From: Natronorubrum aibiense
GTDB lineage: Archaea > Halobacteriota > Halobacteria > Halobacteriales > Natrialbaceae
Reading direction: 5' to 3'
NCBI RefSeq assembly: GCF_009392895.1
Contig: NZ_CP045488.1
Location: 2,232,001-2,296,000 of the forward strand
DNA: 64,000 bases
Shown here: positions 1-64,000 of the stretch, one piece after another
Position numbering within the stretch: position 1 is the first letter of the stretch
Layout: each line of letters opens with the position of its first letter
Notes under the pieces: model-generated
Told to the model about the DNA's origin: nothing
Seen by the model: only the letters and a program-made list of their open reading frames with translations
Database searches by the model: none
Translations under genes and position numbers: made by a program

Positions 1-2054
1 TCGAGTTCATCGCCCTCGACGATGCCTTCAGCGAGCGTCGAGCCGGCCTCGTCGGGGCCGCGGACGTCGGCTTTCTCGTCGATGGTGCCCGCGATTCCGA
101 GTTCGACCGCGAGATCCAATTCCTCGACTTTCTCACGCATGAGATCCTCGAGGTGTTCGCCGTCGTCGGCGCGGGCGTCTTCCATCCCGGCCTCGCGGTA
201 CTGGTTGGCCAGTTCCTCGAGTTCGGATAGTTCGTCGTACGTGCCGGCGTTTCGCATGACTGGCGTGAGGTAGTCGACGATGGCGGCATAGGAGCGCCGC
301 TTGGCCTGGGTTCCCTCGCCGGGGTTGTTGACGATGTAGGGGTAGACGTTCGGAACGTCGTCGATCAGCTGATCCGGCGCGCTTGCGCCGTTGAGTCCGA
401 CCGTTTTGCCGGGGAGCCACTCGAGGCTGCCGTGGGTTCCGAGGTGGACGACCGCGTCGGCCTCGAACTCGTTTCGGAGCCAGCCGTAGAAGGCGTAGTA
501 GTCGTGGGGTGGCTGCAGGTCCGAGTCGTGGTAGACTTTCGAGGGGTCCATCCCGAACCCGCGCGGGGGCTGGACGGTGACGAGCACGTTGCCGAACTCG
601 ACGCCCGGAATCGCGAACGGACGGTCGGGAACCTCGCCCCACTCCTCGAGAACGTTCTCCTGAAATCGCTCGTCGGCGTCCGAGAACCACTGCGCGTAGG
701 TATCTGCGGAAACCACGTCGACCGACAGGTCGCGGACGTCTTCCGGGGCGACCCAGCGATCCTCGAGGGTGAGCTGGGCGGTCAGTTTTTCGACGAGCGT
801 CTGCCCGTCCTCGGGCATGTCGTCGCCCAGCTCGTAGCCGCGGGCCTCGAGTTCGGAGAGCAGGTTCACGGTCGACTCGGGCGAATCGAGCCCGAACGCG
901 GTCCCGATCCCGTCGTCGCTCGGCGGGTAGTTGTGGAGGACGACTGCAACTCGCTTGTCCTCGTTGGGGGTGTGTCGTAGTTGTGCCCAGTTGACCGCCA
1001 ACCGCGTGGCGTGGTCGATCCGGTCGTCGATCGGGAAGTGATGTTTCGGCGCGCTGCCGATGCCGGCCTCGTCGTCGGTGCGCTCTTTGCCCGAGATGGG
1101 GTGCGTGATGACGTTGCCGTCGAACTCCGGCAGCGCCACAGAGAGGGCGAGTTCGAAGCCCATCACGCCCGTATCGCCGGATTCGTACCGCGAGCGCGAG
1201 CGCATCGTGGTCACGGTCTGGAGCACGGGAACGCCCAGTCGGTCGAGGAAGACGTCCTCTGCGCTCGAGCCCTCATCACTCGCACTGCGGCCGCGCTCGT
1301 CCATCGAGAGCGAGAACATAAACGAAGAGAGCACGGCGTCGACGATCGGCTCGCCCGCGTCGTCTATCAGCCACGTGTCGGTCACCCACTCGGCGTCTTC
1401 CTGTTCGTTCGTGTCCGTCGCCGGATTACAGAAAATCGGCAAGGCGTTCGCGCCCTGCTCCTCGAGCGCCCGGACCTGTGCGTCGACGTAGCGGGTGTTC
1501 TCGTGGGTCCAGTGGGACTCGTAGAACCAGACCGCGACCGTCGGCTTGTCGTGGTCGTGGGTCTCGAGCAGTTCTTCGTACTCGATTCCCGGATAGTCGG
1601 GGTGGTAGACGCCCTCCGTCGGGAGGGCCGTCGGCTCGTCGTAGTCGACGTCGCGGCCCTCGTACTCGGATACGAGGAAGCGACACAGGTTCGCGACGTT
1701 GATCGTCCCGCCTTTTTCGAGGTACTCGTAGGCGCGGTCGCGATGGGCCGCACTGACCGTCGTGTCCTCGACGGCGTAGGCGTCGCCGGTCGCCTTGACG
1801 ATCAGGGGAACCCCCGCCTCCTCGAGCGTGCCCGTCGCGTACTCGTAGCCCGGCATGCTGTCTTCGGCCCCGTGCAGCCAGAAGACGGCTGCCGTGGCGT
1901 CGCGCAATTCCTCGACGAACTCCTCGATATCGGCCTCGCTTTCGAGGTCGCTTTCCGAGCGGACGACCAGCTCGACGTCCTCGAGACGCTCGGCAGCCCG
2001 GCCGATCGAGCCGAGTTCGTTCTCCGTCGCGGTGTAAATCCCGATCCGTGCCAT
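1..2054 (-). CDS. cobN: Cobaltochelatase subunit CobN, 5' part only
   Basis: This gene runs off the left edge; about 684 N-terminal codons are visible and the rest is missing. The visible protein begins MARIGIYTATENELGSIGRA and contains the stretches THENTRYVDAQVRAL and HLGTHGSLEWLPGKTVGLN, which are typical of the large CobN/ChlH-type chelatase subunit. CobN-family proteins bind the corrin ring and, with an AAA plus VWA partner, insert cobalt using ATP, in the cytoplasm. The partner is the adjacent divergent ChlI/ChlD-type gene, only 34 bases away, which argues for CobN rather than magnesium chelatase ChlH. The ATG at 2054 is preceded on the minus strand by an AT-rich TAATACAATA-like box about 20-25 bases upstream. 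Cobalt specificity is inferred from family and context. Confidence 0.93.
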   Translation of the reverse strand, partial: MARIGIYTATENELGSIGRAAERLEDVELVVRSESDLESEADIEEFVEELRDATAAVFWLHGAEDSMPGYEYATGTLEEAGVPLIVKATGDAYAVEDTTVSAAHRDRAYEYLEKGGTINVANLCRFLVSEYEGRDVDYDEPTALPTEGVYHPDYPGIEYEELLETHDHDKPTVAVWFYESHWTHENTRYVDAQVRALEEQGANALPIFCNPATDTNEQEDAEWVTDTWLIDDAGEPIVDAVLSSFMFSLSMDERGRSASDEGSSAEDVFLDRLGVPVLQTVTTMRSRSRYESGDTGVMGFELALSVALPEFDGNVITHPISGKERTDDEAGIGSAPKHHFPIDDRIDHATRLAVNWAQLRHTPNEDKRVAVVLHNYPPSDDGIGTAFGLDSPESTVNLLSELEARGYELGDDMPEDGQTLVEKLTAQLTLEDRWVAPEDVRDLSVDVVSADTYAQWFSDADERFQENVLEEWGEVPDRPFAIPGVEFGNVLVTVQPPRGFGMDPSKVYHDSDLQPPHDYYAFYGWLRNEFEADAVVHLGTHGSLEWLPGKTVGLNGASAPDQLIDDVPNVYPYIVNNPGEGTQAKRRSYAAIVDYLTPVMRNAGTYDELSELEELANQYREAGMEDARADDGEHLEDLMREKVEELDLAVELGIAGTIDEKADVRGPDEAGSTLAEGIVEGDEL

Positions 2055-2088
2055 CGCGTTTTTAAACCTCTATTGTATTAGAGCAAGT
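2055..2088. promoter_or_regulatory. Divergent cobN / chlID promoter region
   Basis: Only 34 bases separate the two start codons. TTTAAA at 2061-2066 is centred about 25 bases before the chlID ATG at 2089, and the TAATACAATA-like stretch (minus strand, 2071-2080) lies about the same distance before the cobN ATG. Each TATA-like box therefore overlaps the other promoter's start region, so both transcripts would be leaderless and transcription initiation could be mutually exclusive. This is inferred from spacing alone. Confidence 0.6.
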
Positions 2089-4251
2089 ATGGTTGCAGAC
2101 GCTGGGGACAAAAAGTTATCGTCACTTCCCTTTCCGGCGATCGTCGGGCAAGCGGAACTCAAACGCGTGTTGCTCGCCGTCGCGACGGACGACGGACTCG
2201 ACGGCGCACTGATTTCCGGCGAGAAAGGCACCGCGAAGTCGACCGCTGTCCGTGGGCTCGTCGAGTTGCTGCCCGAGCAGCGAGCCGTCGCCGACTGCCT
2301 CTACGGCTGTGCGCCCGACGACTCGAGCCGGCAGTGTGCGGACTGTCGAGAGCGCGACCCCGCGGACCTGCCGGTCGAAACGCGTCCCGTTCCGCTCGTG
2401 ACCCTGCCACTGGGGGCGACTCGAGACCGCGTCGTTGGCACGCTCTCGGTCGAGGATGCACTGGCTGGTGAGGCCGACTTCGACCCCGGCCTGCTGGCGC
2501 GTGCGAACCGCGGCATCCTCTACGTCGACGAAGTCAACTTGCTCGACGATCACCTCGTGGACGTCATCCTCGATGCGGCCGCAAGCGGCGTCAACAGCGT
2601 CGAACGCGACGGAATCAGTCGTTCTCATCCGGCCGACTTCACCCTTATCGGCACGATGAACCCCGAGGAAGGCGACCTCCGTCCCCAGTTGCGCGATCGC
2701 TTCGCCCTCCAGGCGACCGTCGAGGGCTGTCAGGACCTCGAGGACCGCGTCGAGATCATCGACCGCGCGCTCGGGGACGGCGACGGGACCGACCTCCGGA
2801 GCGAGTACGCCGACGAGACGGCGTCGCTTCGCGACGAACTCGCTGCGGCCCGCGAGCGCCGCTCGAACGTCACCCTCCCCGACGAGTTCAAAACGGAGAT
2901 CGCCGAGCTCTGTCTCGCCGCCGGCGTCGACGGCCACCGCGGCGACGTCGCGACGGCTCGGACCGCCATGACACTTGCCGCGCTCGAGGGGCGGACGACA
3001 GTCATCGAGTCGGATGTCCACGAAGCTGCCCGCTACGCCCTGCCCCACCGGCTGCGGAGCACGCCGTTCGAAGACGAGCCGGAATTCGAGGACGTCCTCG
3101 AGGATCGCTTCGACGAGGGGGAGCCGGACGAGGGCGAGGGTGACGAGGCAGGCGACGAGAGTGAGGCCGACGGAGACGGTGAGACGGGAAACGAATCCGG
3201 CGGCGAAGATCGTAGCGACCACGACGACGCCGATTTGGGGCCCGAAGACGGGTCCGATGGCGGTGGTGACGACGGCCGCTCCGACGACAATAGCGGCGCA
3301 GCTGGTGACGAGCCGTCACCCGCCGACACTGGTCCTGAGGAGGGTGGCGACGGCGACGAGACTGCCGACTCGAGCGACCGAGAATCGGAGGACGGCGACA
3401 GCGAGGACGAGGCCCAGCCGCTCGTGCCCGGCCAGCAACGGACCGAAATCACCGCCGTCGGCGAGGCTCGAGCACCCGAGCTCGAGTCGCCGGACGTCGA
3501 GCGCCGGACCACAACGGACGTGGGTGGCTCGCGCGCGAGTACGACACCGAGCGTCGACAACCGTGGGGCACGCGTCCGGACGGAACCTGCCTCGAGCGAC
3601 GGGGCTATCGACGCGGCGGCGTCGGTCCGGTCGGCCGCCGCCCGCGGGAGTTCGCGCGTCGAAAACGTGGATCTCCGGCAGTCGGTTCGAGCCGGCGAGA
3701 CATCGGTGACGATCGTCTTCGCCGTCGACGCCAGCGCCTCGATGCGACCCGCGATGGAGACCGCCAAAGGCGTCGTCCTCGAACTGCTGCGGGAGAGCTA
3801 CCAGCAGCGCGATCAGGTCGCCTTCGTCGCCTTCGCGGGCGACGGTGCCGAGGTCCTCCTGCCCCCGACCGACAGCGTCTCGCTCGCCGCCCGTCACTTG
3901 AAAGAGCTCCCGACGGGCGATCGGACGCCACTTCCGGCGGGGATCGAGACCTCGAGACGGGTGCTCGAGCGCGCGGAGACGGACGCGTCGGTCGTCGTCC
4001 TCGTGACGGACGGCCGGGCCAACGTCGCCGACGGGAGCCCGACGGCTTCGACGCGGCAGGCCGCACGCAGGCTCGCGGCCGACGGGGCTACAGTCCTCGT
4101 CGTCGACGCCGGCGACGACAGCCGAGCCGGTCTCTCGAAACTGGTCGCGGACGAAGCGGACGGCGAACTGGTCGATCTCGAGTCGCTGTCGATCGAGACG
4201 GTTCGGACAGCGGCGAATCGAGCCGCCGCGGACGAGTCGTCGTGTCAGTGA
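2089..4251 (+). CDS. chlID: Fused ChlI/ChlD-type AAA-VWA chelatase subunit (CobN partner)
   Basis: This 720-residue protein fuses the AAA+ motor and the VWA subunit of a class I metal chelatase. The AAA+ half has a Walker A motif GEKGTAKST at residues 44-52 and a Walker B motif ILYVDEVNLL at 143-152. Between them lies a four-cysteine group (Cys70, 74, 83, 86) that could bind a metal. A very acidic, low-complexity linker spans roughly residues 343-444. The C-terminal VWA domain carries the MIDAS motif DASAS at 547-551. Divergence from cobN, with a 34-base shared promoter, supports a role in cobalt insertion during cobalamin synthesis. A start at 2089 is supported by a TTTAAA box about 25 bases upstream. 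Confidence 0.92.
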   Translation: MVADAGDKKLSSLPFPAIVGQAELKRVLLAVATDDGLDGALISGEKGTAKSTAVRGLVELLPEQRAVADCLYGCAPDDSSRQCADCRERDPADLPVETRPVPLVTLPLGATRDRVVGTLSVEDALAGEADFDPGLLARANRGILYVDEVNLLDDHLVDVILDAAASGVNSVERDGISRSHPADFTLIGTMNPEEGDLRPQLRDRFALQATVEGCQDLEDRVEIIDRALGDGDGTDLRSEYADETASLRDELAAARERRSNVTLPDEFKTEIAELCLAAGVDGHRGDVATARTAMTLAALEGRTTVIESDVHEAARYALPHRLRSTPFEDEPEFEDVLEDRFDEGEPDEGEGDEAGDESEADGDGETGNESGGEDRSDHDDADLGPEDGSDGGGDDGRSDDNSGAAGDEPSPADTGPEEGGDGDETADSSDRESEDGDSEDEAQPLVPGQQRTEITAVGEARAPELESPDVERRTTTDVGGSRASTTPSVDNRGARVRTEPASSDGAIDAAASVRSAAARGSSRVENVDLRQSVRAGETSVTIVFAVDASASMRPAMETAKGVVLELLRESYQQRDQVAFVAFAGDGAEVLLPPTDSVSLAARHLKELPTGDRTPLPAGIETSRRVLERAETDASVVVLVTDGRANVADGSPTASTRQAARRLAADGATVLVVDAGDDSRAGLSKLVADEADGELVDLESLSIETVRTAANRAAADESSCQ

Positions 4252-4341
4252 GAGGTATGGAATCGTCCTTCGTTATGGCGTGACAGCGCCGGTGTGGATC
4301 AATACGCCTTTGACTCCCCTCGCTCGTTATCCGACGAGTCT

Positions 4342-5964
4342 ATGACTACCGAGGGGGACAAACAGGGACAGCGGGACGCTGGCGGTGGTGTCGACCGCGA
4401 CGTTAGCGACCATATCGAGTACGGAATCGACGACCGACCGCCGCTGGGTGAATCGACGGTGCTCGGCATCCAGCACTATCTGACAATGGTCGGTGCGAAC
4501 ATCGCGGTGCCGCTGATTCTGGCGAGTGAAATGGGAATGCCGGCAGACGTGACTGCACGGTTTATCGGTACGTTCTTCGTCGTTTCGGGGATCGCGACGC
4601 TCGCGCAGACGACGTTCGGGAACCGATATCCGATCGTGCAGGGGGCGCCGTTCTCGATGCTCGCGCCCGCACTGGCGATCATCGCCGTCGTCACTGCCGG
4701 TGGCGTGGGGGGCGGAAGTGACTGGCAAACCGCGCTGTTACAACTACAGGGCGCGATCATCGTTGCCGCGACCGTTCAGGTCTTGATGGGCTATTTCGGG
4801 CTCGTCGGCAAACTCCAGCGGTTTCTCTCGCCCGTCGTCATCGCGCCGACGATCGCGCTGATCGGACTGGCGCTGTTCAACGCACCACAGATCACGACGG
4901 CAGACCAGAGCTGGTGGCTGCTCGGACTGACGCTCGCCCTCATTATCCTGTTCTCACAGTATCTCGACCTCAAACACAAGGCGTTCCGGTTGTATCCGGT
5001 TTTGCTCGCGATCGCGATCGCCTGGATCGTCGCCGCAACGCTGTCGATCACCGGCGTCCTCGGGAGTGGCCACCCGGGATACGTCCCGCTCGGTGACGTC
5101 ACCGAGACGTCCGCCGTCCTGCCGATCTACCCATTCCAGTGGGGCGTTCCCGAGTTCACGACCGCGTTCGTCATCGGGATGTTCGCCGGCGTGCTCGCCT
5201 CCATCGTCGAGAGCATCGGCGACTACTACGCCGTCGCGAATCTGACCGGCTCTGGCGCACCCAGCGAGAAACGCATCAACCACGGCATCGGGATGGAGGG
5301 GCTGATGAACGTCTTCTCGGGAATTATGGGAACCGGTGGCTCGACGTCGTACTCCGAAAACATCGGTGCGATCGGACTCACCGGCGTCGCCTCCCGCTAT
5401 GTCGTCAAGATCGGCGCGGCCGTCATGCTCGTCGTCGGCTTCATCGGCTACTTCGGACAGCTGATCGCGACGATCCCCGACCCGATCGTCGGCGGCCTCT
5501 TCATCGCGATGTTCGCCCAGATCGTCGCCGTCGGCATCAGCAATCTCAAACACGTCGATCTCGACTCCTCGAGGAACGTCTTCGTCATCGGCTTCGCGCT
5601 GTTCGTCGGGTTGGCCATCCCCGAGTACATGGCCAACTTCGCCTCGACGCTCGAGTTCCGCGATGCGGTCGCACTCGAGGCGACACTCGCGCCGCTGCTC
5701 GAGGCGGACGCGATCGCCGGCACCGCAATCGCGATTTCGCTCGAGGCGGCGATTCAGGCGTTCGTCGACACGGTGTTCATCATCGGCTCGACGGGGATGG
5801 CCGTCGGCGGACTCGCCGCGCTCGTCCTCGACAACACGATTCCGGGCAGCCGCGAGGAACGCGGCCTCGCCGAGTGGGATCGCCTCACCGAAGACGACGC
5901 CGACTTCCAGACGTTCTGGGAGCGCTGGGTCGGCTCCGACGCGGACACCGACCACCGGAGCTGA
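4342..5964 (+). CDS. NCS2-family uracil/xanthine permease
   Basis: This is a polytopic membrane protein of the nucleobase:cation symporter-2 family. The N-terminal segment GIDDRPPLGESTVLGIQHYLTM and the repeated helices with GGSTSYSENIGAIGLTGV are characteristic. About 12-14 hydrophobic segments are visible. The likely role is uptake of uracil, xanthine or a related base coupled to a cation, at the cytoplasmic membrane; the exact substrate cannot be read. A GTG at 4294 would add 16 residues without family character, so the ATG at 4342 (protein start MTTEGDKQG) was chosen. It stands alone between chlID and a divergently unrelated hydrolase and shares no obvious operon. Confidence 0.9.
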   Translation: MTTEGDKQGQRDAGGGVDRDVSDHIEYGIDDRPPLGESTVLGIQHYLTMVGANIAVPLILASEMGMPADVTARFIGTFFVVSGIATLAQTTFGNRYPIVQGAPFSMLAPALAIIAVVTAGGVGGGSDWQTALLQLQGAIIVAATVQVLMGYFGLVGKLQRFLSPVVIAPTIALIGLALFNAPQITTADQSWWLLGLTLALIILFSQYLDLKHKAFRLYPVLLAIAIAWIVAATLSITGVLGSGHPGYVPLGDVTETSAVLPIYPFQWGVPEFTTAFVIGMFAGVLASIVESIGDYYAVANLTGSGAPSEKRINHGIGMEGLMNVFSGIMGTGGSTSYSENIGAIGLTGVASRYVVKIGAAVMLVVGFIGYFGQLIATIPDPIVGGLFIAMFAQIVAVGISNLKHVDLDSSRNVFVIGFALFVGLAIPEYMANFASTLEFRDAVALEATLAPLLEADAIAGTAIAISLEAAIQAFVDTVFIIGSTGMAVGGLAALVLDNTIPGSREERGLAEWDRLTEDDADFQTFWERWVGSDADTDHRS

Positions 5965-6049
5965 TCGCGTCGAACCCGTTTTCGGACCGTTTTCTCGCAG
6001 TGTATGCAACCCGTCGACCTATATGGCCAGCGCCCGACGAACAGTAACA

Positions 6050-6874
6050 ATGGCAACACTTCCGCTCGAGGACGGCACACTCTGGTACGAGACCCACGGT
6101 GACGGCCAGCCGCTGGTGTTCATCCACGGTGGCTGGATGAACGGACAAGCCTGGACTCCACAGGTCGAGCGCTTCGCCGACGAGTATCAGGTGGTTACCC
6201 TCGACGTTCGCGGCCACGGCAAGACTGGGGCGACCGAACCCAGCCAGTATTCGATCGAGCTGTTTACCGACGACCTCGAGGCGCTTCTCGCCCACCTCGA
6301 CCTCGAGGCGCCGATCCTCTGTGGACTCTCACTCGGCTCGATGGTTACACAGGAGTTCCTCGATCGGCATCCCGACCGCGCAGCGGGTGCCGTCCTCGGC
6401 GGGGCGGTTCGCTCGATGCCGCCCATGGATCTCCCACCGGGGATGAAACCGCTCCTGTCGCCGATGCCGGCGCTGACGACGTCGCTGTCGATGATGGGGC
6501 CGGAGACGATGTTCCGATCGTTGCTGCTGTCGATTCAGGCGACGACCGGCGAGCAGTGGCTGTCGATCGATCCGTCGGTGCGAGCAACGGCGCTGGACGC
6601 CGTCGGCGAAATCTCTCGAGACGAGTTCCGGAAGGTCTTCGGCGCACTCTACCGGTACGAACCGTCCGAGCTCACTCACGTCGAAACCCCGGCGCTCGTC
6701 ATCCACGGCGAGCAGGAAGCGCCGCTGGTCAAACGACAGGGCCGACAACTCGTCTCGGAACTCGCTGCAGGTGAACGGCTCGAGCTCTCGAACTCGGGCC
6801 ATCTGGTGAATCAGGATCGGCCGAACGCGTTCAACGCGGCGACCGCGTCGTTTCTCGAGCCGACAGCGCAGTAG
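6050..6874 (+). CDS. Alpha/beta-fold hydrolase
   Basis: This 275-residue cytoplasmic protein has the alpha/beta-hydrolase layout. There is an oxyanion-hole stretch VFIHGGW near residue 23, a nucleophile elbow GLSLG with Ser94, and a C-terminal SGHLVNQDRP histidine. The usual acid position falls in VIHGEQEAPL, where glutamates replace the common aspartate. The substrate is unknown; esterases, lactonases and haloperoxidase-like proteins share this fold. An upstream in-frame ATG at 6023 exists, but a TATAT box at about 6020-6024 lies 26-30 bases before the ATG at 6050. The shorter start therefore fits a leaderless transcript. Confidence 0.87.
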   Translation: MATLPLEDGTLWYETHGDGQPLVFIHGGWMNGQAWTPQVERFADEYQVVTLDVRGHGKTGATEPSQYSIELFTDDLEALLAHLDLEAPILCGLSLGSMVTQEFLDRHPDRAAGAVLGGAVRSMPPMDLPPGMKPLLSPMPALTTSLSMMGPETMFRSLLLSIQATTGEQWLSIDPSVRATALDAVGEISRDEFRKVFGALYRYEPSELTHVETPALVIHGEQEAPLVKRQGRQLVSELAAGERLELSNSGHLVNQDRPNAFNAATASFLEPTAQ

Positions 6875-7021
6875 TGGAGGTGAGAACATGACGAACAGAG
6901 ACAGTCACGACTCGCCAGCCAACAGGATTTGGCACCGAGCGAAAGACGTTCGCGTGCAAACAGCTATCATGCACCAGCCCAATAGACCAATCGGTACGCC
7001 ACCGACAGATCCCATACACTT

Positions 7022-7687
7022 ATGAGCAGCAATCGTCCGGAGTCCGACACCGCTGACAGCACGGTCCCATCGAACGAGCACTGGTCGAGCGTTTCCAAAC
7101 ACGTCGTCAACAGCTATCTCGAGGCCAACAACGCGCTCCTCGCAGCGATGGGGCTCTCGCCGTCGAGTGATCGACATACGGGAACGCTCACCGCACGACA
7201 CAGCCCCGAGACTGCGGAGGCACCGATCACGGAACTCGCCTTCGGCGACGAGTCGTGGCTGATGGAGCGGTCGGTCGACGACTACGACGACCTCGATGTC
7301 GGCGAGTACGTCCGGTTTACCAAGACGATCGACGACACCGACGTCTCTGCGTTCGCCCACATTTCCGGCGACACGAACCAACTGCACCTGGTAGAGTCGT
7401 TTGCCGAACAGACCCAGTTCGGCGGTCGGATCGCCCACGGCACCCTCGTCGCCGGCACGATCAGTGCTGCGCTGGCTCGCTTTCCCGGCCTGACGATCTA
7501 TCTCTCCCAGGACCTCGAGTTTCGGGCCCCGGTCGAGGTCGGCACGGCAGTCACCGCCACCTGTGAAATCGTCGAGGAACTTGGCGAGACGCGATACCGC
7601 CTCCACACGTCAGTGGAGACCGACGAAGCGGTAACGGTGATCGACGGCGAAGCGATCGTCGTCATCAAATCGCCACCGGAACACTGA
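7022..7687 (+). CDS. MaoC-family (R)-specific enoyl-CoA hydratase-like protein
   Basis: This 221-residue protein has an N-terminal extension of about 100 residues followed by a hot-dog MaoC domain. The hydratase signature is visible as GDTNQLHL, giving the catalytic-type Asp117 and His122, and is followed by FGGRIAHGTLVAG. Family members hydrate trans-2-enoyl-CoA to (R)-3-hydroxyacyl-CoA and often feed polyhydroxyalkanoate synthesis. No PHA synthase or phasin gene is adjacent, so that link is only possible. The N-terminal segment SVSKHVVNSYLEANNALLAA is helical and could mediate oligomer or granule contact, which is inference. Confidence 0.86.
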   Translation: MSSNRPESDTADSTVPSNEHWSSVSKHVVNSYLEANNALLAAMGLSPSSDRHTGTLTARHSPETAEAPITELAFGDESWLMERSVDDYDDLDVGEYVRFTKTIDDTDVSAFAHISGDTNQLHLVESFAEQTQFGGRIAHGTLVAGTISAALARFPGLTIYLSQDLEFRAPVEVGTAVTATCEIVEELGETRYRLHTSVETDEAVTVIDGEAIVVIKSPPEH

Positions 7688-7796
7688 TCGACAGCCGTCG
7701 ACGGGACGGGTCGTCGGTGAGAACGACTACGACATCGACGACTACCAAATCACCGTGGAAGAACCGTGATGCCGGTCCATCTCGTACTCGTCGGCA

Positions 7797-7994
7797 ATGA
7801 GTCGATCAGAACCCCACTCGCGGATCGTTGCAGTGTGTCGCGCTTGCGACTCGGTATACGTCGCCGAACAACATCCCAACGGAACGATCAGACCAATCGG
7901 CGTCTCGGAGGAGTGTACCTGCGGTGACGGGGATTTCCAGCGCGTCACCGTGCCGAACGATGCTGACCCGACGGCTGCGCGCTCGTCGAACTGA
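7797..7994 (+). CDS. Small cysteine-rich (zinc-finger-like) protein
   Basis: This 65-residue protein contains CRAC near residue 14 and CTC near residue 40, flanking the stretch VAEQHPNGTIRPIGVSEE. Such short haloarchaeal proteins with two cysteine pairs usually bind zinc and have no assigned role. The acidic composition and the spaced cysteines favour a real gene over a chance frame. It stands alone, with no partner gene within 100 bases upstream and a structured non-coding region downstream. Confidence 0.7.
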   Translation: MSRSEPHSRIVAVCRACDSVYVAEQHPNGTIRPIGVSEECTCGDGDFQRVTVPNDADPTAARSSN

Positions 7995-8195
7995 GTCGTT
8001 GTCGGACGATTGGACGGCGTACGTGACTCTCGAGCGGCCGTCCGCTATCTCCCCCGTTGCTCCCGTCACCACACACCGACACCACGCTCATCTTTCGACC
8101 GTAATCATGGCAGGCAATCGATGATCTTCGCCGTCCCAAACTATGTGGGGTGTGAGACTTTCCCTCAGTACAACGTCTTTCGACCGACGGGTGAT

Positions 8196-8214
8196 CCAGA
8201 GGCGCCCCCTCTGG
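8196..8214. repeat. Inverted repeat (7-bp stem, 5-base loop)
   Basis: CCAGAGG at 8196-8202 pairs perfectly with CCTCTGG at 8208-8214 around the loop CGCCC. It is the first of four hairpins in this gap. Confidence 0.7.
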
Positions 8215-8224
8215 CCCCGTTATA

Positions 8225-8256
8225 CACGAGTGACCGTCGATTGACGGTCACTCGTG
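8225..8256. repeat. Perfect 14-bp inverted repeat with GATT loop
   Basis: CACGAGTGACCGTC at 8225-8238 pairs with GACGGTCACTCGTG at 8243-8256 around the four-base loop GATT. It is not followed by a T-run, so it does not look like an ordinary terminator. It could be a structured RNA element or a palindromic protein-binding site. Confidence 0.85.
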
Positions 8257-8274
8257 GACATCCTCCTGTCGAAA

Positions 8275-8308
8275 CTGTCCCAGGACAGCGACGACTTCGC
8301 TGTCGTCG
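8275..8308. repeat. Two adjacent short hairpins
   Basis: CTGTCC/GGACAG (8275-8288) is followed directly by CGACGAC (8289-8295) pairing with GTCGTCG (8302-8308) around a six-base loop. Together with the two preceding hairpins they make a compact structured segment upstream of the heme O synthase gene. Confidence 0.6.
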
Positions 8309-8390
8309 TTCCAGCGACCGGACGACGAGACGGGCACCAAAAACGGGAATCATAAATACGGGGAGTCGTACGATTTAGACGAGAATAGCC

Positions 8391-9842
8391 GTGGCAACCG
8401 AATCTTCGCCGTTTCCCCGTCCGATCGGCACTCGACAACGATTTTCTGCGCTCCTCGCAGCGACTGCACTCGGTGTCTACGTGCTGTTGATCATCGGTGC
8501 AACGACGTCGCTTACGGATGCAGCCTCGGCGTGTTCGACGTGGCCGACCTGTCACGCACCGACCGATCCGCTGAGCCAGACCGAACTCGCGATCGCCTGG
8601 GGACATCGGCTCGCCGCGGTTCTCGTCGGCCTCCTCGTCGCCGCGACGGCCGTCGCCGCCGTCTTTGGTGACGTCTCGAGTCGCGTTCGAGGGATCCTCC
8701 TCGCTGGCGGCGTCCTCTACATCGTGCAAGTCGGCGTCGGCGGCGTCACGGCCATCGCCGGTCCCGCCGCGATCGCCCCCGGACTCCACCTCGTGCTCGG
8801 ACTTGTGATCTTCACATTGGTCGTCCTCGCGCTCGCGTGGGACCTCGAGCTCGCAACCGGTGGTGAAGACGAGATGATCGACGTCCCCGAACCGCTCGAA
8901 CCTGAACCGGTCGGCGACGGCACGGCAGCCACGAAGCGCTCGCTTCCCGACGGCGGCCTCGCTCGAGTTCGACTCACCGCGTTTGCGTACTTCAAGATGA
9001 TGAAGCCGCGGCTGATGTGGCTGCTCTGTCTCGTGGCCGCCGCGGGGATGGCACTCGCCGCTGGCCCGGAGTTGACGCCCCGGGTCATCGTTGCCACGCT
9101 CGGCGGCGGCGTCCTCTCGATCGGTGCCTCGGGGACGTTCAACCACGTCCTCGAGCGCGATGTCGACCAGCGGATGTCCCGGACTGCGGATCGGCCGCTG
9201 GCGACCGACCTAATTCCAGTTCGCAACGCACTGGCGTTCGGTGGCCTGTTGACGGCTGCCTCGCTCGGTGTCTTCCTGACGATTAACCGGCTCGCGGCCG
9301 CGCTCGGCCTCGCCGCAATCGTCTTCTACAGCGTCGTCTATACGCTGTTGCTCAAGCCGAACACGGTCCAAAACACCGTTATCGGCGGCCTCGCGGGCGC
9401 TCTGCCGGCGCTCATCGGCTGGGCTGCCGTGACAAACGAGATCGGAATGCCCGCACTCGCGCTGGCGGGTGTGATCTTCCTCTGGACGCCGGCACACTTC
9501 TACAACCTCGCGCTGGCATACAAGGACGACTACGCCCGCGGTGGCTTCCCGATGATGCCCGTCGTTCGCGGTGAGACGACAACCCGGAAACACATCCTCT
9601 ACTACATCGCGGCGACACTCGTCAGCACGGTTGCACTCGCCTGGATCGCCGAGCTCGGCGTGCTCTATGCGGCGACAGTCGCGATCTTCGGGGGGATCTT
9701 CCTCTGGGCGGCGATCGTGCTTCACTTCGAGCAGACCGAGGACGCGGCGTTCCGATCGTTTCACGCCTCCAACGCCTTCCTCGGAGCCGTGCTCGTCGCG
9801 ATTCTCGTCGACGCGCTCGTGCTCTCCGTCTCGCTGTTCTGA
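8391..9842 (+). CDS. ctaB: Heme O synthase (CtaB) fused to a CtaA-like N-terminal half
   Basis: This 483-residue membrane protein has two parts. Residues about 15-160 form four helices with a CSTWPTC cysteine pair and AWGHRLAAVLVG, which resemble one half of heme A synthase (CtaA/COX15). Residues about 195-483 are a UbiA-type prenyltransferase carrying NHVLERDVDQRM at 251-262, the metal/diphosphate site of CtaB that attaches a farnesyl group to protoheme. The product supports heme-copper terminal oxidase assembly. The start is GTG at 8391. A DsbA-like lipoprotein follows 84 bases downstream and may serve the same assembly path. Whether the half-CtaA domain is catalytic cannot be judged. Confidence 0.92.
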   Translation: MATESSPFPRPIGTRQRFSALLAATALGVYVLLIIGATTSLTDAASACSTWPTCHAPTDPLSQTELAIAWGHRLAAVLVGLLVAATAVAAVFGDVSSRVRGILLAGGVLYIVQVGVGGVTAIAGPAAIAPGLHLVLGLVIFTLVVLALAWDLELATGGEDEMIDVPEPLEPEPVGDGTAATKRSLPDGGLARVRLTAFAYFKMMKPRLMWLLCLVAAAGMALAAGPELTPRVIVATLGGGVLSIGASGTFNHVLERDVDQRMSRTADRPLATDLIPVRNALAFGGLLTAASLGVFLTINRLAAALGLAAIVFYSVVYTLLLKPNTVQNTVIGGLAGALPALIGWAAVTNEIGMPALALAGVIFLWTPAHFYNLALAYKDDYARGGFPMMPVVRGETTTRKHILYYIAATLVSTVALAWIAELGVLYAATVAIFGGIFLWAAIVLHFEQTEDAAFRSFHASNAFLGAVLVAILVDALVLSVSLF

Positions 9843-9926
9843 CCGACGTTGTTTCGATCGCTATCGACATCGTACTCGCCGCCGAACCGCACCGCCTAAC
9901 AGTGGTGCGGCCGTACTGCCGCTCGA

Positions 9927-10571
9927 ATGCACCGCCGTTCGTTTCTCACACTGGCTGGTACGGGAGCGACCCTCTCGATCGCCGGCTGTACGGCCTTCTT
10001 CGAGGCATCGCTCCCCGAGGAACTCGAGGGCACGGAGCCCGATTCCGAGCAACTCCCCGCGCCGCTGATCGGCAGCGGCCCTGTCGCGATCGACGTCTAC
10101 GAGGACTTCGGCTGTCCGTCCTGTCACGACTTCGAGGCCGACGTCTTCCCCGACATCGAGCAGCAGTTGCTCGAGACCGACGAGGCGACGTACCGACACC
10201 GTGATTTTCCGCTGCCGGCCGACGACCAGTCGATTGCGATGGCGACCGCCGCTCGAGCGGTCCAGGCTGAGACGATGACGGACGACGACCCGGCCGGCGA
10301 GTTCTTCGCGTACAAGCAGGCAGTGATGGATGCCGACGACTGGAGTGAGGACGCACTCGCGGATCTCGCCGCGAGCGAAACCGACGCCGACCGCGCCGCC
10401 GTCGCCGACGCGCTCGAGAATGGCACGTACTACCCGACGCTGGTCGCTGACTGGAACCGTGGTGACGAGGCCGGCGTCGAGGGGACACCGACCGTCATCG
10501 TCGACGGGGAGCAAATCGAGGACCCGTTCGACATCGAGGCAATCGTCGAGCGCGTCGAGGATGCCCAATAG
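9927..10571 (+). CDS. DsbA-like thioredoxin-fold Tat lipoprotein
   Basis: This 214-residue protein begins with a short RRSFL twin-arginine-type signal and a lipobox ending in Cys21 (SIAGC), so it is probably exported folded and lipid-anchored outside the membrane. The mature part has the redox motif CPSC at residues 63-66 after DVYEDFG, and a cis-proline GTPTVIVDG, as in DsbA/thioredoxin-fold proteins. It probably oxidises or isomerises thiols of exported proteins. Its place after ctaB hints at cytochrome oxidase maturation, which is inference. It converges on the potassium-channel gene with 26 bases between them. Confidence 0.9.
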   Translation: MHRRSFLTLAGTGATLSIAGCTAFFEASLPEELEGTEPDSEQLPAPLIGSGPVAIDVYEDFGCPSCHDFEADVFPDIEQQLLETDEATYRHRDFPLPADDQSIAMATAARAVQAETMTDDDPAGEFFAYKQAVMDADDWSEDALADLAASETDADRAAVADALENGTYYPTLVADWNRGDEAGVEGTPTVIVDGEQIEDPFDIEAIVERVEDAQ

Positions 10572-10597
10572 GACCGCGGCAACGTTCCCAGACGGCA

Positions 10598-12226
10598 TTA
10601 CCGGGTGACAGCAATAAATTGGTTGACGGTTTCGTCACTCCCGGCGACGATGAGGACATCGCCTTCCCGGACGGTAAACTCGGGACCGAGATTCGTCAGC
10701 AACTCACCGTTCCGTTCGGCCGCGACGACCGTACACCCAAGCCGTGCACGGACGTCGGCCTCTTTCAGGCTCTGCCCGACGAGTTCGGGGGCCGTCGTTC
10801 GAATGATTTCGAACTGCGTCTCCGGTGTGAGGATCTCCTCGTCCTCGAGCAGGATCGAAGAGAGCATTCGTCCCGTCACTGTCGACAGTGCGAGGACGTA
10901 CTCGGCACCCGCTCGGTAGAGCTTTCGCACGGTCTCCGTCTCGTTGGCCCGGGCGATCACCTCCACTTCTGGGGCGACCTTCTCGAGGACGAGCGTCGCA
11001 TAGATGGCTGCCGTGTCGTCATCGAGTGCGAGAACGACCGATCGGGCGTTTTCGGTATCTGCAGCGGCGAGTGTCTCTTCATCAGTGACATTTCCGACGA
11101 CGTCGACATCGTCGTTCTCGCTGCTGTCGATGATCGTATGAGAGACACCATCCGTCTCGAGTGTGTCGCTGATGGTGTGGCCAACCTCTCCGTAACCGCC
11201 GACGACCACGTGATAGGAACGCTCTTCCGACGGTGAGACTGTTCGCGAGGTCAGTTCCGTGAGCGTCTCGTGAGAGCCAGCGACGAGTAAGATCGTATTG
11301 TGGTCAATGACAGTCGTCGGATCTGGTGCAGGAACGAATTCGCCGTGATACCAGGTACCAATCACATTGATCCCCATTCGATCGCGTAGCCCTGATTCGG
11401 CGATCGTCTGGCCGGCAAGGGCGCTGTTGCGCTCGACGAGCAGTTCGGTAATCTCGAGTTGATCACCGAGTTCGATCGTCTCTTGGAGTTCGGCAGTCAC
11501 CGACATCGCGGCTTTGGCTGCGAGACTCCGTCCCAGCACCTGCCGCGGCCGAACAACAATGTCCGCGCCAGCGTAGCGGTGGTAGGTCGCGACGGCATCG
11601 TCTTCCGCGACGCTGATGATCTGCATGTCCTCGCGGAGTTCTCTGGCCGTCAGGATCACTTCGGGGTTCGCTTCGTCGGAAACGTCGACTACGAGCGCGC
11701 GAGCGTCAGCGATGTTCGCTGCCTGAAGGGTCTGTTCTTGCTCTGGATCGCCCAGCATCGCTTCGATGCCGTCGTCGGTGAGGTCCATCACTGTCTCCGG
11801 ATCATCATCGATGAAGACGGACGGAACGTCCGCGGCCTCGAGTTCGTTCCTGAGCACGTCTTCGCGTTCCGTATGCGAACAGATGATGACGTGGCCGGTG
11901 AAGTCGGTCGATTCCGGTGGCTGCGTCGCAAGCGCTCGCTGAAAGAGTGGCACGACGAACAGCGGTAAGGCGAGAAAGACGAGCAACACCCCGCTGAGAT
12001 TGATCCAGATCACGAGGAGGTTCATCCCGTCAGTGGTCCAGTCGTCCGCGTCGCCACCGAACCCGGCAGTAGTCAGGATTTCGATGACGGTCTGTGCGGA
12101 CTGGAAAAACGTCCGTTCTTCGCCCTCGAACGTCGTGATCCCCCACTGGTAGACGAAACTGTAGATAACCACGATACCGAAGACGGCGACGAGCGAGAGT
12201 CCGATTCGTCGCCACCACGTATTCAT
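10598..12226 (-). CDS. Potassium-channel protein with pore and two RCK/TrkA modules
   Basis: This 542-residue protein has two N-terminal membrane helices (about residues 9-29 and 66-92) around a pore loop containing TTAGFGG, which sits where the TVGYG-type selectivity filter lies in K+ channels. Two tandem RCK modules follow, each a TrkA-N Rossmann domain plus a TrkA-C domain. The first begins near GHVIICSHTE (about residue 110) and the second near HVVVGGYGEVG (about 340). RCK domains gate channels in response to Ca2+, NAD(H) or nucleotides. Carrying both RCK units in one chain means four chains would give the octameric gating ring. Ion selectivity is inferred from the family, because the filter is not canonical. 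Confidence 0.88.
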   Translation of the reverse strand: MNTWWRRIGLSLVAVFGIVVIYSFVYQWGITTFEGEERTFFQSAQTVIEILTTAGFGGDADDWTTDGMNLLVIWINLSGVLLVFLALPLFVVPLFQRALATQPPESTDFTGHVIICSHTEREDVLRNELEAADVPSVFIDDDPETVMDLTDDGIEAMLGDPEQEQTLQAANIADARALVVDVSDEANPEVILTARELREDMQIISVAEDDAVATYHRYAGADIVVRPRQVLGRSLAAKAAMSVTAELQETIELGDQLEITELLVERNSALAGQTIAESGLRDRMGINVIGTWYHGEFVPAPDPTTVIDHNTILLVAGSHETLTELTSRTVSPSEERSYHVVVGGYGEVGHTISDTLETDGVSHTIIDSSENDDVDVVGNVTDEETLAAADTENARSVVLALDDDTAAIYATLVLEKVAPEVEVIARANETETVRKLYRAGAEYVLALSTVTGRMLSSILLEDEEILTPETQFEIIRTTAPELVGQSLKEADVRARLGCTVVAAERNGELLTNLGPEFTVREGDVLIVAGSDETVNQFIAVTR

Positions 12227-12350
12227 TGGCTAGCCCTCACGGCCGGAGTGTATGAAAGCTGACGATCTATCAGCGACCCGAACCCGTCCGTATCGAGCGG
12301 TGCCGTCAGGCGGCCAACTCGTGCGACGACCCGTGTGCTCGGTACGGTAC

Positions 12351-13352
12351 TCACTCGTCACTGCGGGCCGCATCGATCCACTCGAACTGCTCGTCGTCCA
12401 GTTCGAGATCGACTGCGCCGACGTTTTCGGAGAGTTGATCGGGCGTTCGCGCGCCGACGATCGGGATGCACGTAAATCGCTCCTGATCGATCAGCCACCG
12501 CAGTGCGACCTGTGCCGGCGTGGCCTCGAGGTCGTCGGCGACGTCCTCGACGGCCTCGAGAACGTCCCAGGCTCGCTCGCTCGCGTAGTACTCCTCGAAC
12601 ATGTCGTCGAGACTGGCTCGCGAGCCGTCCGGGGCTTCGACGCTCCCATCCGCAGTGCGGTCGTACTTGCCCGTCAACAGGCCACCGCCCAACGGCGAGT
12701 ACGGACAGACCGCAAGGTCCTGATCCGCACAGACGTCGAGGTAGTCGCCGACGGCGTCGTAGTGGGCGGCGTTGACCATGGGTTGGGTGACGTCGAACCG
12801 CTCGAGGCCCTCGACATCGCTGGTCCACAGCGCTTTCGTGAGCTGCCAAGCGGCCATCGTCGAGGCGCCGAGATAGTGGACTTTCCCCTCGCGGACGAGT
12901 TCAGTGAGCGTCCGGAGTGTCTCCCGTATCGGCGTGTTCTCGTCCCAGCGGTGGATGTAGTACAGATCGAGGTAGTCGGTGCCGAGTCGCTCGAGGGTGC
13001 CCTCGATCTGGGCGCGGATGTGTTTACGTCCCAGTCCCGAGTCGTTCGGCCCGGGATCGCCCCGGCCGTCGAAGGGGAAGTAGACCTTCGAGGCGATGAC
13101 GAGATCTTCTCGATGGTAACCGCGGTCGGCGAGCCAGTCGCCGATCCACTGTTCGCTCGTACCGTTCGGATCGCCGTAGACGTTCGCCGTATCGATGAAG
13201 TTGATCCCGTGGTCCCAGGCCGCATCGAGGAGGTCGTAGGCCTCCTCGCGGTCGGTTTCGACGACGCCGCCGGTCTCGCGCCCGAACCGCCAGGTGCCGA
13301 AACAGAGTTTCGAGACGGTCGTACCCGTACTGCCAAGCGTGGTGTACTCCAT
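12351..13352 (-). CDS. Aldo/keto reductase
   Basis: This 333-residue protein is a cytoplasmic NAD(P)H-dependent oxidoreductase of the AKR superfamily. The tetrad residues are visible: Asp and Tyr in FIDTANVYG, Lys in VIASKVYF and His in LYYIHRWD. The nucleotide-binding end contains PIVGARTPDQLSENV. The physiological carbonyl substrate is unknown. The start MEYTTLGSTG at 13352 is the family's normal N-terminus, so an in-frame ATG nine codons upstream was not used. Confidence 0.9.
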   Translation of the reverse strand: MEYTTLGSTGTTVSKLCFGTWRFGRETGGVVETDREEAYDLLDAAWDHGINFIDTANVYGDPNGTSEQWIGDWLADRGYHREDLVIASKVYFPFDGRGDPGPNDSGLGRKHIRAQIEGTLERLGTDYLDLYYIHRWDENTPIRETLRTLTELVREGKVHYLGASTMAAWQLTKALWTSDVEGLERFDVTQPMVNAAHYDAVGDYLDVCADQDLAVCPYSPLGGGLLTGKYDRTADGSVEAPDGSRASLDDMFEEYYASERAWDVLEAVEDVADDLEATPAQVALRWLIDQERFTCIPIVGARTPDQLSENVGAVDLELDDEQFEWIDAARSDE

Positions 13353-13519
13353 ACGCGCCGATTCACTTGCGAGGCTCAAAACGGATTGGAAAGCGGCGAC
13401 CGAGTCGGTCGAACCATGCGTGGCAGGTGTCTGTTCGCGACCGCCACCGTACTGTCGGCGGACGCATCACATTTCTGTCAGCATACAAACGCTTTACATC
13501 TCGCGGTCGACATCGAGCT

Positions 13520-13930
13520 ATGGATTGCATCCTCGTCGCCGTCGACGATTCCCCTGAAGCCCGTAACGCGCTGGATTACGCGCTCGAGCAGTTTCCGGAC
13601 GCGACGATCCGTGTCATTCACGTCCCGGAGTTCACGAGCGGTTCGTTCGATATGGACGCCGAGGCGACGGTGACCGAACAGGCAGAGCAACAGGCTGCGG
13701 ACGTCCTTGAGCACGCTCGAGAGCTCGCGGCCGAACGGGGTCGACCGATCGAGACGGAAGTCGTCTTCGGCCACCCGGCCAAGGCGACTCTCGCCTACGC
13801 CGACGACAACGATATTGAGCAGATCGTCGTCGGGAGCCGCGGTCAAGGCGGCATGAAACGGATCCTGCTCGGGAGCGTCGCGGAGACGATTATGCGCCGC
13901 GCGGACTGTCCAGTCACCGTCGTTCGCTGA
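13520..13930 (+). CDS. UspA-family universal stress protein
   Basis: This 136-residue single-domain protein begins MDCILVAVDDSPEARNALDY and ends with the ATP-binding pattern GSRGQGGMKRILLGSVAETI, both diagnostic of the UspA fold. Such proteins dimerise in the cytoplasm and bind ATP, with general stress roles. A TTTACA box at 13493-13498 lies about 25 bases before the ATG, consistent with leaderless transcription. Confidence 0.92.
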   Translation: MDCILVAVDDSPEARNALDYALEQFPDATIRVIHVPEFTSGSFDMDAEATVTEQAEQQAADVLEHARELAAERGRPIETEVVFGHPAKATLAYADDNDIEQIVVGSRGQGGMKRILLGSVAETIMRRADCPVTVVR

Positions 13931-13994
13931 CCGCGCGTCGTCGACCACCTCGAACGAGGTCGCTCGCTTACCGAACCGGTGGCGGTCCCGCCGC

Positions 13995-14951
13995 CTACTG
14001 AACCGACGGCAGTACCTCTTCCTCGTAAAACTCGAGCGCCAGTTCCTGTTCGGGACCAATCTGGTGGACGTAGACGTGGTCGTAGCCGGCGTCGATGGCC
14101 TGTTCGATGCTGTCGATGTGAGCCTGCGGGTCCGGATCGGTCGTGGTGCCGCCCTCGGCGACGTCCTCGCGGTCGACCAGCTGGGCCGCCTGCTCGAAGT
14201 GCGCCGGCGTCGGCAGCTCCTGTCCGAGTTCGCCCGGAATCGAGCCGTTGGGCCAGTACTCGAGGACGGTCTCGATCGCTTCATCTTCGGTTTCGGCGTA
14301 ACAGCCGTGAAGCTGGGTGTATTTCGGCCCGTCGCCGCCGGCATCCTCGTAGGCCTCGATCGGCTTCTCTTTCGGGCCGGAACACCATAGTCCGTCGGCG
14401 TTTTCGGCCGTCCACCGAGCCGTCTGTGGCCCGAACGCGCTCGCGATCGTCGTCGGCTGCTCGTCGGGAACGGTGTACAGTCTCGCGTTCTCAACCGTGT
14501 AGTGCTCGCCGTAGTGGCTGACCGTCTCGCCGGACCAGAGCTTGCGCATAACGGCCATCGCCTCGTCCAGCATCTCGAGGCGGACGTCGTGTTCGGGCCA
14601 GCGTTCGCCCGTGACGTGTTCGTTCAGGTTCTCACCCGTGCCGACGCCGAACGTAAAGCGGTCGCCGAACAGTTCGTCGACGGTTGCGACGGCGTGAGCG
14701 ACGTTTACCGGATGGATACGAATCGTGGGGCAGGTGACGCCGACGCCGACGTCGATATCGTCGGTCGCCGTTGCAATCGCGCCGAGCGTCGACCAGACGA
14801 ACGGCGATTCTCCCTGCTGGGACACCCACGGGTGGAAGTGGTCCGAAATCGAGAGGAAATCGAAGCCAGCGTCCTCGGCGCGTCGGGCGATGTCGACGAG
14901 TTCGTTCGGGCCGTGTTCTTCGCTCGAGAGCGTGTAACCGAGCTGTGTCAT
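13995..14951 (-). CDS. Luciferase-like (LLM) F420-dependent-type oxidoreductase
   Basis: This 318-residue TIM-barrel protein opens MTQLGYTLSSEEHGPNELV and contains FLSISDHFHPW and the stretch FTFGVGTGENLNEHV. These match the LLM class of flavin/F420-dependent oxidoreductases related to F420-dependent glucose-6-phosphate dehydrogenase. Haloarchaea make F420, so that cofactor is likely but not proven by sequence. The substrate is unknown. A longer frame begins at 15011, but the segment before 14951 is atypical and the family N-terminus starts at 14951. Confidence 0.88.
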   Translation of the reverse strand: MTQLGYTLSSEEHGPNELVDIARRAEDAGFDFLSISDHFHPWVSQQGESPFVWSTLGAIATATDDIDVGVGVTCPTIRIHPVNVAHAVATVDELFGDRFTFGVGTGENLNEHVTGERWPEHDVRLEMLDEAMAVMRKLWSGETVSHYGEHYTVENARLYTVPDEQPTTIASAFGPQTARWTAENADGLWCSGPKEKPIEAYEDAGGDGPKYTQLHGCYAETEDEAIETVLEYWPNGSIPGELGQELPTPAHFEQAAQLVDREDVAEGGTTTDPDPQAHIDSIEQAIDAGYDHVYVHQIGPEQELALEFYEEEVLPSVQ

Positions 14952-15090
14952 GCCGACTCGGTACGGCCAAAGCCCGGGTAACGGTTGACCCTGCGAAGGC
15001 AACACCGACACATCGATGCCGACACCGCGAGCGGACGCGTCGACCGACGAAATCGAACCCCTTACCCGCCACGCGTGGGTAGCGGCGCGT

Positions 15091-16077
15091 ATGGAAGCCG
15101 AAGCCGTGGTCGAAGCGCGAGCCCTCGAGAAATCCTACGGTGAGACGGTGGCACTATCGGGAGCGTCGCTCGCCGTCGAGGCCGGAGAAGTCTTCGCGTT
15201 GATCGGCCCGAACGGGGCGGGAAAGACGACGCTCGTGCGTGCACTGACGGGAACGACCGCGCCCGATTCGGGTCAGGCACGGATCATGGGCGACTCGCCG
15301 ACGGCGGTCGACCGCAGCCGACTCGGCGTGCTCCCACAGGACTTCTCGCCGCCGGATCGACTCAGCGCGCACGAACTGCTCGCCTACTACGCCGGGTTGT
15401 ACGACGACGCCCGCAATCCGAACGACGTGCTTGCCGACGTCGGTCTCGCCGACACGGGGGAGACGTGGTACGAGGACCTCTCGGGCGGCCAGCAGCGCCG
15501 AGTCTGTGTCGGCGCTACGCTGGTCAACGATCCGGACGTCCTCTTTCTCGACGAACCGACGACGGGCATCGACCCCGCCGGTCGCCGGACGGTGTGGCGA
15601 TTGATCGAAAACCTCGCCGCGAGCGGAACGACAGTCGTCCTCACCACCCACGATATGGCCGAGGCCGAACGACTCGCCGACCGCGTCGGCTTGCTCGCCG
15701 GTGGCTCGGTCATCGCCCGCGGAACGCCCGAGGCGCTCGTCCGCGATCACGGCGGCGCGAGCCGACTGACCATCGAGACAGCCGCCGATCCCGATGCGTT
15801 TGCCGACCTCGAGTACCCGGTCAGCCGGCCCGAACGTGGCCGCGGTCGAACCCCCGACAGTGCCGTCGTTGTTCGGGATATCGATCCCGCGGCGATCGCC
15901 ACTGTCGTGGACTACCTCGAGGCTCGTAACTTCGAGTACACCGGCCTGACGTGGTCGGAACCCAACCTCGAAGACGTCTACCTCGAACTGGCCGACCAGA
16001 CGGAACTCGAGCGAACCGACAGTGTCGACGACGCGGCCGACCACTCGGATCTCGCACAGGCGGGTGAGACGGCATGA
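15091..16077 (+). CDS. ABC transporter ATP-binding protein (DrrA/NatA type)
   Basis: This 328-residue ATPase has Walker A GPNGAGKTT (about residues 39-47), signature LSGGQQRR, Walker B VLFLDEPTTGID and a switch histidine in LTTHDM. A C-terminal extension of about 100 residues is typical of ABC-2 exporters. It overlaps the permease gene by four bases (ATGA), so the two are translationally coupled and act as one exporter. The start at 15091 removes an unrelated 25-residue N-terminal extension. The cargo (drug, lipid or polysaccharide) is unknown. Confidence 0.92.
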   Translation: MEAEAVVEARALEKSYGETVALSGASLAVEAGEVFALIGPNGAGKTTLVRALTGTTAPDSGQARIMGDSPTAVDRSRLGVLPQDFSPPDRLSAHELLAYYAGLYDDARNPNDVLADVGLADTGETWYEDLSGGQQRRVCVGATLVNDPDVLFLDEPTTGIDPAGRRTVWRLIENLAASGTTVVLTTHDMAEAERLADRVGLLAGGSVIARGTPEALVRDHGGASRLTIETAADPDAFADLEYPVSRPERGRGRTPDSAVVVRDIDPAAIATVVDYLEARNFEYTGLTWSEPNLEDVYLELADQTELERTDSVDDAADHSDLAQAGETA

Positions 16078-16847
16078 GCCGGCTCGGTCGCGTCCGTGCC
16101 CAGACGAGCGCCGGTTGGCGCTCGTTCGTCCGCCGCCGGACGGCGGTCTTCTTTACGTTCTTTTTCCCGGTGATCCTGATCGTCATCTTCGGCGCGCTCG
16201 TGCGGACGGACCCCACCGGCGAGGGATTGTTCACGGAGCCGCCGGCCTACTACGTACCGGGCTATCTCGCCGTCGTCGTCCTCTTTACGCCGCTCTCGCG
16301 GATGGGGAGCGAGGTCGCGCGCCATCGCGAGGGTAACCGCTTCGAAAAACTCGCGACGACGCCACTGACCCGCGGCGAGTGGCTGCTCGCCCAGACCGTC
16401 GTCAACGCCGTGATCATCGGCCTCGCCAGCTTGCTCATCCTCAGCCTGGTGATCGTCCTGACGGGTGCCGAGATCGTTTTCTCGCCGCTTTTGATCCCCT
16501 ATATCCTCGTCGGTGTCGTCGCCTTCTGTGGTGTCGGTGCGATACTCGGCAGCTACACCGACTCACAGGACGGTGCCATCGCCGCCAGCAACGCCATCGC
16601 ACTCCCGCTATTGTTCCTCTCGGAGACGTTCATCTCGCTCGAGCAACTTCCCGGCTGGTTCGAGCCGTTCGTCGACCTCTCGCCGCTGACGTACTTCGCT
16701 CGCGGCGTTCGGGCGGCGACCTATCCTGACTCGTCGATGGCTGCAGTCGCCGGGATCGACCCTGTGCTTGCGAACCTCGGGATTCTCGCGGTCGTCGCCG
16801 TAGTCGTGTTCGCGATCGGTGCGTTGTCGATTCCACGGACCGATTGA
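16074..16847 (+). CDS. ABC-2 type transporter permease
   Basis: This 257-residue protein has six hydrophobic segments and the ABC-2 family stretch PLSRMGSEVARHREGNRFEKLATTPLTRGEWL, here only partly family-specific (visible around residues 68-102). It also has a late FISLEQLPGWFEPFVDLSPLTYFARG loop region (about residues 185-210) typical of the family. It is the membrane partner of the upstream ATPase, overlapping it by four bases. Its substrate cannot be inferred. Confidence 0.9.
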   Translation: MSRLGRVRAQTSAGWRSFVRRRTAVFFTFFFPVILIVIFGALVRTDPTGEGLFTEPPAYYVPGYLAVVVLFTPLSRMGSEVARHREGNRFEKLATTPLTRGEWLLAQTVVNAVIIGLASLLILSLVIVLTGAEIVFSPLLIPYILVGVVAFCGVGAILGSYTDSQDGAIAASNAIALPLLFLSETFISLEQLPGWFEPFVDLSPLTYFARGVRAATYPDSSMAAVAGIDPVLANLGILAVVAVVVFAIGALSIPRTD

Positions 16848-16904
16848 GTACTTTCCACTGGCGACCGCGCCTTGAGTCCTCGGCCGCGATAACGGCTCGA
16901 GTTG

Positions 16905-19900
16905 TCAGTCGCGTACTGTCTCCGCTCCGTCGTTGACCGTTGGGAGCGTAAACGAAAACGTCGATCCGTCGCCGGGTTCGGAATCGACCCAGATCTCGCC
17001 GCCGTGGCGTTCGACGATGCGCTCACAGAGCGCGAGACCGATGCCGCTTCCTGTACCCTCGTCGACGGCATGGAGCCGCTGGAAGATCTCGAAGATGCGG
17101 TCGGTATCTTCAGGTTCGATCCCGATTCCGTTGTCGCTGACCGAGATTACCCATTCGGTGCTGGCACGGTGGGTCGACACGTCGATTCGCGGCGGAGAAT
17201 CGCCCGCGTATTCGATCGCGTTCGAGAGCAGATTCTGGAAGACCTGTCGCAACTGGTTCCCGTCGCCTTCGACACGGGGTAGCGACTCCGCGGTGATCTT
17301 GGCGTCGTGTTCGTCGATCTGGACGCCCAGATCTCGGCGGACGTCCGCGAGCACGTCGTCGAGTTCGACCGGCGCGAACGGCTCGCCCTGCGTTTCGATT
17401 CGCGAGAACTCGAGCAGACCGTCGATCATGTCCCGCATCCGCTCGGCACCGTCGACGGCGAACTCGAGGAACTCCTGACCGTCCGCGTCGAGTTCGTCAC
17501 CGTACCGACCCTCGATGAGTTGGAGGTAACTCGAGACCATCCGCAACGGCTCCTGTAAGTCGTGGGAGGCGGCGTAGGCGAACTGCTCTAAGCGCTCGTT
17601 CGACTCCTCGAGGCGACGGCGGTACTCCTTTCGTTTGGTGATGTCCTGGACCATGAGCATCCCGGCGAACACGTCGCCATCGTCGTTGCGAACCGGGAGC
17701 GTGTACGTGAGGAGGTCACGGCCCTCGTAGGTGAACTCGAAGGTGTGTTCCTCGCCCGCCAGTGCGGCCCGGAACTTCGGCTCGACGTCGTCGACGATGT
17801 CGTCAGGGTACCGATCGTAGATGCAGGTACCGATCAGTTCTGACCGGGAGATGTTCCGTTCGTCGAGCATCTCGCCGCCGACGAGCGTGTACCGGAGGTC
17901 GTCGTCGAAGAGGGCGACGGCTCCGTTCGGGAAGTGGTCGACGAGGGTTCGGTAGCGACGCCGGCTCTCCTCGAGTTTCCACTGTCGGGCTTTCCGTTCG
18001 GTGATGTCCCGGACCACGCCGATCCGTCGCCGTTTCCCGGACTCGTCGTCGACGTGGGTCGTGAGCGTGGCTTCGGTCGGAATTCGGTCGCCGGCCGCCG
18101 TCTCGATCTCGACCTCGAATTTCGTCTCACCCGGCTCAGCGGCCAGTTCCTGTGCACGTTCGCTGACGCCCTCATCGACGACGAGCGAGGTATGTGAACC
18201 GAGCAATTCCGACCGCGAGTAGCCGGTCAACTCGGCGTACGCCCGGTTGACCATCGTGAACCGATCGTCGTCGTCGACCGTGTAGATGCCATCGTCGACC
18301 GCTTCGACGATCGTCTCGTATTTCGCCAGCCGTCGCTCGCGATCCTTGCGGTCGGTGACGTCGACGTCGATCCCGACGATGCCGACGACGTCCCCCTCGT
18401 CGTCGGCAACGGGTACCGCTCGAGCGTGGATCCAGCGCATCTCGCCGTCGTCGGTGCGGATCCGGAACTCCTCGTCGTATTCGGTTTCGGGAAGTCCCGT
18501 GTACGCGTCCCGAACTCGCTCGCGATCGTCCGGGTGGACGACCTCGAGAAACGAGAGCGCGTCCTCGTACAGCGACTCGCGGCTGCGGCCATAGACGTCC
18601 TCGTAGGAGGGGTTGATGTAGAACAGATCTTCCGGATCGGCACCAGCCAACCAGATGGTCTCGTCGAGGTGTTCGGCGAGCGTTCGGAACTGCCGTTCGC
18701 TCTCGCGGAGGTTGGCTTCCATCTGTTTTCGTTCCGTTACGTCTCGAGTGACGCCGACGCGACCCGTTTCGCCGTCCATCTCGAACGGGACGAACCGATT
18801 TTGTACGCTGCGCGGATCGCCATCCGGGCCGGTAATGGTCGTCTCGAACTCCACCGACTCGCGCGTTCCGTCGACGAGATCGCGCCACTCCTGTTCGTCC
18901 GTGTCGACGAAGCGATCGCCGAAAAAGGCCGATCCGTGGGATCCGAGCAGGTCCGCTCGCGTGTGTTCGCTCATCGAGACGAACGCATCGTTGACGATGA
19001 CGAATCGTCCCTCGCCGTCCGTGGCGTAGACGCCGTCGTTTACGGTTTCGACGAGCCGTTCGAACCGCCGTAACTGCTCTTCGTACGCTCGTCGTTCGCT
19101 GATGTCCTTGAAATACACCGACAGTCCTGTCGCCGAGGGATAGACGTTCACCTCGAGCCAGGTGTCGGCGACGTCGGAGTACGCCTCGAACGAGACCGAC
19201 TCCTGAGTCGCCATCGCCCGCCGATACTCCGTCTCGAACTGGGTACCGACGGCGCTCGGGAACGCCTCCCAGACGTTCTGTCCGACCAGTTCATCGTCCG
19301 CGACGTCGAGCAGCGTCGCGGCGTGTTCGTTGACGTACGTGTACGTCCACTCCGTATCGATCGCGGTAAACGCGTCGGTGACCCGATCGAGCATCACCTC
19401 GAGTTCGCTCTCGAGGTGTTTTCGCTCGGTAACGTCTCGAACGACGCCGACTCGTTTCTCACTGCCGTCGTCTGCGGCGATGATATCGAACCGGCTTTCG
19501 ACCGTCCGCGTCCCGTCCGATCCGGCGATGATCGTCTCCTCGAACACCGGACTCTTCGAGCCGCGGGCTGTCGCCCGTTTTTCGGCCTCGGTGGCGTCGA
19601 ACTCCTCGCCGAACACGTCCGACGCCGGCTTGCCACGCAGTTCGGATCGGGTAAACCGGGTCAACTCGGCGAACGACTCGTTTACCAGTTCGAATCGCCG
19701 CTGCTCGTCGAGCACGTAGATGCCGTCGTGGGCCGTTTCAACGATCGTCTCCGTTCGCGTCACCGCCTCGTTCCGACGTCTATTCGCGTGCTCGCGTTCG
19801 ACCGCCGACGCGAGAACGGTCGCGACGGATTCGACGAACGCGATCTCGCCTGCATCGAACTCGCGTCGACTCGTCATCTGCACGCGGAGGATTCCCCACG

Positions 19901-20321
19901 GCTCGTCGCCCGATCCGACGACGACGCCGACTTCGCTGACGACGTCGCGATCGAACTGAGGGTCCGATTCGTCGAACCGGTCGTCGGTTCGGCGATCGGT
20001 AACGACGACCGACTCGTCCGTCGCGAGCGTATAGCTCGCCAGCGAGTCGGGGTCCGCGGCAATCGTCGTCGGTTCGACGGGGCCGTCCCCATCTTCCCAT
20101 CCGTACCTCCCTCGACGCCGGAACTGGTTCTCGTCGGGCACCCTCTCTAAAACGGTGCACGAATCCATCTCCAGCGTCGTGGCCACCGTTTCCGCCACGT
20201 CTCGGAACAGGGCATCGAGATCGTCGCCCTCGAGCGCGCGGCTCCCGAGGGCAGCGACGGCTTGCTGCTGACGAACGCACTGCTCGAGTGTCGCTTCGGT
20301 GCTGGCCGACGACGAATCCAT
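16905..20321 (-). CDS. GAF/multi-PAS sensor histidine kinase
   Basis: This 1138-residue soluble sensor kinase has no obvious membrane segment. Domains in order are: GAF about 20-180, then six PAS/PAC units (about 190-300, 305-410, 420-530, 545-660, 670-775, 790-895), the HisKA helix pair with phospho-acceptor His920 in ASHDLQEPLRMV, and a HATPase domain with NLLSNAIEY, DNGIGI and GTGSGIGLAL. The PAS units end in recognisable D[VI][TS][ED]RK motifs. It probably integrates several redox, light or ligand signals. No response regulator is adjacent; the nearby HalOD1 gene may be an output component. Signals and targets are unknown. Confidence 0.93.
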   Translation of the reverse strand: MDSSSASTEATLEQCVRQQQAVAALGSRALEGDDLDALFRDVAETVATTLEMDSCTVLERVPDENQFRRRGRYGWEDGDGPVEPTTIAADPDSLASYTLATDESVVVTDRRTDDRFDESDPQFDRDVVSEVGVVVGSGDEPWGILRVQMTSRREFDAGEIAFVESVATVLASAVEREHANRRRNEAVTRTETIVETAHDGIYVLDEQRRFELVNESFAELTRFTRSELRGKPASDVFGEEFDATEAEKRATARGSKSPVFEETIIAGSDGTRTVESRFDIIAADDGSEKRVGVVRDVTERKHLESELEVMLDRVTDAFTAIDTEWTYTYVNEHAATLLDVADDELVGQNVWEAFPSAVGTQFETEYRRAMATQESVSFEAYSDVADTWLEVNVYPSATGLSVYFKDISERRAYEEQLRRFERLVETVNDGVYATDGEGRFVIVNDAFVSMSEHTRADLLGSHGSAFFGDRFVDTDEQEWRDLVDGTRESVEFETTITGPDGDPRSVQNRFVPFEMDGETGRVGVTRDVTERKQMEANLRESERQFRTLAEHLDETIWLAGADPEDLFYINPSYEDVYGRSRESLYEDALSFLEVVHPDDRERVRDAYTGLPETEYDEEFRIRTDDGEMRWIHARAVPVADDEGDVVGIVGIDVDVTDRKDRERRLAKYETIVEAVDDGIYTVDDDDRFTMVNRAYAELTGYSRSELLGSHTSLVVDEGVSERAQELAAEPGETKFEVEIETAAGDRIPTEATLTTHVDDESGKRRRIGVVRDITERKARQWKLEESRRRYRTLVDHFPNGAVALFDDDLRYTLVGGEMLDERNISRSELIGTCIYDRYPDDIVDDVEPKFRAALAGEEHTFEFTYEGRDLLTYTLPVRNDDGDVFAGMLMVQDITKRKEYRRRLEESNERLEQFAYAASHDLQEPLRMVSSYLQLIEGRYGDELDADGQEFLEFAVDGAERMRDMIDGLLEFSRIETQGEPFAPVELDDVLADVRRDLGVQIDEHDAKITAESLPRVEGDGNQLRQVFQNLLSNAIEYAGDSPPRIDVSTHRASTEWVISVSDNGIGIEPEDTDRIFEIFQRLHAVDEGTGSGIGLALCERIVERHGGEIWVDSEPGDGSTFSFTLPTVNDGAETVRD

Positions 20322-20393
20322 GTCGCTCGGGGTAAGTGCCGGTCGACCCTAAAGGCTCGCATCAAACACGTGACCGCGCAATCGGTGCGGTCG

Positions 20394-20873
20394 CTACGCC
20401 TCCGTCCCGGTCTCGCGCATTCGATCGGAGAAATCCCAGCCGTACACCACCGCAGGCTCGATCGTGATCGTCACCTCGTCGCGCTCCGCTCGAAGCAGAT
20501 TCTGTGCGAGCGTGGAGTCCGTCCCGATTCGGTATCGCTCGAGGAGCGCACGCAGCGTCTCCTTTTCGGGATCAGGCTCGATCGTCGCGGTTCCCCGCCC
20601 TCTGACACCCGTGTACGGCGGGTCGTTCGTCGACACCTCGAAGGCGACCTCGGGTTCGGACTCGAGAAACGAGACGATATCCGCCCGTGCCGACGTGGCA
20701 CACTGCAGTCGCCAGTCGTCCTCGTCGGCGTCGACAGCGTCCTCGAGTCGGTACCACAGCGAACACATCCAGAGGTGGTCCTGTGGGGTCCGACAGGCGA
20801 CTCTGATCGGAGCCGTCGTTTCCTCGAGTAGGCTGGTGATCGCCGACTGTGAAAGGCTCCCGCGAACGTGCAT
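20394..20873 (-). CDS. Pyridoxamine 5'-phosphate oxidase-like FMN-binding protein
   Basis: This 159-residue protein looks like a split-barrel PNPOx-family flavin protein. It has PIRVACRTPQDHLWMCSLWYRLED early on, then WRLQCATSARADIVSFLES and VSTNDPPYTGVRGRGTATI, a pattern common in haloarchaeal members (first stretch spans about residues 22-45). Such proteins bind FMN or F420 and reduce small molecules or protect cofactors. The specific reaction is unknown. It lies 72 bases downstream of the histidine kinase start region on the same strand but shows no sign of co-translation. Confidence 0.8.
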   Translation of the reverse strand: MHVRGSLSQSAITSLLEETTAPIRVACRTPQDHLWMCSLWYRLEDAVDADEDDWRLQCATSARADIVSFLESEPEVAFEVSTNDPPYTGVRGRGTATIEPDPEKETLRALLERYRIGTDSTLAQNLLRAERDEVTITIEPAVVYGWDFSDRMRETGTEA

Positions 20874-20928
20874 GGCTGTGCCAACGGACTCGAGGGGTAA
20901 AATAGCGACCCGGGATGGGTAGGGACAG

Positions 20929-21525
20929 CTAGATGAGTGGGATGATCATGAACTCGTAGCTGAAGATGTGGTTGAGCATCACGTACGTGACGACACCCAA
21001 CACGAGGCTTAGAATCCACGAGCCCGCGGCGATGCGGCCGACTTTCGCATGGACCGTGTTTCGCAGCTCTGCCGGGGTGTGGGTCAGCCCGAGAATCAGC
21101 GCGTAGAGGACGACTGGCACGGCGACGATCGAGAGGAGGATATGGATCGCCAGCATCGCCAGATAGGCGTAGTAGTAGAGGTCGGGACCGACGAAGTACT
21201 TCTCGCCGCCGCCGCCGACTCGAACGAGGTAGACGACCAGAAACAGCAGAATCAAGGTGAACGCGCCGACCATCGCGAGGCGGTGTTTTTCGACTTCGCC
21301 GGCCCGAATCCAGTACCAGCCGGCGACCAGCAACACCGTCGCAGCCGCGTTGATCACCGCGATCGCGTGCGTGAGCAGATTGATCTGTGCGATCGTCAGG
21401 TCCGGATAGATCGGAATATCGAGGACGAACGTGCCGATCACTAACGCGTAGCCAACGATCGTCAGGAGGATCGTCGCCCCGATCGGCCGCTCTCGAAGCC
21501 GTCGTCTCGCGGTGGCGGTTGCCAT
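20929..21525 (-). CDS. DUF420 membrane protein (CtaM-like)
   Basis: This 198-residue protein has five or six hydrophobic helices and the conserved histidines of the DUF420 family, in LLTHAIAVINA, EKHRLAM, LAIHILLS and VHAKVGRIA. A bacterial DUF420 member, CtaM, is required for assembly of a heme aa3-type quinol oxidase, so a role in terminal-oxidase maturation is plausible. That would agree with the heme O synthase at 8391. The haloarchaeal function has not been read from this sequence. Confidence 0.88.
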   Translation of the reverse strand: MATATARRRLRERPIGATILLTIVGYALVIGTFVLDIPIYPDLTIAQINLLTHAIAVINAAATVLLVAGWYWIRAGEVEKHRLAMVGAFTLILLFLVVYLVRVGGGGEKYFVGPDLYYYAYLAMLAIHILLSIVAVPVVLYALILGLTHTPAELRNTVHAKVGRIAAGSWILSLVLGVVTYVMLNHIFSYEFMIIPLI

Positions 21526-21647
21526 TATCGAGGATTGGGATAGGTCCCGTATCTGTCTTGCTGTTCTCGGTTTGGACGCTCGCTACAGTTGTCTCGCTCG
21601 AGACCTCCCGTGATCCCAACAGCTCCCCCCGGAACTGTCGGTGTCAG

Positions 21648-21932
21648 TCAGTCGGATTTCTCGAGCGTGATCGACCCGTTCCGTTCGATGGTGACGTCGT
21701 AGCCACAGAACGGGAACGAGACCTGGCCGCCCGGTCGCGGCGTGCCGTCGGCCCGCGGCGCAAAGAGCAGGTCGAGTGCCTCCGGGTCGACGGCGGCGTG
21801 TAACGACTCGTACGTCGGTGGTCGCAACTGCTTGGTTGGAATCTCTTCTGCTTCGGCAATCGCTTCGACGACTGCTTGACTTGGGTCGCTCCACTGTGAA
21901 CTATCGGTGTGATCGCCGCCCCCCTCCGTCAT
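21648..21932 (-). CDS. HalOD1 output-domain protein
   Basis: This 94-residue protein matches the haloarchaeal output domain HalOD1, with SQAVVEAIAEAEE near the N-terminus, PPTYESLHAAVDPEALDLLF in the middle and FPFCGYDVTIERNGSITL at the end. HalOD1 occurs alone or behind receiver domains and is thought to act in signal output. A TTTTATTT box about 27 bases before the ATG (minus strand, near 21959) suggests a leaderless transcript. It may act with the nearby multi-PAS kinase, which is inference. Confidence 0.87.
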   Translation of the reverse strand: MTEGGGDHTDSSQWSDPSQAVVEAIAEAEEIPTKQLRPPTYESLHAAVDPEALDLLFAPRADGTPRPGGQVSFPFCGYDVTIERNGSITLEKSD

Positions 21933-22123
21933 ATAGCAACTGTATCAAATCGGGTGAAATAAAACTATCTTTCTTAGCTGCATTTCTGATAGGAATGGTG
22001 CTGTCGACGTTCGATATCGAAGGAGTGTCCATCGAGCAGTCACTCGAGAAGGGCTATGGCCGGTCGCAACTGGTGCATAGATTGTTCAAACAATAATTAT
22101 ATTATCGAGATTATACGTGTCGG

Positions 22124-24832
22124 CTAGCTGATGTGGATCGCCGGCTTCCCCGGTCGGCTATTCCCGGCCACGTCGTCGCCGTCGGTCGCTCGCCGGACGA
22201 CGACGTCGGCGTCGAACTCGTCGGTGAGCAGCCACGCGCTGCGCTCTGCGATCGCCAGTTCGGTCTCGGGCTCGAGTAGCTGCTCGAGTTCCGTCCGATC
22301 GACCTGTTCGATCAGGTCGACGACGAACGTCGCGACGGCTTCACGGTCCGCCTCGAGATTGGCCTCGAGCAGTTGGTCGACGAGCGAACCGACATCGACG
22401 TCGTCGAACGTCTCGTCGGCGTGCTCTGTGACCTGTCGTGCGGCGTCGTATTTCCAGTTCTGGGTGACGACGAGTTCGATTCGTTCGGGTTCGTCGATCG
22501 CTGCGACGTCGACGATGTCACGGACGTCAGCGAGCGTCGACTCGACGAACTGTCGCTCGAGTCGATAGTCGTCGACGTCCCTGTCGGGGGTCGGCCAGTC
22601 GGCTTCGACGACCAGCCCTTCGCCACGGAGTTTGTTCCAGAGTTCCTCGCCGAGGTGGGGTGCCATCGGTGCGATCAGCGCCGCGAGCGTGAGCAGGCCT
22701 CGCCGGTAGGTCTCGCCGTGTGGTCGGTCGTACCCGCGGTAGCGTCGGAGCAGTCGCGCCAGTTCCTGGATTTCCGTCGCGGCGCGGTGGAACCGGAACC
22801 GCTCGTACTCGTCGGTCACGGCGGCGATCGTCCGGTCGATTTCGCGGGCGATGTACTCGTCGTGAGTCTGTGTCTCGACGCGGGTGTCGCCTTCTTCGAT
22901 GAACGTGGCGGCCATCTCGTAGAGTGTTTGCTGGAGATCGTAGGCCCCGCGGACGTTGTTCGCGGTCCACTCAAAGTCCTGCTCGGGGTGGGCCGCCGAG
23001 AGGACGAACAGCCGCGTCGTCTCTGCGCCGTACTCTTGCGGTGCGACGACGTTGCCTTTCGAACTGGACATCTTCTCGCCGTCGTACAGCACCGTGCCCT
23101 GACTTTTGAGCTCCGTGATGGGTTCACGTCGGTCGAGCAGGCCCAGATCGGCCAGCGCCCGCGTGAAGAATCGCGTGTAGAGCAGGTGGAGGATCGCGTG
23201 TTCCTCGCCACCGACGTAGACGTCGACGGGCAGCCACTCGGCGGCGCGCTCGGTGTCGAACGGCGCGTCCTCGAGGTCGGGTGAGAGGAATCGGAGGTAG
23301 TACCACGAGGAGTCGACGAACGTGTCCATCGTGTCCGTCTCGCGGCGGGCCGGACCACCGCACTCGGGACACTCAGTCTCGCGGAACGATTCGTGCTCTT
23401 CGAGCGGGTTCCCCGTGGTGCGAACGAACTCCGGGAGTTCGACGGGCAACTCCTCATCCGGCACGAGCACGTGGCCACAGTCCTCACAGTGGACGACCGG
23501 GATCGGCGTCCCCCAGTAACGCTGGCGGGAGATCAGCCAGTCGCGTAGTCGGTAGGTAACGTCCTCCTCGATCGCGTCGTGGTCGGCGACGATCCGCTCT
23601 CGAGCCGTCTCGCTTTCGATCCCGTCGTACTCGCCGCTTGCCTCGAGGACGCCCTCGCCGGTGTAGGCTGCCGCTTCGAGATCGAGCAGCGTGTCGTCGT
23701 CGGGGACGATCACGCCCTCGATCGGCAACTCGTGTTCGCTCGCGAAGGCGTGATCGCGCTCGTTGTGGGCGGGCACGCCCATCACCGCGCCGGTGCCGAC
23801 GTCCTCTAAGACGTAGCCAGCCACGTAGACGGGCAGTTCCGCCCCGGTGAGCGGGTGGATCGCCGTCGCGTCCGTCTCGAGGCCCGACAGGCCGACCTCG
23901 CTCGGATCGCGTTCACGGACGTCTTCGACGTAGTCGGCTACCTCGTCGTCGGCTTCGGCGAGCGCTCGAGCGAGGTCGTGGCCGGGCGAGACCGCGAGAT
24001 ACGTCGCGCCGTACACCGTCTCCGGTCGGGTGCTGAAGATGTCGACGTCTCCGTGGTCGTCGACCGCGAACGTGATCCGTGCGCCTTCCTGCCGACCGAT
24101 CCAGTTGCGCTGAATCTCGCGGACGCCCTCGGGCCACCCCTCGAGGTCCTCGAGGCCGTCGTGGAGTTCCTCGGCGTAGTCTGTGATCGTGAAAAACCAC
24201 TGGTCGAGCTCGCGCCGGCCGACAGGGGTCTCACACCGCCAGCAGACGCGCTCGACCTCGCGGCTCGCGGTGTCGCCGCTCGCTGACGCCGATGATTCAC
24301 TGCGTTCGACCTCGCGTTCCTCGACCTGTGCGGCGGCGAGGACCGTCTCACAGTCGGGACACCAGTTGACCGCTGCCGAGTCGTACTCGACGAGCCCTGC
24401 CTCGTAGAACCGCTTGAACAGCCATTGGTTCCACCGGTAGTAGTCGGGCTCGCAGGTCGTGATCTCGCGAGACCAGTCGTAGCCAAACCCCATCGTTTCG
24501 AGTTCTTCGCGCATCCGGCGGATACACGCCTCCGTCCAGGATCGGGGATCGGTCTTGCGCTCGAACGCGGCGTTTTCGGCGGGGAGGCCGAACGCGTCCC
24601 AGCCCATCGGGTGGAGCACGTCGTCGCCCTGCATGCGGCGATATCTCGCGTACGCGTCGGTGATTGCGTAGTTTCGAATATGCCCCATGTGGAGCGTGCC
24701 GGACGTGTACGGAAACATTCCGAGGACGTAGGTCGGATCGTCGGCGTCCTCGGGTAGCGTGTAGACGTCGTCGCGCTCCCAGACGTACTGCCAGAACTCC
24801 TGGACCTGCGCGTGATCATAATGGTTCGTCAT
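22124..24832 (-). CDS. leuS: Leucyl-tRNA synthetase
   Basis: This 902-residue class I synthetase charges tRNA-Leu in the cytoplasm. The HIGH-type motif is HMGH at residues 48-51 and the KMSKS-type motif is KMSSSKGN near residue 588. Two zinc-ribbon-like cysteine groups are visible (NWCPDCETVL with VCWRCETPVG, and VVHCEDCGHV with ECPECGG). The editing domain occupies the middle and an anticodon-binding domain the C-terminus. The ATG at 24832 (MTNHYDHAQVQEFWQYVW) is the normal bacterial/haloarchaeal LeuS N-terminus, and an upstream in-frame ATG was not used. The domain order resembles bacterial-type LeuS. Confidence 0.96.
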   Translation of the reverse strand: MTNHYDHAQVQEFWQYVWERDDVYTLPEDADDPTYVLGMFPYTSGTLHMGHIRNYAITDAYARYRRMQGDDVLHPMGWDAFGLPAENAAFERKTDPRSWTEACIRRMREELETMGFGYDWSREITTCEPDYYRWNQWLFKRFYEAGLVEYDSAAVNWCPDCETVLAAAQVEEREVERSESSASASGDTASREVERVCWRCETPVGRRELDQWFFTITDYAEELHDGLEDLEGWPEGVREIQRNWIGRQEGARITFAVDDHGDVDIFSTRPETVYGATYLAVSPGHDLARALAEADDEVADYVEDVRERDPSEVGLSGLETDATAIHPLTGAELPVYVAGYVLEDVGTGAVMGVPAHNERDHAFASEHELPIEGVIVPDDDTLLDLEAAAYTGEGVLEASGEYDGIESETARERIVADHDAIEEDVTYRLRDWLISRQRYWGTPIPVVHCEDCGHVLVPDEELPVELPEFVRTTGNPLEEHESFRETECPECGGPARRETDTMDTFVDSSWYYLRFLSPDLEDAPFDTERAAEWLPVDVYVGGEEHAILHLLYTRFFTRALADLGLLDRREPITELKSQGTVLYDGEKMSSSKGNVVAPQEYGAETTRLFVLSAAHPEQDFEWTANNVRGAYDLQQTLYEMAATFIEEGDTRVETQTHDEYIAREIDRTIAAVTDEYERFRFHRAATEIQELARLLRRYRGYDRPHGETYRRGLLTLAALIAPMAPHLGEELWNKLRGEGLVVEADWPTPDRDVDDYRLERQFVESTLADVRDIVDVAAIDEPERIELVVTQNWKYDAARQVTEHADETFDDVDVGSLVDQLLEANLEADREAVATFVVDLIEQVDRTELEQLLEPETELAIAERSAWLLTDEFDADVVVRRATDGDDVAGNSRPGKPAIHIS

Positions 24833-25012
24833 AGTAGCGAGCAGTCTTGCCAGCAACTGGGTGTGCCGGCTATTTCATTGTTCGGCTCATTGTCGGCCCC
24901 TCGAAGCGGTCTTCCCATGAAATCACCTCGAGCATCGCTGAGGTCACCACCGGACGTGGGACTGTTGGCTACGCGTAACAAAGCCCCTCGAGCCAGTTCG
25001 GTCGCACACCGA

Positions 25013-25555
25013 ATGGCGCGCCCCTCCCTCGAACCGGAGCCGACAGCGTCGACCGTGCTCGTAACCATCGTCGTCGTCTCGCTTACCTTCGCGGTTCTCG
25101 GGCTGGTCTTGCTCCCTGCCGTGGGACTTGATCGACCGAATTCGGCCGACGACAGCGAGACTGCCCTTCCGGCCGGTGACTCGAGCGACGATCCAGAACC
25201 GGTTGCCGAGAATCCCACCGACGAGCCTGATCCGGATGCGAACACGGGCGACGAGACGTCATTCGAGACCGACGACGACCCGAGCGACGATGAGGTCGAA
25301 CCGAACGGCGGGGCTGCCGACGACGGCGACTCGGACCCCCCGCTCGACGGTGAGCCCTCGAGTGGCTCGGAAGATGGTCCAGTCGACGACCCTGAGCCGT
25401 TGCCCGAGGCGTTCAACGGGACGGACGACGTGAACTCCGGCGACGATGACGACGGCCCACCGGATACCGCTGGACCGCCCGAAGATGCCGGTCCGCCGGA
25501 TGGAACCGGTGCGCCCGACGGTGCCGGACCACCCGACGCCGTCGGCCCACCGTGA
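25013..25555 (+). CDS. Membrane-anchored, very acidic Pro/Gly-rich extracellular protein
   Basis: This 180-residue protein has one hydrophobic helix near the N-terminus (VLVTIVVVSLTFAVLGLVLL) followed by about 140 residues dominated by Asp, Glu, Pro, Gly and Ser. The tail ends in about five degenerate six-residue repeats of the form xAGPPD. It is probably anchored with the acidic tail outside the cell. No family was recognised. In-frame ATGs upstream at 24812 and 24917 exist, but the segment before 25013 is arginine- and serine-rich and atypical. It diverges from leuS. Confidence 0.6.
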   Translation: MARPSLEPEPTASTVLVTIVVVSLTFAVLGLVLLPAVGLDRPNSADDSETALPAGDSSDDPEPVAENPTDEPDPDANTGDETSFETDDDPSDDEVEPNGGAADDGDSDPPLDGEPSSGSEDGPVDDPEPLPEAFNGTDDVNSGDDDDGPPDTAGPPEDAGPPDGTGAPDGAGPPDAVGPP

Positions 25556-25669
25556 TCGATTCGGCGACTCCCGTCGTTGCTACGCCGTCACAGCCGTCCG
25601 ATACCGGGCCTCGAGCGAGCGGTCGACGGCGACTGCGAGGGAAAATCGGAACCAGCGCTGGACGGCCGC

Positions 25670-26128
25670 TCACCGCGTTCCGGTTGCCGTACCGGCTCTA
25701 ACGGCAGTCCCCGCTGCGTACGCGATGTACGCGGCGAGCACTGCCATAATGAGCCCGCCTGCCACGTTGTTCCAGACGAGCGCCTGAGACGCGACGGCGA
25801 GCCCCTCCGTCGCGACCTGCCCCGCGAACGCGAACGGGGCGACGAGGGTCCACAGGGCAAGCAACGCGACGAGCGACATCACGCCGGTGCTGGTCCTGTA
25901 GCCGTTGGTGATCCGGTAGTAGTTGTACCCCGCGAGCAGGAAGATCGCACCCCCGATCAGCACGTTGTTCCACGTCATGGACGTGGCGGCAGGGTAAAGT
26001 GCCGGTGTGATGGCGATCCACAGGCCGATCAGGGACACGATCCCGCTGAGCCATTTCTGGCCGTCGGGTTCCCCCTGTGCTCGAGTGCGTGGCTCTCCAG
26101 TCGGATCGCTGGTTTTGGACTCGCTCAT
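25670..26128 (-). CDS. SPW-repeat membrane protein
   Basis: This 152-residue protein has four membrane helices arranged as two SPW-like repeats. Each contains the W-N-N signature (TSMTWNNVLIGG and QALVWNNVAGGL) after a short soluble N-terminus. The function of SPW proteins is unknown. A GGAGAG Shine-Dalgarno-like stretch precedes the ATG at 26128; a longer frame starting at 26428 lacks family character. Confidence 0.85.
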   Translation of the reverse strand: MSESKTSDPTGEPRTRAQGEPDGQKWLSGIVSLIGLWIAITPALYPAATSMTWNNVLIGGAIFLLAGYNYYRITNGYRTSTGVMSLVALLALWTLVAPFAFAGQVATEGLAVASQALVWNNVAGGLIMAVLAAYIAYAAGTAVRAGTATGTR

Positions 26129-26475
26129 GGTTCTCTCCGGTTGAAGGATGATTGAGACCGGCCAAAAAGCGTCGTGACTGTTCACGCCCGACCGTAGACG
26201 CCCGCTTGAAACCCGCTTGAAACCGCCACCCGGAACCACCGATATATCCCGCTGCTGCGCTCGAGCAAGATCCTGTTTCGACACGCCAATCTCTGACTGG
26301 CTGTTGGCCCGTCGTGTGGTTAGTACTCGATTACTCCAATCAGTCGTGTTCTCGATCGATTGGCGTTGCCATCTCACTGCGCGAGAGTCGTCTGCGAACT
26401 TATCTACACGCGTGAAATACACCACCACTCACGTATGGGCTCTCGACCGATTCGGCCACTGTCTGTCTCGATCCG
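26129..26475. other. Intergenic region, no gene seen
   Basis: These 347 bases separate the divergent SPW and FkbM genes. A tandem direct repeat, CCGCTTGAAAC twice in a row, occurs at about 26203-26224. No gene or clear TATA box was identified. Confidence 0.5.
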
Positions 26476-27507
26476 ATGACTGCAACACGAACACCGGTCA
26501 AACAGCTCCGCTCGGCGGTCGGCGACCCGTCGCGTGTCGCTCGCTACCTGCGACTCGAGGGCCGAAAGCTTGGCCGGTTGCTGCGTGCGGGCCGACTCGG
26601 TGCCGCCGCCGGGTCGGCCACGGAACTGCTCACTGGACGAAATCCCTACTACGAACACCGGCTCGAGGCGGGACGCTATCAGGTGGTCGACGTCGGCGGA
26701 CACGAACTGGTCGTCGATACGGCGGACGCCGGCATCTCGCGGACGCTACTCGCCTACGGCGTTCACGAGTACCGCTCGACGGCGGTTTTCGAACGAGAAC
26801 TCGAACGCCTCGCCGAGGTCGTCGACGGCCCCGTTCACGTCCTCGAGATCGGCGCGAATATCGGCTACTTCTGTACGCTCGAGGCAAGTGTTCTCGGCGA
26901 GCGGGCTCGAATCCACGCGATCGAGCCCGTTCCGTCGAACGTCGACTTGCTCGCACACAACCTCGAGCGCAATGGGTACGCCGCGCTCGCAACTGTCGAG
27001 CAATTCGCCTTGGGGAACACCGTCGGGACCGTCGAGATGGAATTGAGCACGCACTCGAACCAGCACTGTGTTCGCGACACATCGTCGGCACGCACGACCC
27101 GCCGAGACGACCACGAAACAGTCTCCGTCGAGCAAACGACCGGCAACCGATACCTCGCCGAGCGTGCGATCGATCCCGAATCGGTCGCCGTCGTCCGGTT
27201 CGACGTCGAGGGCTACGAACGCGACGTCCTCGCGGAGTTGACCGACGTCCTCGAGGCATCCGGGCCGACGCTCGTCTACGTCGAAGTTCATCCACTCGAG
27301 TTGTCCGTCGACGCGAAAACGGAACTTGTCGATCGGTTCGAAACGCACGGGTTCGAGGTCGTCTCGGCGGTTCGAACCGACGCCGCGGCCGGTGTCCCCG
27401 ATGGTCGGCGTTGGCACGGCCTCGAGTGCGACGTCGACGGGTTCGACGATCTCCGACGGGCGATGACCGAGAGTGATCACTCGATTGAACTCATCGTGCG
27501 AAAGTAA
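26476..27507 (+). CDS. FkbM-family SAM-dependent methyltransferase
   Basis: This 343-residue protein carries the FkbM methyltransferase core. The SAM-binding motif is VLEIGANIGYFCTLEA at about residues 122-137, followed by the later VVRFDVEGYERDVLAEL and VYVEVHP. FkbM enzymes O-methylate sugars or polyketides. Here it stands at the edge of a surface-glycan region, so methylation of a sugar in the glycan is the likely role (inference). It converges with a family-2 glycosyltransferase 12 bases downstream. Confidence 0.88.
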   Translation: MTATRTPVKQLRSAVGDPSRVARYLRLEGRKLGRLLRAGRLGAAAGSATELLTGRNPYYEHRLEAGRYQVVDVGGHELVVDTADAGISRTLLAYGVHEYRSTAVFERELERLAEVVDGPVHVLEIGANIGYFCTLEASVLGERARIHAIEPVPSNVDLLAHNLERNGYAALATVEQFALGNTVGTVEMELSTHSNQHCVRDTSSARTTRRDDHETVSVEQTTGNRYLAERAIDPESVAVVRFDVEGYERDVLAELTDVLEASGPTLVYVEVHPLELSVDAKTELVDRFETHGFEVVSAVRTDAAAGVPDGRRWHGLECDVDGFDDLRRAMTESDHSIELIVRK

Positions 27508-27519
27508 CGCTTCGCGGCG

Positions 27520-28482
27520 TCAGTGTGGTTGGAGTCGTCGTCGAAGCATCTCCTCGAGCCGACCAACGCCGTTCGAGACGCTCTGTGCGTACGATAGCAG
27601 GTAGAATCCGACCTTCTCGCGACGCGACAGCGTCTCCCAGTCGTCGATCGTTCGTAGCTGCTCGAGCCGCGGCGGGAGAAACGGCATCGGATTGAGCGCA
27701 AGTGGGAGCCAACTGTCGTACTGGGTGGGATGTAACGTCCGGAGCTGGTAGAGGCCGCGCCCGATCCGACGTGACTTTTGCACGATCGCGTCGGCCGTCG
27801 ACCGGGCCGGATGGTACATCGTCACCGCCGGGGCGAAGTGGAGTTCCCGACCTGAGTCGCGCACTCGATGGCCGAACTCCCGGTCGCCGCCCGAGACCAG
27901 CCGCGAATCGAACGCACCCACGTCGTCGACGACAGATCGACTGACGATCAGACAGCACGTCGGGGCGAACTCGAGAGTTTGGATGAAGTGTTCGATGGGA
28001 AAGGCGGTCCGCAGATTGAACCGTTCGGCGAGGGAATCGCGGTCATCCGACGGGATCACCTCCACATTACAGCCCATATACTCGGCGTCGGCTCGCTCGA
28101 ACGCCGTGATCGCGTCGGCGAGCCACTCGGCGTCGACCAGCATGTCGGCGTCGACGAACGCGAACACGTCACCGCGAGCGTGTGCGATTCCCGTATTCCG
28201 TGCCGCGTAGGAACTCTGTACGTCGCTTTCGACCAGAAACGTGACGTGGTCGTGTTCGTCCGCGTACGCCCGCGCGATAGCCGGCGTTTCGTCGGTCGAG
28301 TCGTTGTCGACGACCAGAATCTCGTGTGCGTCGTCCGGATACGTCTGCGCCGTCAGCGAGTCGAGCGTGTCTCGAATCCCCGATGGATCGTTGTAGACGG
28401 GAACGATCACCGAAACCGTCGGCCACTCGTCCCCGTGCGGTGTCTCTCCCCGTTTGCTATCGTGTGTGCTGTCTGCGGTCAT
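27520..28482 (-). CDS. Family 2 glycosyltransferase
   Basis: This 320-residue GT-A protein begins with VSVIVPVYNDPSGIRDTLDS, has VVDNDSTDETP for nucleotide-sugar binding, and FVDADM as the DxD-type metal site near residue 112. No membrane helix is obvious at the N-terminus, and the C-terminal 100 residues are basic/amphipathic. It probably transfers a sugar onto a lipid-linked oligosaccharide at the inner membrane face; donor and acceptor are unknown. The ATG at 28482 has no clear TATA box. Confidence 0.88.
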   Translation of the reverse strand: MTADSTHDSKRGETPHGDEWPTVSVIVPVYNDPSGIRDTLDSLTAQTYPDDAHEILVVDNDSTDETPAIARAYADEHDHVTFLVESDVQSSYAARNTGIAHARGDVFAFVDADMLVDAEWLADAITAFERADAEYMGCNVEVIPSDDRDSLAERFNLRTAFPIEHFIQTLEFAPTCCLIVSRSVVDDVGAFDSRLVSGGDREFGHRVRDSGRELHFAPAVTMYHPARSTADAIVQKSRRIGRGLYQLRTLHPTQYDSWLPLALNPMPFLPPRLEQLRTIDDWETLSRREKVGFYLLSYAQSVSNGVGRLEEMLRRRLQPH

Positions 28483-28737
28483 AGTTTGCTGTCATCGGAC
28501 GTCTGCAATCGATACTCGACGACTCGAGCTATCACATCAAAAGTAGCGACACCTTTCGTCGCGCGACCATCACGGATGCCTGATAGTAACCGGTCCAAAA
28601 CCGTTTCTAATCCGTCATCGTACCGTGAGAATCAGGCGCACAAATAAGTGGTGGCTGCTGATTGATCCGGACATGTCTCTAGTCGAACGTACTCATGCCG
28701 TGCTCTACGCAGTGCGACCGACGGGTGAGTCACGGGG

Positions 28738-29727
28738 ATGACGCTCGTCAGCGTCGTCATCCCGACCTACGATCGACCCGCGTTCATCGAGGGCGCAGTC
28801 GAAACGGCACTCTCTCAGACCCACGACGACCTCGAGGTCGTAATCGTCTGTGATCCACCCGTCGAGGAGACGCGGGCCGTCCTCGAGCAGTACGCCGACG
28901 ACGACCGCGTGCGACCGTTCTACAACGACGAGCGACTCGGAATCGCGGCCAGCCGGAACCGAGCGATCGAACACGCACGCGGCGAGTATATTTGCATTCT
29001 CGACGACGACGATCGCTGGGCTCCAGAAAAGGTCGACGCACAACTCTCCGTCATGGCAGACAACCCAAACTGTGGTATCGTCTACACCGGCGGTCTCATC
29101 AGACAGGACGGACGAACCGTCGGCTCGTACACGCCGTCGATGCACGGCGATATCTACCCCGACATTCTCGCCGCGTTCGACCTCAAACCGTACTCGAGTC
29201 ACATGATCCGTGCCGAATGTTTCGAGACGGTCGGAGCGTACGACACCGACTTCGAGTGTGGCGAAGACTGGGACCACACGATTCGCATCGCTCGCGAGTA
29301 CGACGTCGAGTTCGTCGACGAACCGCTGGTCGTTCGGCAGTTTCACGACGCCAACGTCTCGAATCAACCGGCCGATGACCGGGCCGAGCAGTTCCGACCT
29401 GACCTCGACGACGCCGGTGATACCTCGGGCAAGATCTGGTCCAAATACTGTGACGAGATCGAACGGTACCCGACGATCGAGCGACGACTGCGGTACAGCC
29501 GTCACGTCACGTACGGCTGGGCGGAGGTTAACCGAAACAACCGCTGGCAAGCATTTCGATACGGCGTGGAAGCCACCAAGTATGGCCCGACGCTCACCAG
29601 CGTTGCGATCTGTTTCTTTGCCGTGCTCGGTCCGTTCGCGCTCGATCTCGCCCGGTCCGGCCGCGATTTCGTTGCGAATTCACAGCTCGAGCGATCGCTC
29701 GAGACGCAGCCGGAACCGCAACCCTGA
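28738..29727 (+). CDS. Family 2 glycosyltransferase
   Basis: This 329-residue GT-A enzyme starts MTLVSVVIPTYDRPAFIEGA and has the acidic metal site ILDDDDRW and ECGEDWDHTIRIA near residue 180. A late hydrophobic stretch (SVAICFFAVLGPFALDLA) may associate with the membrane. It is transcribed toward the carbamoyltransferase gene, ending 14 bases before it. Its sugar donor is unknown. Confidence 0.88.
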   Translation: MTLVSVVIPTYDRPAFIEGAVETALSQTHDDLEVVIVCDPPVEETRAVLEQYADDDRVRPFYNDERLGIAASRNRAIEHARGEYICILDDDDRWAPEKVDAQLSVMADNPNCGIVYTGGLIRQDGRTVGSYTPSMHGDIYPDILAAFDLKPYSSHMIRAECFETVGAYDTDFECGEDWDHTIRIAREYDVEFVDEPLVVRQFHDANVSNQPADDRAEQFRPDLDDAGDTSGKIWSKYCDEIERYPTIERRLRYSRHVTYGWAEVNRNNRWQAFRYGVEATKYGPTLTSVAICFFAVLGPFALDLARSGRDFVANSQLERSLETQPEPQP

Positions 29728-29741
29728 TTCCCGGCTGCCGA

Positions 29742-31577
29742 TCACTGCACCAGGTGCTCGTCAGGTCGTGATCCCATCGTCCCGTCGCCGCTCGAGGCCG
29801 TGTCCGTGACGGCCGAATCCGTAGCCGGTTGGTCGACCCGGTCAGCGCTGTCGATCCACTGAGTCGGTTTCTCGAGGACGTAGTCACCGAGCACGAGCAG
29901 ATCGAGACCCATACCGTAGAAGTCCTTGACCGCTTCCGTCGGCGTGTTGACGATCGGCTCACCGTGGTCGTTGAACGACGTGTTCAACAACACCGGGACG
30001 CCGGTGATGTTCTCGAACGCTGAGAGCAAGCGGTAGTACCGCGGATGTTGGTCCTCACGGACGGTCTGGGGGCGCGTCGAGCCGTCCGCCGGATGGACGA
30101 CCGCCTCGAGGTCGTCTTGTTTCTCCGGACGGACGTCGAACGCGTCGATCATGAACGGGGCGGGCTGGCCGTCGACGAGGTACTCCTCGGCGGCCTCCTC
30201 GAGCATCGACGGAGCGAACGGTCGCCACTCCTCGCGGTGTTTGACAAACCGGTTGACCCTATCGCGCGAGGCGGCGGTTCGCGGATCGGCGAGGATGCTT
30301 CGGGCCCCGAGCGCGCGCGGACCGAGTTCCATCCGTCCCTGAAACCAGCCGACGAGCGCGCCGTTTGCGATGCGCTCGGCGACGTACTGCTCTAAGTCGT
30401 CGGGCTCGGCGTACGCGATCTTGTTCGTCTGCAGCCGCGATTCGATCTGCTCGCGGTCGTACTCGGGCCCGAAGTAGACCGTCGACAACGGTTCGACCGA
30501 CGCGGGGTCCTGTCCGATCCAGCCCGCACCGAGTGCGAGGCCGGCGTCGTGGGCGACGGGCTGGACGAACGTGTCCTCGACGACGGTCTCCTCGCGAACC
30601 CGCTTGTTGAGTTTACAGTTGAGCGCGACGCCGCCCGCGAGCGCGACGTTCCCGCTTTCGATGACCCCCGAATACGCCTGCACGATATCGAGGACGATCT
30701 CCTCGGTGAGTTTCTGTGCCGTATACGCCAAATCCTTCTCCCACTGATCGAAGTCCTCCGGTGACTCCTTTCGCGGGCGATCGAAGGCCTCCTCGAGCAG
30801 CTCGACGCCGTGTCCGGTGCCCCAGCGTTTCGTCACGTCAGTCACGTCGTAGTCCGGGCCGACGTCGATGAGGTCGCGCAGCGTCCGCTCTATTTCGGGG
30901 TTCTCCTCGCCGTAGGGAGCGAGCCCCATCACTTTTCCTTCGCCGTTGAACATCCGATAGCCCAGATACTCCGTGATAACCGCAAAGAAGAGGCCGAGAC
31001 TGTTCGGATGGTCGTACGTATGCACGCGCGTCAGCCCAGTTTCGTCGCCGCGCCAGACGACCGTCGAGTCGTACTCGCCTTTCGCGTCGATCGTGACGAC
31101 GAGCGCCTCGTCGAACCCCGAAGGATGGAACGCGCTGGCGGCGTGACAGCGGTGGTGGGAGCGCAACTCGATCGGCGGCACCGGCGTGTCGATCTCGGCG
31201 AGCCGGCGCTCGATCTGTTTCGTCGGGGCCAGTCGACTCTGGGCTTCGGTGACGATCGTGTTCTCGAGCGCGGAGAGCTTTCGCGTCAAGCTGGGGGCGC
31301 GGAGGGCGTCAGTGAGATAGTGTGAGCGAATCCGAGATCGGAGGCGGGGATCGTACGGCAGCAGGATCGTCTCGATATCGTCGAACTCGAGGTCGCGGTA
31401 CTCGAGGCAAGCCTCGATGGCGTTCGTTGGGAACGTGTCCGTGGCGTGTTTCTCGCGCGTCAACCGTTCCTCTTCGATGCCAAAGACTGGCGTTCCACCG
31501 TCGAACAGGACGGCACTGGGGTCGTGCTGTCCGTACAGACCGATCGCCGGTTTGAACGCGAGTCGATAGTCACTCAT
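29742..31577 (-). CDS. NodU/CmcH-type carbamoyltransferase
   Basis: This 611-residue cytoplasmic enzyme has the two-domain carbamoyltransferase layout. The N-terminal Kae1-like domain shows GLYGQHDPSAVLFDGG, the histidine-rich ELRSHHRCHAASAF and VALAGGVALNCKLN. The C-terminal YrdC-like domain (about 390-600) has GRMELGPRALGARSILADPR and VLLNTSFNDHGEPIV. Relatives transfer carbamoyl from carbamoyl phosphate to hydroxyl groups of sugars or antibiotics. In this setting carbamoylation of a surface sugar is likely. The 19-base promoter motif ends 30 bases before the ATG (see 31608-31626), giving a predicted leader of about 7 bases. Confidence 0.92.
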   Translation of the reverse strand: MSDYRLAFKPAIGLYGQHDPSAVLFDGGTPVFGIEEERLTREKHATDTFPTNAIEACLEYRDLEFDDIETILLPYDPRLRSRIRSHYLTDALRAPSLTRKLSALENTIVTEAQSRLAPTKQIERRLAEIDTPVPPIELRSHHRCHAASAFHPSGFDEALVVTIDAKGEYDSTVVWRGDETGLTRVHTYDHPNSLGLFFAVITEYLGYRMFNGEGKVMGLAPYGEENPEIERTLRDLIDVGPDYDVTDVTKRWGTGHGVELLEEAFDRPRKESPEDFDQWEKDLAYTAQKLTEEIVLDIVQAYSGVIESGNVALAGGVALNCKLNKRVREETVVEDTFVQPVAHDAGLALGAGWIGQDPASVEPLSTVYFGPEYDREQIESRLQTNKIAYAEPDDLEQYVAERIANGALVGWFQGRMELGPRALGARSILADPRTAASRDRVNRFVKHREEWRPFAPSMLEEAAEEYLVDGQPAPFMIDAFDVRPEKQDDLEAVVHPADGSTRPQTVREDQHPRYYRLLSAFENITGVPVLLNTSFNDHGEPIVNTPTEAVKDFYGMGLDLLVLGDYVLEKPTQWIDSADRVDQPATDSAVTDTASSGDGTMGSRPDEHLVQ

Positions 31578-31607
31578 CTTCCCTTCATCTCGCCTCTCGC
31601 CGACTGA

Positions 31608-31626
31608 TACTATACTCCCGTTAAAC
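31608..31626 (-). promoter_or_regulatory. 19-base promoter motif, site upstream of carbamoyltransferase
   Basis: The minus strand reads GTTTAACGGGAGTATAGTA. The TATAGTA half is centred 34 bases before the ATG at 31577, fitting a TATA box for a transcript with a leader of about 7 bases. Confidence 0.75.
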
Positions 31627-31836
31627 GGCGCACTCGAATGCCCGGAAACTCACAGCGGTAGCTCGATTGTGGGCCGAACTGGTCGCTTCGATCCGACCAA
31701 CGGCGATCGGTCGAGACACGAACGTGACGAGCGACTGATGGAGTGTGGACGTGCTGTCGACAGTAACACGGACGTACGCGGTCGATATCGGTTCGTGCTG
31801 GCAGTCGATCACGGACTGTTCACGTCACAAAAACGG

Positions 31837-31855
31837 TTTTAACAGCCGTATAGTG
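31837..31855 (+). promoter_or_regulatory. 19-base promoter motif, upstream of acidic repeat-domain protein
   Basis: The plus strand reads TTTTAACAGCCGTATAGTG. It lies 118 bases before the ATG at 31973, so it would give a leader of about 94 bases. A second TATA-like box nearer the gene makes its target less certain. Confidence 0.55.
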
Positions 31856-31972
31856 AACCACGCCAATGAGAAACTGTCTGGCAATGCAACGAATAGTGTG
31901 TGACAACCGCCCGTCGTGGAGTACATAGCCCAGACAACCACCAGCGTTTAGTTTCAGTTTCAGATACCGATT

Positions 31973-33022
31973 ATGCGTCGTAACGCCCGACAACAGCGTT
32001 CGGAGACACGATCAATTCAGACAAGTATTCAGATAGTGCTCACTCTCAGCGGAGTAGTACTGTTAGCCGCAGGGTTGCTACTCGCCGCGAGTGGCGGGTC
32101 CGTCGGCGGCATGTTCAGTTCAGTCACGGACAGCTGGGACGGGACACAGTCGACTGACGACGAGAGCGACGCCGTCGACTCGAATCCCGACCAGTCCACT
32201 GCCGACGACGGTGACGGAGGTACCGAGACGTCCGACGGCACCGGTGGCGATGAGAGTGATGAAACCGGAAGCGATAGCGGTGATGGCGGTGAAACGGACG
32301 AAAGCGATAGCACTGCCAGCGACGGGAGCGATGGCGACGACAGTGGCGCGGACAGTAACGACGGCGATGATAGTGACGGGAACGATGGCGATGACAGTGA
32401 TGCGGACGGAGGTGACGACGGGAGCAACGACAGCGAGACGGACGGGAACGACGGCAGCGACGAGACGAACGACGGCAGCGACGGGACGAACGACGATGAC
32501 GAGACGCACACACTGACCGCGGTCGTCGAAGACGGCGACGGCGACCCGGTCGACGACGCCACTGTCGAAGTGGACGCCTCCGGATTCACCGAGGACTCGA
32601 CGGTCGACGACGACGGCGAAGCCGAGTTCGACCTCGAGGACGGCGACTACACCGTGACCGCGTCCGCGGACGGCTACGAGACGGCCGAGACGAACGTCGA
32701 GATCGACGGCGCTGACGACACGGTCACGCTGACCATCGAACAAGACGATACCGACGACGGGATGCACACGCTGACCGCCGTCGTCGAAGACGAGGACGGC
32801 GACTCGATCGAGGACGCCACTGTCGAAGTCGAAGAGCCCGGATTCTTCTCCTCGAGGACGGTCGACGAGGGAGCCACCGACGACGACGGCGAAGCCGAGT
32901 TCGACCTCGAGAACGGCGACTACACCGTGATCGCGTCCGCAGACGGCTACGAGACGGCCGAGACGGACGTCGAGATCGACGGCGATGGCGAGACGGTCTC
33001 CCTAACCCTCGTGGAGAACTGA
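31973..33022 (+). CDS. Secreted acidic protein with two carboxypeptidase-regulatory-like domains
   Basis: This 349-residue protein has an N-terminal membrane segment (VLTLSGVVLLAAGLLLAAS), a linker of about 130 residues made almost entirely of Asp, Gly, Ser, Asn, Glu and Thr, and then two tandem beta-sandwich domains. Each begins with HTLTAVVED and ends near SADGYETAET, as in CarboxypepD_reg-like domains. The two domains are near-identical over about 35 residues, indicating a recent internal duplication. The protein is probably a cell-surface stalk or adhesin-like protein, with the linker a likely site for O-glycosylation (inference). Confidence 0.8.
   Translation: MRRNARQQRSETRSIQTSIQIVLTLSGVVLLAAGLLLAASGGSVGGMFSSVTDSWDGTQSTDDESDAVDSNPDQSTADDGDGGTETSDGTGGDESDETGSDSGDGGETDESDSTASDGSDGDDSGADSNDGDDSDGNDGDDSDADGGDDGSNDSETDGNDGSDETNDGSDGTNDDDETHTLTAVVEDGDGDPVDDATVEVDASGFTEDSTVDDDGEAEFDLEDGDYTVTASADGYETAETNVEIDGADDTVTLTIEQDDTDDGMHTLTAVVEDEDGDSIEDATVEVEEPGFFSSRTVDEGATDDDGEAEFDLENGDYTVIASADGYETAETDVEIDGDGETVSLTLVEN
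32608..32986 (+). repeat. Intragenic tandem duplication of a beta-sandwich domain
   Basis: Two copies of about 105 bases (about 32608-32713 and 32881-32986) are nearly identical in DNA as well as protein, about 270 bases apart. The second domain carries an insertion containing FFSSRTVDEGA. High nucleotide identity, including silent positions, points to recent duplication or gene conversion. Confidence 0.8.
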
Positions 33023-33123
33023 TCGGCGCTGGCGGTTCCAATTTTCGCGGTGACGGTACTCGGGGCTCGAGTAACGCGTTTTCCCTCGAGTACAGTAGCC
33101 TGTCTCGAATCCGGATCGAGCTC

Positions 33124-33516
33124 CTACGAAACGGCTCGACGGCCCCGCTGTACGACGCTTCGGAGGAAAAGTAGACTGGCAAGGGCGACACCGCTGAGGA
33201 GCGTGAACAACCCGCCCCAGAAGACGCCGCCTGCGGACGACGCGTACAGTGCGTACAGACTCGTCGCTGCGAGCCACAGCGTCATCGCGCCGACGACGCC
33301 GACGAGGATCGAATCGACGCCAATCCCTTCACGGAGTGGCTCGAGAAGCGCGACGAGACCGAGCACTCCAGGGACAACCAGTTCCGGGTTGAGTGGGACC
33401 GAGCCGACGGTCGGCCACGTCGGATACGGCCGTGGGAACTCGAAAACCGTCACGACGGCGAGCAGGATGACGAGCGCAGCGAGGAGGTGTTGAGTAACAC
33501 GGAATCGCGAGGACAT
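33124..33516 (-). CDS. Small four-helix membrane protein
   Basis: This 130-residue protein has about four hydrophobic segments, starting with LLAALVILLAVVTVFEF and ending with GLFTLLSGVALASLLFL before a short basic tail. It has no recognised family or motif. AT-rich TATA-like sequence lies directly before the ATG (33521-33535), closer than usual for a leaderless start. It converges on the acidic surface protein. Confidence 0.7.
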   Translation of the reverse strand: MSSRFRVTQHLLAALVILLAVVTVFEFPRPYPTWPTVGSVPLNPELVVPGVLGLVALLEPLREGIGVDSILVGVVGAMTLWLAATSLYALYASSAGGVFWGGLFTLLSGVALASLLFLRSVVQRGRRAVS

Positions 33517-33755
33517 TCAGCTTATATCTTATATACACGCGCCGTGTCATAACTGTTCGTTCGGTATCAATACCCCGTAGAGTCAGTTCGCCGCCACGGA
33601 GCCAGAATAGAGCGTAATCGGAAGCCGGCAGCGACGGCTCGAGACCTGCGATAGTCGCCCCGAACGCGGCGGCCGGCGTCGTTGGCGACGGACATTGCGA
33701 CGGCTCGAGACCCGTCGGGCGACGGCGCAGTGTGGTTCGTCGGCGGAACCGAGAC

Positions 33756-33905
33756 CTACAGCGAAATGGTTGCGATCTCGTCCGACCCACAGAGCGGGCA
33801 GGTCGTGTCGTCGGCTGTGAGCGTCTTCCCGCAGCGGCGACACTCGTAATGAACAGACGGATGTTGAGCCGTTTCCGTGTATTGTTTGATCCAGTCTACG
33901 ATCAT
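33756..33905 (-). CDS. 49-residue zinc-ribbon protein
   Basis: This is a short gene read directly from the sequence: MIVDWIKQYTETAQHPSVHY, then CRRCGK and CPLCGS, ending ATISL. The two CxxC pairs are 13 residues apart, the classic zinc-ribbon spacing. Proteins of this type are common and unassigned in haloarchaea, and some are annotated as rubrerythrin-like zinc ribbons. The ATG at 33905 has no clear TATA box. It is followed upstream by a 230-base AT-rich gap. Confidence 0.72.
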   Translation of the reverse strand: MIVDWIKQYTETAQHPSVHYECRRCGKTLTADDTTCPLCGSDEIATISL

Positions 33906-34137
33906 ATGGATTCTATGACTGTCGTCGGTCAGTGAATCTCGTTCACTCTCGCGACAAATACTTTGTGTATATTTGTACTATTTTCTGTCCTAGAACTAGA
34001 TATATATCTAAAATAAAGACATTTATGTAGGTGCATCTGGTTATATGAATTCTTTTACTGAGAAACAGCCTCGCTCTTCGCTGACCTGGAGACGCGAATC
34101 GACCGTCTCAATCGACGTTACGAACGGAGCGAATCGA
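33906..34137. other. AT-rich intergenic segment
   Basis: From about 33940 to 34060 the base composition is strongly AT-rich (for example GATATATATCTAAAATAAAG) against GC-rich surroundings. No gene was identified. It lies beyond the 3' end of glmS. Confidence 0.55.
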
Positions 34138-35946
34138 TCACTCGACCGTCACGCTCTTGGCGAGGTTACGCGGCTTGTCGATCGGTCGCTCGAGCAGGTC
34201 CGCCGCGTGGTAAGAGAGCAGTTGCAACTGGACGTTCGCGAGCAGCCCCGCCCAGACGGGGTGGGTCTCGGGAACCGACAGCTTTGCGTCGGCGACGTCA
34301 GCGAGGGGGTTGTCGTCCGGGCCGACGGCGATGATCGGCGCACCACGGGAGTTGGCCTCGATCGCGTTCGTCTTCGTCTTCTCGTCGCCGCTGCCGGTCA
34401 ACACTGCGATCACAGGCGTTTCGTCGGTCACGAGGGCGAGTGGCCCGTGTTTGAGTTCTCCCGAAGCGAACCCTTCAGCGTGCTCGTAGGTAATCTCCTT
34501 GAACTTCAACGCCCCCTCGAGCGCGACGGAGTGCCCGAGTCGACTGCCGATGAAGAAGTACGACTTGCTGTCTAAGGTCTCCTGAGCAAGCGTTTCGGCC
34601 GTTGTCGTTTCGAGGACGGTCTCGACGTGCTCCGGGAGGTCCGCGAGGGACTCGAGCATCGCGTCGCGGTCGTCGGCGGGCATCGCATCGGGAACGTCGG
34701 CGGCGATCCGCTGGGTGAGCAGCGCGAGCGTGACTGCCTGCGAGGAGTAGGTTTTCGTCGCCGCAACGCCGACCTCTGGACCGGCACGGATGTAGAGCGC
34801 GTCGTCGGCCTCACGGGCGACCGTCGACCCGACGACGTTTGTGACGGCGAGCGATCGCGCACCGCGGCCGGTCGCCGTTCGAACTGCATCGAGCGTGTCA
34901 GCCGTCTCACCGCTCTGGGTGACGGCGACGACGAGCGTGTTCTCGTCGACCGGCCCCGACGTCGCGTCGTACTCGCTCGCACGGAGGACTTCGGTCGGGA
35001 TGCCCGCTGCTCGCAACAGTTGGCCGCCGTACATCGCGGCGTGATAGGAGGTTCCACAGGCGACGAACTGAACGGCCTCCACGTCCGCAAACGAGCCAGC
35101 CGGCAGCTCTTCGAAGGTGACGTCACCGTCTTCGATTCGACCCTCGATCGTGTTCGCGAGGGCCGTCGGCTGGGAGTGGATCTCCTTTTTCATGTAGTGA
35201 TCGTACTCGCCTTTCCCTGCATCCTCGGGGTCCCAGTCGACGGTATCGACCGCTCGATCGACCGGCGTGCCCTCAAGGTCGGTGATCCGGTACGAGTCGG
35301 GCTCGAGCACGACGAGGTCGCCGTCCTCGAGGTAGATGACCTCGTCGGTGTGATCGAGAAACGCCGGGACGTCGCTGGCGAGGAACCACTCGTCGTCATC
35401 CAGGCCGAGCACGAGCGGCGATCCTTTTCGGGCGGCGTACACTGCCTCCTCGCCGTCGACGATCGCGGCGATCGCGTAGCTGCCCTCGAGCGTGTCGACG
35501 GCCTGTCGAACCGCCAGTTCGGTGTCACCGGTTTCGTCCCGATACTCGTCGATGAGATGCGGGATGACCTCCGTGTCGGTGTCGCTTTCGAACTCGTGGC
35601 CCTTCGCTTTGAGCTCCGTTCTGAGCTCGTCGTAGTTGTCGATGACGCCGTTATGGACGACGGCGACGTCGCCGACGGTGTCCGTGTGTGGGTGGGCGTT
35701 CTCGTCCGTCGGTGGCCCGTGGGTGCTCCATCGGGTGTGGCCGATACCCATGTTCCCGTGCGGACGACCGCTCAGCGTCGATTTGAGGTCCGATACCTCG
35801 CCCGAACACTTGTGGACCTTGACGCCGGAGCCGTTCTGTACGGCGATGCCAGCCGAGTCGTAGCCGCGGTACTCGAGGTTCTCGAGACCCGACAGTAGCG
35901 TCTCTGCTGCGTCGCCGTGACCGATCCGTGCGATGATGCCACACAT
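34138..35946 (-). CDS. glmS: Glutamine-fructose-6-phosphate aminotransferase
   Basis: This 602-residue enzyme makes glucosamine-6-phosphate from fructose-6-phosphate and glutamine, the first step to UDP-GlcNAc. It begins MCGIIARIGHGDAAETLL, with Cys2 as the Ntn nucleophile of the glutaminase domain, and has GIGHTRWSTHG and HNGVIDNY. Two SIS sugar-isomerase domains follow (about 290-425 and 455-590), with CGTSYHAA and SRLGHSVALEGALKFKE. It is cytoplasmic. With glmM at 61815 it supplies amino sugars for the glycan. An in-frame extension to 36165 lacks family character, and Cys must be residue 2, so the start is 35946. The promoter motif lies about 220 bases upstream. Confidence 0.95.
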   Translation of the reverse strand: MCGIIARIGHGDAAETLLSGLENLEYRGYDSAGIAVQNGSGVKVHKCSGEVSDLKSTLSGRPHGNMGIGHTRWSTHGPPTDENAHPHTDTVGDVAVVHNGVIDNYDELRTELKAKGHEFESDTDTEVIPHLIDEYRDETGDTELAVRQAVDTLEGSYAIAAIVDGEEAVYAARKGSPLVLGLDDDEWFLASDVPAFLDHTDEVIYLEDGDLVVLEPDSYRITDLEGTPVDRAVDTVDWDPEDAGKGEYDHYMKKEIHSQPTALANTIEGRIEDGDVTFEELPAGSFADVEAVQFVACGTSYHAAMYGGQLLRAAGIPTEVLRASEYDATSGPVDENTLVVAVTQSGETADTLDAVRTATGRGARSLAVTNVVGSTVAREADDALYIRAGPEVGVAATKTYSSQAVTLALLTQRIAADVPDAMPADDRDAMLESLADLPEHVETVLETTTAETLAQETLDSKSYFFIGSRLGHSVALEGALKFKEITYEHAEGFASGELKHGPLALVTDETPVIAVLTGSGDEKTKTNAIEANSRGAPIIAVGPDDNPLADVADAKLSVPETHPVWAGLLANVQLQLLSYHAADLLERPIDKPRNLAKSVTVE

Positions 35947-36601
35947 TACCAGCTCACCTCCGCTCGAGGAGCGGCTGTCGACCACGTCACACCGCCGAAC
36001 GAACGGGATTGAACGGAACGAACTCCGCTCGTGACGGTCGTCTCCTGTCGGTTCGGGGCGGCTGCCTGTGATGAAGTACGCGTGTATGTCATTGTTGTCA
36101 CCGACCCGTGGTCGCCGATTACCGGCCGCCGGGTCTCTACTCGCTTCGTATTCGAGACAGCCCATTACTATACCACGAATAAGACAGCCGCTATTGGTTG
36201 TGTAATCCCGGATTCGGTTGCAGATCTCGCAACCAAGGTCTTATTCGCAGGACGGAGTGACGGTCGACCGACGCTCGTTCGTTCGATCGAGCACGAGTCG
36301 TACGGTCCAATGGTCGTGATCTTATCGGTCGTGCGAGAGCGCAGGGCGGCTGTTTCTTTTCCAGCTCGGATCGGGAAAGCGTACGGAAAACCGTTCATGG
36401 ACCAAATGAAACGACGCTGTCGTACGGGCAGTCGTGGCGTTCGACGTGCACTCGTCTCGCGGTCGTCAGACACAAAAGCGATGGCCAGAGAACGTGGCCA
36501 TCAATGGTGCGATTGGTTCGAACCGACGCCGTAGCCGGACAGCAGTTCCGTCCGTCTGTGTGTGCTTCCGGCTGTGCGACGTGGTTCGGAGCGATACGTG
36601 C
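35947..36601. other. Intergenic region upstream of glmS
   Basis: These 655 bases hold no convincing gene; a 101-codon minus frame at 36168-36473 has poor composition. One copy of the 19-base promoter motif lies at 36166-36184 on the minus strand. Confidence 0.55.
36166..36184 (-). promoter_or_regulatory. 19-base promoter motif, upstream of glmS
   Basis: The minus strand reads TCTTATTCGTGGTATAGTA, close to the copy upstream of the nucleotide-sugar dehydrogenase. It predicts a leader of about 196 bases before the glmS ATG. Confidence 0.65.
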
Positions 36602-37261
36602 CTACGGAACCGGGTTCTCGACGTCGTCCGATTGCGTCTGCGGCTGTTCGGACAGGATGATGACGTTCTCCCGACCGGCCGATGTCTTCTCGATCATGCC
36701 ATCGTCGTGCATCTGCGAGCAGATCCTGCTGACTTTCGACTTCGACCAGCCGGTTTTGTCAGCGATCTGATGCTGACGAATGCGACCGTCGTTTGCGACG
36801 AGCAGGCGTACGACCATTCCTTCATCGCTCAGCAGTTCCGATGGTGTGTCGGGAGAGAAATATTGATCGTACGATCGGCTTTCGGTGGGTGAGCTGTCGG
36901 CCGCTGTTGAGTCAGTCAGTGTCTCGTCCGCGACTGCTGATTCGGCGGCGTCCGCCGACACTGAGAGATGGGAGGCGAGTTCGACGTCTCGTTCCGATAG
37001 GGTCTCTGCCAGACGGACACCGACGAGGCCGCCGATCAACAGGAACAGAACCACGATCAGGGCCGCTTCCCAGAGCGTTGCAACACGAAGGAGCGACATC
37101 CAAGACAACAGTTCATCGGGCCGATCGCCAGTTCTGCGGATCGTCGATGCGACCGTCTGTCCGTCGAGATGGTAACTCAAAGCCGAGTCACTATCGGACG
37201 ATATCGTACCGTGAATCGCCCGACGTGCGGTTTTGATTCCGATCTGGGAAGTTGACACCAT
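36602..37261 (-). CDS. Membrane-anchored winged-helix transcription regulator
   Basis: This 219-residue protein has a hydrophobic helix at about residues 62-82 (WEAALIVVLFLLIGGLVGV) and a C-terminal winged-helix domain with LLVANDGRIRQHQIADKTGWSKSKVSRICSQM, visible at about residues 150-183. That domain resembles MarR/archaeal sugar-regulator HTHs. Between them is an acidic linker. A GTAAATC box about 27 bases before the ATG at 37261 supports that start over an internal ATG at residue 54. It lies between glmS and the sugar-dehydrogenase operon and is a candidate regulator of the glycan genes; targets are unknown. Confidence 0.8.
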   Translation of the reverse strand: MVSTSQIGIKTARRAIHGTISSDSDSALSYHLDGQTVASTIRRTGDRPDELLSWMSLLRVATLWEAALIVVLFLLIGGLVGVRLAETLSERDVELASHLSVSADAAESAVADETLTDSTAADSSPTESRSYDQYFSPDTPSELLSDEGMVVRLLVANDGRIRQHQIADKTGWSKSKVSRICSQMHDDGMIEKTSAGRENVIILSEQPQTQSDDVENPVP

Positions 37262-37357
37262 AGGTTTCGCGGTTCTGATTTACGATCGGTGCGTGCGTGT
37301 GCCGACCGCATCGGAACGAGGACGGCGGGTGTCTTCATTATGGATTCGCATAGTCTG

Positions 37358-37376
37358 GTTTAACAACGGTTTAAAC
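37358..37376 (+). promoter_or_regulatory. Variant of the 19-base promoter motif
   Basis: The plus strand reads GTTTAACAACGGTTTAAAC, with the same GTTTAAC-N5 arrangement but TTTAAAC, itself a good haloarchaeal TATA sequence, in the second half. It lies 109 bases before the stronger copy. Confidence 0.45.
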
Positions 37377-37466
37377 GCTCACAGCGTCGATTTTCCGCGT
37401 CTCCTGCATAGCGGGCTGTACCCCACATAGCAACCGGATATCTCGTCAGATGACCGTGCTACAACC

Positions 37467-37485
37467 GTTTATTCGCGGTATAGTA
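37467..37485 (+). promoter_or_regulatory. 19-base promoter motif, upstream of sugar dehydrogenase operon
   Basis: The plus strand reads GTTTATTCGCGGTATAGTA. It predicts transcription from about 37509 and a leader of about 92 bases before the ATG at 37601. Confidence 0.68.
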
Positions 37486-37600
37486 AACCCCGAACGCCGA
37501 ATGATACGTTTTGAGGAGTATCCATCAGTTCGGACGATGCATCGAACTGAAGCTACCGTCGCACCCGGTCGTGTGACGGTCTCGAGACACCGTATCATCC

Positions 37601-39001
<1,401 letters not shown>

Positions 39002-39044
39002 GCCACCACAGTCACGCCGTCGCAGGCGCGGAGGTGAAGTGACG

Positions 39045-40118
39045 ATGCGCGTCGTGGTGACGATTCAACACCCCGGCCATGTCCACTTCTTCCGCCACTC
39101 GATCGCGGAACTGCGCGCCCGTGGCCACGAGGTACACGTCTTCGCTCGTGAAAGCGACGTGGCGATTGCGCTGCTCGAGGCCTACGACATCGACCACGAG
39201 GTGCTGGCCGGCGAGTCGGGATCGTTGCTCTCGCTTGCGACCGTGCAGGCGACCTACGAGTTGCGCCTGCTGGCGCGAGCGCGACGGATCGAGCCGGACG
39301 TGATCACGGCCATCGGCGGCGTCGCCGCTGCCCACGTGGCGTCGGTGCTCGGGACGAAGAGCGTCGTCTTCTACGACACCGAACACGCGACGCTCATCAC
39401 TAAACTCGCCTACCCGTTCGCGGACGTGATCTGTACGCCGTCGTGTTACCGAAGCGAGATCGGGCCGGCCCAGCGGACCTACCCGGGGTATCACGAACTC
39501 GCTTATCTCCACCCCGACCGCTTCGAGCCCGACCCGACTGTTCGCGAGGAAGTCTGCCTCGAGCCCGACGAACGGTTCGCCCTCGTTCGACTCAGCAGTT
39601 GGGAAGCCTCACACGACGTCGGCCACGGCGGCTTCGACGACCCGCGAGAGGTCATCGATCGACTCGAGGCCGCGGGCTGTTCGGTCCGTCTCACGGCGGA
39701 AGGCGAGCCGCCGGCCGACCTCGAGTCCTACCAGTTCACGGCCCCGCCGGAGCGGATGCACGATCTGCTCGCCGCCGCCGACATCGTCGTCAGCGAGGGG
39801 GCGACGACCGCCGCCGAGGCTGCGGTGCTCGGCACGCCGGCGATCTACGTGAACCCGGCGTCGCTCGGCTACACGGCCGACCTCGAGTCCGAATACGGGC
39901 TGTTGTTCGGGTTCAACGGCCCCGATCGTCACACGCGCGCGCTCGAGAAGACGGATGCGGTTCTCGAGGAGCCCGCCGAGACGTGGACACAGCGACGCGA
40001 GCGCCTGCTCGAGGACCGCATCGACGTGACGGAGTTCGTCGTCCAGCAACTCGAGACGGTCGCGGGACCGCAGGCGTCGAACCGATCGCCTTCGTCACCC
40101 AATCCAAGCGAATCATGA
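39045..40118 (+). CDS. DUF354 protein (GT-B-like)
   Basis: This 357-residue protein starts MRVVVTIQHPGHVHFFRHSI and belongs to DUF354, whose fold is related to GT-B enzymes such as MurG and the 2-epimerase WecB. A C-terminal nucleotide-sugar-like site is seen in AAADIVVSEGATTAAEAAVLGTPAIY (about residues 245-270). It is probably a glycosyltransferase or sugar-nucleotide-handling enzyme. A strong Shine-Dalgarno GGAGGTGA precedes the ATG by five bases, and the gene overlaps the next by four bases (ATGA). Confidence 0.88.
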   Translation: MRVVVTIQHPGHVHFFRHSIAELRARGHEVHVFARESDVAIALLEAYDIDHEVLAGESGSLLSLATVQATYELRLLARARRIEPDVITAIGGVAAAHVASVLGTKSVVFYDTEHATLITKLAYPFADVICTPSCYRSEIGPAQRTYPGYHELAYLHPDRFEPDPTVREEVCLEPDERFALVRLSSWEASHDVGHGGFDDPREVIDRLEAAGCSVRLTAEGEPPADLESYQFTAPPERMHDLLAAADIVVSEGATTAAEAAVLGTPAIYVNPASLGYTADLESEYGLLFGFNGPDRHTRALEKTDAVLEEPAETWTQRRERLLEDRIDVTEFVVQQLETVAGPQASNRSPSSPNPSES

Positions 40119-41077
40119 AGGTCCTTCAAGTGGTCACCTCGCCGCGGCCGTTTTTCGACCAGCAGGTGTCGGCACTCGAGGCTCGCGGTATCGACTGTAC
40201 CGTCTGCAGCGTTCCCGGCGCACACCGCGGCGATTCGACCCGCTCGCTGACTGACTACGCGCGGTTCTATCCGAAACTGCTCTCGGAACTTCGCTCCGGA
40301 GCGTACGATCTGGTGCACGCGAACTACGGACTCGTCGCGCCGTTCGCTCTCGCACAGCCGATTCGGCCGGTCGTTCTGACGCTGTGGGGTACGGATCTGA
40401 TGAGCGACCACTCGTGGCTGCGCTCGCTCAGCCAGTTCAGCGCCCGCCGCGCGAGCGCGACGGTCGTGCCGAGTCGAACGATGGCGCGCGCGCTCGAGGC
40501 CGATCACGAACTGATCCCGTTCGGGGTCGATACGGACCTGTTCAGACCGATGCCGAAAGAGGATGCTCGAGCCCACGTCGGCTGGGAAACCGATCGACCG
40601 ATCGCGCTCTTTCCGTACGATCCCAGCCGCGACGTGAAAGACTACGACCGCGCTCGTCAGCTCGTCGAGCTCGCCGACGTCGATCTCGAGCTTCGCGCGG
40701 TCACCGGCGTCGACCACGATAAAATACCCTACTATATGAACGCAAGCGATGTTCTGCTCGTCACCTCAAAACGGGAGAGTGGACCGATGGTCGTCAAAGA
40801 AGCCGCCGCGTGTACCCTGCCGATCGTTTCGACCGACGTCGGATTCGTCCGCGAGACGATCGATGACGTCCGAAACTGCGTCGTCAGCGACGACGACGGC
40901 GCGTTGATCGACGGTCTCGAGACGGTCGTCGACTCGGATCGCAGGGCAAACGGCCGCGACGTAATCGACGGCCTCGGTGTCGACGCGCTGGGCGCAGACC
41001 TGCACGAACTGTACCGCCGCGTTCTCGACCGAGACGAACCGACTGGCCATCGAACGGGGGTCGAACATGGGGTATAA
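40115..41077 (+). CDS. Family 4 glycosyltransferase
   Basis: This 320-residue GT-B enzyme has the N-terminal acceptor domain MKVLQVVTSPRPFFDQQV and the C-terminal donor signature YYMNASDVLLVTSKRESGPMVVKEAAAC (about residues 208-235). The E-x7-E pair of GT4 is visible there. It probably extends the glycan in the cytoplasm. It overlaps the upstream gene by four bases and the downstream membrane gene by eleven, so the four genes form one translationally coupled operon. Confidence 0.9.
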   Translation: MKVLQVVTSPRPFFDQQVSALEARGIDCTVCSVPGAHRGDSTRSLTDYARFYPKLLSELRSGAYDLVHANYGLVAPFALAQPIRPVVLTLWGTDLMSDHSWLRSLSQFSARRASATVVPSRTMARALEADHELIPFGVDTDLFRPMPKEDARAHVGWETDRPIALFPYDPSRDVKDYDRARQLVELADVDLELRAVTGVDHDKIPYYMNASDVLLVTSKRESGPMVVKEAAACTLPIVSTDVGFVRETIDDVRNCVVSDDDGALIDGLETVVDSDRRANGRDVIDGLGVDALGADLHELYRRVLDRDEPTGHRTGVEHGV

Positions 41078-43046
41078 GTCGCTCTCGGAGTTGCGCCCGC
41101 TTCGACTCGATACCGTCGCAGCGATCGGCGGATTGCTGATTGCACTGGTGTTGTTCCCGCTGCGGTTTTTCGCATCACAGCTGTACATCAACACCGTCCC
41201 ACTCGTACTCGGGACGGCGTGTATCCTGTATCTCGTCACACTGTATCAACAAGACAATACGGACGCGTTCCCGACGCTTCCGTCGACGGTTTCGATGGCA
41301 CTGCCGGCTGTCGTTCTGAGTGGACTCGCGGGACTCGTCCTCTTGACGGCGATTCAGGGCACGCGGACACCGATTTTCTTCGGCGTAGCGGGCGTCATTG
41401 GAACGCTCCTGCTCGGGCAGATCGTGTTCGTGAGCGACCGCGAGTTCACTCCCGGACTCCTCTTGCTCCAGATCGTCCTCTTTGCGTTCGTCTTCCGGGC
41501 TACCGCGCTGTACGCGACGACAGGTCACATCGGCATCGACATCTGGACCCACGCAGAGCTTATTCAGGCGATCCTCGAGGAGCAATCCGTCACTGGCATC
41601 GCCGACAACAAACACTACGGATCGCCGTTTTACCACCTGTTGGTCGCCGCCTCGTCGCTGCTCTACGACGTCCCGATCCGCGCTGCTCTGTATCTCTCCG
41701 TCGGACTCGTAATGCCCGTGTCGGTGTTGCTCGTCTACGCGACCACGAACCTGCTCGTCTCACAGCGGTGGGCCGTGTTGGCGACGGCGCTCTTCGCGCT
41801 GGGCAGTCACGTCACGCGATGGGGGCTGCATCTCATCCCCACGAGTCTGGGACTCGTCTTCTTCCTCGGCATGCTGTATGCGTTGATCCGAGTCATGCGA
41901 ATCGAGTACACGATTCGTGACTTCTCGTTGCTGTTGCTGATGAGCGTCGCCGTCATCCTCACGCATCAGGTGTCGACGTTCATCATGCTCGTGTTGTTGC
42001 TCGCGGCGTTTCTCGCCCAGCTCGTCTTCGAGGTCGGTCCTCTCGGGCTCACGCGGTTCGACACGAGCGTCTTCCGGGCGAAAAAGCCGGTTAACCTCGT
42101 CGGCCTCGTCGCCTTCAACGTCGGGCTGACGATCTTCGTCTGGTCGCTGACCCCTTACGGACAGCAGTCGTTCCTAGCAACCGTCCTGAGTTTCTTCAGC
42201 CAGACGCTCGAGGAGAGTGCCGGCTTCCTCAATCTCGCAAGTTCCTCCTCGTCCGAGCCGGCCGAAGCAGGTGCCGAGGCGGCCCCGACGTTGCTCGAGC
42301 AGGTCGTGCCGTACATAGACACGCTCGGCTTCCTGCTCTTGCTCGGGATAACGTTCGTCGGCTGTCTGTACGTCGTCCACAGACGGCGTGCGGAACAATC
42401 CGTGTTCACGCTCTTGCTGGCAGCGGCGTTCATGCTGGTGTTCGTGCTTGGCCTGCCGATGTTCGGGATTCGAAACTTCATTCCGACTCGCTGGTTCGCG
42501 TTCCTGTTCGCACCGATGGCGATCCTCGGTGCAATCGGCCTGCGGACGCTCAGACAGGGGCTCAAGCCCGAGCTCGTCGCGTCCGTGCTCTTGCTGCTCG
42601 TCCTCGTCTATCCGGGGGCGATGGTAGTCGCCGTCGAGAGTAACGCAGATAACCCAGTCTTCGACCAGCAACACGAGCGCCTCGCCTACGACGAATCGGA
42701 ACTCGCCGCAGTCAAATCGATCGGCGAGCTAACCGGGTCGCCGAGCGGACAGGAGATCCGGCCGGACCAGCAACTCCACACCGACCACCCCTACCAGACG
42801 TTGATCAGTCGGACCGGCGCGTATCCGTCGACGACGACAGCGACGGTGCCCGACGATGGCACCGCCGAACACGACTACGTCGTTTATCGGTCGGCACAGT
42901 CGACCAGCGCGACGTACTTCAACAACGCCGATGGCCACGGCCGAATCGAGCGAATCTCCCAGTCGCGACTCTGTGGGCCGACACAGGCAACGGTCTACAC
43001 GAACGGTGACGTGACGATGTGTGCGGCGTCGCCAGCGTCTCGGTAA
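41067..43046 (+). CDS. Polytopic GT-C-like membrane protein
   Basis: This 659-residue protein has about 12-13 membrane helices. An early extracytoplasmic loop contains GHIGIDIWTHAELIQAI, an Asp/His-rich motif placed where GT-C glycosyltransferases such as ArnT or Pmt keep catalytic acids. A soluble domain of about 100 residues ends the protein. It could transfer sugars from a polyprenyl-phosphate carrier outside the cell or polymerise repeat units; the family is not firmly recognised. It overlaps the GT4 gene by eleven bases. Confidence 0.75.
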   Translation: MGYKSLSELRPLRLDTVAAIGGLLIALVLFPLRFFASQLYINTVPLVLGTACILYLVTLYQQDNTDAFPTLPSTVSMALPAVVLSGLAGLVLLTAIQGTRTPIFFGVAGVIGTLLLGQIVFVSDREFTPGLLLLQIVLFAFVFRATALYATTGHIGIDIWTHAELIQAILEEQSVTGIADNKHYGSPFYHLLVAASSLLYDVPIRAALYLSVGLVMPVSVLLVYATTNLLVSQRWAVLATALFALGSHVTRWGLHLIPTSLGLVFFLGMLYALIRVMRIEYTIRDFSLLLLMSVAVILTHQVSTFIMLVLLLAAFLAQLVFEVGPLGLTRFDTSVFRAKKPVNLVGLVAFNVGLTIFVWSLTPYGQQSFLATVLSFFSQTLEESAGFLNLASSSSSEPAEAGAEAAPTLLEQVVPYIDTLGFLLLLGITFVGCLYVVHRRRAEQSVFTLLLAAAFMLVFVLGLPMFGIRNFIPTRWFAFLFAPMAILGAIGLRTLRQGLKPELVASVLLLLVLVYPGAMVVAVESNADNPVFDQQHERLAYDESELAAVKSIGELTGSPSGQEIRPDQQLHTDHPYQTLISRTGAYPSTTTATVPDDGTAEHDYVVYRSAQSTSATYFNNADGHGRIERISQSRLCGPTQATVYTNGDVTMCAASPASR

Positions 43047-43884
43047 CGCTACTTATTCTCGAGCGGTGGTTTCTCGCCGATCACACGTCAGCGCAACCAG
43101 TCTGCAGTAGGGGATCGCTCTGTGTTCCTCGAGTGCGCCACAAAATCGGATCGATCATCCTCGAGTGGCATCCCATACTCATCACCGCTACCGATCGGCT
43201 CAAACAGATTACACACGTCCTCGAGTCGGCCGATCGAGTGAAACTGCCCGTCGGCCAGCCCGACCGCCACACCCTGCTGGTGGTGTCACGTGCCACCGGC
43301 CTCGCGCGGGCGCAAACACAAGTCGCCAAAACAACACAGCGCCAAAACAACACAGACAGCGACGATTCACCGCTCGCCTCGAGACCGCGAGTGACGAGCC
43401 GTGACGCACTCGTGGCCACTGAATGGCCTGCGACAGTCGCTGCGAAAGCGACGCGCTGCGTGTCGTCAGCTGCGTCGCAGTCGGTTTGAACATCGACCAT
43501 TGCTTCCGATTCGTTTCCACGCCGTGTCGCCTGTCCACACTCGAGTGGCAGTTCTCGCTAGCACGGGCTGTGCAAGGGCTCGTGATGATTCAGCGCGATC
43601 ACGTGACGACCGTTCGGCCGGGCCGGCCACTCTCTCGAGGGTGCGGGCGATCGTTCCCGCTCAGTGAGCACGCTCTCGAGCGGGTCGATGAGTAGCGAAC
43701 GACACCTGCGCAGCCACTGCTGACGGGTGCCAATGCCACAGCACAACCGTATCAATCGGTGATCTAGCCATTGTCTGCCAAAGGAGTTCTGTAGTCGGCA
43801 TCGATCACCGAACAATCATCGCTACAAAAGCCGACAGTGGGGAGTCAGGAGCGAACGTAATCTACGTCGACGCTCCTCCGCCGA
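43047..43884. other. 838-base gap, no recognised gene
   Basis: No open frame here has convincing protein character. A tandem pair CAAAACAACACAG occurs near 43327-43354. A 60-codon minus frame at 43088-43270 has an acidic, plausible composition but no recognised family. The stretch may be decayed coding sequence. Confidence 0.5.
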
Positions 43885-44874
43885 TTATTCGATCACGATC
43901 GGCAGGTGAATCGTTCGATATGCGTTCTCAGCTGTCGGCGTCGCCGGTGGCTCGTCATCGTAGAGCAGGAGTGTCAGTCGAAACTCCTCGCCTTGCATCG
44001 TCGGTGTGACCTCGAGTGTCTGCTGCTGTGTGTCGCCGTCAGTGACTGTCACTGACTGTCTGTCCATCTCTGCCGTTTCCTGGACGGTCACGTCGTCACC
44101 GTCGTAGCTCACGCGCTCGAGCAGGACGACGGTCGTGTACGTCCGTTCGTCGTGTTCCTGGTTCGTGATCGTTGTCTGCAACTCCTGTGTTTCGCCAGCG
44201 GTGTACGTCGCTTCGTACATGGTATCGATGTCACCGGAAACGGGGTCCGTTTCGACCGAAAATTCGGTGAATCCAGCAGACTGTGGTGGATTCGCGACCG
44301 CAAACCCACCGCTTGCGACCAACAGGGCCAATGCGATCACGATCGCCACGTTGTACGGTCGAGTGTTCGTCTGCTCGTAGGCAGCGTGTCGTCGTTGGGT
44401 GAAAAACAGTCCACCCACCGAAAGCGATGGTGTGAACCGTTGGGCAGGTGGACACCGATAGCGAGATCCGATCGCGACAAGTGATAGCACGACAGTGACC
44501 AACGCAATCCCGGAGAGTATCGTCTCGAGCGCCAAACCCCAGGGGGTTACGGACGCGAAAAGGGTAATCGCCGATGCAAGGGCAATACTAAAGACTGCCG
44601 ACAGGACGAGTCGCTCAACTGTTTCCAATCCGCCAGTCACCAACAACGGATTTCCGAGTCCGGTTTTCTCTTCGTCGAACGACTGGTACTCGTCGTTCGG
44701 CTTGTCCGGAAACATGGCTGAGACGAGCGCATAGCCGGGAAAGAAGAGGATAAGTGGAATCGTCAGCAGTATTCTTGCATAGCCTTCTACGCCAGAAAAT
44801 ATTCCGAACGTGAGGCCGCCAGTAATCACGATGACGACTGTGAGATCGAAAAACCACCAGTGATTGTCGCTCAT
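43885..44874 (-). CDS. DUF1616 membrane protein
   Basis: This 329-residue protein starts MSDNHWWFFDLTVVIVITGG. Two helices, the family stretch LLTIPLILFFPGYALVSAMFP, further helices around residues 105-155 and one near residue 205 are followed by a soluble beta-rich domain at the C-terminus facing outward. DUF1616 proteins occur beside S-layer, glycan and sugar-transfer genes in archaea, but their function is unknown. The start at 44874 is chosen over an ATG four codons upstream because the promoter motif centre lies 32 bases before it, as at other sites. Confidence 0.85.
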   Translation of the reverse strand: MSDNHWWFFDLTVVIVITGGLTFGIFSGVEGYARILLTIPLILFFPGYALVSAMFPDKPNDEYQSFDEEKTGLGNPLLVTGGLETVERLVLSAVFSIALASAITLFASVTPWGLALETILSGIALVTVVLSLVAIGSRYRCPPAQRFTPSLSVGGLFFTQRRHAAYEQTNTRPYNVAIVIALALLVASGGFAVANPPQSAGFTEFSVETDPVSGDIDTMYEATYTAGETQELQTTITNQEHDERTYTTVVLLERVSYDGDDVTVQETAEMDRQSVTVTDGDTQQQTLEVTPTMQGEEFRLTLLLYDDEPPATPTAENAYRTIHLPIVIE

Positions 44875-44902
44875 TTTGTCGATCATCGGTCCGGTGACGG
44901 TT

Positions 44903-44921
44903 TATTATCACCCCGGTAAGC
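44903..44921 (-). promoter_or_regulatory. 19-base promoter motif, upstream of DUF1616 gene
   Basis: The minus strand reads GCTTACCGGGGTGATAATA. Its TATA half is centred 32 bases before the ATG at 44874, predicting a leader of about 5 bases. Confidence 0.68.
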
Positions 44922-45262
44922 CCCGTTCGAACGAGTCGGTCTGACAGCCGTCTGACGCTCATCTATAACATTCTCGACAGTGCGTTGTCTCGAGTCCTAT
45001 TTGACGGATTTAAACAATCAAGAGAAGCAGAACAGTCGTGAATTGGATCTGATTTTGGAGAACATATTATCCGAGATAGTGAGAAATAAATTCGGGAACT
45101 CATTTTGAATATTACCTATTCAATGCCTTAGAGACAGATATACGCAGTTTTGAAATCACCAAAAACGTAATTCTCGCTCGTGAAAATACTGAAAATGAAG
45201 ATCACTGAAATGTACGGATCCAATCCTTTATTACCCACTTCTGTTTAGGGGAGACTGGTGCG
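44922..45262. other. AT-rich intergenic segment
   Basis: From about 45000 to 45240 the composition is strikingly AT-rich, with many short A and T runs. No gene or known element was recognised. It precedes the DUF7344-type regulator. Confidence 0.55.
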
Positions 45263-45850
45263 ATGAAATCGACACATATCAGCTCGGAACAACAGGATGA
45301 GGCAGACACGGGCGGCGAAACAGAGTGTGCTGCCGAAGAGCCTACGTTCTCGAAGGACGAAATCTTTCATCTGCTACAAAACGAACGCCGTCGGTTGGTC
45401 CTCAGATATCTTCGCGATAAAGAAGGGCCAGTTCGTATGCGTGACATCGCAGAACAGGTCGCGGCGTGGGAACACGATACGACTGTCGAAAAGCTCACCT
45501 CGACACAGCGACAGCGTGTCTACATTCCGCTTTACCAGTCTCATCTGTCGAAGCTCGACGAGGCAGGGATTATCGATTACCAGCAAAACCGTGGTATCGT
45601 CGTCCGAAAACCACTGGCTGATCAGGTCGATCAGTATCTGCAGATCGAGCCATCGGCCGAACAGCCGGACGACCAGTCGTCCGATACGGACTGGGACGAC
45701 TACTACATCAGTGCGACAGTCCTCTGTTATGTCGTCTTGATCGGTGCCGTCATCGAACTACCGTTCCTCTCGCTCCTCTCTGGAATCGCGTTGAGCGCGT
45801 CGATTCTCCTGCTCTTTACCGTGTTGACTATCAGTCGTCTTCTCAACTGA
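45263..45850 (+). CDS. DUF7344-type winged-helix protein with two C-terminal helices
   Basis: This 195-residue protein has a winged-helix domain (FHLLQNERRRLVLRYLRD to LDEAGIIDYQQNRGIVV, about residues 33-115), typical of the haloarchaeal DUF7344 family. Two hydrophobic helices at the C-terminus probably anchor it in the membrane. It is likely a transcription regulator of nearby glycan genes (inference). It converges with a related gene, the stop codons being 14 bases apart. Codon use and GC are lower than in the flanking operons. Confidence 0.85.
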   Translation: MKSTHISSEQQDEADTGGETECAAEEPTFSKDEIFHLLQNERRRLVLRYLRDKEGPVRMRDIAEQVAAWEHDTTVEKLTSTQRQRVYIPLYQSHLSKLDEAGIIDYQQNRGIVVRKPLADQVDQYLQIEPSAEQPDDQSSDTDWDDYYISATVLCYVVLIGAVIELPFLSLLSGIALSASILLLFTVLTISRLLN

Positions 45851-45864
45851 GGGCAACTCCCAGT

Positions 45865-46407
45865 CTATAGAACGCCCGAGACGAGCGAAACCGGATCAAT
45901 GGCTGTAGAGAAAACGAGCACCGATACAGCGAGCGATGAAACAGCACCCAGTAGAATAAGCATGAAAAACAGTTTGCGCAACGACGCCCACTGAAAACCC
46001 GCTGACAGCCGTGATTCTGTGCTCGCATGGGACATTTGACAGTCGATCACACCTTGCTCGGTGTCGAACTCGATATACCCAGACGTATCGAGTTCCGGGA
46101 GCCGATCCTGATGAAGTTTTTCGTGAACGGTTGCCCAGGTGTCGATCGGTGGTCGTGCAGGCTGGACTAGCTGATCAGTTACTTCATCAACGGTTGTAGG
46201 CGTATGCATCTCGTCTAGAACACCGACGAGTGCAGTATCCGACTCAGGGATGAATTCCGCAGCACGCTCCGCCGTCCCACTCGTCTCTGAGAGATTACTC
46301 GGAGGTGAGTAATAGATCGTAACCTCCGAAGGAGTCTCTGCATCCCCCGGCCGCTCCTCGGGTGAATCGTCCGTCGAAGAGCGAAGCCAAGACGGTGTCA
46401 GACGCAT
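45865..46407 (-). CDS. DUF7344-like membrane-anchored regulator
   Basis: This 180-residue protein has a wHTH-like core (ALVGVLDEMHTPTTVDEVTDQL with TWATVHEKLHQDRLPELDTSGYIEFD, about residues 73-145) and two C-terminal hydrophobic helices, the same plan as the convergent neighbour. A TATATA box at 46431-46436 lies about 27 bases before the ATG at 46407 (MRLTPSWLRSS), so that start is preferred over an ATG 13 codons upstream. It probably regulates transcription; the DNA target is unknown. Confidence 0.8.
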   Translation of the reverse strand: MRLTPSWLRSSTDDSPEERPGDAETPSEVTIYYSPPSNLSETSGTAERAAEFIPESDTALVGVLDEMHTPTTVDEVTDQLVQPARPPIDTWATVHEKLHQDRLPELDTSGYIEFDTEQGVIDCQMSHASTESRLSAGFQWASLRKLFFMLILLGAVSSLAVSVLVFSTAIDPVSLVSGVL

Positions 46408-46578
46408 ATTCCATGCTAGAATCCATTGGTATATAAGTATTCTCACGGTTCCATGATTACGGAAGATCTATCTTCGTCTTAGAGCGTTTCGTTCTCGCAC
46501 TAGACGTGATCCAGAACGTGCAACAAGTGTTAATAGCCTGCTATCTATCAGATCCTGTTACTCTTCGTAAATATGGTA

Positions 46579-48270
46579 TCAGATCGATGACTGTGACAGC
46601 CGGGTTTTCGAGTTCGACTTCGGTTGTGGCCCTGACCAGCCCTCGAGCCAGCCCCGAAGGTCAGTGAGTCGCAGTTTGTGTCTGGCTGGCAGTGGATGCA
46701 CGTGGGGTGTATCAGATAGCAGCTGTTGATCGTATTCGTAGCGATCGAACAGCACCTCTCGTTTCGGCCACGGGGGTTGAAACGACGGGAGAAACGGCGT
46801 CTTCCGACGGACAAATCCTTCGACCTCGTTCAACAGCGTGCTATTGTGGGGACGATCAGGCGGTCGGTGGCGCAAAATATCGTGGTCTAACTGCTGACAC
46901 GCCTCGAGGAACGTCGCAGTCGTTCGGTGAGCCGGCGGTGTTCGAAGGTGCCAGTCGATCAGTTCGCGATCGGTTGCCAGAAACGACGTCAGGAAGTGAT
47001 CCGACAGGTGGTTGTGAAACGGGATCGACGGCTGGTTGGCGATGCCGACGCATGTAAGGGTATTCTGTACTGTCTGCGCACGCGACCCCCTCGCATCGAA
47101 CTCGTCGGTAATCGCCTCTCGAACGAACGGCTCCGGATCGGTGTCGAACGACGTTCGCTCGGCGAGGTCGAGACTGGCCTCGAGATCGTACCCAAACTTC
47201 TCGAGTAACACGTCGACTGGGTTCGGATCGGGATCGAGTCGGCCGAGCGGAATCCGTTTGTCGAGAACATCGATGGTGTCCTCTGCGGTGAAGTGGCCGC
47301 GGAAAAACGTATCACAGAGAAGGCCGTGATACATCGTGTCGACGTGCAGCTCGTCGGTGTAGCCGGCGTGGTGGATGTGAAGCGACTCTTTGATCCCCTG
47401 CGAGTAGCGGATTTTGGACTCGTCGGGGCGGAGATATCGCTCGTCCGGCGCAAACGCGGTGTGATCCGAGTCGTACTGGGCAGCGAGCCGTTTCGCACCG
47501 TGGACTTCCTGTGCGTCCGGCGACCCGACCGTGTAGCTATGCTCGATATCGGACACCTGTGAGAGGATGATCCGCGAGTCGTACCCAGCCGAAAGGAGCA
47601 CACCCTTTCGGCCGGGCAGCGACGACCGCCGCCGAAAGGCTCGGTCGAGCCGCTCGGCGAGTTCGGTCGCGTAATCGAACTCCTGTGGCTGGTAGACGAA
47701 TCGACGGAGCGACTTGATCGAGGTCGCCCTCAGCTGGCTGTCGATCGGAAGGCGCTCGAGTTCTTCGATAGCGGTCTTTTCGCCGAGAACGACGCCCAGA
47801 TGCAGGAACTCGAGGACGCCGTCTCGGTCGATCGTCGGCTCCGTGATCGTTCGGCCGATCGCGGCGGCGTCCGTTCCGAAGACGCGAACCCCGGGGTCGT
47901 CGGTGTAGAAACACTCTCGCGATCGCACCGGGTCCGTGGCGACGACCGCACCGTCGCTTGCCGCGGTGTCGAGGACGGCGAGATACGACCCGTTGAGTGT
48001 CGACAGAGCGTCGTCCCCGTCCCTCTCGTACTGTTCGACCAGCCAGCGTGCGGCGTTGGACTCGTCGCCGGGGACGTACACTTCGCCCCAGATGACGCAG
48101 ATACCCTCCTCGCCAGCGTACCGAGCGCTCCAACCGGGAGTTCCGAGATCGGAATCCCTGATTCCGACCGTGACAGTTGGGCCATCCAGAACCTCGTCGA
48201 ACTCGTCGCTGGATCGAAATCGGTCGAACGTCTCGATACCGCCAAATACCCCGAAGAGTTCCCTGTTCAT
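46579..48270 (-). CDS. Asparagine-synthase-like protein lacking the Ntn cysteine
   Basis: This 563-residue protein resembles asparagine synthase B. The C-terminal half has the ATP-pyrophosphatase loop LLSAGYDSRIILS near residue 225, a variant of SGGxDS. The N-terminal glutaminase-like domain starts MNRELFGVFGG instead of MCGI, so the catalytic cysteine is absent and glutamine hydrolysis is not expected. Relatives without cysteine occur in glycan and peptide-modification clusters and may use ammonia or form other amide bonds. Its substrate here, perhaps an amidated uronic acid, is unknown. Confidence 0.85.
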   Translation of the reverse strand: MNRELFGVFGGIETFDRFRSSDEFDEVLDGPTVTVGIRDSDLGTPGWSARYAGEEGICVIWGEVYVPGDESNAARWLVEQYERDGDDALSTLNGSYLAVLDTAASDGAVVATDPVRSRECFYTDDPGVRVFGTDAAAIGRTITEPTIDRDGVLEFLHLGVVLGEKTAIEELERLPIDSQLRATSIKSLRRFVYQPQEFDYATELAERLDRAFRRRSSLPGRKGVLLSAGYDSRIILSQVSDIEHSYTVGSPDAQEVHGAKRLAAQYDSDHTAFAPDERYLRPDESKIRYSQGIKESLHIHHAGYTDELHVDTMYHGLLCDTFFRGHFTAEDTIDVLDKRIPLGRLDPDPNPVDVLLEKFGYDLEASLDLAERTSFDTDPEPFVREAITDEFDARGSRAQTVQNTLTCVGIANQPSIPFHNHLSDHFLTSFLATDRELIDWHLRTPPAHRTTATFLEACQQLDHDILRHRPPDRPHNSTLLNEVEGFVRRKTPFLPSFQPPWPKREVLFDRYEYDQQLLSDTPHVHPLPARHKLRLTDLRGWLEGWSGPQPKSNSKTRLSQSSI

Positions 48271-48373
48271 CGTCGAAGATCACCGTATCCGAACGAGAAG
48301 TGAGCCGCCGACGTCGAGACAGCGGCGCACTCGCATACGCGTTCCTGCTCTCTCCTCCGAGAGAGTCGCCATT

Positions 48374-48392
48374 AACTATGGCACTGTTAAGC
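48374..48392 (-). promoter_or_regulatory. 19-base promoter motif, upstream of asparagine-synthase-like gene
   Basis: The minus strand reads GCTTAACAGTGCCATAGTT, a slightly divergent copy. It predicts a leader of about 80 bases before the ATG at 48270. Confidence 0.5.
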
Positions 48393-48436
48393 CCCGAATC
48401 GCCCGACGAACGCCGGTGTGAGCGGCGTCGTTGCAC

Positions 48437-48455
48437 GACTATCAAATCCATAATA
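48437..48455 (+). promoter_or_regulatory. Degenerate copy of the promoter motif before deacetylase-like gene
   Basis: The plus strand reads GACTATCAAATCCATAATA. The CATAATA half is centred about 35 bases before the ATG at 48487, a TATA-like distance, but the first half matches poorly. Confidence 0.35.
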
Positions 48456-48486
48456 ATGGTCGCGCTGTCGAGAGTGTCGGCTACCA

Positions 48487-49818
48487 ATGTCACAGAACCG
48501 AACCACGCGGCGACGGGCGCTCGCCCTCATGGGCGGTGCTGGCCTTGCCGGACTGGCCGGCTGTGCTGATCGTCTCGAGTCGGTTACCAACCGCGTCGAC
48601 GACCAGGTGTCGGCCGGTGGTGACGAGTCGGGCCGCTCGGCGGCTGCGGCGCTCGCTGATGGGGTGCCCCCGCTCGAGACCGAGTACAACAGCAGAGAGC
48701 AGTATCGACAGCCGGGAGACTCTTTCGACGATTTCAGCGAACTCGAGGGCTGGGAGGTTACGCAGGGATCCGGCGAAGCGGATACGGACGTCGTTTTCGA
48801 CGGCGACCAGAGTTTCAAGCTCCAGTCGAACGGCAGCGAGAACATCGTCGCCGAACGCAGCCTCGAGGGTGAGGACCTGACCGGGTTGGATCTATCCTTT
48901 GCCGTTCGGACGACAACGCCGCAGAACATCGCAATCAACCTGTGGTTCTTCGACCGGTTCGGAAGCAGCAAGGTACACTCACTCCGAGAGATCACCTACC
49001 GAAGCCCCGACGTCGGCTGGTTCCGCTCGAGCCCGGGTGTCTTCGAGCAGAGTCAGTACGAACCGACGATGGACGAACTCGAGACGCTGCGGATAGAGAT
49101 TCGCCACGATATGGACGAGGCAGAGGTCTGGATCGACGACCTGCGAACCCACGAGAAACCCGATCAGGGGTACGTCATGCTGACCTGGGACGACGGCGAC
49201 CGCGACTACTACGACGTCGCCTCGCCGCTGCACGACGAGTACGGCTTCCGAACCGTTCAAGCACCGATCCCGAACTGGACGGAACAGGGTCGCGACGGCA
49301 TCATGTCTGTCTCGGAACTCCAGGAGCGCCAGGAACAAGGCGACCAGATCGTCGTCCACGGCACGCACACGCCGATTCACGAGTACGAAGACGGGGACGA
49401 GATGGAGGCGCGACTCCGAGAGGACAAGCAGTGGTACATCGACAACGGGTTCGAAGGGGCCGACTACATCGTCTACCCGCACAACAGTTATAACAAGACG
49501 AGCCTCGAGCACAAGACGAACTACCACTACTGCGGCGGCTTCAACCAGTCCGGCAACGTCAACACGACGAACGTCTACGGCTTCGATCCGCTTGCGCTAC
49601 CGCGAACGATCGGCCACGATCTCGAGATTTCGAAGCGCTGTGTCGACCTCGCCGCAGAGCACAACCAGTGTACGATCCTGAACTTCCATACGTTCGAGGC
49701 GAACAACACGATGCCCGAGGACGACTACGAAGCGCTGCTCGCGCATATCGCCGACGCCGACGTCGAAGTCATTACGTTCGACGACCTCTGGGAGATGCGG
49801 ACCGCCCAGCACTACTAG
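48487..49818 (+). CDS. Polysaccharide-deacetylase-like Tat lipoprotein
   Basis: This 443-residue protein has a twin-arginine signal (TTRRRALALMGG) and a lipobox GLAGC at about residue 26, so it is probably exported folded and lipid-anchored. An N-terminal beta-sandwich region (about 80-220) precedes a NodB-type deacetylase domain with TWDDGD (metal aspartates) and the HGTHTPIH histidine motif. It may remove N-acetyl groups from the surface glycan or bind it. A paralogue with damaged motifs lies at 52300. Confidence 0.87.
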   Translation: MSQNRTTRRRALALMGGAGLAGLAGCADRLESVTNRVDDQVSAGGDESGRSAAAALADGVPPLETEYNSREQYRQPGDSFDDFSELEGWEVTQGSGEADTDVVFDGDQSFKLQSNGSENIVAERSLEGEDLTGLDLSFAVRTTTPQNIAINLWFFDRFGSSKVHSLREITYRSPDVGWFRSSPGVFEQSQYEPTMDELETLRIEIRHDMDEAEVWIDDLRTHEKPDQGYVMLTWDDGDRDYYDVASPLHDEYGFRTVQAPIPNWTEQGRDGIMSVSELQERQEQGDQIVVHGTHTPIHEYEDGDEMEARLREDKQWYIDNGFEGADYIVYPHNSYNKTSLEHKTNYHYCGGFNQSGNVNTTNVYGFDPLALPRTIGHDLEISKRCVDLAAEHNQCTILNFHTFEANNTMPEDDYEALLAHIADADVEVITFDDLWEMRTAQHY

Positions 49819-49876
49819 TCGTTTTTATCACTCGTCGTTGACTGCTGTATTGATCCGTCAAACGATTCTTCAGCCG

Positions 49877-51010
49877 CTAACAGACATCCATCCGTTCGTA
49901 GAACCGTCGAACGCGGTCGTCTGTCAACAGCGGTCCGTGAACCTGAATCGATTTGAGACCGGGGTAGCTGTTCGCTTCGATGACGGAAAACTCCCCATCG
50001 GAGCCGGTAACGATGACGTCCCAACCGATGTAGGGGACGAACGAACAGGCGTCCGCCATCTCGAGGATTTGGTCTCGAATCCGCTCCCAGCCGGGGACGG
50101 ACACTCCCTCGACCGGCGCTCCAGTGTCGGGGTGGCTCGCGTGCCACTCGACGCCGTCGCCAGCGGGTGGTTTCGCACCGGGACCGAGCTCCCCCGTCTC
50201 GAGGTCGACTTCCGCCGAAAGTCCGCCCTGCGTGAAGTTGTCGAGTGGTTCGGAGTCCGACGTTCCGATCCGGTGGATCGCTGCGGCGACGAACGGTTCG
50301 TTTTCGACCGCGTCGTACATCGTGATGATGCGAAGCGTGTTCGGTGTATCCGGGTAGCGGTCGGCCGCGAACGATCCCTGTTCGACGAACTCGCAGACGA
50401 GGTACTCGTCGAGGCCGGTCACCAGCGACCGTAACTCGGCGGCGGTGTAGTGATCGCCGTTCACACGGTAGCCGTCGTCGGTGTGCGTACACAGGAAGAC
50501 GTTGTTCCCGCCGCCACCGTGGGCCCACTTGAGCACCAACTTCTCCTCGTCCTCGAGTCGGGAGACGACCCACTGGGCGGCGTTGTCCCCGTCCGTGGCC
50601 GGTTCGCGAGCGCTTTTGGCGGGCGGCGACATGGTTGCACCGCCGTCCGTCAGCTCACGGCGGCCCTCGCTCGAGTCGACGCCGTGGAACGTCCCGTCGC
50701 GGATCATGCCGTAGACGGCCATTCGTCGGTCGTCGAACGGCTGCAACACGCGATGAAAGAGGAGTTTGTTCGACAGCGCGACCGACCACGTGCCGTTGAT
50801 CCGTTTCGTTCGCACGTAGCGCTGGTAGTCGTTCACGTACGACTCGTAGGTCGATTCCTCGAGATCGTAGACGGCGTCCGACTGGCTGAGAAAGCCGCGA
50901 CGCCAGAGCCAGAGCCGTCGACGGAGCGACGGCGTCGTCGTCGATTCGTACTCGGCTTTGGCAAGCCCCTGCAGTCCTCTGGCCGTGTGGTAGAGTGATC
51001 GGATACTCAC
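49877..51010 (-). CDS. Sugar-transfer-associated ATP-grasp protein
   Basis: This 377-residue protein contains an ATP-grasp fold, with the glycine-rich ATP loop LKWAHGGGGNNVFLC, a second NTLRIITMYD region and a final WDVIVTGSDGEFSVIEANSYPG metal-binding stretch (about 345-367). This family is called sugar-transfer-associated ATP-grasp and is found in capsule clusters, probably forming a carboxylate-amine or ester bond on a sugar. No ATG is available: GTG at 51010 was preferred, but TTG at 51046 would fit a TATA box at about 51062-51075 as leaderless. Confidence 0.83.
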   Translation of the reverse strand: MSIRSLYHTARGLQGLAKAEYESTTTPSLRRRLWLWRRGFLSQSDAVYDLEESTYESYVNDYQRYVRTKRINGTWSVALSNKLLFHRVLQPFDDRRMAVYGMIRDGTFHGVDSSEGRRELTDGGATMSPPAKSAREPATDGDNAAQWVVSRLEDEEKLVLKWAHGGGGNNVFLCTHTDDGYRVNGDHYTAAELRSLVTGLDEYLVCEFVEQGSFAADRYPDTPNTLRIITMYDAVENEPFVAAAIHRIGTSDSEPLDNFTQGGLSAEVDLETGELGPGAKPPAGDGVEWHASHPDTGAPVEGVSVPGWERIRDQILEMADACSFVPYIGWDVIVTGSDGEFSVIEANSYPGLKSIQVHGPLLTDDRVRRFYERMDVC

Positions 51011-51119
51011 GACTGCTGCTGTCAGCGTGAGTGTCTTAGTTACCAACTGGTCAAGATCGTTTCAAATATTAATATGCGCGTCTGACGGTCCGAAATACTG
51101 AGGTGTGCTCGATTGTCGA

Positions 51120-52115
51120 CTACGAGGTGCTCGCGAACGCGCGCTGTGAAAACACCGACCATGCCAGGACGGTTGCGACGAATAGAACCATGACCGTTGT
51201 GGCGATCGGAACCGGCCGCCGTCGAACGCCAGAGCCGGCCGCCCAGCAGAGACCGGGGACGTGACGCGCCGAGATCGACGCCGTGCGGGCGTGCCAGAGC
51301 CCGCGCAGGAGTCGCCCTTCGGCGAAATACCGCTTCGCGAGGATGAGTTCATGTGTCGATCTGATCTCGTAGCCCGCCGTTTCGAAGTAGTCGACTTCGG
51401 AGTCGTACGTCGATAGATACTGCTGGCTCGCGTCTTTGATCACGTCTGCAGGGGGATGGCCGGTCTCTTCGCGCCGAACCAGCGTGTCGTCGACGTACGC
51501 GAGTTTGCCGTGCTCGAGCACCCGCAGACAGAACTCGGGATCTTGGAACCGATCGAGACGCTCGTCGAAGCCGCCCGCTGCTCTGGCGACGCTCGTCTCG
51601 ACGAGCAGCGTCGAGCCGGCACCCGGCTGGACGTTGTCCGCCAGAATCTCGCCGACCAGTTCCTCGCCGCCCTCTCTGGTCGGCGTTTCGTCGCCGCGAG
51701 CGAGGACGGACGCAGCAGCCGTCCGCAGTCGACCGCTCGTCCCCGACAGTTCGAACGCCGAATCACAGTACGCGCCGACCCACTCGCTCGAGCGGTTTTC
51801 GAGACAGTCAAGTTGGCGCTCGAGTTTCGCGGGGTGCCACTCGTCGTCCGAGTCGAGGAAGGCGACGTACTCCCCGCTTGCGTGCTCGAGTCCCGTATTT
51901 CGAGCGACGTTCGCCCCCTGATTGGTCGCGTGAACGACGGGGCGAATCCGCGGGTCGTCGTAGCTTGCCAGCACCGAACTCGTCTCGTCGGTCGAACCGT
52001 CGTCGACGACGACGACCTCGAGGTCGTCGACCGTCTGTGCGAGAACGCTGTCGATCGCTCGGGGAAGCGTTGTCGCTCTGTTGTACGTCGGAATAATGAC
52101 GCTGACGCGAGTCAT
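51120..52115 (-). CDS. Family 2 glycosyltransferase with C-terminal helix
   Basis: This 331-residue GT-A enzyme begins MTRVSVIIPTYNRATTLPRA, with VVVDDGSTDET and FLDSDDEWHP metal motifs, and ends in a hydrophobic segment (VPIATTVMVLFVATVLAWSVF) that may anchor it. The ATG at 52115 lies 32 bases from the centre of the promoter motif TATA half. Donor and acceptor are unknown. Confidence 0.9.
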   Translation of the reverse strand: MTRVSVIIPTYNRATTLPRAIDSVLAQTVDDLEVVVVDDGSTDETSSVLASYDDPRIRPVVHATNQGANVARNTGLEHASGEYVAFLDSDDEWHPAKLERQLDCLENRSSEWVGAYCDSAFELSGTSGRLRTAAASVLARGDETPTREGGEELVGEILADNVQPGAGSTLLVETSVARAAGGFDERLDRFQDPEFCLRVLEHGKLAYVDDTLVRREETGHPPADVIKDASQQYLSTYDSEVDYFETAGYEIRSTHELILAKRYFAEGRLLRGLWHARTASISARHVPGLCWAAGSGVRRRPVPIATTVMVLFVATVLAWSVFSQRAFASTS

Positions 52116-52143
52116 TTGCCGATTCTAGCCGTCCACACCGCAT

Positions 52144-52162
52144 TATTATCGAGTGGGTAAAC
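52144..52162 (-). promoter_or_regulatory. 19-base promoter motif, upstream of glycosyltransferase
   Basis: The minus strand reads GTTTACCCACTCGATAATA. The TATA half is centred 32 bases before the ATG at 52115, predicting a leader of about 5 bases. Confidence 0.75.
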
Positions 52163-52252
52163 TCGACACAGCGGTTGCGTGGTTGGTTTCTGCCGTTCGG
52201 CGCACGATTCTGATGCCGCCCAGAGAGTGTGTCGCTGGCTGGCGAGTTGTGC

Positions 52253-52271
52253 GTCTAACGACTCTATAAGA
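52253..52271 (+). promoter_or_regulatory. 19-base promoter motif, upstream of second deacetylase-like gene
   Basis: The plus strand reads GTCTAACGACTCTATAAGA. Its TATA half is centred 32 bases before the ATG at 52300. With the site at 52144 it forms a divergent pair, one promoter motif for each neighbour. Confidence 0.72.
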
Positions 52272-52299
52272 AAGGATAGCTGGTTCATTGACGGCGGCA

Positions 52300-53565
52300 A
52301 TGACGAGTCGAAACCGACGATCGTTCATGGCCACCGTTGGCGCAGCCGGAACGCTCGGCCTCGCCGGTTGTCTCTCGACGATCGAGGGGTGGCGTGGGGC
52401 CGACGATGAGCAGTCGGGCGGACAGTTGGACGGTGGGGCTGACGACGAATCCGAGGACCTCGACCTGCCCGGCGAATCGGTCGCGCGCTTCGAAGAGCTC
52501 GATCCGTGGGTGTCGATGATCGATGCCGGCAGCCTCGAGGCCGCGACGAACGACCCGTACGCGGGGGCACAGTCGGCCCGCCTCACCGCGGGCGAGGACA
52601 CCGAGTACGCGGGGATCTACACGACGGCGACCGACGGGCTGGATCTGCGTGAGCAGAACCTCTCGCTCGCCGTCAACTTCACTGGCCGCGAACAGATACT
52701 GCTGACCCTCGAGTTGTTCGCGCCGAACGCACAGCACGCCCACAGGATGCGGCGGACGCTCACCGGGCCGACGGATCGCTGGGTCCGCGTCGATTTCGGA
52801 ACGAATCAGATCGACGGCCAGCCCGACCTCGCGGACGTCCGTGAGATTCGAGTGTCGGTCCACCGACGTGGCGATCACTCCGGTCCCATCGATTGCCAGG
52901 TCGACGATCTGCGGGCCGTCGATCGACCCGATGGCGGGAAGGTTATGTTGCTGTTCGACGGCACGCTCGAGAGCCACTACACGAACGCACTCGAACACAT
53001 GCAGACGTACGGCTACGCGGGCGTCGAGGCGGTCATCCCCGAAGCCGTCGGCGAGACTCGAGACGGCCGACTCACGCTCAATATGCTCTCTGAACTCGAC
53101 GACGCCGGCTGGGATATGGCTGCGCGACCGCGCACGGGGGCGAATTTCATCCACGAGTACAGCCCCGATCAGCAGGCGGACCTGATCGAGCGGACGAACG
53201 TCTCACTCGAGCGCTGGGGATTCGAGGACGGCGCAAAACACTTCATTACGCCGCGAAACGTCCTCGGTCCGGAGACCATCGACCTCGTTAGAGAACACTA
53301 CGAGCAGGCGTTCCGGTACGGCGGCGGGCCGAACGGACTGGCGCTTACGGACCCGCATAACGTGGGTACGTTCTCCGGCACAGCTGGCTCGGAGACGAAA
53401 ACGTACGTCGATTACGCCGCCACGCACGGCCAACTCGCGGTCGTCCGCTTCGAGGAGATCGACGACGACGGCTTCGACGAGCGCGCGTTCGCGGACCTGC
53501 TCGCGTACATCGACGATCAGGACGTAGCCGTCGTCACCGCGACGGACCTGCTGGAGGGAGCCTGA
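52300..53565 (+). CDS. Deacetylase-like Tat lipoprotein with degraded metal site
   Basis: This 421-residue protein shares its layout with the protein at 48487: a Tat signal (SRNRRSFMATVG), lipobox GLAGC, beta-sandwich part, then a NodB-like domain. The metal motifs are changed: TWDDGD is replaced by LLFDGTLESH, and HGTHTPIH by ARPRTGANFIH, so catalysis is doubtful. It may bind glycan instead. A TTG at 52288 would add four residues; the ATG at 52300 fits the promoter motif spacing. Its stop overlaps the next start by one base (TGATG), so the two are coupled. Confidence 0.82.
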   Translation: MTSRNRRSFMATVGAAGTLGLAGCLSTIEGWRGADDEQSGGQLDGGADDESEDLDLPGESVARFEELDPWVSMIDAGSLEAATNDPYAGAQSARLTAGEDTEYAGIYTTATDGLDLREQNLSLAVNFTGREQILLTLELFAPNAQHAHRMRRTLTGPTDRWVRVDFGTNQIDGQPDLADVREIRVSVHRRGDHSGPIDCQVDDLRAVDRPDGGKVMLLFDGTLESHYTNALEHMQTYGYAGVEAVIPEAVGETRDGRLTLNMLSELDDAGWDMAARPRTGANFIHEYSPDQQADLIERTNVSLERWGFEDGAKHFITPRNVLGPETIDLVREHYEQAFRYGGGPNGLALTDPHNVGTFSGTAGSETKTYVDYAATHGQLAVVRFEEIDDDGFDERAFADLLAYIDDQDVAVVTATDLLEGA

Positions 53566-54614
53566 TGTACCGAGGTGCAACTATCGGCGTCGTGATCCCC
53601 GCCTACAACGAGGAGAGGTTCGTCGGCGACGTGATTCGCGAGATGCCGTCGGCCGTCGATCGGCTCTACGTGATCGACGACCAGTCAACCGACGACACGT
53701 GGAACGAGATCCACGAGGCAGCCCGGATGGACGCGAAGGCCCAGTCGGCCCCCGACACCGCAAGCGGGCCGCTCGTCGCGGACGGTGGCGCATCCGCACT
53801 CACGACTCGAGCGTCGGTTCACGATCCGATCGGTCGCGTCGTGCCGATCCAGCATCGGGAGAACCTCGGTGCCGGCGGGGCGATCAAAACCGGTTATCTC
53901 GCCGCCCTCGAGGACGGCGTGGACGCGACGGTCACCGTCGATGCCGACGGCCAGATGGACCTCTCCCAGCTGCCACGCTTACTCGATCCGATCGTCGAGG
54001 GGAAAGCCGACTACGCGAAAGGAAACCGACTGCTCTCCAAGGAGTACCGCGCGGCGATGCCGCGCTTTCGATTCGTCGGCAACGCGATCCTGACGTTCCT
54101 GACGAAGATCGCCTCGGGCTACTGGAAGACGATGGACCCCCAGAACGGCTACACGGCGATTTCCCACGACGCGCTGGCGGCGATCGACCTCGAGAATCTC
54201 TACGAGTACTACGGCTACTGCAACGACCTGCTCGTGAAGCTGAACGTCCACGGAATGCGCGTCGCCGACGTCGCGATGCCGGCCGTCTACGGCGACGAGG
54301 AGTCGAGTATCACCTACTCGAGTTACATCCCGAAGGTCTCCTCGATGTTGCTCCGGAACTTCCTGTGGCGACTCAAAACCAAGTACCTCGTGCTCGATTT
54401 CCACCCGCTCGCGCTGTTTTATTTCATCGGAGCCGGGACAGCTGTAGCCGGCGTCCTTGGTGCGGGGCTAACGCTCGTGACAATGCTCCTTGGCACCGGC
54501 GTCGCCATCGGGCAGACGAGCGTGCTTGTTGCCATCGCCGGAATCGTGCTGTTGCTGTTCGCGATGGTGTTCGACATGGCCGAGAGCGAACACCTCGAGT
54601 CCCAGATCCAGTAA
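53565..54614 (+). CDS. Family 2 glycosyltransferase, dolichyl-phosphate-sugar synthase type
   Basis: This 349-residue protein has a GT-A domain (IGVVIPAYNEERFVGDVI, VIDDQSTDDT, VTVDADGQM) with the DPM1-like stretch GAGGAIKTGYLAA, followed by two C-terminal membrane helices (about 275-300 and 315-340). It resembles enzymes that load a sugar onto dolichyl phosphate for use outside the cell. That fits the GT-C-like protein at 41067 as a user of the lipid-linked sugar (inference). It is translationally coupled to the preceding deacetylase-like gene. Confidence 0.9.
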   Translation: MYRGATIGVVIPAYNEERFVGDVIREMPSAVDRLYVIDDQSTDDTWNEIHEAARMDAKAQSAPDTASGPLVADGGASALTTRASVHDPIGRVVPIQHRENLGAGGAIKTGYLAALEDGVDATVTVDADGQMDLSQLPRLLDPIVEGKADYAKGNRLLSKEYRAAMPRFRFVGNAILTFLTKIASGYWKTMDPQNGYTAISHDALAAIDLENLYEYYGYCNDLLVKLNVHGMRVADVAMPAVYGDEESSITYSSYIPKVSSMLLRNFLWRLKTKYLVLDFHPLALFYFIGAGTAVAGVLGAGLTLVTMLLGTGVAIGQTSVLVAIAGIVLLLFAMVFDMAESEHLESQIQ

Positions 54615-54624
54615 TCCGCGTCCG

Positions 54625-54837
54625 TCAGTCGAAATACCCCAGTTGCCGAAGGTTCGCTACGGATTTCTGGTCGATGTCGACGTCTGCGAGTGCGTCCTGT
54701 CCTGCGATGTGTCGCTCGTGAAGCAGTACGATCAGTTGCCGTGCCGTTCGAAGTTTGAACGACTGCTCCGGATCATTCGTCTCGTTTTGTACGCTCTCGA
54801 GTAGCGTGTCAATCGTCTTGAAGACTGTCTCACCCAT
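54625..54837 (-). CDS. Small conserved-looking helical protein
   Basis: This 70-residue protein is acidic and helical (FKTIDTLLESVQNE, SFKLRTARQLIVLLHERH), with no cysteines or membrane segment. The ending LRQLGYFD recalls the C-terminal LADLGYLN of the phosphatase-family protein at 59875, a tail seen in sulfatase-like proteins, but this may be chance. No function is assigned. It converges on the family 2 transferase with 10 bases between. Confidence 0.65.
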   Translation of the reverse strand: MGETVFKTIDTLLESVQNETNDPEQSFKLRTARQLIVLLHERHIAGQDALADVDIDQKSVANLRQLGYFD

Positions 54838-54964
54838 ACGTCACAGTCGGGCACGGTCGAGATACCATCGGCTGTCATTCCAGCGGGTCGGGAACGATGC
54901 TCGAGTCAAAATCGAACTGATCAATGTCGCTGCACGATCCAGTGCCAGCGAAACCGCAGTAAAC

Positions 54965-54990
54965 AGCCTCGGGCACGGTGGCCCGAGGCT
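54965..54990. repeat. Perfect 10-bp hairpin, probable IS200/IS605 right end
   Basis: AGCCTCGGGC at 54965-54974 pairs with GCCCGAGGCT at 54981-54990 around the loop ACGGTG. It lies 12 bases downstream of the tnpB remnant's stop codon, where IS200/IS605 elements keep their right-end hairpin. Confidence 0.75.
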
Positions 54991-55002
54991 TTTGTAGTTC
55001 CT

Positions 55003-55290
55003 TCAGCCGTGCGCTAGCACTCCCTGCTCGGCAAGCGAGCGAGATGAGGGTGGGCGGCTTACGCGCCCCGACCCGGACAGACGCACTAACCGAACTTGCG
55101 GCTGGGTTTTGTGAGTCCGGTAATTCGTATCGTTACCGTCGAGTTTCGCCTTCTCACGCCACGCGATGTTCACCGATGCGTTCCAGTCGGCATGGTCTTG
55201 TGCCACGTCACACTTGTCGTTCGTACAGTGGAACCGCCGTCCCTGCCGATACCCGCGTTCACCACAGCACGAACACGTCTTAGACCCCAC
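55003..55290 (-). pseudogene. tnpB: 3' remnant of an IS200/IS605-family tnpB
   Basis: Only the C-terminal zinc-finger and last RuvC segment remain. The motifs are SKTCSCCGERG, then HCTNDKC, then DHADWNASVNIAW with the RuvC-III aspartate, followed by a typical basic tail. The reading frame enters the flippase gene's 3' end upstream and has no start of its own. A terminal hairpin follows at 54965-54990. The rest of the element, including tnpA, is gone. TnpB proteins are RNA-guided nucleases whose guide RNA overlaps this end; this remnant cannot be active. Confidence 0.88.
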
Positions 55291-56902
55291 CGTCGAGGAC
55301 CCCGAGTGCGAGTCCCGAGAGGAGCAACGAGAGCCCGGCGACGAACAGCAGGTGTTGGACCCAGTTTCGTGACGTCTCACCGCCCAACCGTGTTTCGAGG
55401 CGACTACGGATCGACTCCGCTCTCGAGCCGATCGGCTCGGGGAACACAGCGAGGATCTCGAACGGTTCCGCCGGGTCAAGCGCGCCGACGAGCAACGCGA
55501 AGATGAGGTAGATGAGGAACCCAATCGGCGGGACGACGGCGAGTGCCAGCCACGGACCCGAAAGCGCCGTCGAGAGGGCGACTATGGGAACGGCTGCGAG
55601 GGCAGTCGTCAAGATCACGCGTCCGAATCGGGCGTCGGCGAGCGGATCGAAGCCGACGAGTCGCGCGCTCCAGCAGTGGAAGGCGAACATCGTGCCGTAG
55701 CCGATGCTCGTCGCGACGGCGGCGCCGTGCATGCCGTAGCGCGGAATCAGGATGGCGTTGAGCACGACGTTGATCACGGCCGCAGTGCCGGTGGCCGCGA
55801 TCGGGTATCGGAGCGTTCCGTTCCCCTGCGAGACGGCGAGAATCGGTCGGGCGAGGGCAAAGCCCAGCGCGCCCGGAAGCAACAACAGCAGCGGTTCGAT
55901 CGCCGGCTCCGCCTCGGCTCCGAAATAAAGCGGGACGACGATGTCCGCAAGCGCCGCGAGCCCGACCGCCATAACGGCCGTCAGCAAAAACGTGTACCGC
56001 GTCGTCCGGGAGGCGAGGTCCGTGATCTTCCGGTGGCGGTTTTGCGACCACAGCTCCGACGTCGAGTGGACGTACACGGTCTGGAGTGCCAACGGGACGA
56101 ACCAGAGGAACTCCGCGAGCGTGAGCGCTGCCCGGTAGTTCCCGACCGCCGAACTCTCGGCGAATCGCTGGAGCATCACGATGTCGATGTGATAGAGCGA
56201 CATCAACAGGAACACGAGCACGATGCTCAGCGAATTGAACGTGAGCAGTTCCGTGCGCGGGAATCGCGCCGTCGGCCGACTGAACACGCACGACAGCGAG
56301 ACTCGTCGATGGACAATCACCAGCCCGACGGCGGCGACGAGCACGCTTGCAAAGAGGTGTCCCGCGAGCGCCCCCATCACGCCAGCTCCGGCGTAGACGA
56401 GCGGGATCGCCACGGCGACGAAGCCGACCTTATCGAGGACTTTCAGCGGCTCCGAGTAGCGCTCGAGGCCGAATCCCATGAGCGTCTTTCGAGCGTAGTC
56501 GCGAAACTGCGCCGTGACGACGAGTGCGGCCAGCACGTAGAAGTAAATGGTCAATCCCTCGCCGAACGCGAGGGCGACGAGCCCAAACTGGGCGGCGACG
56601 ACCAGCAACAACGCGCCGACGACGGCGAGGACGACTGCCAGTCGGAAGTAGAAGCCGACGACGTGTTCGCTCCAGTTCGCCGCGTTCCGGTCTTCGGCGA
56701 GGAACTTCCGGACGCCGTCGGTGATTCCGGAACTGACGAAGATCATGTAGATGGCAAACACTGACAGCAGGAAGGCGTACTCGCCGAACGCTGAGGCACC
56801 GAGAAACCGGTACAGGATCGGCGTCGAGAGGGTCGTGATCGCCAGCACGATGACTTTCGAACTGACGACCGAGAAGACGCCACTTGCGATGCTCCTGTTC
56901 AC
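55280..56902 (-). CDS. Wzx-like polysaccharide flippase
   Basis: This 540-residue protein has 12-14 membrane helices in the pattern of MATE/PST-family oligosaccharide flippases, including SIASGVFSVVSSKVIVLAIT at the start and LFASVLVAAVGLVIVHRR. It probably moves the lipid-linked glycan across the membrane. The start is GTG at 56902. Its final codons and TAA stop (55280-55282) lie in sequence shared with the tnpB remnant, so the original C-terminus may have been replaced. The promoter motif at 57088-57106 predicts a leader of about 160 bases. Confidence 0.88.
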   Translation of the reverse strand: MNRSIASGVFSVVSSKVIVLAITTLSTPILYRFLGASAFGEYAFLLSVFAIYMIFVSSGITDGVRKFLAEDRNAANWSEHVVGFYFRLAVVLAVVGALLLVVAAQFGLVALAFGEGLTIYFYVLAALVVTAQFRDYARKTLMGFGLERYSEPLKVLDKVGFVAVAIPLVYAGAGVMGALAGHLFASVLVAAVGLVIVHRRVSLSCVFSRPTARFPRTELLTFNSLSIVLVFLLMSLYHIDIVMLQRFAESSAVGNYRAALTLAEFLWFVPLALQTVYVHSTSELWSQNRHRKITDLASRTTRYTFLLTAVMAVGLAALADIVVPLYFGAEAEPAIEPLLLLLPGALGFALARPILAVSQGNGTLRYPIAATGTAAVINVVLNAILIPRYGMHGAAVATSIGYGTMFAFHCWSARLVGFDPLADARFGRVILTTALAAVPIVALSTALSGPWLALAVVPPIGFLIYLIFALLVGALDPAEPFEILAVFPEPIGSRAESIRSRLETRLGGETSRNWVQHLLFVAGLSLLLSGLALGVLDGGV

Positions 56903-57087
56903 GGTTTTCCCCCGAGCGTATCGCGTCGACGACCAGTTCCGTGCGGTGTCGACGGTCGTTCGGACTGTCGATCGCCTCCAGCAGGGTTTCGGCCGACGAG
57001 GCGGCCACGTCCCGTCAGTAACTGCGCTCCGACAGTATCAGCATCCGACACACTCACGATATCACAACGATGGCAACGGCGAGGCGT

Positions 57088-57106
57088 TATTATACGGGGG
57101 TTAAAC
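57088..57106 (-). promoter_or_regulatory. 19-base promoter motif, upstream of flippase
   Basis: The minus strand reads GTTTAACCCCCGTATAATA. It lies about 186 bases before the flippase GTG, but only 31 bases before a GTG at 57057 that opens a 52-codon frame overlapping the flippase start. Confidence 0.7.
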
Positions 57107-57165
57107 GCTCGACGCCGGGTCGAGAAGCCGTCTGATAGCGATTTTCTGGTGTGCGGTAGCGCTTC

Positions 57166-58812
57166 TCAGTACGTGTTCGCCCAGGTCGTCACGCCATCCG
57201 CACCGAGGTTCCGAATGCCGCCGTCCAGTTCGTTCTTCTTGAACGTCGGATTCTCTGCGGAGTCGTAGAGACAGACCGCTTCCTCGTTCGTCGTCGACTC
57301 GAGGACGGAATCTCTCACGAGCGAATCGGCGCCGAGGTCGACGTACGGATATTGGCTGGCGCGCAGTTCGCTATTGTAGATCGTCACGTCGTCGGCCATG
57401 TTGACGATCGCGTTTCTGTCGACGCCGTCGCGGCCGGGTTGGGAGACGTCGACGTGGCTAAAGCGACTGTTGTCACGTTCACAGCGAATACCGTCGCGGA
57501 AGCCGCTGGCGTCACCCGCTCGGCCGGTAATCGTGAGATTCTCGGCGAGCACTTGCTCGGTTCGGTCGCTGTTTCGAATCCATAGCGAATAGCCGCCAGC
57601 CGTTTCGTGGGTGATCTCCGTGTCGACGATCGTGGTCGCACCACACTCTGGCGAACAGACGATTCCGTGGTTGACGGCCGATCCCTCGAGTCGAATTCGG
57701 GTGTTGTCGATACGAGCGCTCTCGCAGGTGTTCATCACCGAAATCGCGTGGCTGGTCGGTTTCGGCGAGGTGTTTTCGACGGCCGCACCGTAGATTTCGA
57801 TGTTGCGGCCGTTTTCGATCCGAATCCCGCGCTGGGAGCGGTCGTCAGATCGCGTGTCGTCGATTTCGACCGTCGGCCACCGAATCTCACTACCCTGGCC
57901 GCCGACGCGGATGTTCGCGCCGTTGCTGTTCTTGTAGTGGCCGCCGTGGACGACGATTGTCCCGTCGCCGCCGGCCGCATAGAGGCCGTTGTTCGGGAAC
58001 GCACCGAGGGCACACCGCCTGAACGTAAGTGTCCCCTTGTTCTGATTCGCTTCGATTCCGATCGGACCGCGCCAGCGGTTGCCGGCGTTCGGGGTGTTGT
58101 TGACCCATGCGCCGCCGCCCGGTGCTCGGAACCGTTCGACGATCCCCCAACCGTCGGTGGAGGTGATGTTGAACAGTCCAGGCCCCCACGTCCCACTGTC
58201 GTGTTGGCCACGAACGATGATATCGCGTACCTCGAGTCGGTCGGAGACATACGTCTCGATCGCCCGGATACCCGTGTCTGGGGCCGTTTGATCGATGTCG
58301 AAGCCCTCGAAGCGAAGCCGTCGACCGGGGCTATACGAAACACCGAGCCGAAACAGTCGATACTGTGGACCGTCGAACTCGTGATAGTTCGCTGGAACCA
58401 GCGTCGCGTTCTCGCCGACGATACCGAAGTTGTCGAAGCCAGTAAACCGGAACTGCTCGTCCATGTAGTAGCGCCCTTCGGGGAAGACGAGCAGCGTATC
58501 GTCGGCCCGCAGATCATCGAGAACGGGCGTGATCGATTCCGAACCGGTATTATCTGCTCCGGCTTCGACGACGTCGATGACAGTGCCGTAGTCGTCGTAA
58601 TACTGGTCGAACGAGTCCGACGCGCCGGTGACAGTCGACGTCAGTCCGAGTGCAGCGGCACCGACGGCCGAAACACCCTGTAAAAACGTTCGCCGTGAAC
58701 GGTGTGTGTCAGTTCGATCCTCGGGCAACGATCGTCCGTGTTCGGTTTCAGGAGACCGAGAATGAGGAGAACTCCCACGATCCGAATTTCGCATCCCACT
58801 TCGTTCCGACAT
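57166..58812 (-). CDS. Tat-exported right-handed beta-helix protein
   Basis: This 548-residue protein has a twin-arginine signal preceded by a long n-region (HRSRRTFLQGVSAVG near residue 40) and then a solenoid of short beta-strand repeats. Visible turns include SARIDNTRIRLEGSAV and TTIVDTEITHETAGG, as in pectate-lyase-like parallel beta-helices. It is probably secreted and binds or cleaves a polysaccharide; no catalytic residues can be assigned. ATGs at 58812 and 58794 are both possible starts. Confidence 0.83.
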   Translation of the reverse strand: MSERSGMRNSDRGSSPHSRSPETEHGRSLPEDRTDTHRSRRTFLQGVSAVGAAALGLTSTVTGASDSFDQYYDDYGTVIDVVEAGADNTGSESITPVLDDLRADDTLLVFPEGRYYMDEQFRFTGFDNFGIVGENATLVPANYHEFDGPQYRLFRLGVSYSPGRRLRFEGFDIDQTAPDTGIRAIETYVSDRLEVRDIIVRGQHDSGTWGPGLFNITSTDGWGIVERFRAPGGGAWVNNTPNAGNRWRGPIGIEANQNKGTLTFRRCALGAFPNNGLYAAGGDGTIVVHGGHYKNSNGANIRVGGQGSEIRWPTVEIDDTRSDDRSQRGIRIENGRNIEIYGAAVENTSPKPTSHAISVMNTCESARIDNTRIRLEGSAVNHGIVCSPECGATTIVDTEITHETAGGYSLWIRNSDRTEQVLAENLTITGRAGDASGFRDGIRCERDNSRFSHVDVSQPGRDGVDRNAIVNMADDVTIYNSELRASQYPYVDLGADSLVRDSVLESTTNEEAVCLYDSAENPTFKKNELDGGIRNLGADGVTTWANTY

Positions 58813-59111
58813 TGATAGTCATTTCAGTATGAGTAATGAAGGGGTTCAGTAACTATGGGTTCGGATAGCAACCTTTTAAGTCCGGATACTGGATCTATCC
58901 GCTGACGATATTATAAAAATATTGATGTGATCGACAGTTTTACAGCGTGAAATTGGAAGTTGTCGGGCCAGAAAGACTGGTTTTCCTCACTTCTGCAGAG
59001 CGCGCTTAACAATCACTTAACAAATGAGATACCGTCTCAGTTGATGCCGTCCGTCGAGTGCGCAGTGTGATGAGATGGGAAACTGCTTCGGCCGTCAGCG
59101 CGGAGAAGACG
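58813..59111. other. AT-rich intergenic segment
   Basis: Positions about 58860-59030 are AT-rich, including GATATTATAAAAATATTG. A poor match to the promoter motif (GCTATCCGAACCCATAGTT, minus strand, 58851-58869) lies 42 bases before the beta-helix ATG. No gene was seen. Confidence 0.5.
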
Positions 59112-59774
59112 TCACTCGTATTCGGCCGGCGTTCGGTCGTTTTCGATCGTACCGGCGATTAGCTCCGAGATGGCGCGGCGAAGCCGCTGTGAGACCGCCG
59201 AATCGGAGATTTCGAACTGCTCGGCGAGGTCGTCCTGCGTACACTCCCGTGGCACGTCGAAGTAGCCAGCGTAGTACGCCAGCGAGAGGATTTCGTACTG
59301 TTGTTCGGAGAGCACGTACGTCCGCTGATCGGAAACCGACGAGTCGTACAACTGCGTGACGTGAAACGAGATGCGTTCCTCCTGACAACACTCCCGGAAC
59401 GCGGCCAGCGCATCACGGTTCGGGAGGTGGACACGCGCGACCCACCCCTTGCCGTTGCTCGTAACGCTAAACACGAACAGATCACGTTCGATACAGTGCT
59501 CAGGGATGACCTCGAGGGCGGTCTCGACCGTCACACGGTAGATCGATCGATTCTCGAACGTCGCGACACGTGTCGGATCCGAAATCGTGTGATCCGCCGC
59601 CATCGCCTCCTCGAGGGCCGTGTAATCACCGCCGAACGCGGAGACAAACTGACGACTCCGTTCGTCAGTCGGTGTCGTGTACTCGTACCGGAGCGTGATG
59701 TCGGGGGAGCGTCTGATCGTCGGTATCAGCGCCAGATCGTCGTGAGAGAGGTGAATTTCGGCAATAAATCCCAT
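59112..59774 (-). CDS. Bat-like HTH-10 transcription regulator
   Basis: This 220-residue protein has an N-terminal bacterioopsin-activator-like sensory region (about 1-145) and a C-terminal HTH-10 domain, with LSEQQYEILSLAYYAGYFDVPRE followed by LAEQFEISDSAVSQRLRRAI (about 160-205). Such proteins regulate haloarchaeal membrane and redox genes. The start MGFIAEIHLSHDDL at 59774 matches the family; a GATAAATAAG box near 59823 would give a short leader. It could control the flanking glycan genes, but no target is visible. Confidence 0.87.
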   Translation of the reverse strand: MGFIAEIHLSHDDLALIPTIRRSPDITLRYEYTTPTDERSRQFVSAFGGDYTALEEAMAADHTISDPTRVATFENRSIYRVTVETALEVIPEHCIERDLFVFSVTSNGKGWVARVHLPNRDALAAFRECCQEERISFHVTQLYDSSVSDQRTYVLSEQQYEILSLAYYAGYFDVPRECTQDDLAEQFEISDSAVSQRLRRAISELIAGTIENDRTPAEYE

Positions 59775-59874
59775 GGAGATACTCGTGCCGTTCCGTACAG
59801 TCGGTTTCAAACATCTTATTTATCGAACGCGTAGCCGACGATTGCAGTGGCTGAAACCGTCCATTCTACCCCGA

Positions 59875-61596
59875 TCAGTTCAGATAGCCGAGATCTGCTA
59901 GCCGATCGGTGACTTCGTCGTCCGGCGCCGGCTGGTCGTGTTCGTCCGACTCGTCGTAGGCCGGATACGACATCGAATCGACGGGGTCGACGATAGGTGC
60001 GACAGTCCCGTCCATGCGATCGCTGATGGGAACGTCCATCGCGGCCATGATCGTCGGTGCGACATCGAACAGATGGACGTGCTCGAGCGATTGGCCCTCG
60101 TCGATTCCCTCGCCCATCGCGACGAAGACGCCATCGAGCTTGTGGTTCCACGGCTCGACCGGGCCGAAGTATTCGCCGTCGCCGAGTTGCTCGGAGAGGG
60201 CGTGTTCGAACCCGTTGGGAATCGTCACGATGTCGACGGCGTCATCGACGTGCTCGCCGTGGAAGTATCGCTCGCGGGGGGCGACCGTCTCGAAGAACGG
60301 CTCTCCGTCGGGCGTTTCGACACCCTGAAGCGTCCGGATGAGGTCTTCGCGTACCTCGTCGTACTCCTCGGGCGGGACGACGCCGTCCGGATCTCGGCCC
60401 TCGAGGTTGATCCGGACCCCGAGTTCGGTTCGAGCACGGACGTACGCCGTCGATGCAGCGAAGTCGACCTGTTCGTTCGCCGTCCGAGAGACCCCGCCCG
60501 GGGCGTACTTCTTCGCGAACTCCGCGAGTCCAACCTGCTCGAGGGCGATCCTGAGTCGACGAGCGGTGATCCCGAACCGCGCCGCGACTGCGGCGAGGCG
60601 TGCGGCCGTTCCGGGCTCCCACGTGTCGTACTCCTTGCCCTCGCGGAGCCGCCGCCGCATCGGCGTCCACGACGGCATCCCCTTCCCGCCGGTCGTCGTC
60701 TCGATGTAGCCCTCGTCGCGGAGGAACTCGTTGAGCCGGAACTCGTATCCGTCGTACGGTCCCATGCCGTGGTCGCTGACGAGGAAGAGACGGTCGGGAT
60801 CGTGCGCCTCGAGGATCGCCGCGATCTGTTCGTCGGTCGCCTCGTAAACCTCCTCGACCATCGCCTCGTCGCCGTCGAATTCGTGAAACACCGTGTCCGT
60901 CTTCTGGAACTGGACGAAGCCGAGATCCGGCTCGAACTCGTCGACGAGATACCGGAACGCCTCCCCGCGCATCCCGACGAGTCGCCGGTACTCCGCGATC
61001 TTTTCGGCGTCTGACAGCGAGTCGTTGTCGCGCGTGTACTTCGGGTAGACGCGATAGTCGCCGATCGCGTCCCGGACGTCGTCTAGCAGTCCCTCGGGAT
61101 GGCAGGCGGGATCTTCGGGCCCGAGAAAGCCGGGAATCACCGCGCCGTCGAACTCGTCCGGCGGGTGGGTGACGGGAGCGTTGACGACGACGCTCGAGCG
61201 ACCGTGTTGGTCCAGCAGCGTCCACAGCGGGTGTTCGTTGACGTCGTCGTTGCTCGTCACGTGCCAGTCGTAGCCGTCGTAGCCGACGAAACCGATGGTG
61301 CCGTGTTTGCCGGGGTTGACGCCGGTGTAGATCGAGGGCCACGCACTCGGCGTCCACGGCGGGATCTGTGACTCGAGCGGAGCCGTCACCCCCTCCGAAC
61401 AGAGCCGTTCGAGGGTCGGAATCCGATCGTCCTCGAACAGTCGCTCGAACACGGGTAAACAGCCCGCGTCGATCCCGATCACCAGCGTCTCCAGCCCGCT
61501 CGAGTCGTTTACAGTAGTCGTCGTCGATGCGTCGTCGTCACGGTCGAAGGTCCCACTCATCGTTCCATGTGTCTCATCGTGTCCTGTCTCGGTCAC
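59875..61596 (-). CDS. Alkaline-phosphatase-superfamily hydrolase
   Basis: This 573-residue protein belongs to the type I phosphodiesterase/nucleotide pyrophosphatase and sulfatase-like group. The metal and nucleophile region is VIGIDAGCLP followed by PPWTPSAWPSIYTGVNPG, with the hydroxyl nucleophile there, and later metal ligands appear in FLVSDHGMGPYDG. No signal peptide or helix is seen, so it is probably cytoplasmic. It may hydrolyse phosphate or sulfate esters of glycan intermediates or nucleotides. The ATG may be 61596 or 61560; a promoter motif lies upstream at 61676. Confidence 0.87.
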   Translation of the reverse strand: MTETGHDETHGTMSGTFDRDDDASTTTTVNDSSGLETLVIGIDAGCLPVFERLFEDDRIPTLERLCSEGVTAPLESQIPPWTPSAWPSIYTGVNPGKHGTIGFVGYDGYDWHVTSNDDVNEHPLWTLLDQHGRSSVVVNAPVTHPPDEFDGAVIPGFLGPEDPACHPEGLLDDVRDAIGDYRVYPKYTRDNDSLSDAEKIAEYRRLVGMRGEAFRYLVDEFEPDLGFVQFQKTDTVFHEFDGDEAMVEEVYEATDEQIAAILEAHDPDRLFLVSDHGMGPYDGYEFRLNEFLRDEGYIETTTGGKGMPSWTPMRRRLREGKEYDTWEPGTAARLAAVAARFGITARRLRIALEQVGLAEFAKKYAPGGVSRTANEQVDFAASTAYVRARTELGVRINLEGRDPDGVVPPEEYDEVREDLIRTLQGVETPDGEPFFETVAPRERYFHGEHVDDAVDIVTIPNGFEHALSEQLGDGEYFGPVEPWNHKLDGVFVAMGEGIDEGQSLEHVHLFDVAPTIMAAMDVPISDRMDGTVAPIVDPVDSMSYPAYDESDEHDQPAPDDEVTDRLADLGYLN

Positions 61597-61675
61597 CCAC
61601 TATCGGGACGGCCCGATAGTGAAGGCAGTCGATACCGCACAGCGATCTATCCGAACCGGAGTCGACGACACACTT

Positions 61676-61694
61676 CATTATCGGCTCGCTAAAC
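61676..61694 (-). promoter_or_regulatory. 19-base promoter motif, upstream of phosphatase-family gene
   Basis: The minus strand reads GTTTAGCGAGCCGATAATG. It predicts a leader of about 56 bases to the ATG at 61596 or 92 to that at 61560. Confidence 0.62.
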
Positions 61695-61814
61695 CTACCG
61701 TTCAGCCGGATTGTCGGCTGTTCGACGCCAAGGAGCTCGAAACGTATCACAAGCGTTACGAATTCGAACGCCGACATCGCGAGCCGACGGCCACGTGGAA
61801 CGGTTCCGACGGCG

Positions 61815-63140
61815 TCAGGCGGCCGCTTCGAGCGCACCCTCGACAATCGCCACGGCGTCGGCGACGAGCTCCTCGGCTCGCGACTCGGTTCGAGCCTCGG
61901 CCGTGACTCTGACGACCGGTTCGGTTCCGCTGGCACGAACGAGAATCCATCCGTCCTCGAGGTCGATCGAGACGCCGTCGAGCGTCTCGACGTCGTCGTA
62001 CTGCTCACGGGCCCGATCGCGGACCCGGTCGATCACGGCGGCTTTCGCCTCGACCTCGAGCGACGTTCGCCGGATCGGATACGTCTCGACGTCGGCGACG
62101 AGTTCCGAGAGCGGCCCGCGGTCGGCGACGTGCTCGAGGAGTTTACAGGCCGCGAGCGGGCCGTCCGGACACAGCGTCTCCGTCGGCCAAATCCACGCCC
62201 CACTTGGCTCGCCACCGAAGACGACGTCCGGTCGACTCGCTTCCTCGGCCACGAAGACGTCGCCGACCGGCGTTCGCGTGACCGATGCCCCGACGGCCGC
62301 GAGCGCGTCGTCGACTGTCATACTCGTTCCGACCGGCGCGGCGACGACGTCGCCGTCGCTTGCGACCTCGCGCGCGAACAGCGCGAACAGCACGTCTTTC
62401 GGGACGAACGTCCCCGTTTCGTCGACAGCCATCATCCGGTCGGCGTCCCCGTCGTGGGCAATCCCGAGGTCGGCAGCCGTCGATTCGACCAGCGACGAGA
62501 GGCCAGCGAGCGTCTCTCGCGTCGGCTCGCTCGCCCGACCCGGAAAGCTGCCGTCCTGTTGGCCGTTCAGCGTAACGACGTCACAGCCAAGCGTTGCAAG
62601 CACGCGAGCAGTGATCCCGCCGGTCCCGTTGCCGACGTCGACGACGACGCTCGGCGGATCGTCGATCGACACTGCCTCGGCGAGTGCCCCTGTGTGGCGC
62701 TCGAGCGCGCCGTCGAGCGACTCGCGCGAGCCCTGCTCGTTCCAGGGCCTGAGGTCGTACGCCTCGCGTTCGACGCGCGTCGCGATTGCCTCGCGCTGCT
62801 CCGGACCGAAGGCCTTGCCCGACGCCGACCAGAGTTTGATCCCGTTGTCCGGCGCGGGATTGTGCGAGGCCGTGACGACGACCCCCGCGTCCGCATCCGC
62901 CCAGGCCACGGCTCTCGCGATCGTCGGCGTCGGTGCGACGCCGACCTCGAGGACGTCTGCCCCGCACTCACGCAAGCCGGCGATCAGTGCCTCGGCGAGA
63001 ACTGTGCCGCTCTCCCGAGCGTCCCGCCCGACGACGACGCGCTCGTAGCCGTCGGATGCGACGGCTCGCCCCACGGCGAGTGCGAGTTCGGCTGTAACGT
63101 CGTCACCAACAGTTCCTCGGATACCGCTCGTTCCGAACAT
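61815..63140 (-). CDS. glmM: Phosphoglucosamine mutase / phosphohexomutase
   Basis: This 441-residue enzyme belongs to the alpha-D-phosphohexomutase family. It begins MFGTSGIRGTVGDDV, has the phosphoserine loop TASHNP near residue 90, the metal motif DGDADR near residue 230 and the sugar loop GGEPSGAW. Family members convert glucosamine-6-P to glucosamine-1-P or mannose/glucose phosphates. The presence of glmS in the region favours glmM, but the substrate is not fixed by sequence. The TATA half of the promoter motif is centred 30 bases before the ATG. Confidence 0.9.
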   Translation of the reverse strand: MFGTSGIRGTVGDDVTAELALAVGRAVASDGYERVVVGRDARESGTVLAEALIAGLRECGADVLEVGVAPTPTIARAVAWADADAGVVVTASHNPAPDNGIKLWSASGKAFGPEQREAIATRVEREAYDLRPWNEQGSRESLDGALERHTGALAEAVSIDDPPSVVVDVGNGTGGITARVLATLGCDVVTLNGQQDGSFPGRASEPTRETLAGLSSLVESTAADLGIAHDGDADRMMAVDETGTFVPKDVLFALFAREVASDGDVVAAPVGTSMTVDDALAAVGASVTRTPVGDVFVAEEASRPDVVFGGEPSGAWIWPTETLCPDGPLAACKLLEHVADRGPLSELVADVETYPIRRTSLEVEAKAAVIDRVRDRAREQYDDVETLDGVSIDLEDGWILVRASGTEPVVRVTAEARTESRAEELVADAVAIVEGALEAAA

Positions 63141-63166
63141 ACGAGTACGCTCGAGGAAGCGGGGAT

Positions 63167-63185
63167 TACTATACGGCCGCTAACA
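63167..63185 (-). promoter_or_regulatory. 19-base promoter motif, upstream of glmM
   Basis: The minus strand reads TGTTAGCGGCCGTATAGTA. The TATA half is centred 30 bases before the ATG at 63140, so the transcript would be nearly leaderless. Confidence 0.72.
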
Positions 63186-63311
63186 GCGTGTCCGCGGCCT
63201 ATGCTGTCGCTAAGCCTCCGGAGGTGCGATTTCGTCCGTCGTCGGCCGTGGCGTTTGCCGTCGTGAGCGTGCGGTCGGACCGACAGGAAGGAACGAATCC
63301 GGCCCCGTTTA

Positions 63312-64000
63312 CTAGCCGACGAACCGTCGCCAACTGAAAACGACGCCCTCCGCGGCGAGCCACAACACGCCGAGGACGATACCGACGACGTGCAGTATCT
63401 GCGGGAGGTGCATCCACGTCGGGAAAGCGTACTGGGCCATCGCCTCCCACTCGCTGAGTATCGACTCGACGGTGCTGCGCTCGTTGTCGACCGCGGTCAA
63501 CTCATCGCCCGGCGGTGCGTCCGACCGTTCGTCGACGCCGATACGGTCGGCCTCGTACGGCAGCGGGATCACGGTGCCGTCGAGGTCGTCGTACTGCCAG
63601 ACGATCTCGCCATCGGGATCGACCTCGAGTACGCGGTTGTTTTGGGAGTCGGTGATGAGCGTGTTGCCGTTTGGCAGTCGGTCGGCATCCCTGGGCCACT
63701 GCAGTTGCTCACCCGAGGGGCCGGTGTACTGCCAGATGTGTTCGTCGGACTCGAGGTCGTGCTCGACGATGCGATCGTTTTCGCTGTCTGCGATGACCAT
63801 CGTCCCCTGGGCCTCGAGTCGGTGAGGGTTGTGCTGGCGTTCCAGAACGCTGTGGTTACCCGGCTCGCCGACGACGTCGACGATCTCGTCGGTCTCCGGA
63901 TCGACTTCTATTATCACGTCGAAGTTCCGGAGACTCATCTGGAAGTTCCCGTTCTCGAGGTGGTCGATGTCGTTCATATGCGTCCAGTCGTCGTGTTCGC
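63312..64000 (-). CDS. Arylsulfotransferase-like protein, C-terminal part only
   Basis: The gene enters from the right edge; about 229 C-terminal residues are visible. They form beta-propeller-like repeats with HNPHRLEAQGTMVIADSEND and GNTLITDSQNNRVLEVD, matching the arylsulfotransferase (ASST) family, and end in a membrane helix (about 25 residues before the stop) after LPQILHVVG. The open frame continues beyond the ATG at 63977 (EHDDWTHMNDIDHL), so that ATG is internal. ASST enzymes transfer sulfate between phenolic compounds; haloarchaeal members may act on surface glycans. This would add sulfate to the region's modifications. Confidence 0.85.
   Translation of the reverse strand, partial: EHDDWTHMNDIDHLENGNFQMSLRNFDVIIEVDPETDEIVDVVGEPGNHSVLERQHNPHRLEAQGTMVIADSENDRIVEHDLESDEHIWQYTGPSGEQLQWPRDADRLPNGNTLITDSQNNRVLEVDPDGEIVWQYDDLDGTVIPLPYEADRIGVDERSDAPPGDELTAVDNERSTVESILSEWEAMAQYAFPTWMHLPQILHVVGIVLGVLWLAAEGVVFSWRRFVG

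Follow-up and report, generated by a model that had tools for sequence, protein, structure and literature searches.

A flippase gene in Natronorubrum aibiense is followed, directly after its stop codon, by the terminal 321 bp of an IS200/IS605 element, comprising the tnpB 3' end and the right end (RE). We assign a probability of roughly 85% to the following history: an element of this family inserted 3' of a TCTAA pentamer at the flippase stop and was later deleted down to the 321-bp remnant, which still holds an intact omegaRNA scaffold. The incoming element, with divergent tnpA and tnpB, would have entered directly 3' of TCTAA, the target being the last two bases of the final flippase codon plus the TAA stop. 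Since the target comprises the end of the final codon and the stop, the flippase protein would have been left unchanged. The uninterrupted site would have read TCTAA joined to TGCGGTTTCGCTGGCA. A later deletion, probably between the target TCTAA and a similar TCGAA in tnpB, would have stripped away tnpA and the bulk of tnpB together with the left end. The remaining 321 bp would now form the downstream region of the flippase gene on the same strand, first the omegaRNA scaffold and then a host-derived guide. All positions refer to the window, that is, the whole stretch of 64,000 nucleotides that was analysed (Table 1).

Table 1. Features at the junction of flippase gene and element remnant, in window positions
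Feature	Positions	Strand	Basis
Flippase (polysaccharide biosynthesis/MurJ-like), evidently full length, ending GTC TAA	55280-56902	-	Pfam, orthologue alignment, C-terminus comparison
Probable TnpA insertion target TCTAA (host DNA), TAA being the flippase stop	55280-55284	-	left ends, empty site of sister copy, ends of L014 and L028
IS200/IS605 remnant	54959-55279	-	positions 1537-1857 of the 1857-bp reference stretch; blastn against intact copies, 89-90% identity
tnpB 3' fragment (zinc-finger and RuvC-III part)	55003-55279	-	in frame to TGA
Predicted omegaRNA (Rfam RF02657, sot2652), including first bases of the guide region	54935-55124	-	178.6 bits, cut-off 61
Right-end hairpin	54965-54990	-	perfect 10-bp stem (54965-54974 / 54981-54990), 6-base loop
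Right terminus of element, GTTTAC	54959-54964	-	all copies conserved to here, flanks diverging beyond; empty site
Host flank, would-be omegaRNA guide	54939-54958	-	first 20 bases behind right end; guide length assumed

Results

When positions 54900-55300 were searched against the genome, seven places were returned. Apart from the window itself, two of them matched strongly, at 90 and 89% identity and with E about 1e-120, which is far above chance, and four weakly. Both strong matches are complete elements of about 1.85 kb with divergent tnpA and tnpB, one of them lying at G000:C2:428156-430012. They are 99% identical to each other over the 1857 bp of the reference stretch, whose first five positions are the target, and the proteins of one copy matched PF01797 (Y1 transposase) and PF07282. 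In the window, homology to these elements ends at the flippase. The original prediction of a tnpB tail beside the flippase was confirmed: the fragment ends at TGA (55003-55005), matches PF07282 (E 6.8e-6) and shares 91% protein identity with the intact TnpB over 92 amino acids. The predicted hairpin of right-end type was likewise borne out by its perfect stem, as was the abutment, the remnant being in direct contact with the TAA (55280-55282). Fold energy was discarded as a sign of structure, being weak (z -1.71, with 8 of 200 shuffles equally or more stable).

With its tnpB and right-end hairpin homology and an insertion point 3' of a short, fixed target that was not duplicated, the locus classifies as a truncated IS200/IS605 copy. 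It is neither a complete mobile element, as the right end alone is present with no left palindromic end and no tnpA, nor a PATE (two-ended miniature element), as the near-terminal palindrome at the left end is missing. Set against the intact copies, the element has evidently lost 1.53 kb together with its left end. This genome also has a second, more distantly related type of IS200/IS605 element (L004 and L005), with TCTATAA in place of TCTAAA at its left ends.

TCTAA stands at the left end in 13 of 14 readable copies, the remaining one (L077) having TCGAA; L068, whose left end is unreadable, was dropped from this count. Relatives contain the left flank of the intact copy at G000:C1:1836241-1838097. 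The empty site reads TCCAACAGTGACTGCG in G008 and TCCAACAGCGACTGTG in G006, as opposed to TCTAA, the element and CCACGACTGCG in this genome, and the lengths are equal. Therefore, TCTAA is host DNA and GTTTAC is the right terminus. For haloarchaeal elements in general, PMC3119063 describes the conserved terminal oligonucleotide as a targeting sequence and not as part of the element.

Past the RE, the window continues with TGCG GTTTCGCTGGCA, and CCTC GTTTCGCTGGCA follows the flippase stop of G006 (N. bangense). The 12 identical bases (54943-54954) have the same spacing in both, and none of 2,000 shuffles did as well over 29 orthologues. Host sequence evidently restarts directly behind the RE. 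The flank clearly matches this one orthologue only, which counts against the proposed history; because the closer G007 and G008 lack the 12-base run, it is variable. In 24 of 29 orthologues, a convergent glycosyltransferase gene stands behind the flippase (tblastn, E 1e-3; L019 partial). A 70-aa ORF without Pfam match (54625-54837, - strand) lies between remnant and glycosyltransferase. Its relatives (34-58% identity) were seen in 6 of the 75 other genomes searched and as a second copy in this genome, and an approximate query sequence did not detect it in the flippase-glycosyltransferase gap of the 29 orthologues.

The omegaRNA scaffold of the remnant matched Rfam family RF02657 over the full model (1-187 of 187) and above the curated cut-off, as the covariance definition of sot2652 demands. 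The name sot stands for the sense overlapping transcripts of haloarchaea, which are now termed omegaRNAs. The match had E 2.4e-40, and no other Rfam match reached gathering score anywhere in the 64-kb window. When 14 loci were scanned together, 13 matched (none at L006), and the window copy scored highest, ahead of the genome's intact copies (169.5 and 155.0 bits). The original prediction regarded the guide-RNA region as a surviving relic. Its survival at full length was upheld; its decay was not, as it outscores both intact copies. According to PMC12558985, sotRNAs are omegaRNAs, are expressed in Halobacterium and are probably processed from the tnpB transcript.

Could this orphan scaffold still work? 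The flippase mRNA would then be the precursor, to be processed and used in trans by a sister TnpB. The complex would cut empty alleles, the chromosome copies in which TCTAA is joined to the guide sequence, and would favour the remnant in a polyploid cell. The intact scaffold at the top of the 13 matches and its sense orientation directly behind the flippase are consistent with such use. So are two published observations: TnpB is reported to process the mRNA that encodes it on the 5' side (PMC10278001), and in multicopy plasmids it behaves as a gene drive (PMC11870625).

The sister TnpB proteins are full length, and their RuvC motifs align with those of solved TnpB and Cas12f proteins, the aspartates and the glutamate being in register; we take these to be the catalytic residues. 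The first 16 bases of the guide matched the genome nowhere but at their own site with 0 or 1 mismatch. With up to three mismatches, 87 places were found, versus 133 for the reversed control. At two mismatches there were four places, one of which (L137, G000:C3:143527-143542, - strand) has TCGAA at the target position; we take this near-match as chance. Because the RuvC residues are in register and the guide has no other match in the genome at 0 or 1 mismatch, trans use against empty alleles is possible, and an active orphan guide RNA may exist.

We nevertheless consider it improbable that the scaffold is still in use. The scaffold is more similar to the nearest copies than the coding-only part is, but so it is when intact copies are compared with one another, and because of this the excess identity is no proof of selection on the remnant. 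Moreover, an intact copy of the subfamily is present in only 3 of the 16 other genomes with truncated copies (G051, G166 and G168, among the matches listed), as expected of debris. We grant just as small a chance to the further proposal that the remnant is a one-ended, protein-free omegaRNA locus which maintains itself without tnpA, tnpB and left end by cutting empty alleles in a polyploid archaeon. In a search of the open-licence literature, none of the titles listed described an orphan omegaRNA behind a host gene.

The age of the truncation was judged from codon positions. When set against a consensus built from 22 close copies, the window shows 3/2/10 differences at codon positions 1/2/3 in the tnpB-only part and 1/0/6 in the part shared with the scaffold. 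This pattern resembles that of intact copies, as the third-position bias is kept; among other truncated copies, changes at first and second positions are more numerous in L074, L116 and L076 but not in L066. Because the codon-position changes reveal no decay, the truncation is young, and the term fossil, which the original prediction had applied to the tnpB end, does not suit a coding part with the bias of intact copies.

The junction reads TCTAA|GACG in the window versus TCGAA|GAC in tnpB, which suggests a microhomology deletion. A junction placed exactly at target-like pentamers would also arise if the truncation were a product of TnpA, with TCGAA in tnpB serving as a false left cleavage site and the 3' part being inserted or rejoined behind TCTAA (one-ended transposition). 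L077 demonstrates that TCGAA is able to stand at a left end, and the junction of L079 is TCTAA as well. However, of the 17 copies that have a right end but no left end, only 2 show TCTAA there (L079 and the window case itself, which is included in the 17; L121 starts at a contig end and was left out). These are too few to warrant claiming a TnpA product, and TCTAA as a general rule for truncation junctions was dropped on the same count. An unsystematic look behind the internal TCGAA revealed no left-end-type hairpin either. One-ended transposition thus appears about as doubtful as a working scaffold.

A mobile family with a common breakpoint was also rejected, as no other truncated copy that was read begins at element position 1532-1537; L082, an internal fragment, starts at 1523 and spans these positions. 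Three miniature copies (L077, L113 and L126) have both ends and an interior that is short or partly missing; they retain the 3' end of tnpB along with the right end and are possibly mobile omegaRNA-only elements. L114 (G141:C85), which is in pieces joined by single Ns and has its right end repeated, looks like an assembly artefact.

It had been proposed that the insertion replaced the C-terminal codons of the flippase and that its TAA lies within tnpB-derived sequence, where TCGAAG would have mutated to TCTAAG. tnpB does share four of the five TCTAA bases, and a mechanical alignment continues through the stop to 55284. Because the T-C and A-A of the pentamer (55284 down to 55280) are shared by host and tnpB (TCGAA), the exact breakpoint within it is ambiguous. 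However, tnpB has TCG at the position of the stop's T in all 33 readable copies and the middle T in none (36 other copies were aligned, three of them gapped). At the target position, GTC TAA constitutes the final codon and stop of the flippase, and two uninterrupted orthologous flippases, L014 (AGTTTCTAA; from G007, 90% identity) and L028 (GAGATCTAA), terminate in TCTAA too, free of any IS. Orthologues of exactly this sort are what the original prediction had named as its refutation. The flippase stop codon is thus most likely not derived from tnpB, an origin that we rejected on these two observations. The best boundaries would assign target and stop (55280-55284) to the host and leave 54959-55279 to the element.

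The protein agrees with this assignment. The flippase matched PF01943 (E 1.7e-12), PF13440 and PF03023, and orthologues were aligned over residues 1-540. Among 28 scorable orthologues (29 were examined; L040 was unscorable), 22 are 4-9 residues longer, as a replaced C-terminus would have it. But five end at the same residue, one is a single residue longer and none is shorter, and the nearest ones, G007, G008 and G006 (90, 89 and 86% identity), end 0, 1 and 0 residues later. In addition, the host flank restarts at the spacing predicted for no loss. The C-terminus is evidently full length; its replacement is contradicted by the orthologue comparison, and we regard it as very improbable.

Least credible of all is that the right-end hairpin was kept as a + strand terminator of the convergent glycosyltransferase gene (53565-54614). 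In its favour, the stem is followed by TTTG on that strand. Against it, this is a single such site versus 0.6 expected in shuffles, and it lies about 350 bases past the glycosyltransferase stop, with a small ORF intervening.

Discussion

The sequence itself shows the homology to the element, the target and boundaries, the full length of the flippase, the RNA-family match and the lack of decay. We infer both the order of events, insertion followed by deletion, and microhomology as the cause of the latter. Going only by its position, the remnant would be transcribed as the 3' part of the flippase mRNA. Its present role is most likely none or nearly none, which would make it young, near-neutral transposon debris. 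As 5'-truncated copies of such elements are common, the remnant is an ordinary though unusually readable case. It illustrates how the target of an IS200/IS605 element can coincide with a stop codon and leave the host protein unaltered. The locus also offers a natural test of whether an omegaRNA scaffold without tnpB behind a host gene undergoes processing or use in trans; if it does not, the remnant is ordinary transposon debris.

Compared with the two intact elements of the same genome, the remnant is about 90% identical over the retained part and has the same right terminus and target, but lacks the left end, tnpA and most of tnpB. The likeness to sot2652 consists in the full sequence and structure match and, going by PMC12558985, in the same placement relative to the tnpB 3' end and the right end. 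In contrast to the known sot2652 RNAs, which sit in tnpB genes, only the last 92 tnpB codons are present here, with the flippase upstream. The kind of feature is already known, as deletion remnants have been published (PMC3119063). In Haloquadratum, PATEs and deletion remnants that derive from IS605-type elements are free of transposase and have a near-terminal palindrome; some carry C-terminal tnpB sequence, as the window remnant does, and deletions occurred between repeats (PMC3119063). A PATE, however, has both ends and may be mobile, whereas the remnant described here has one, and the repeats of 19-22 bp in Haloquadratum compare with a match of 4 of 5 bases at the flippase stop (PMC3119063).
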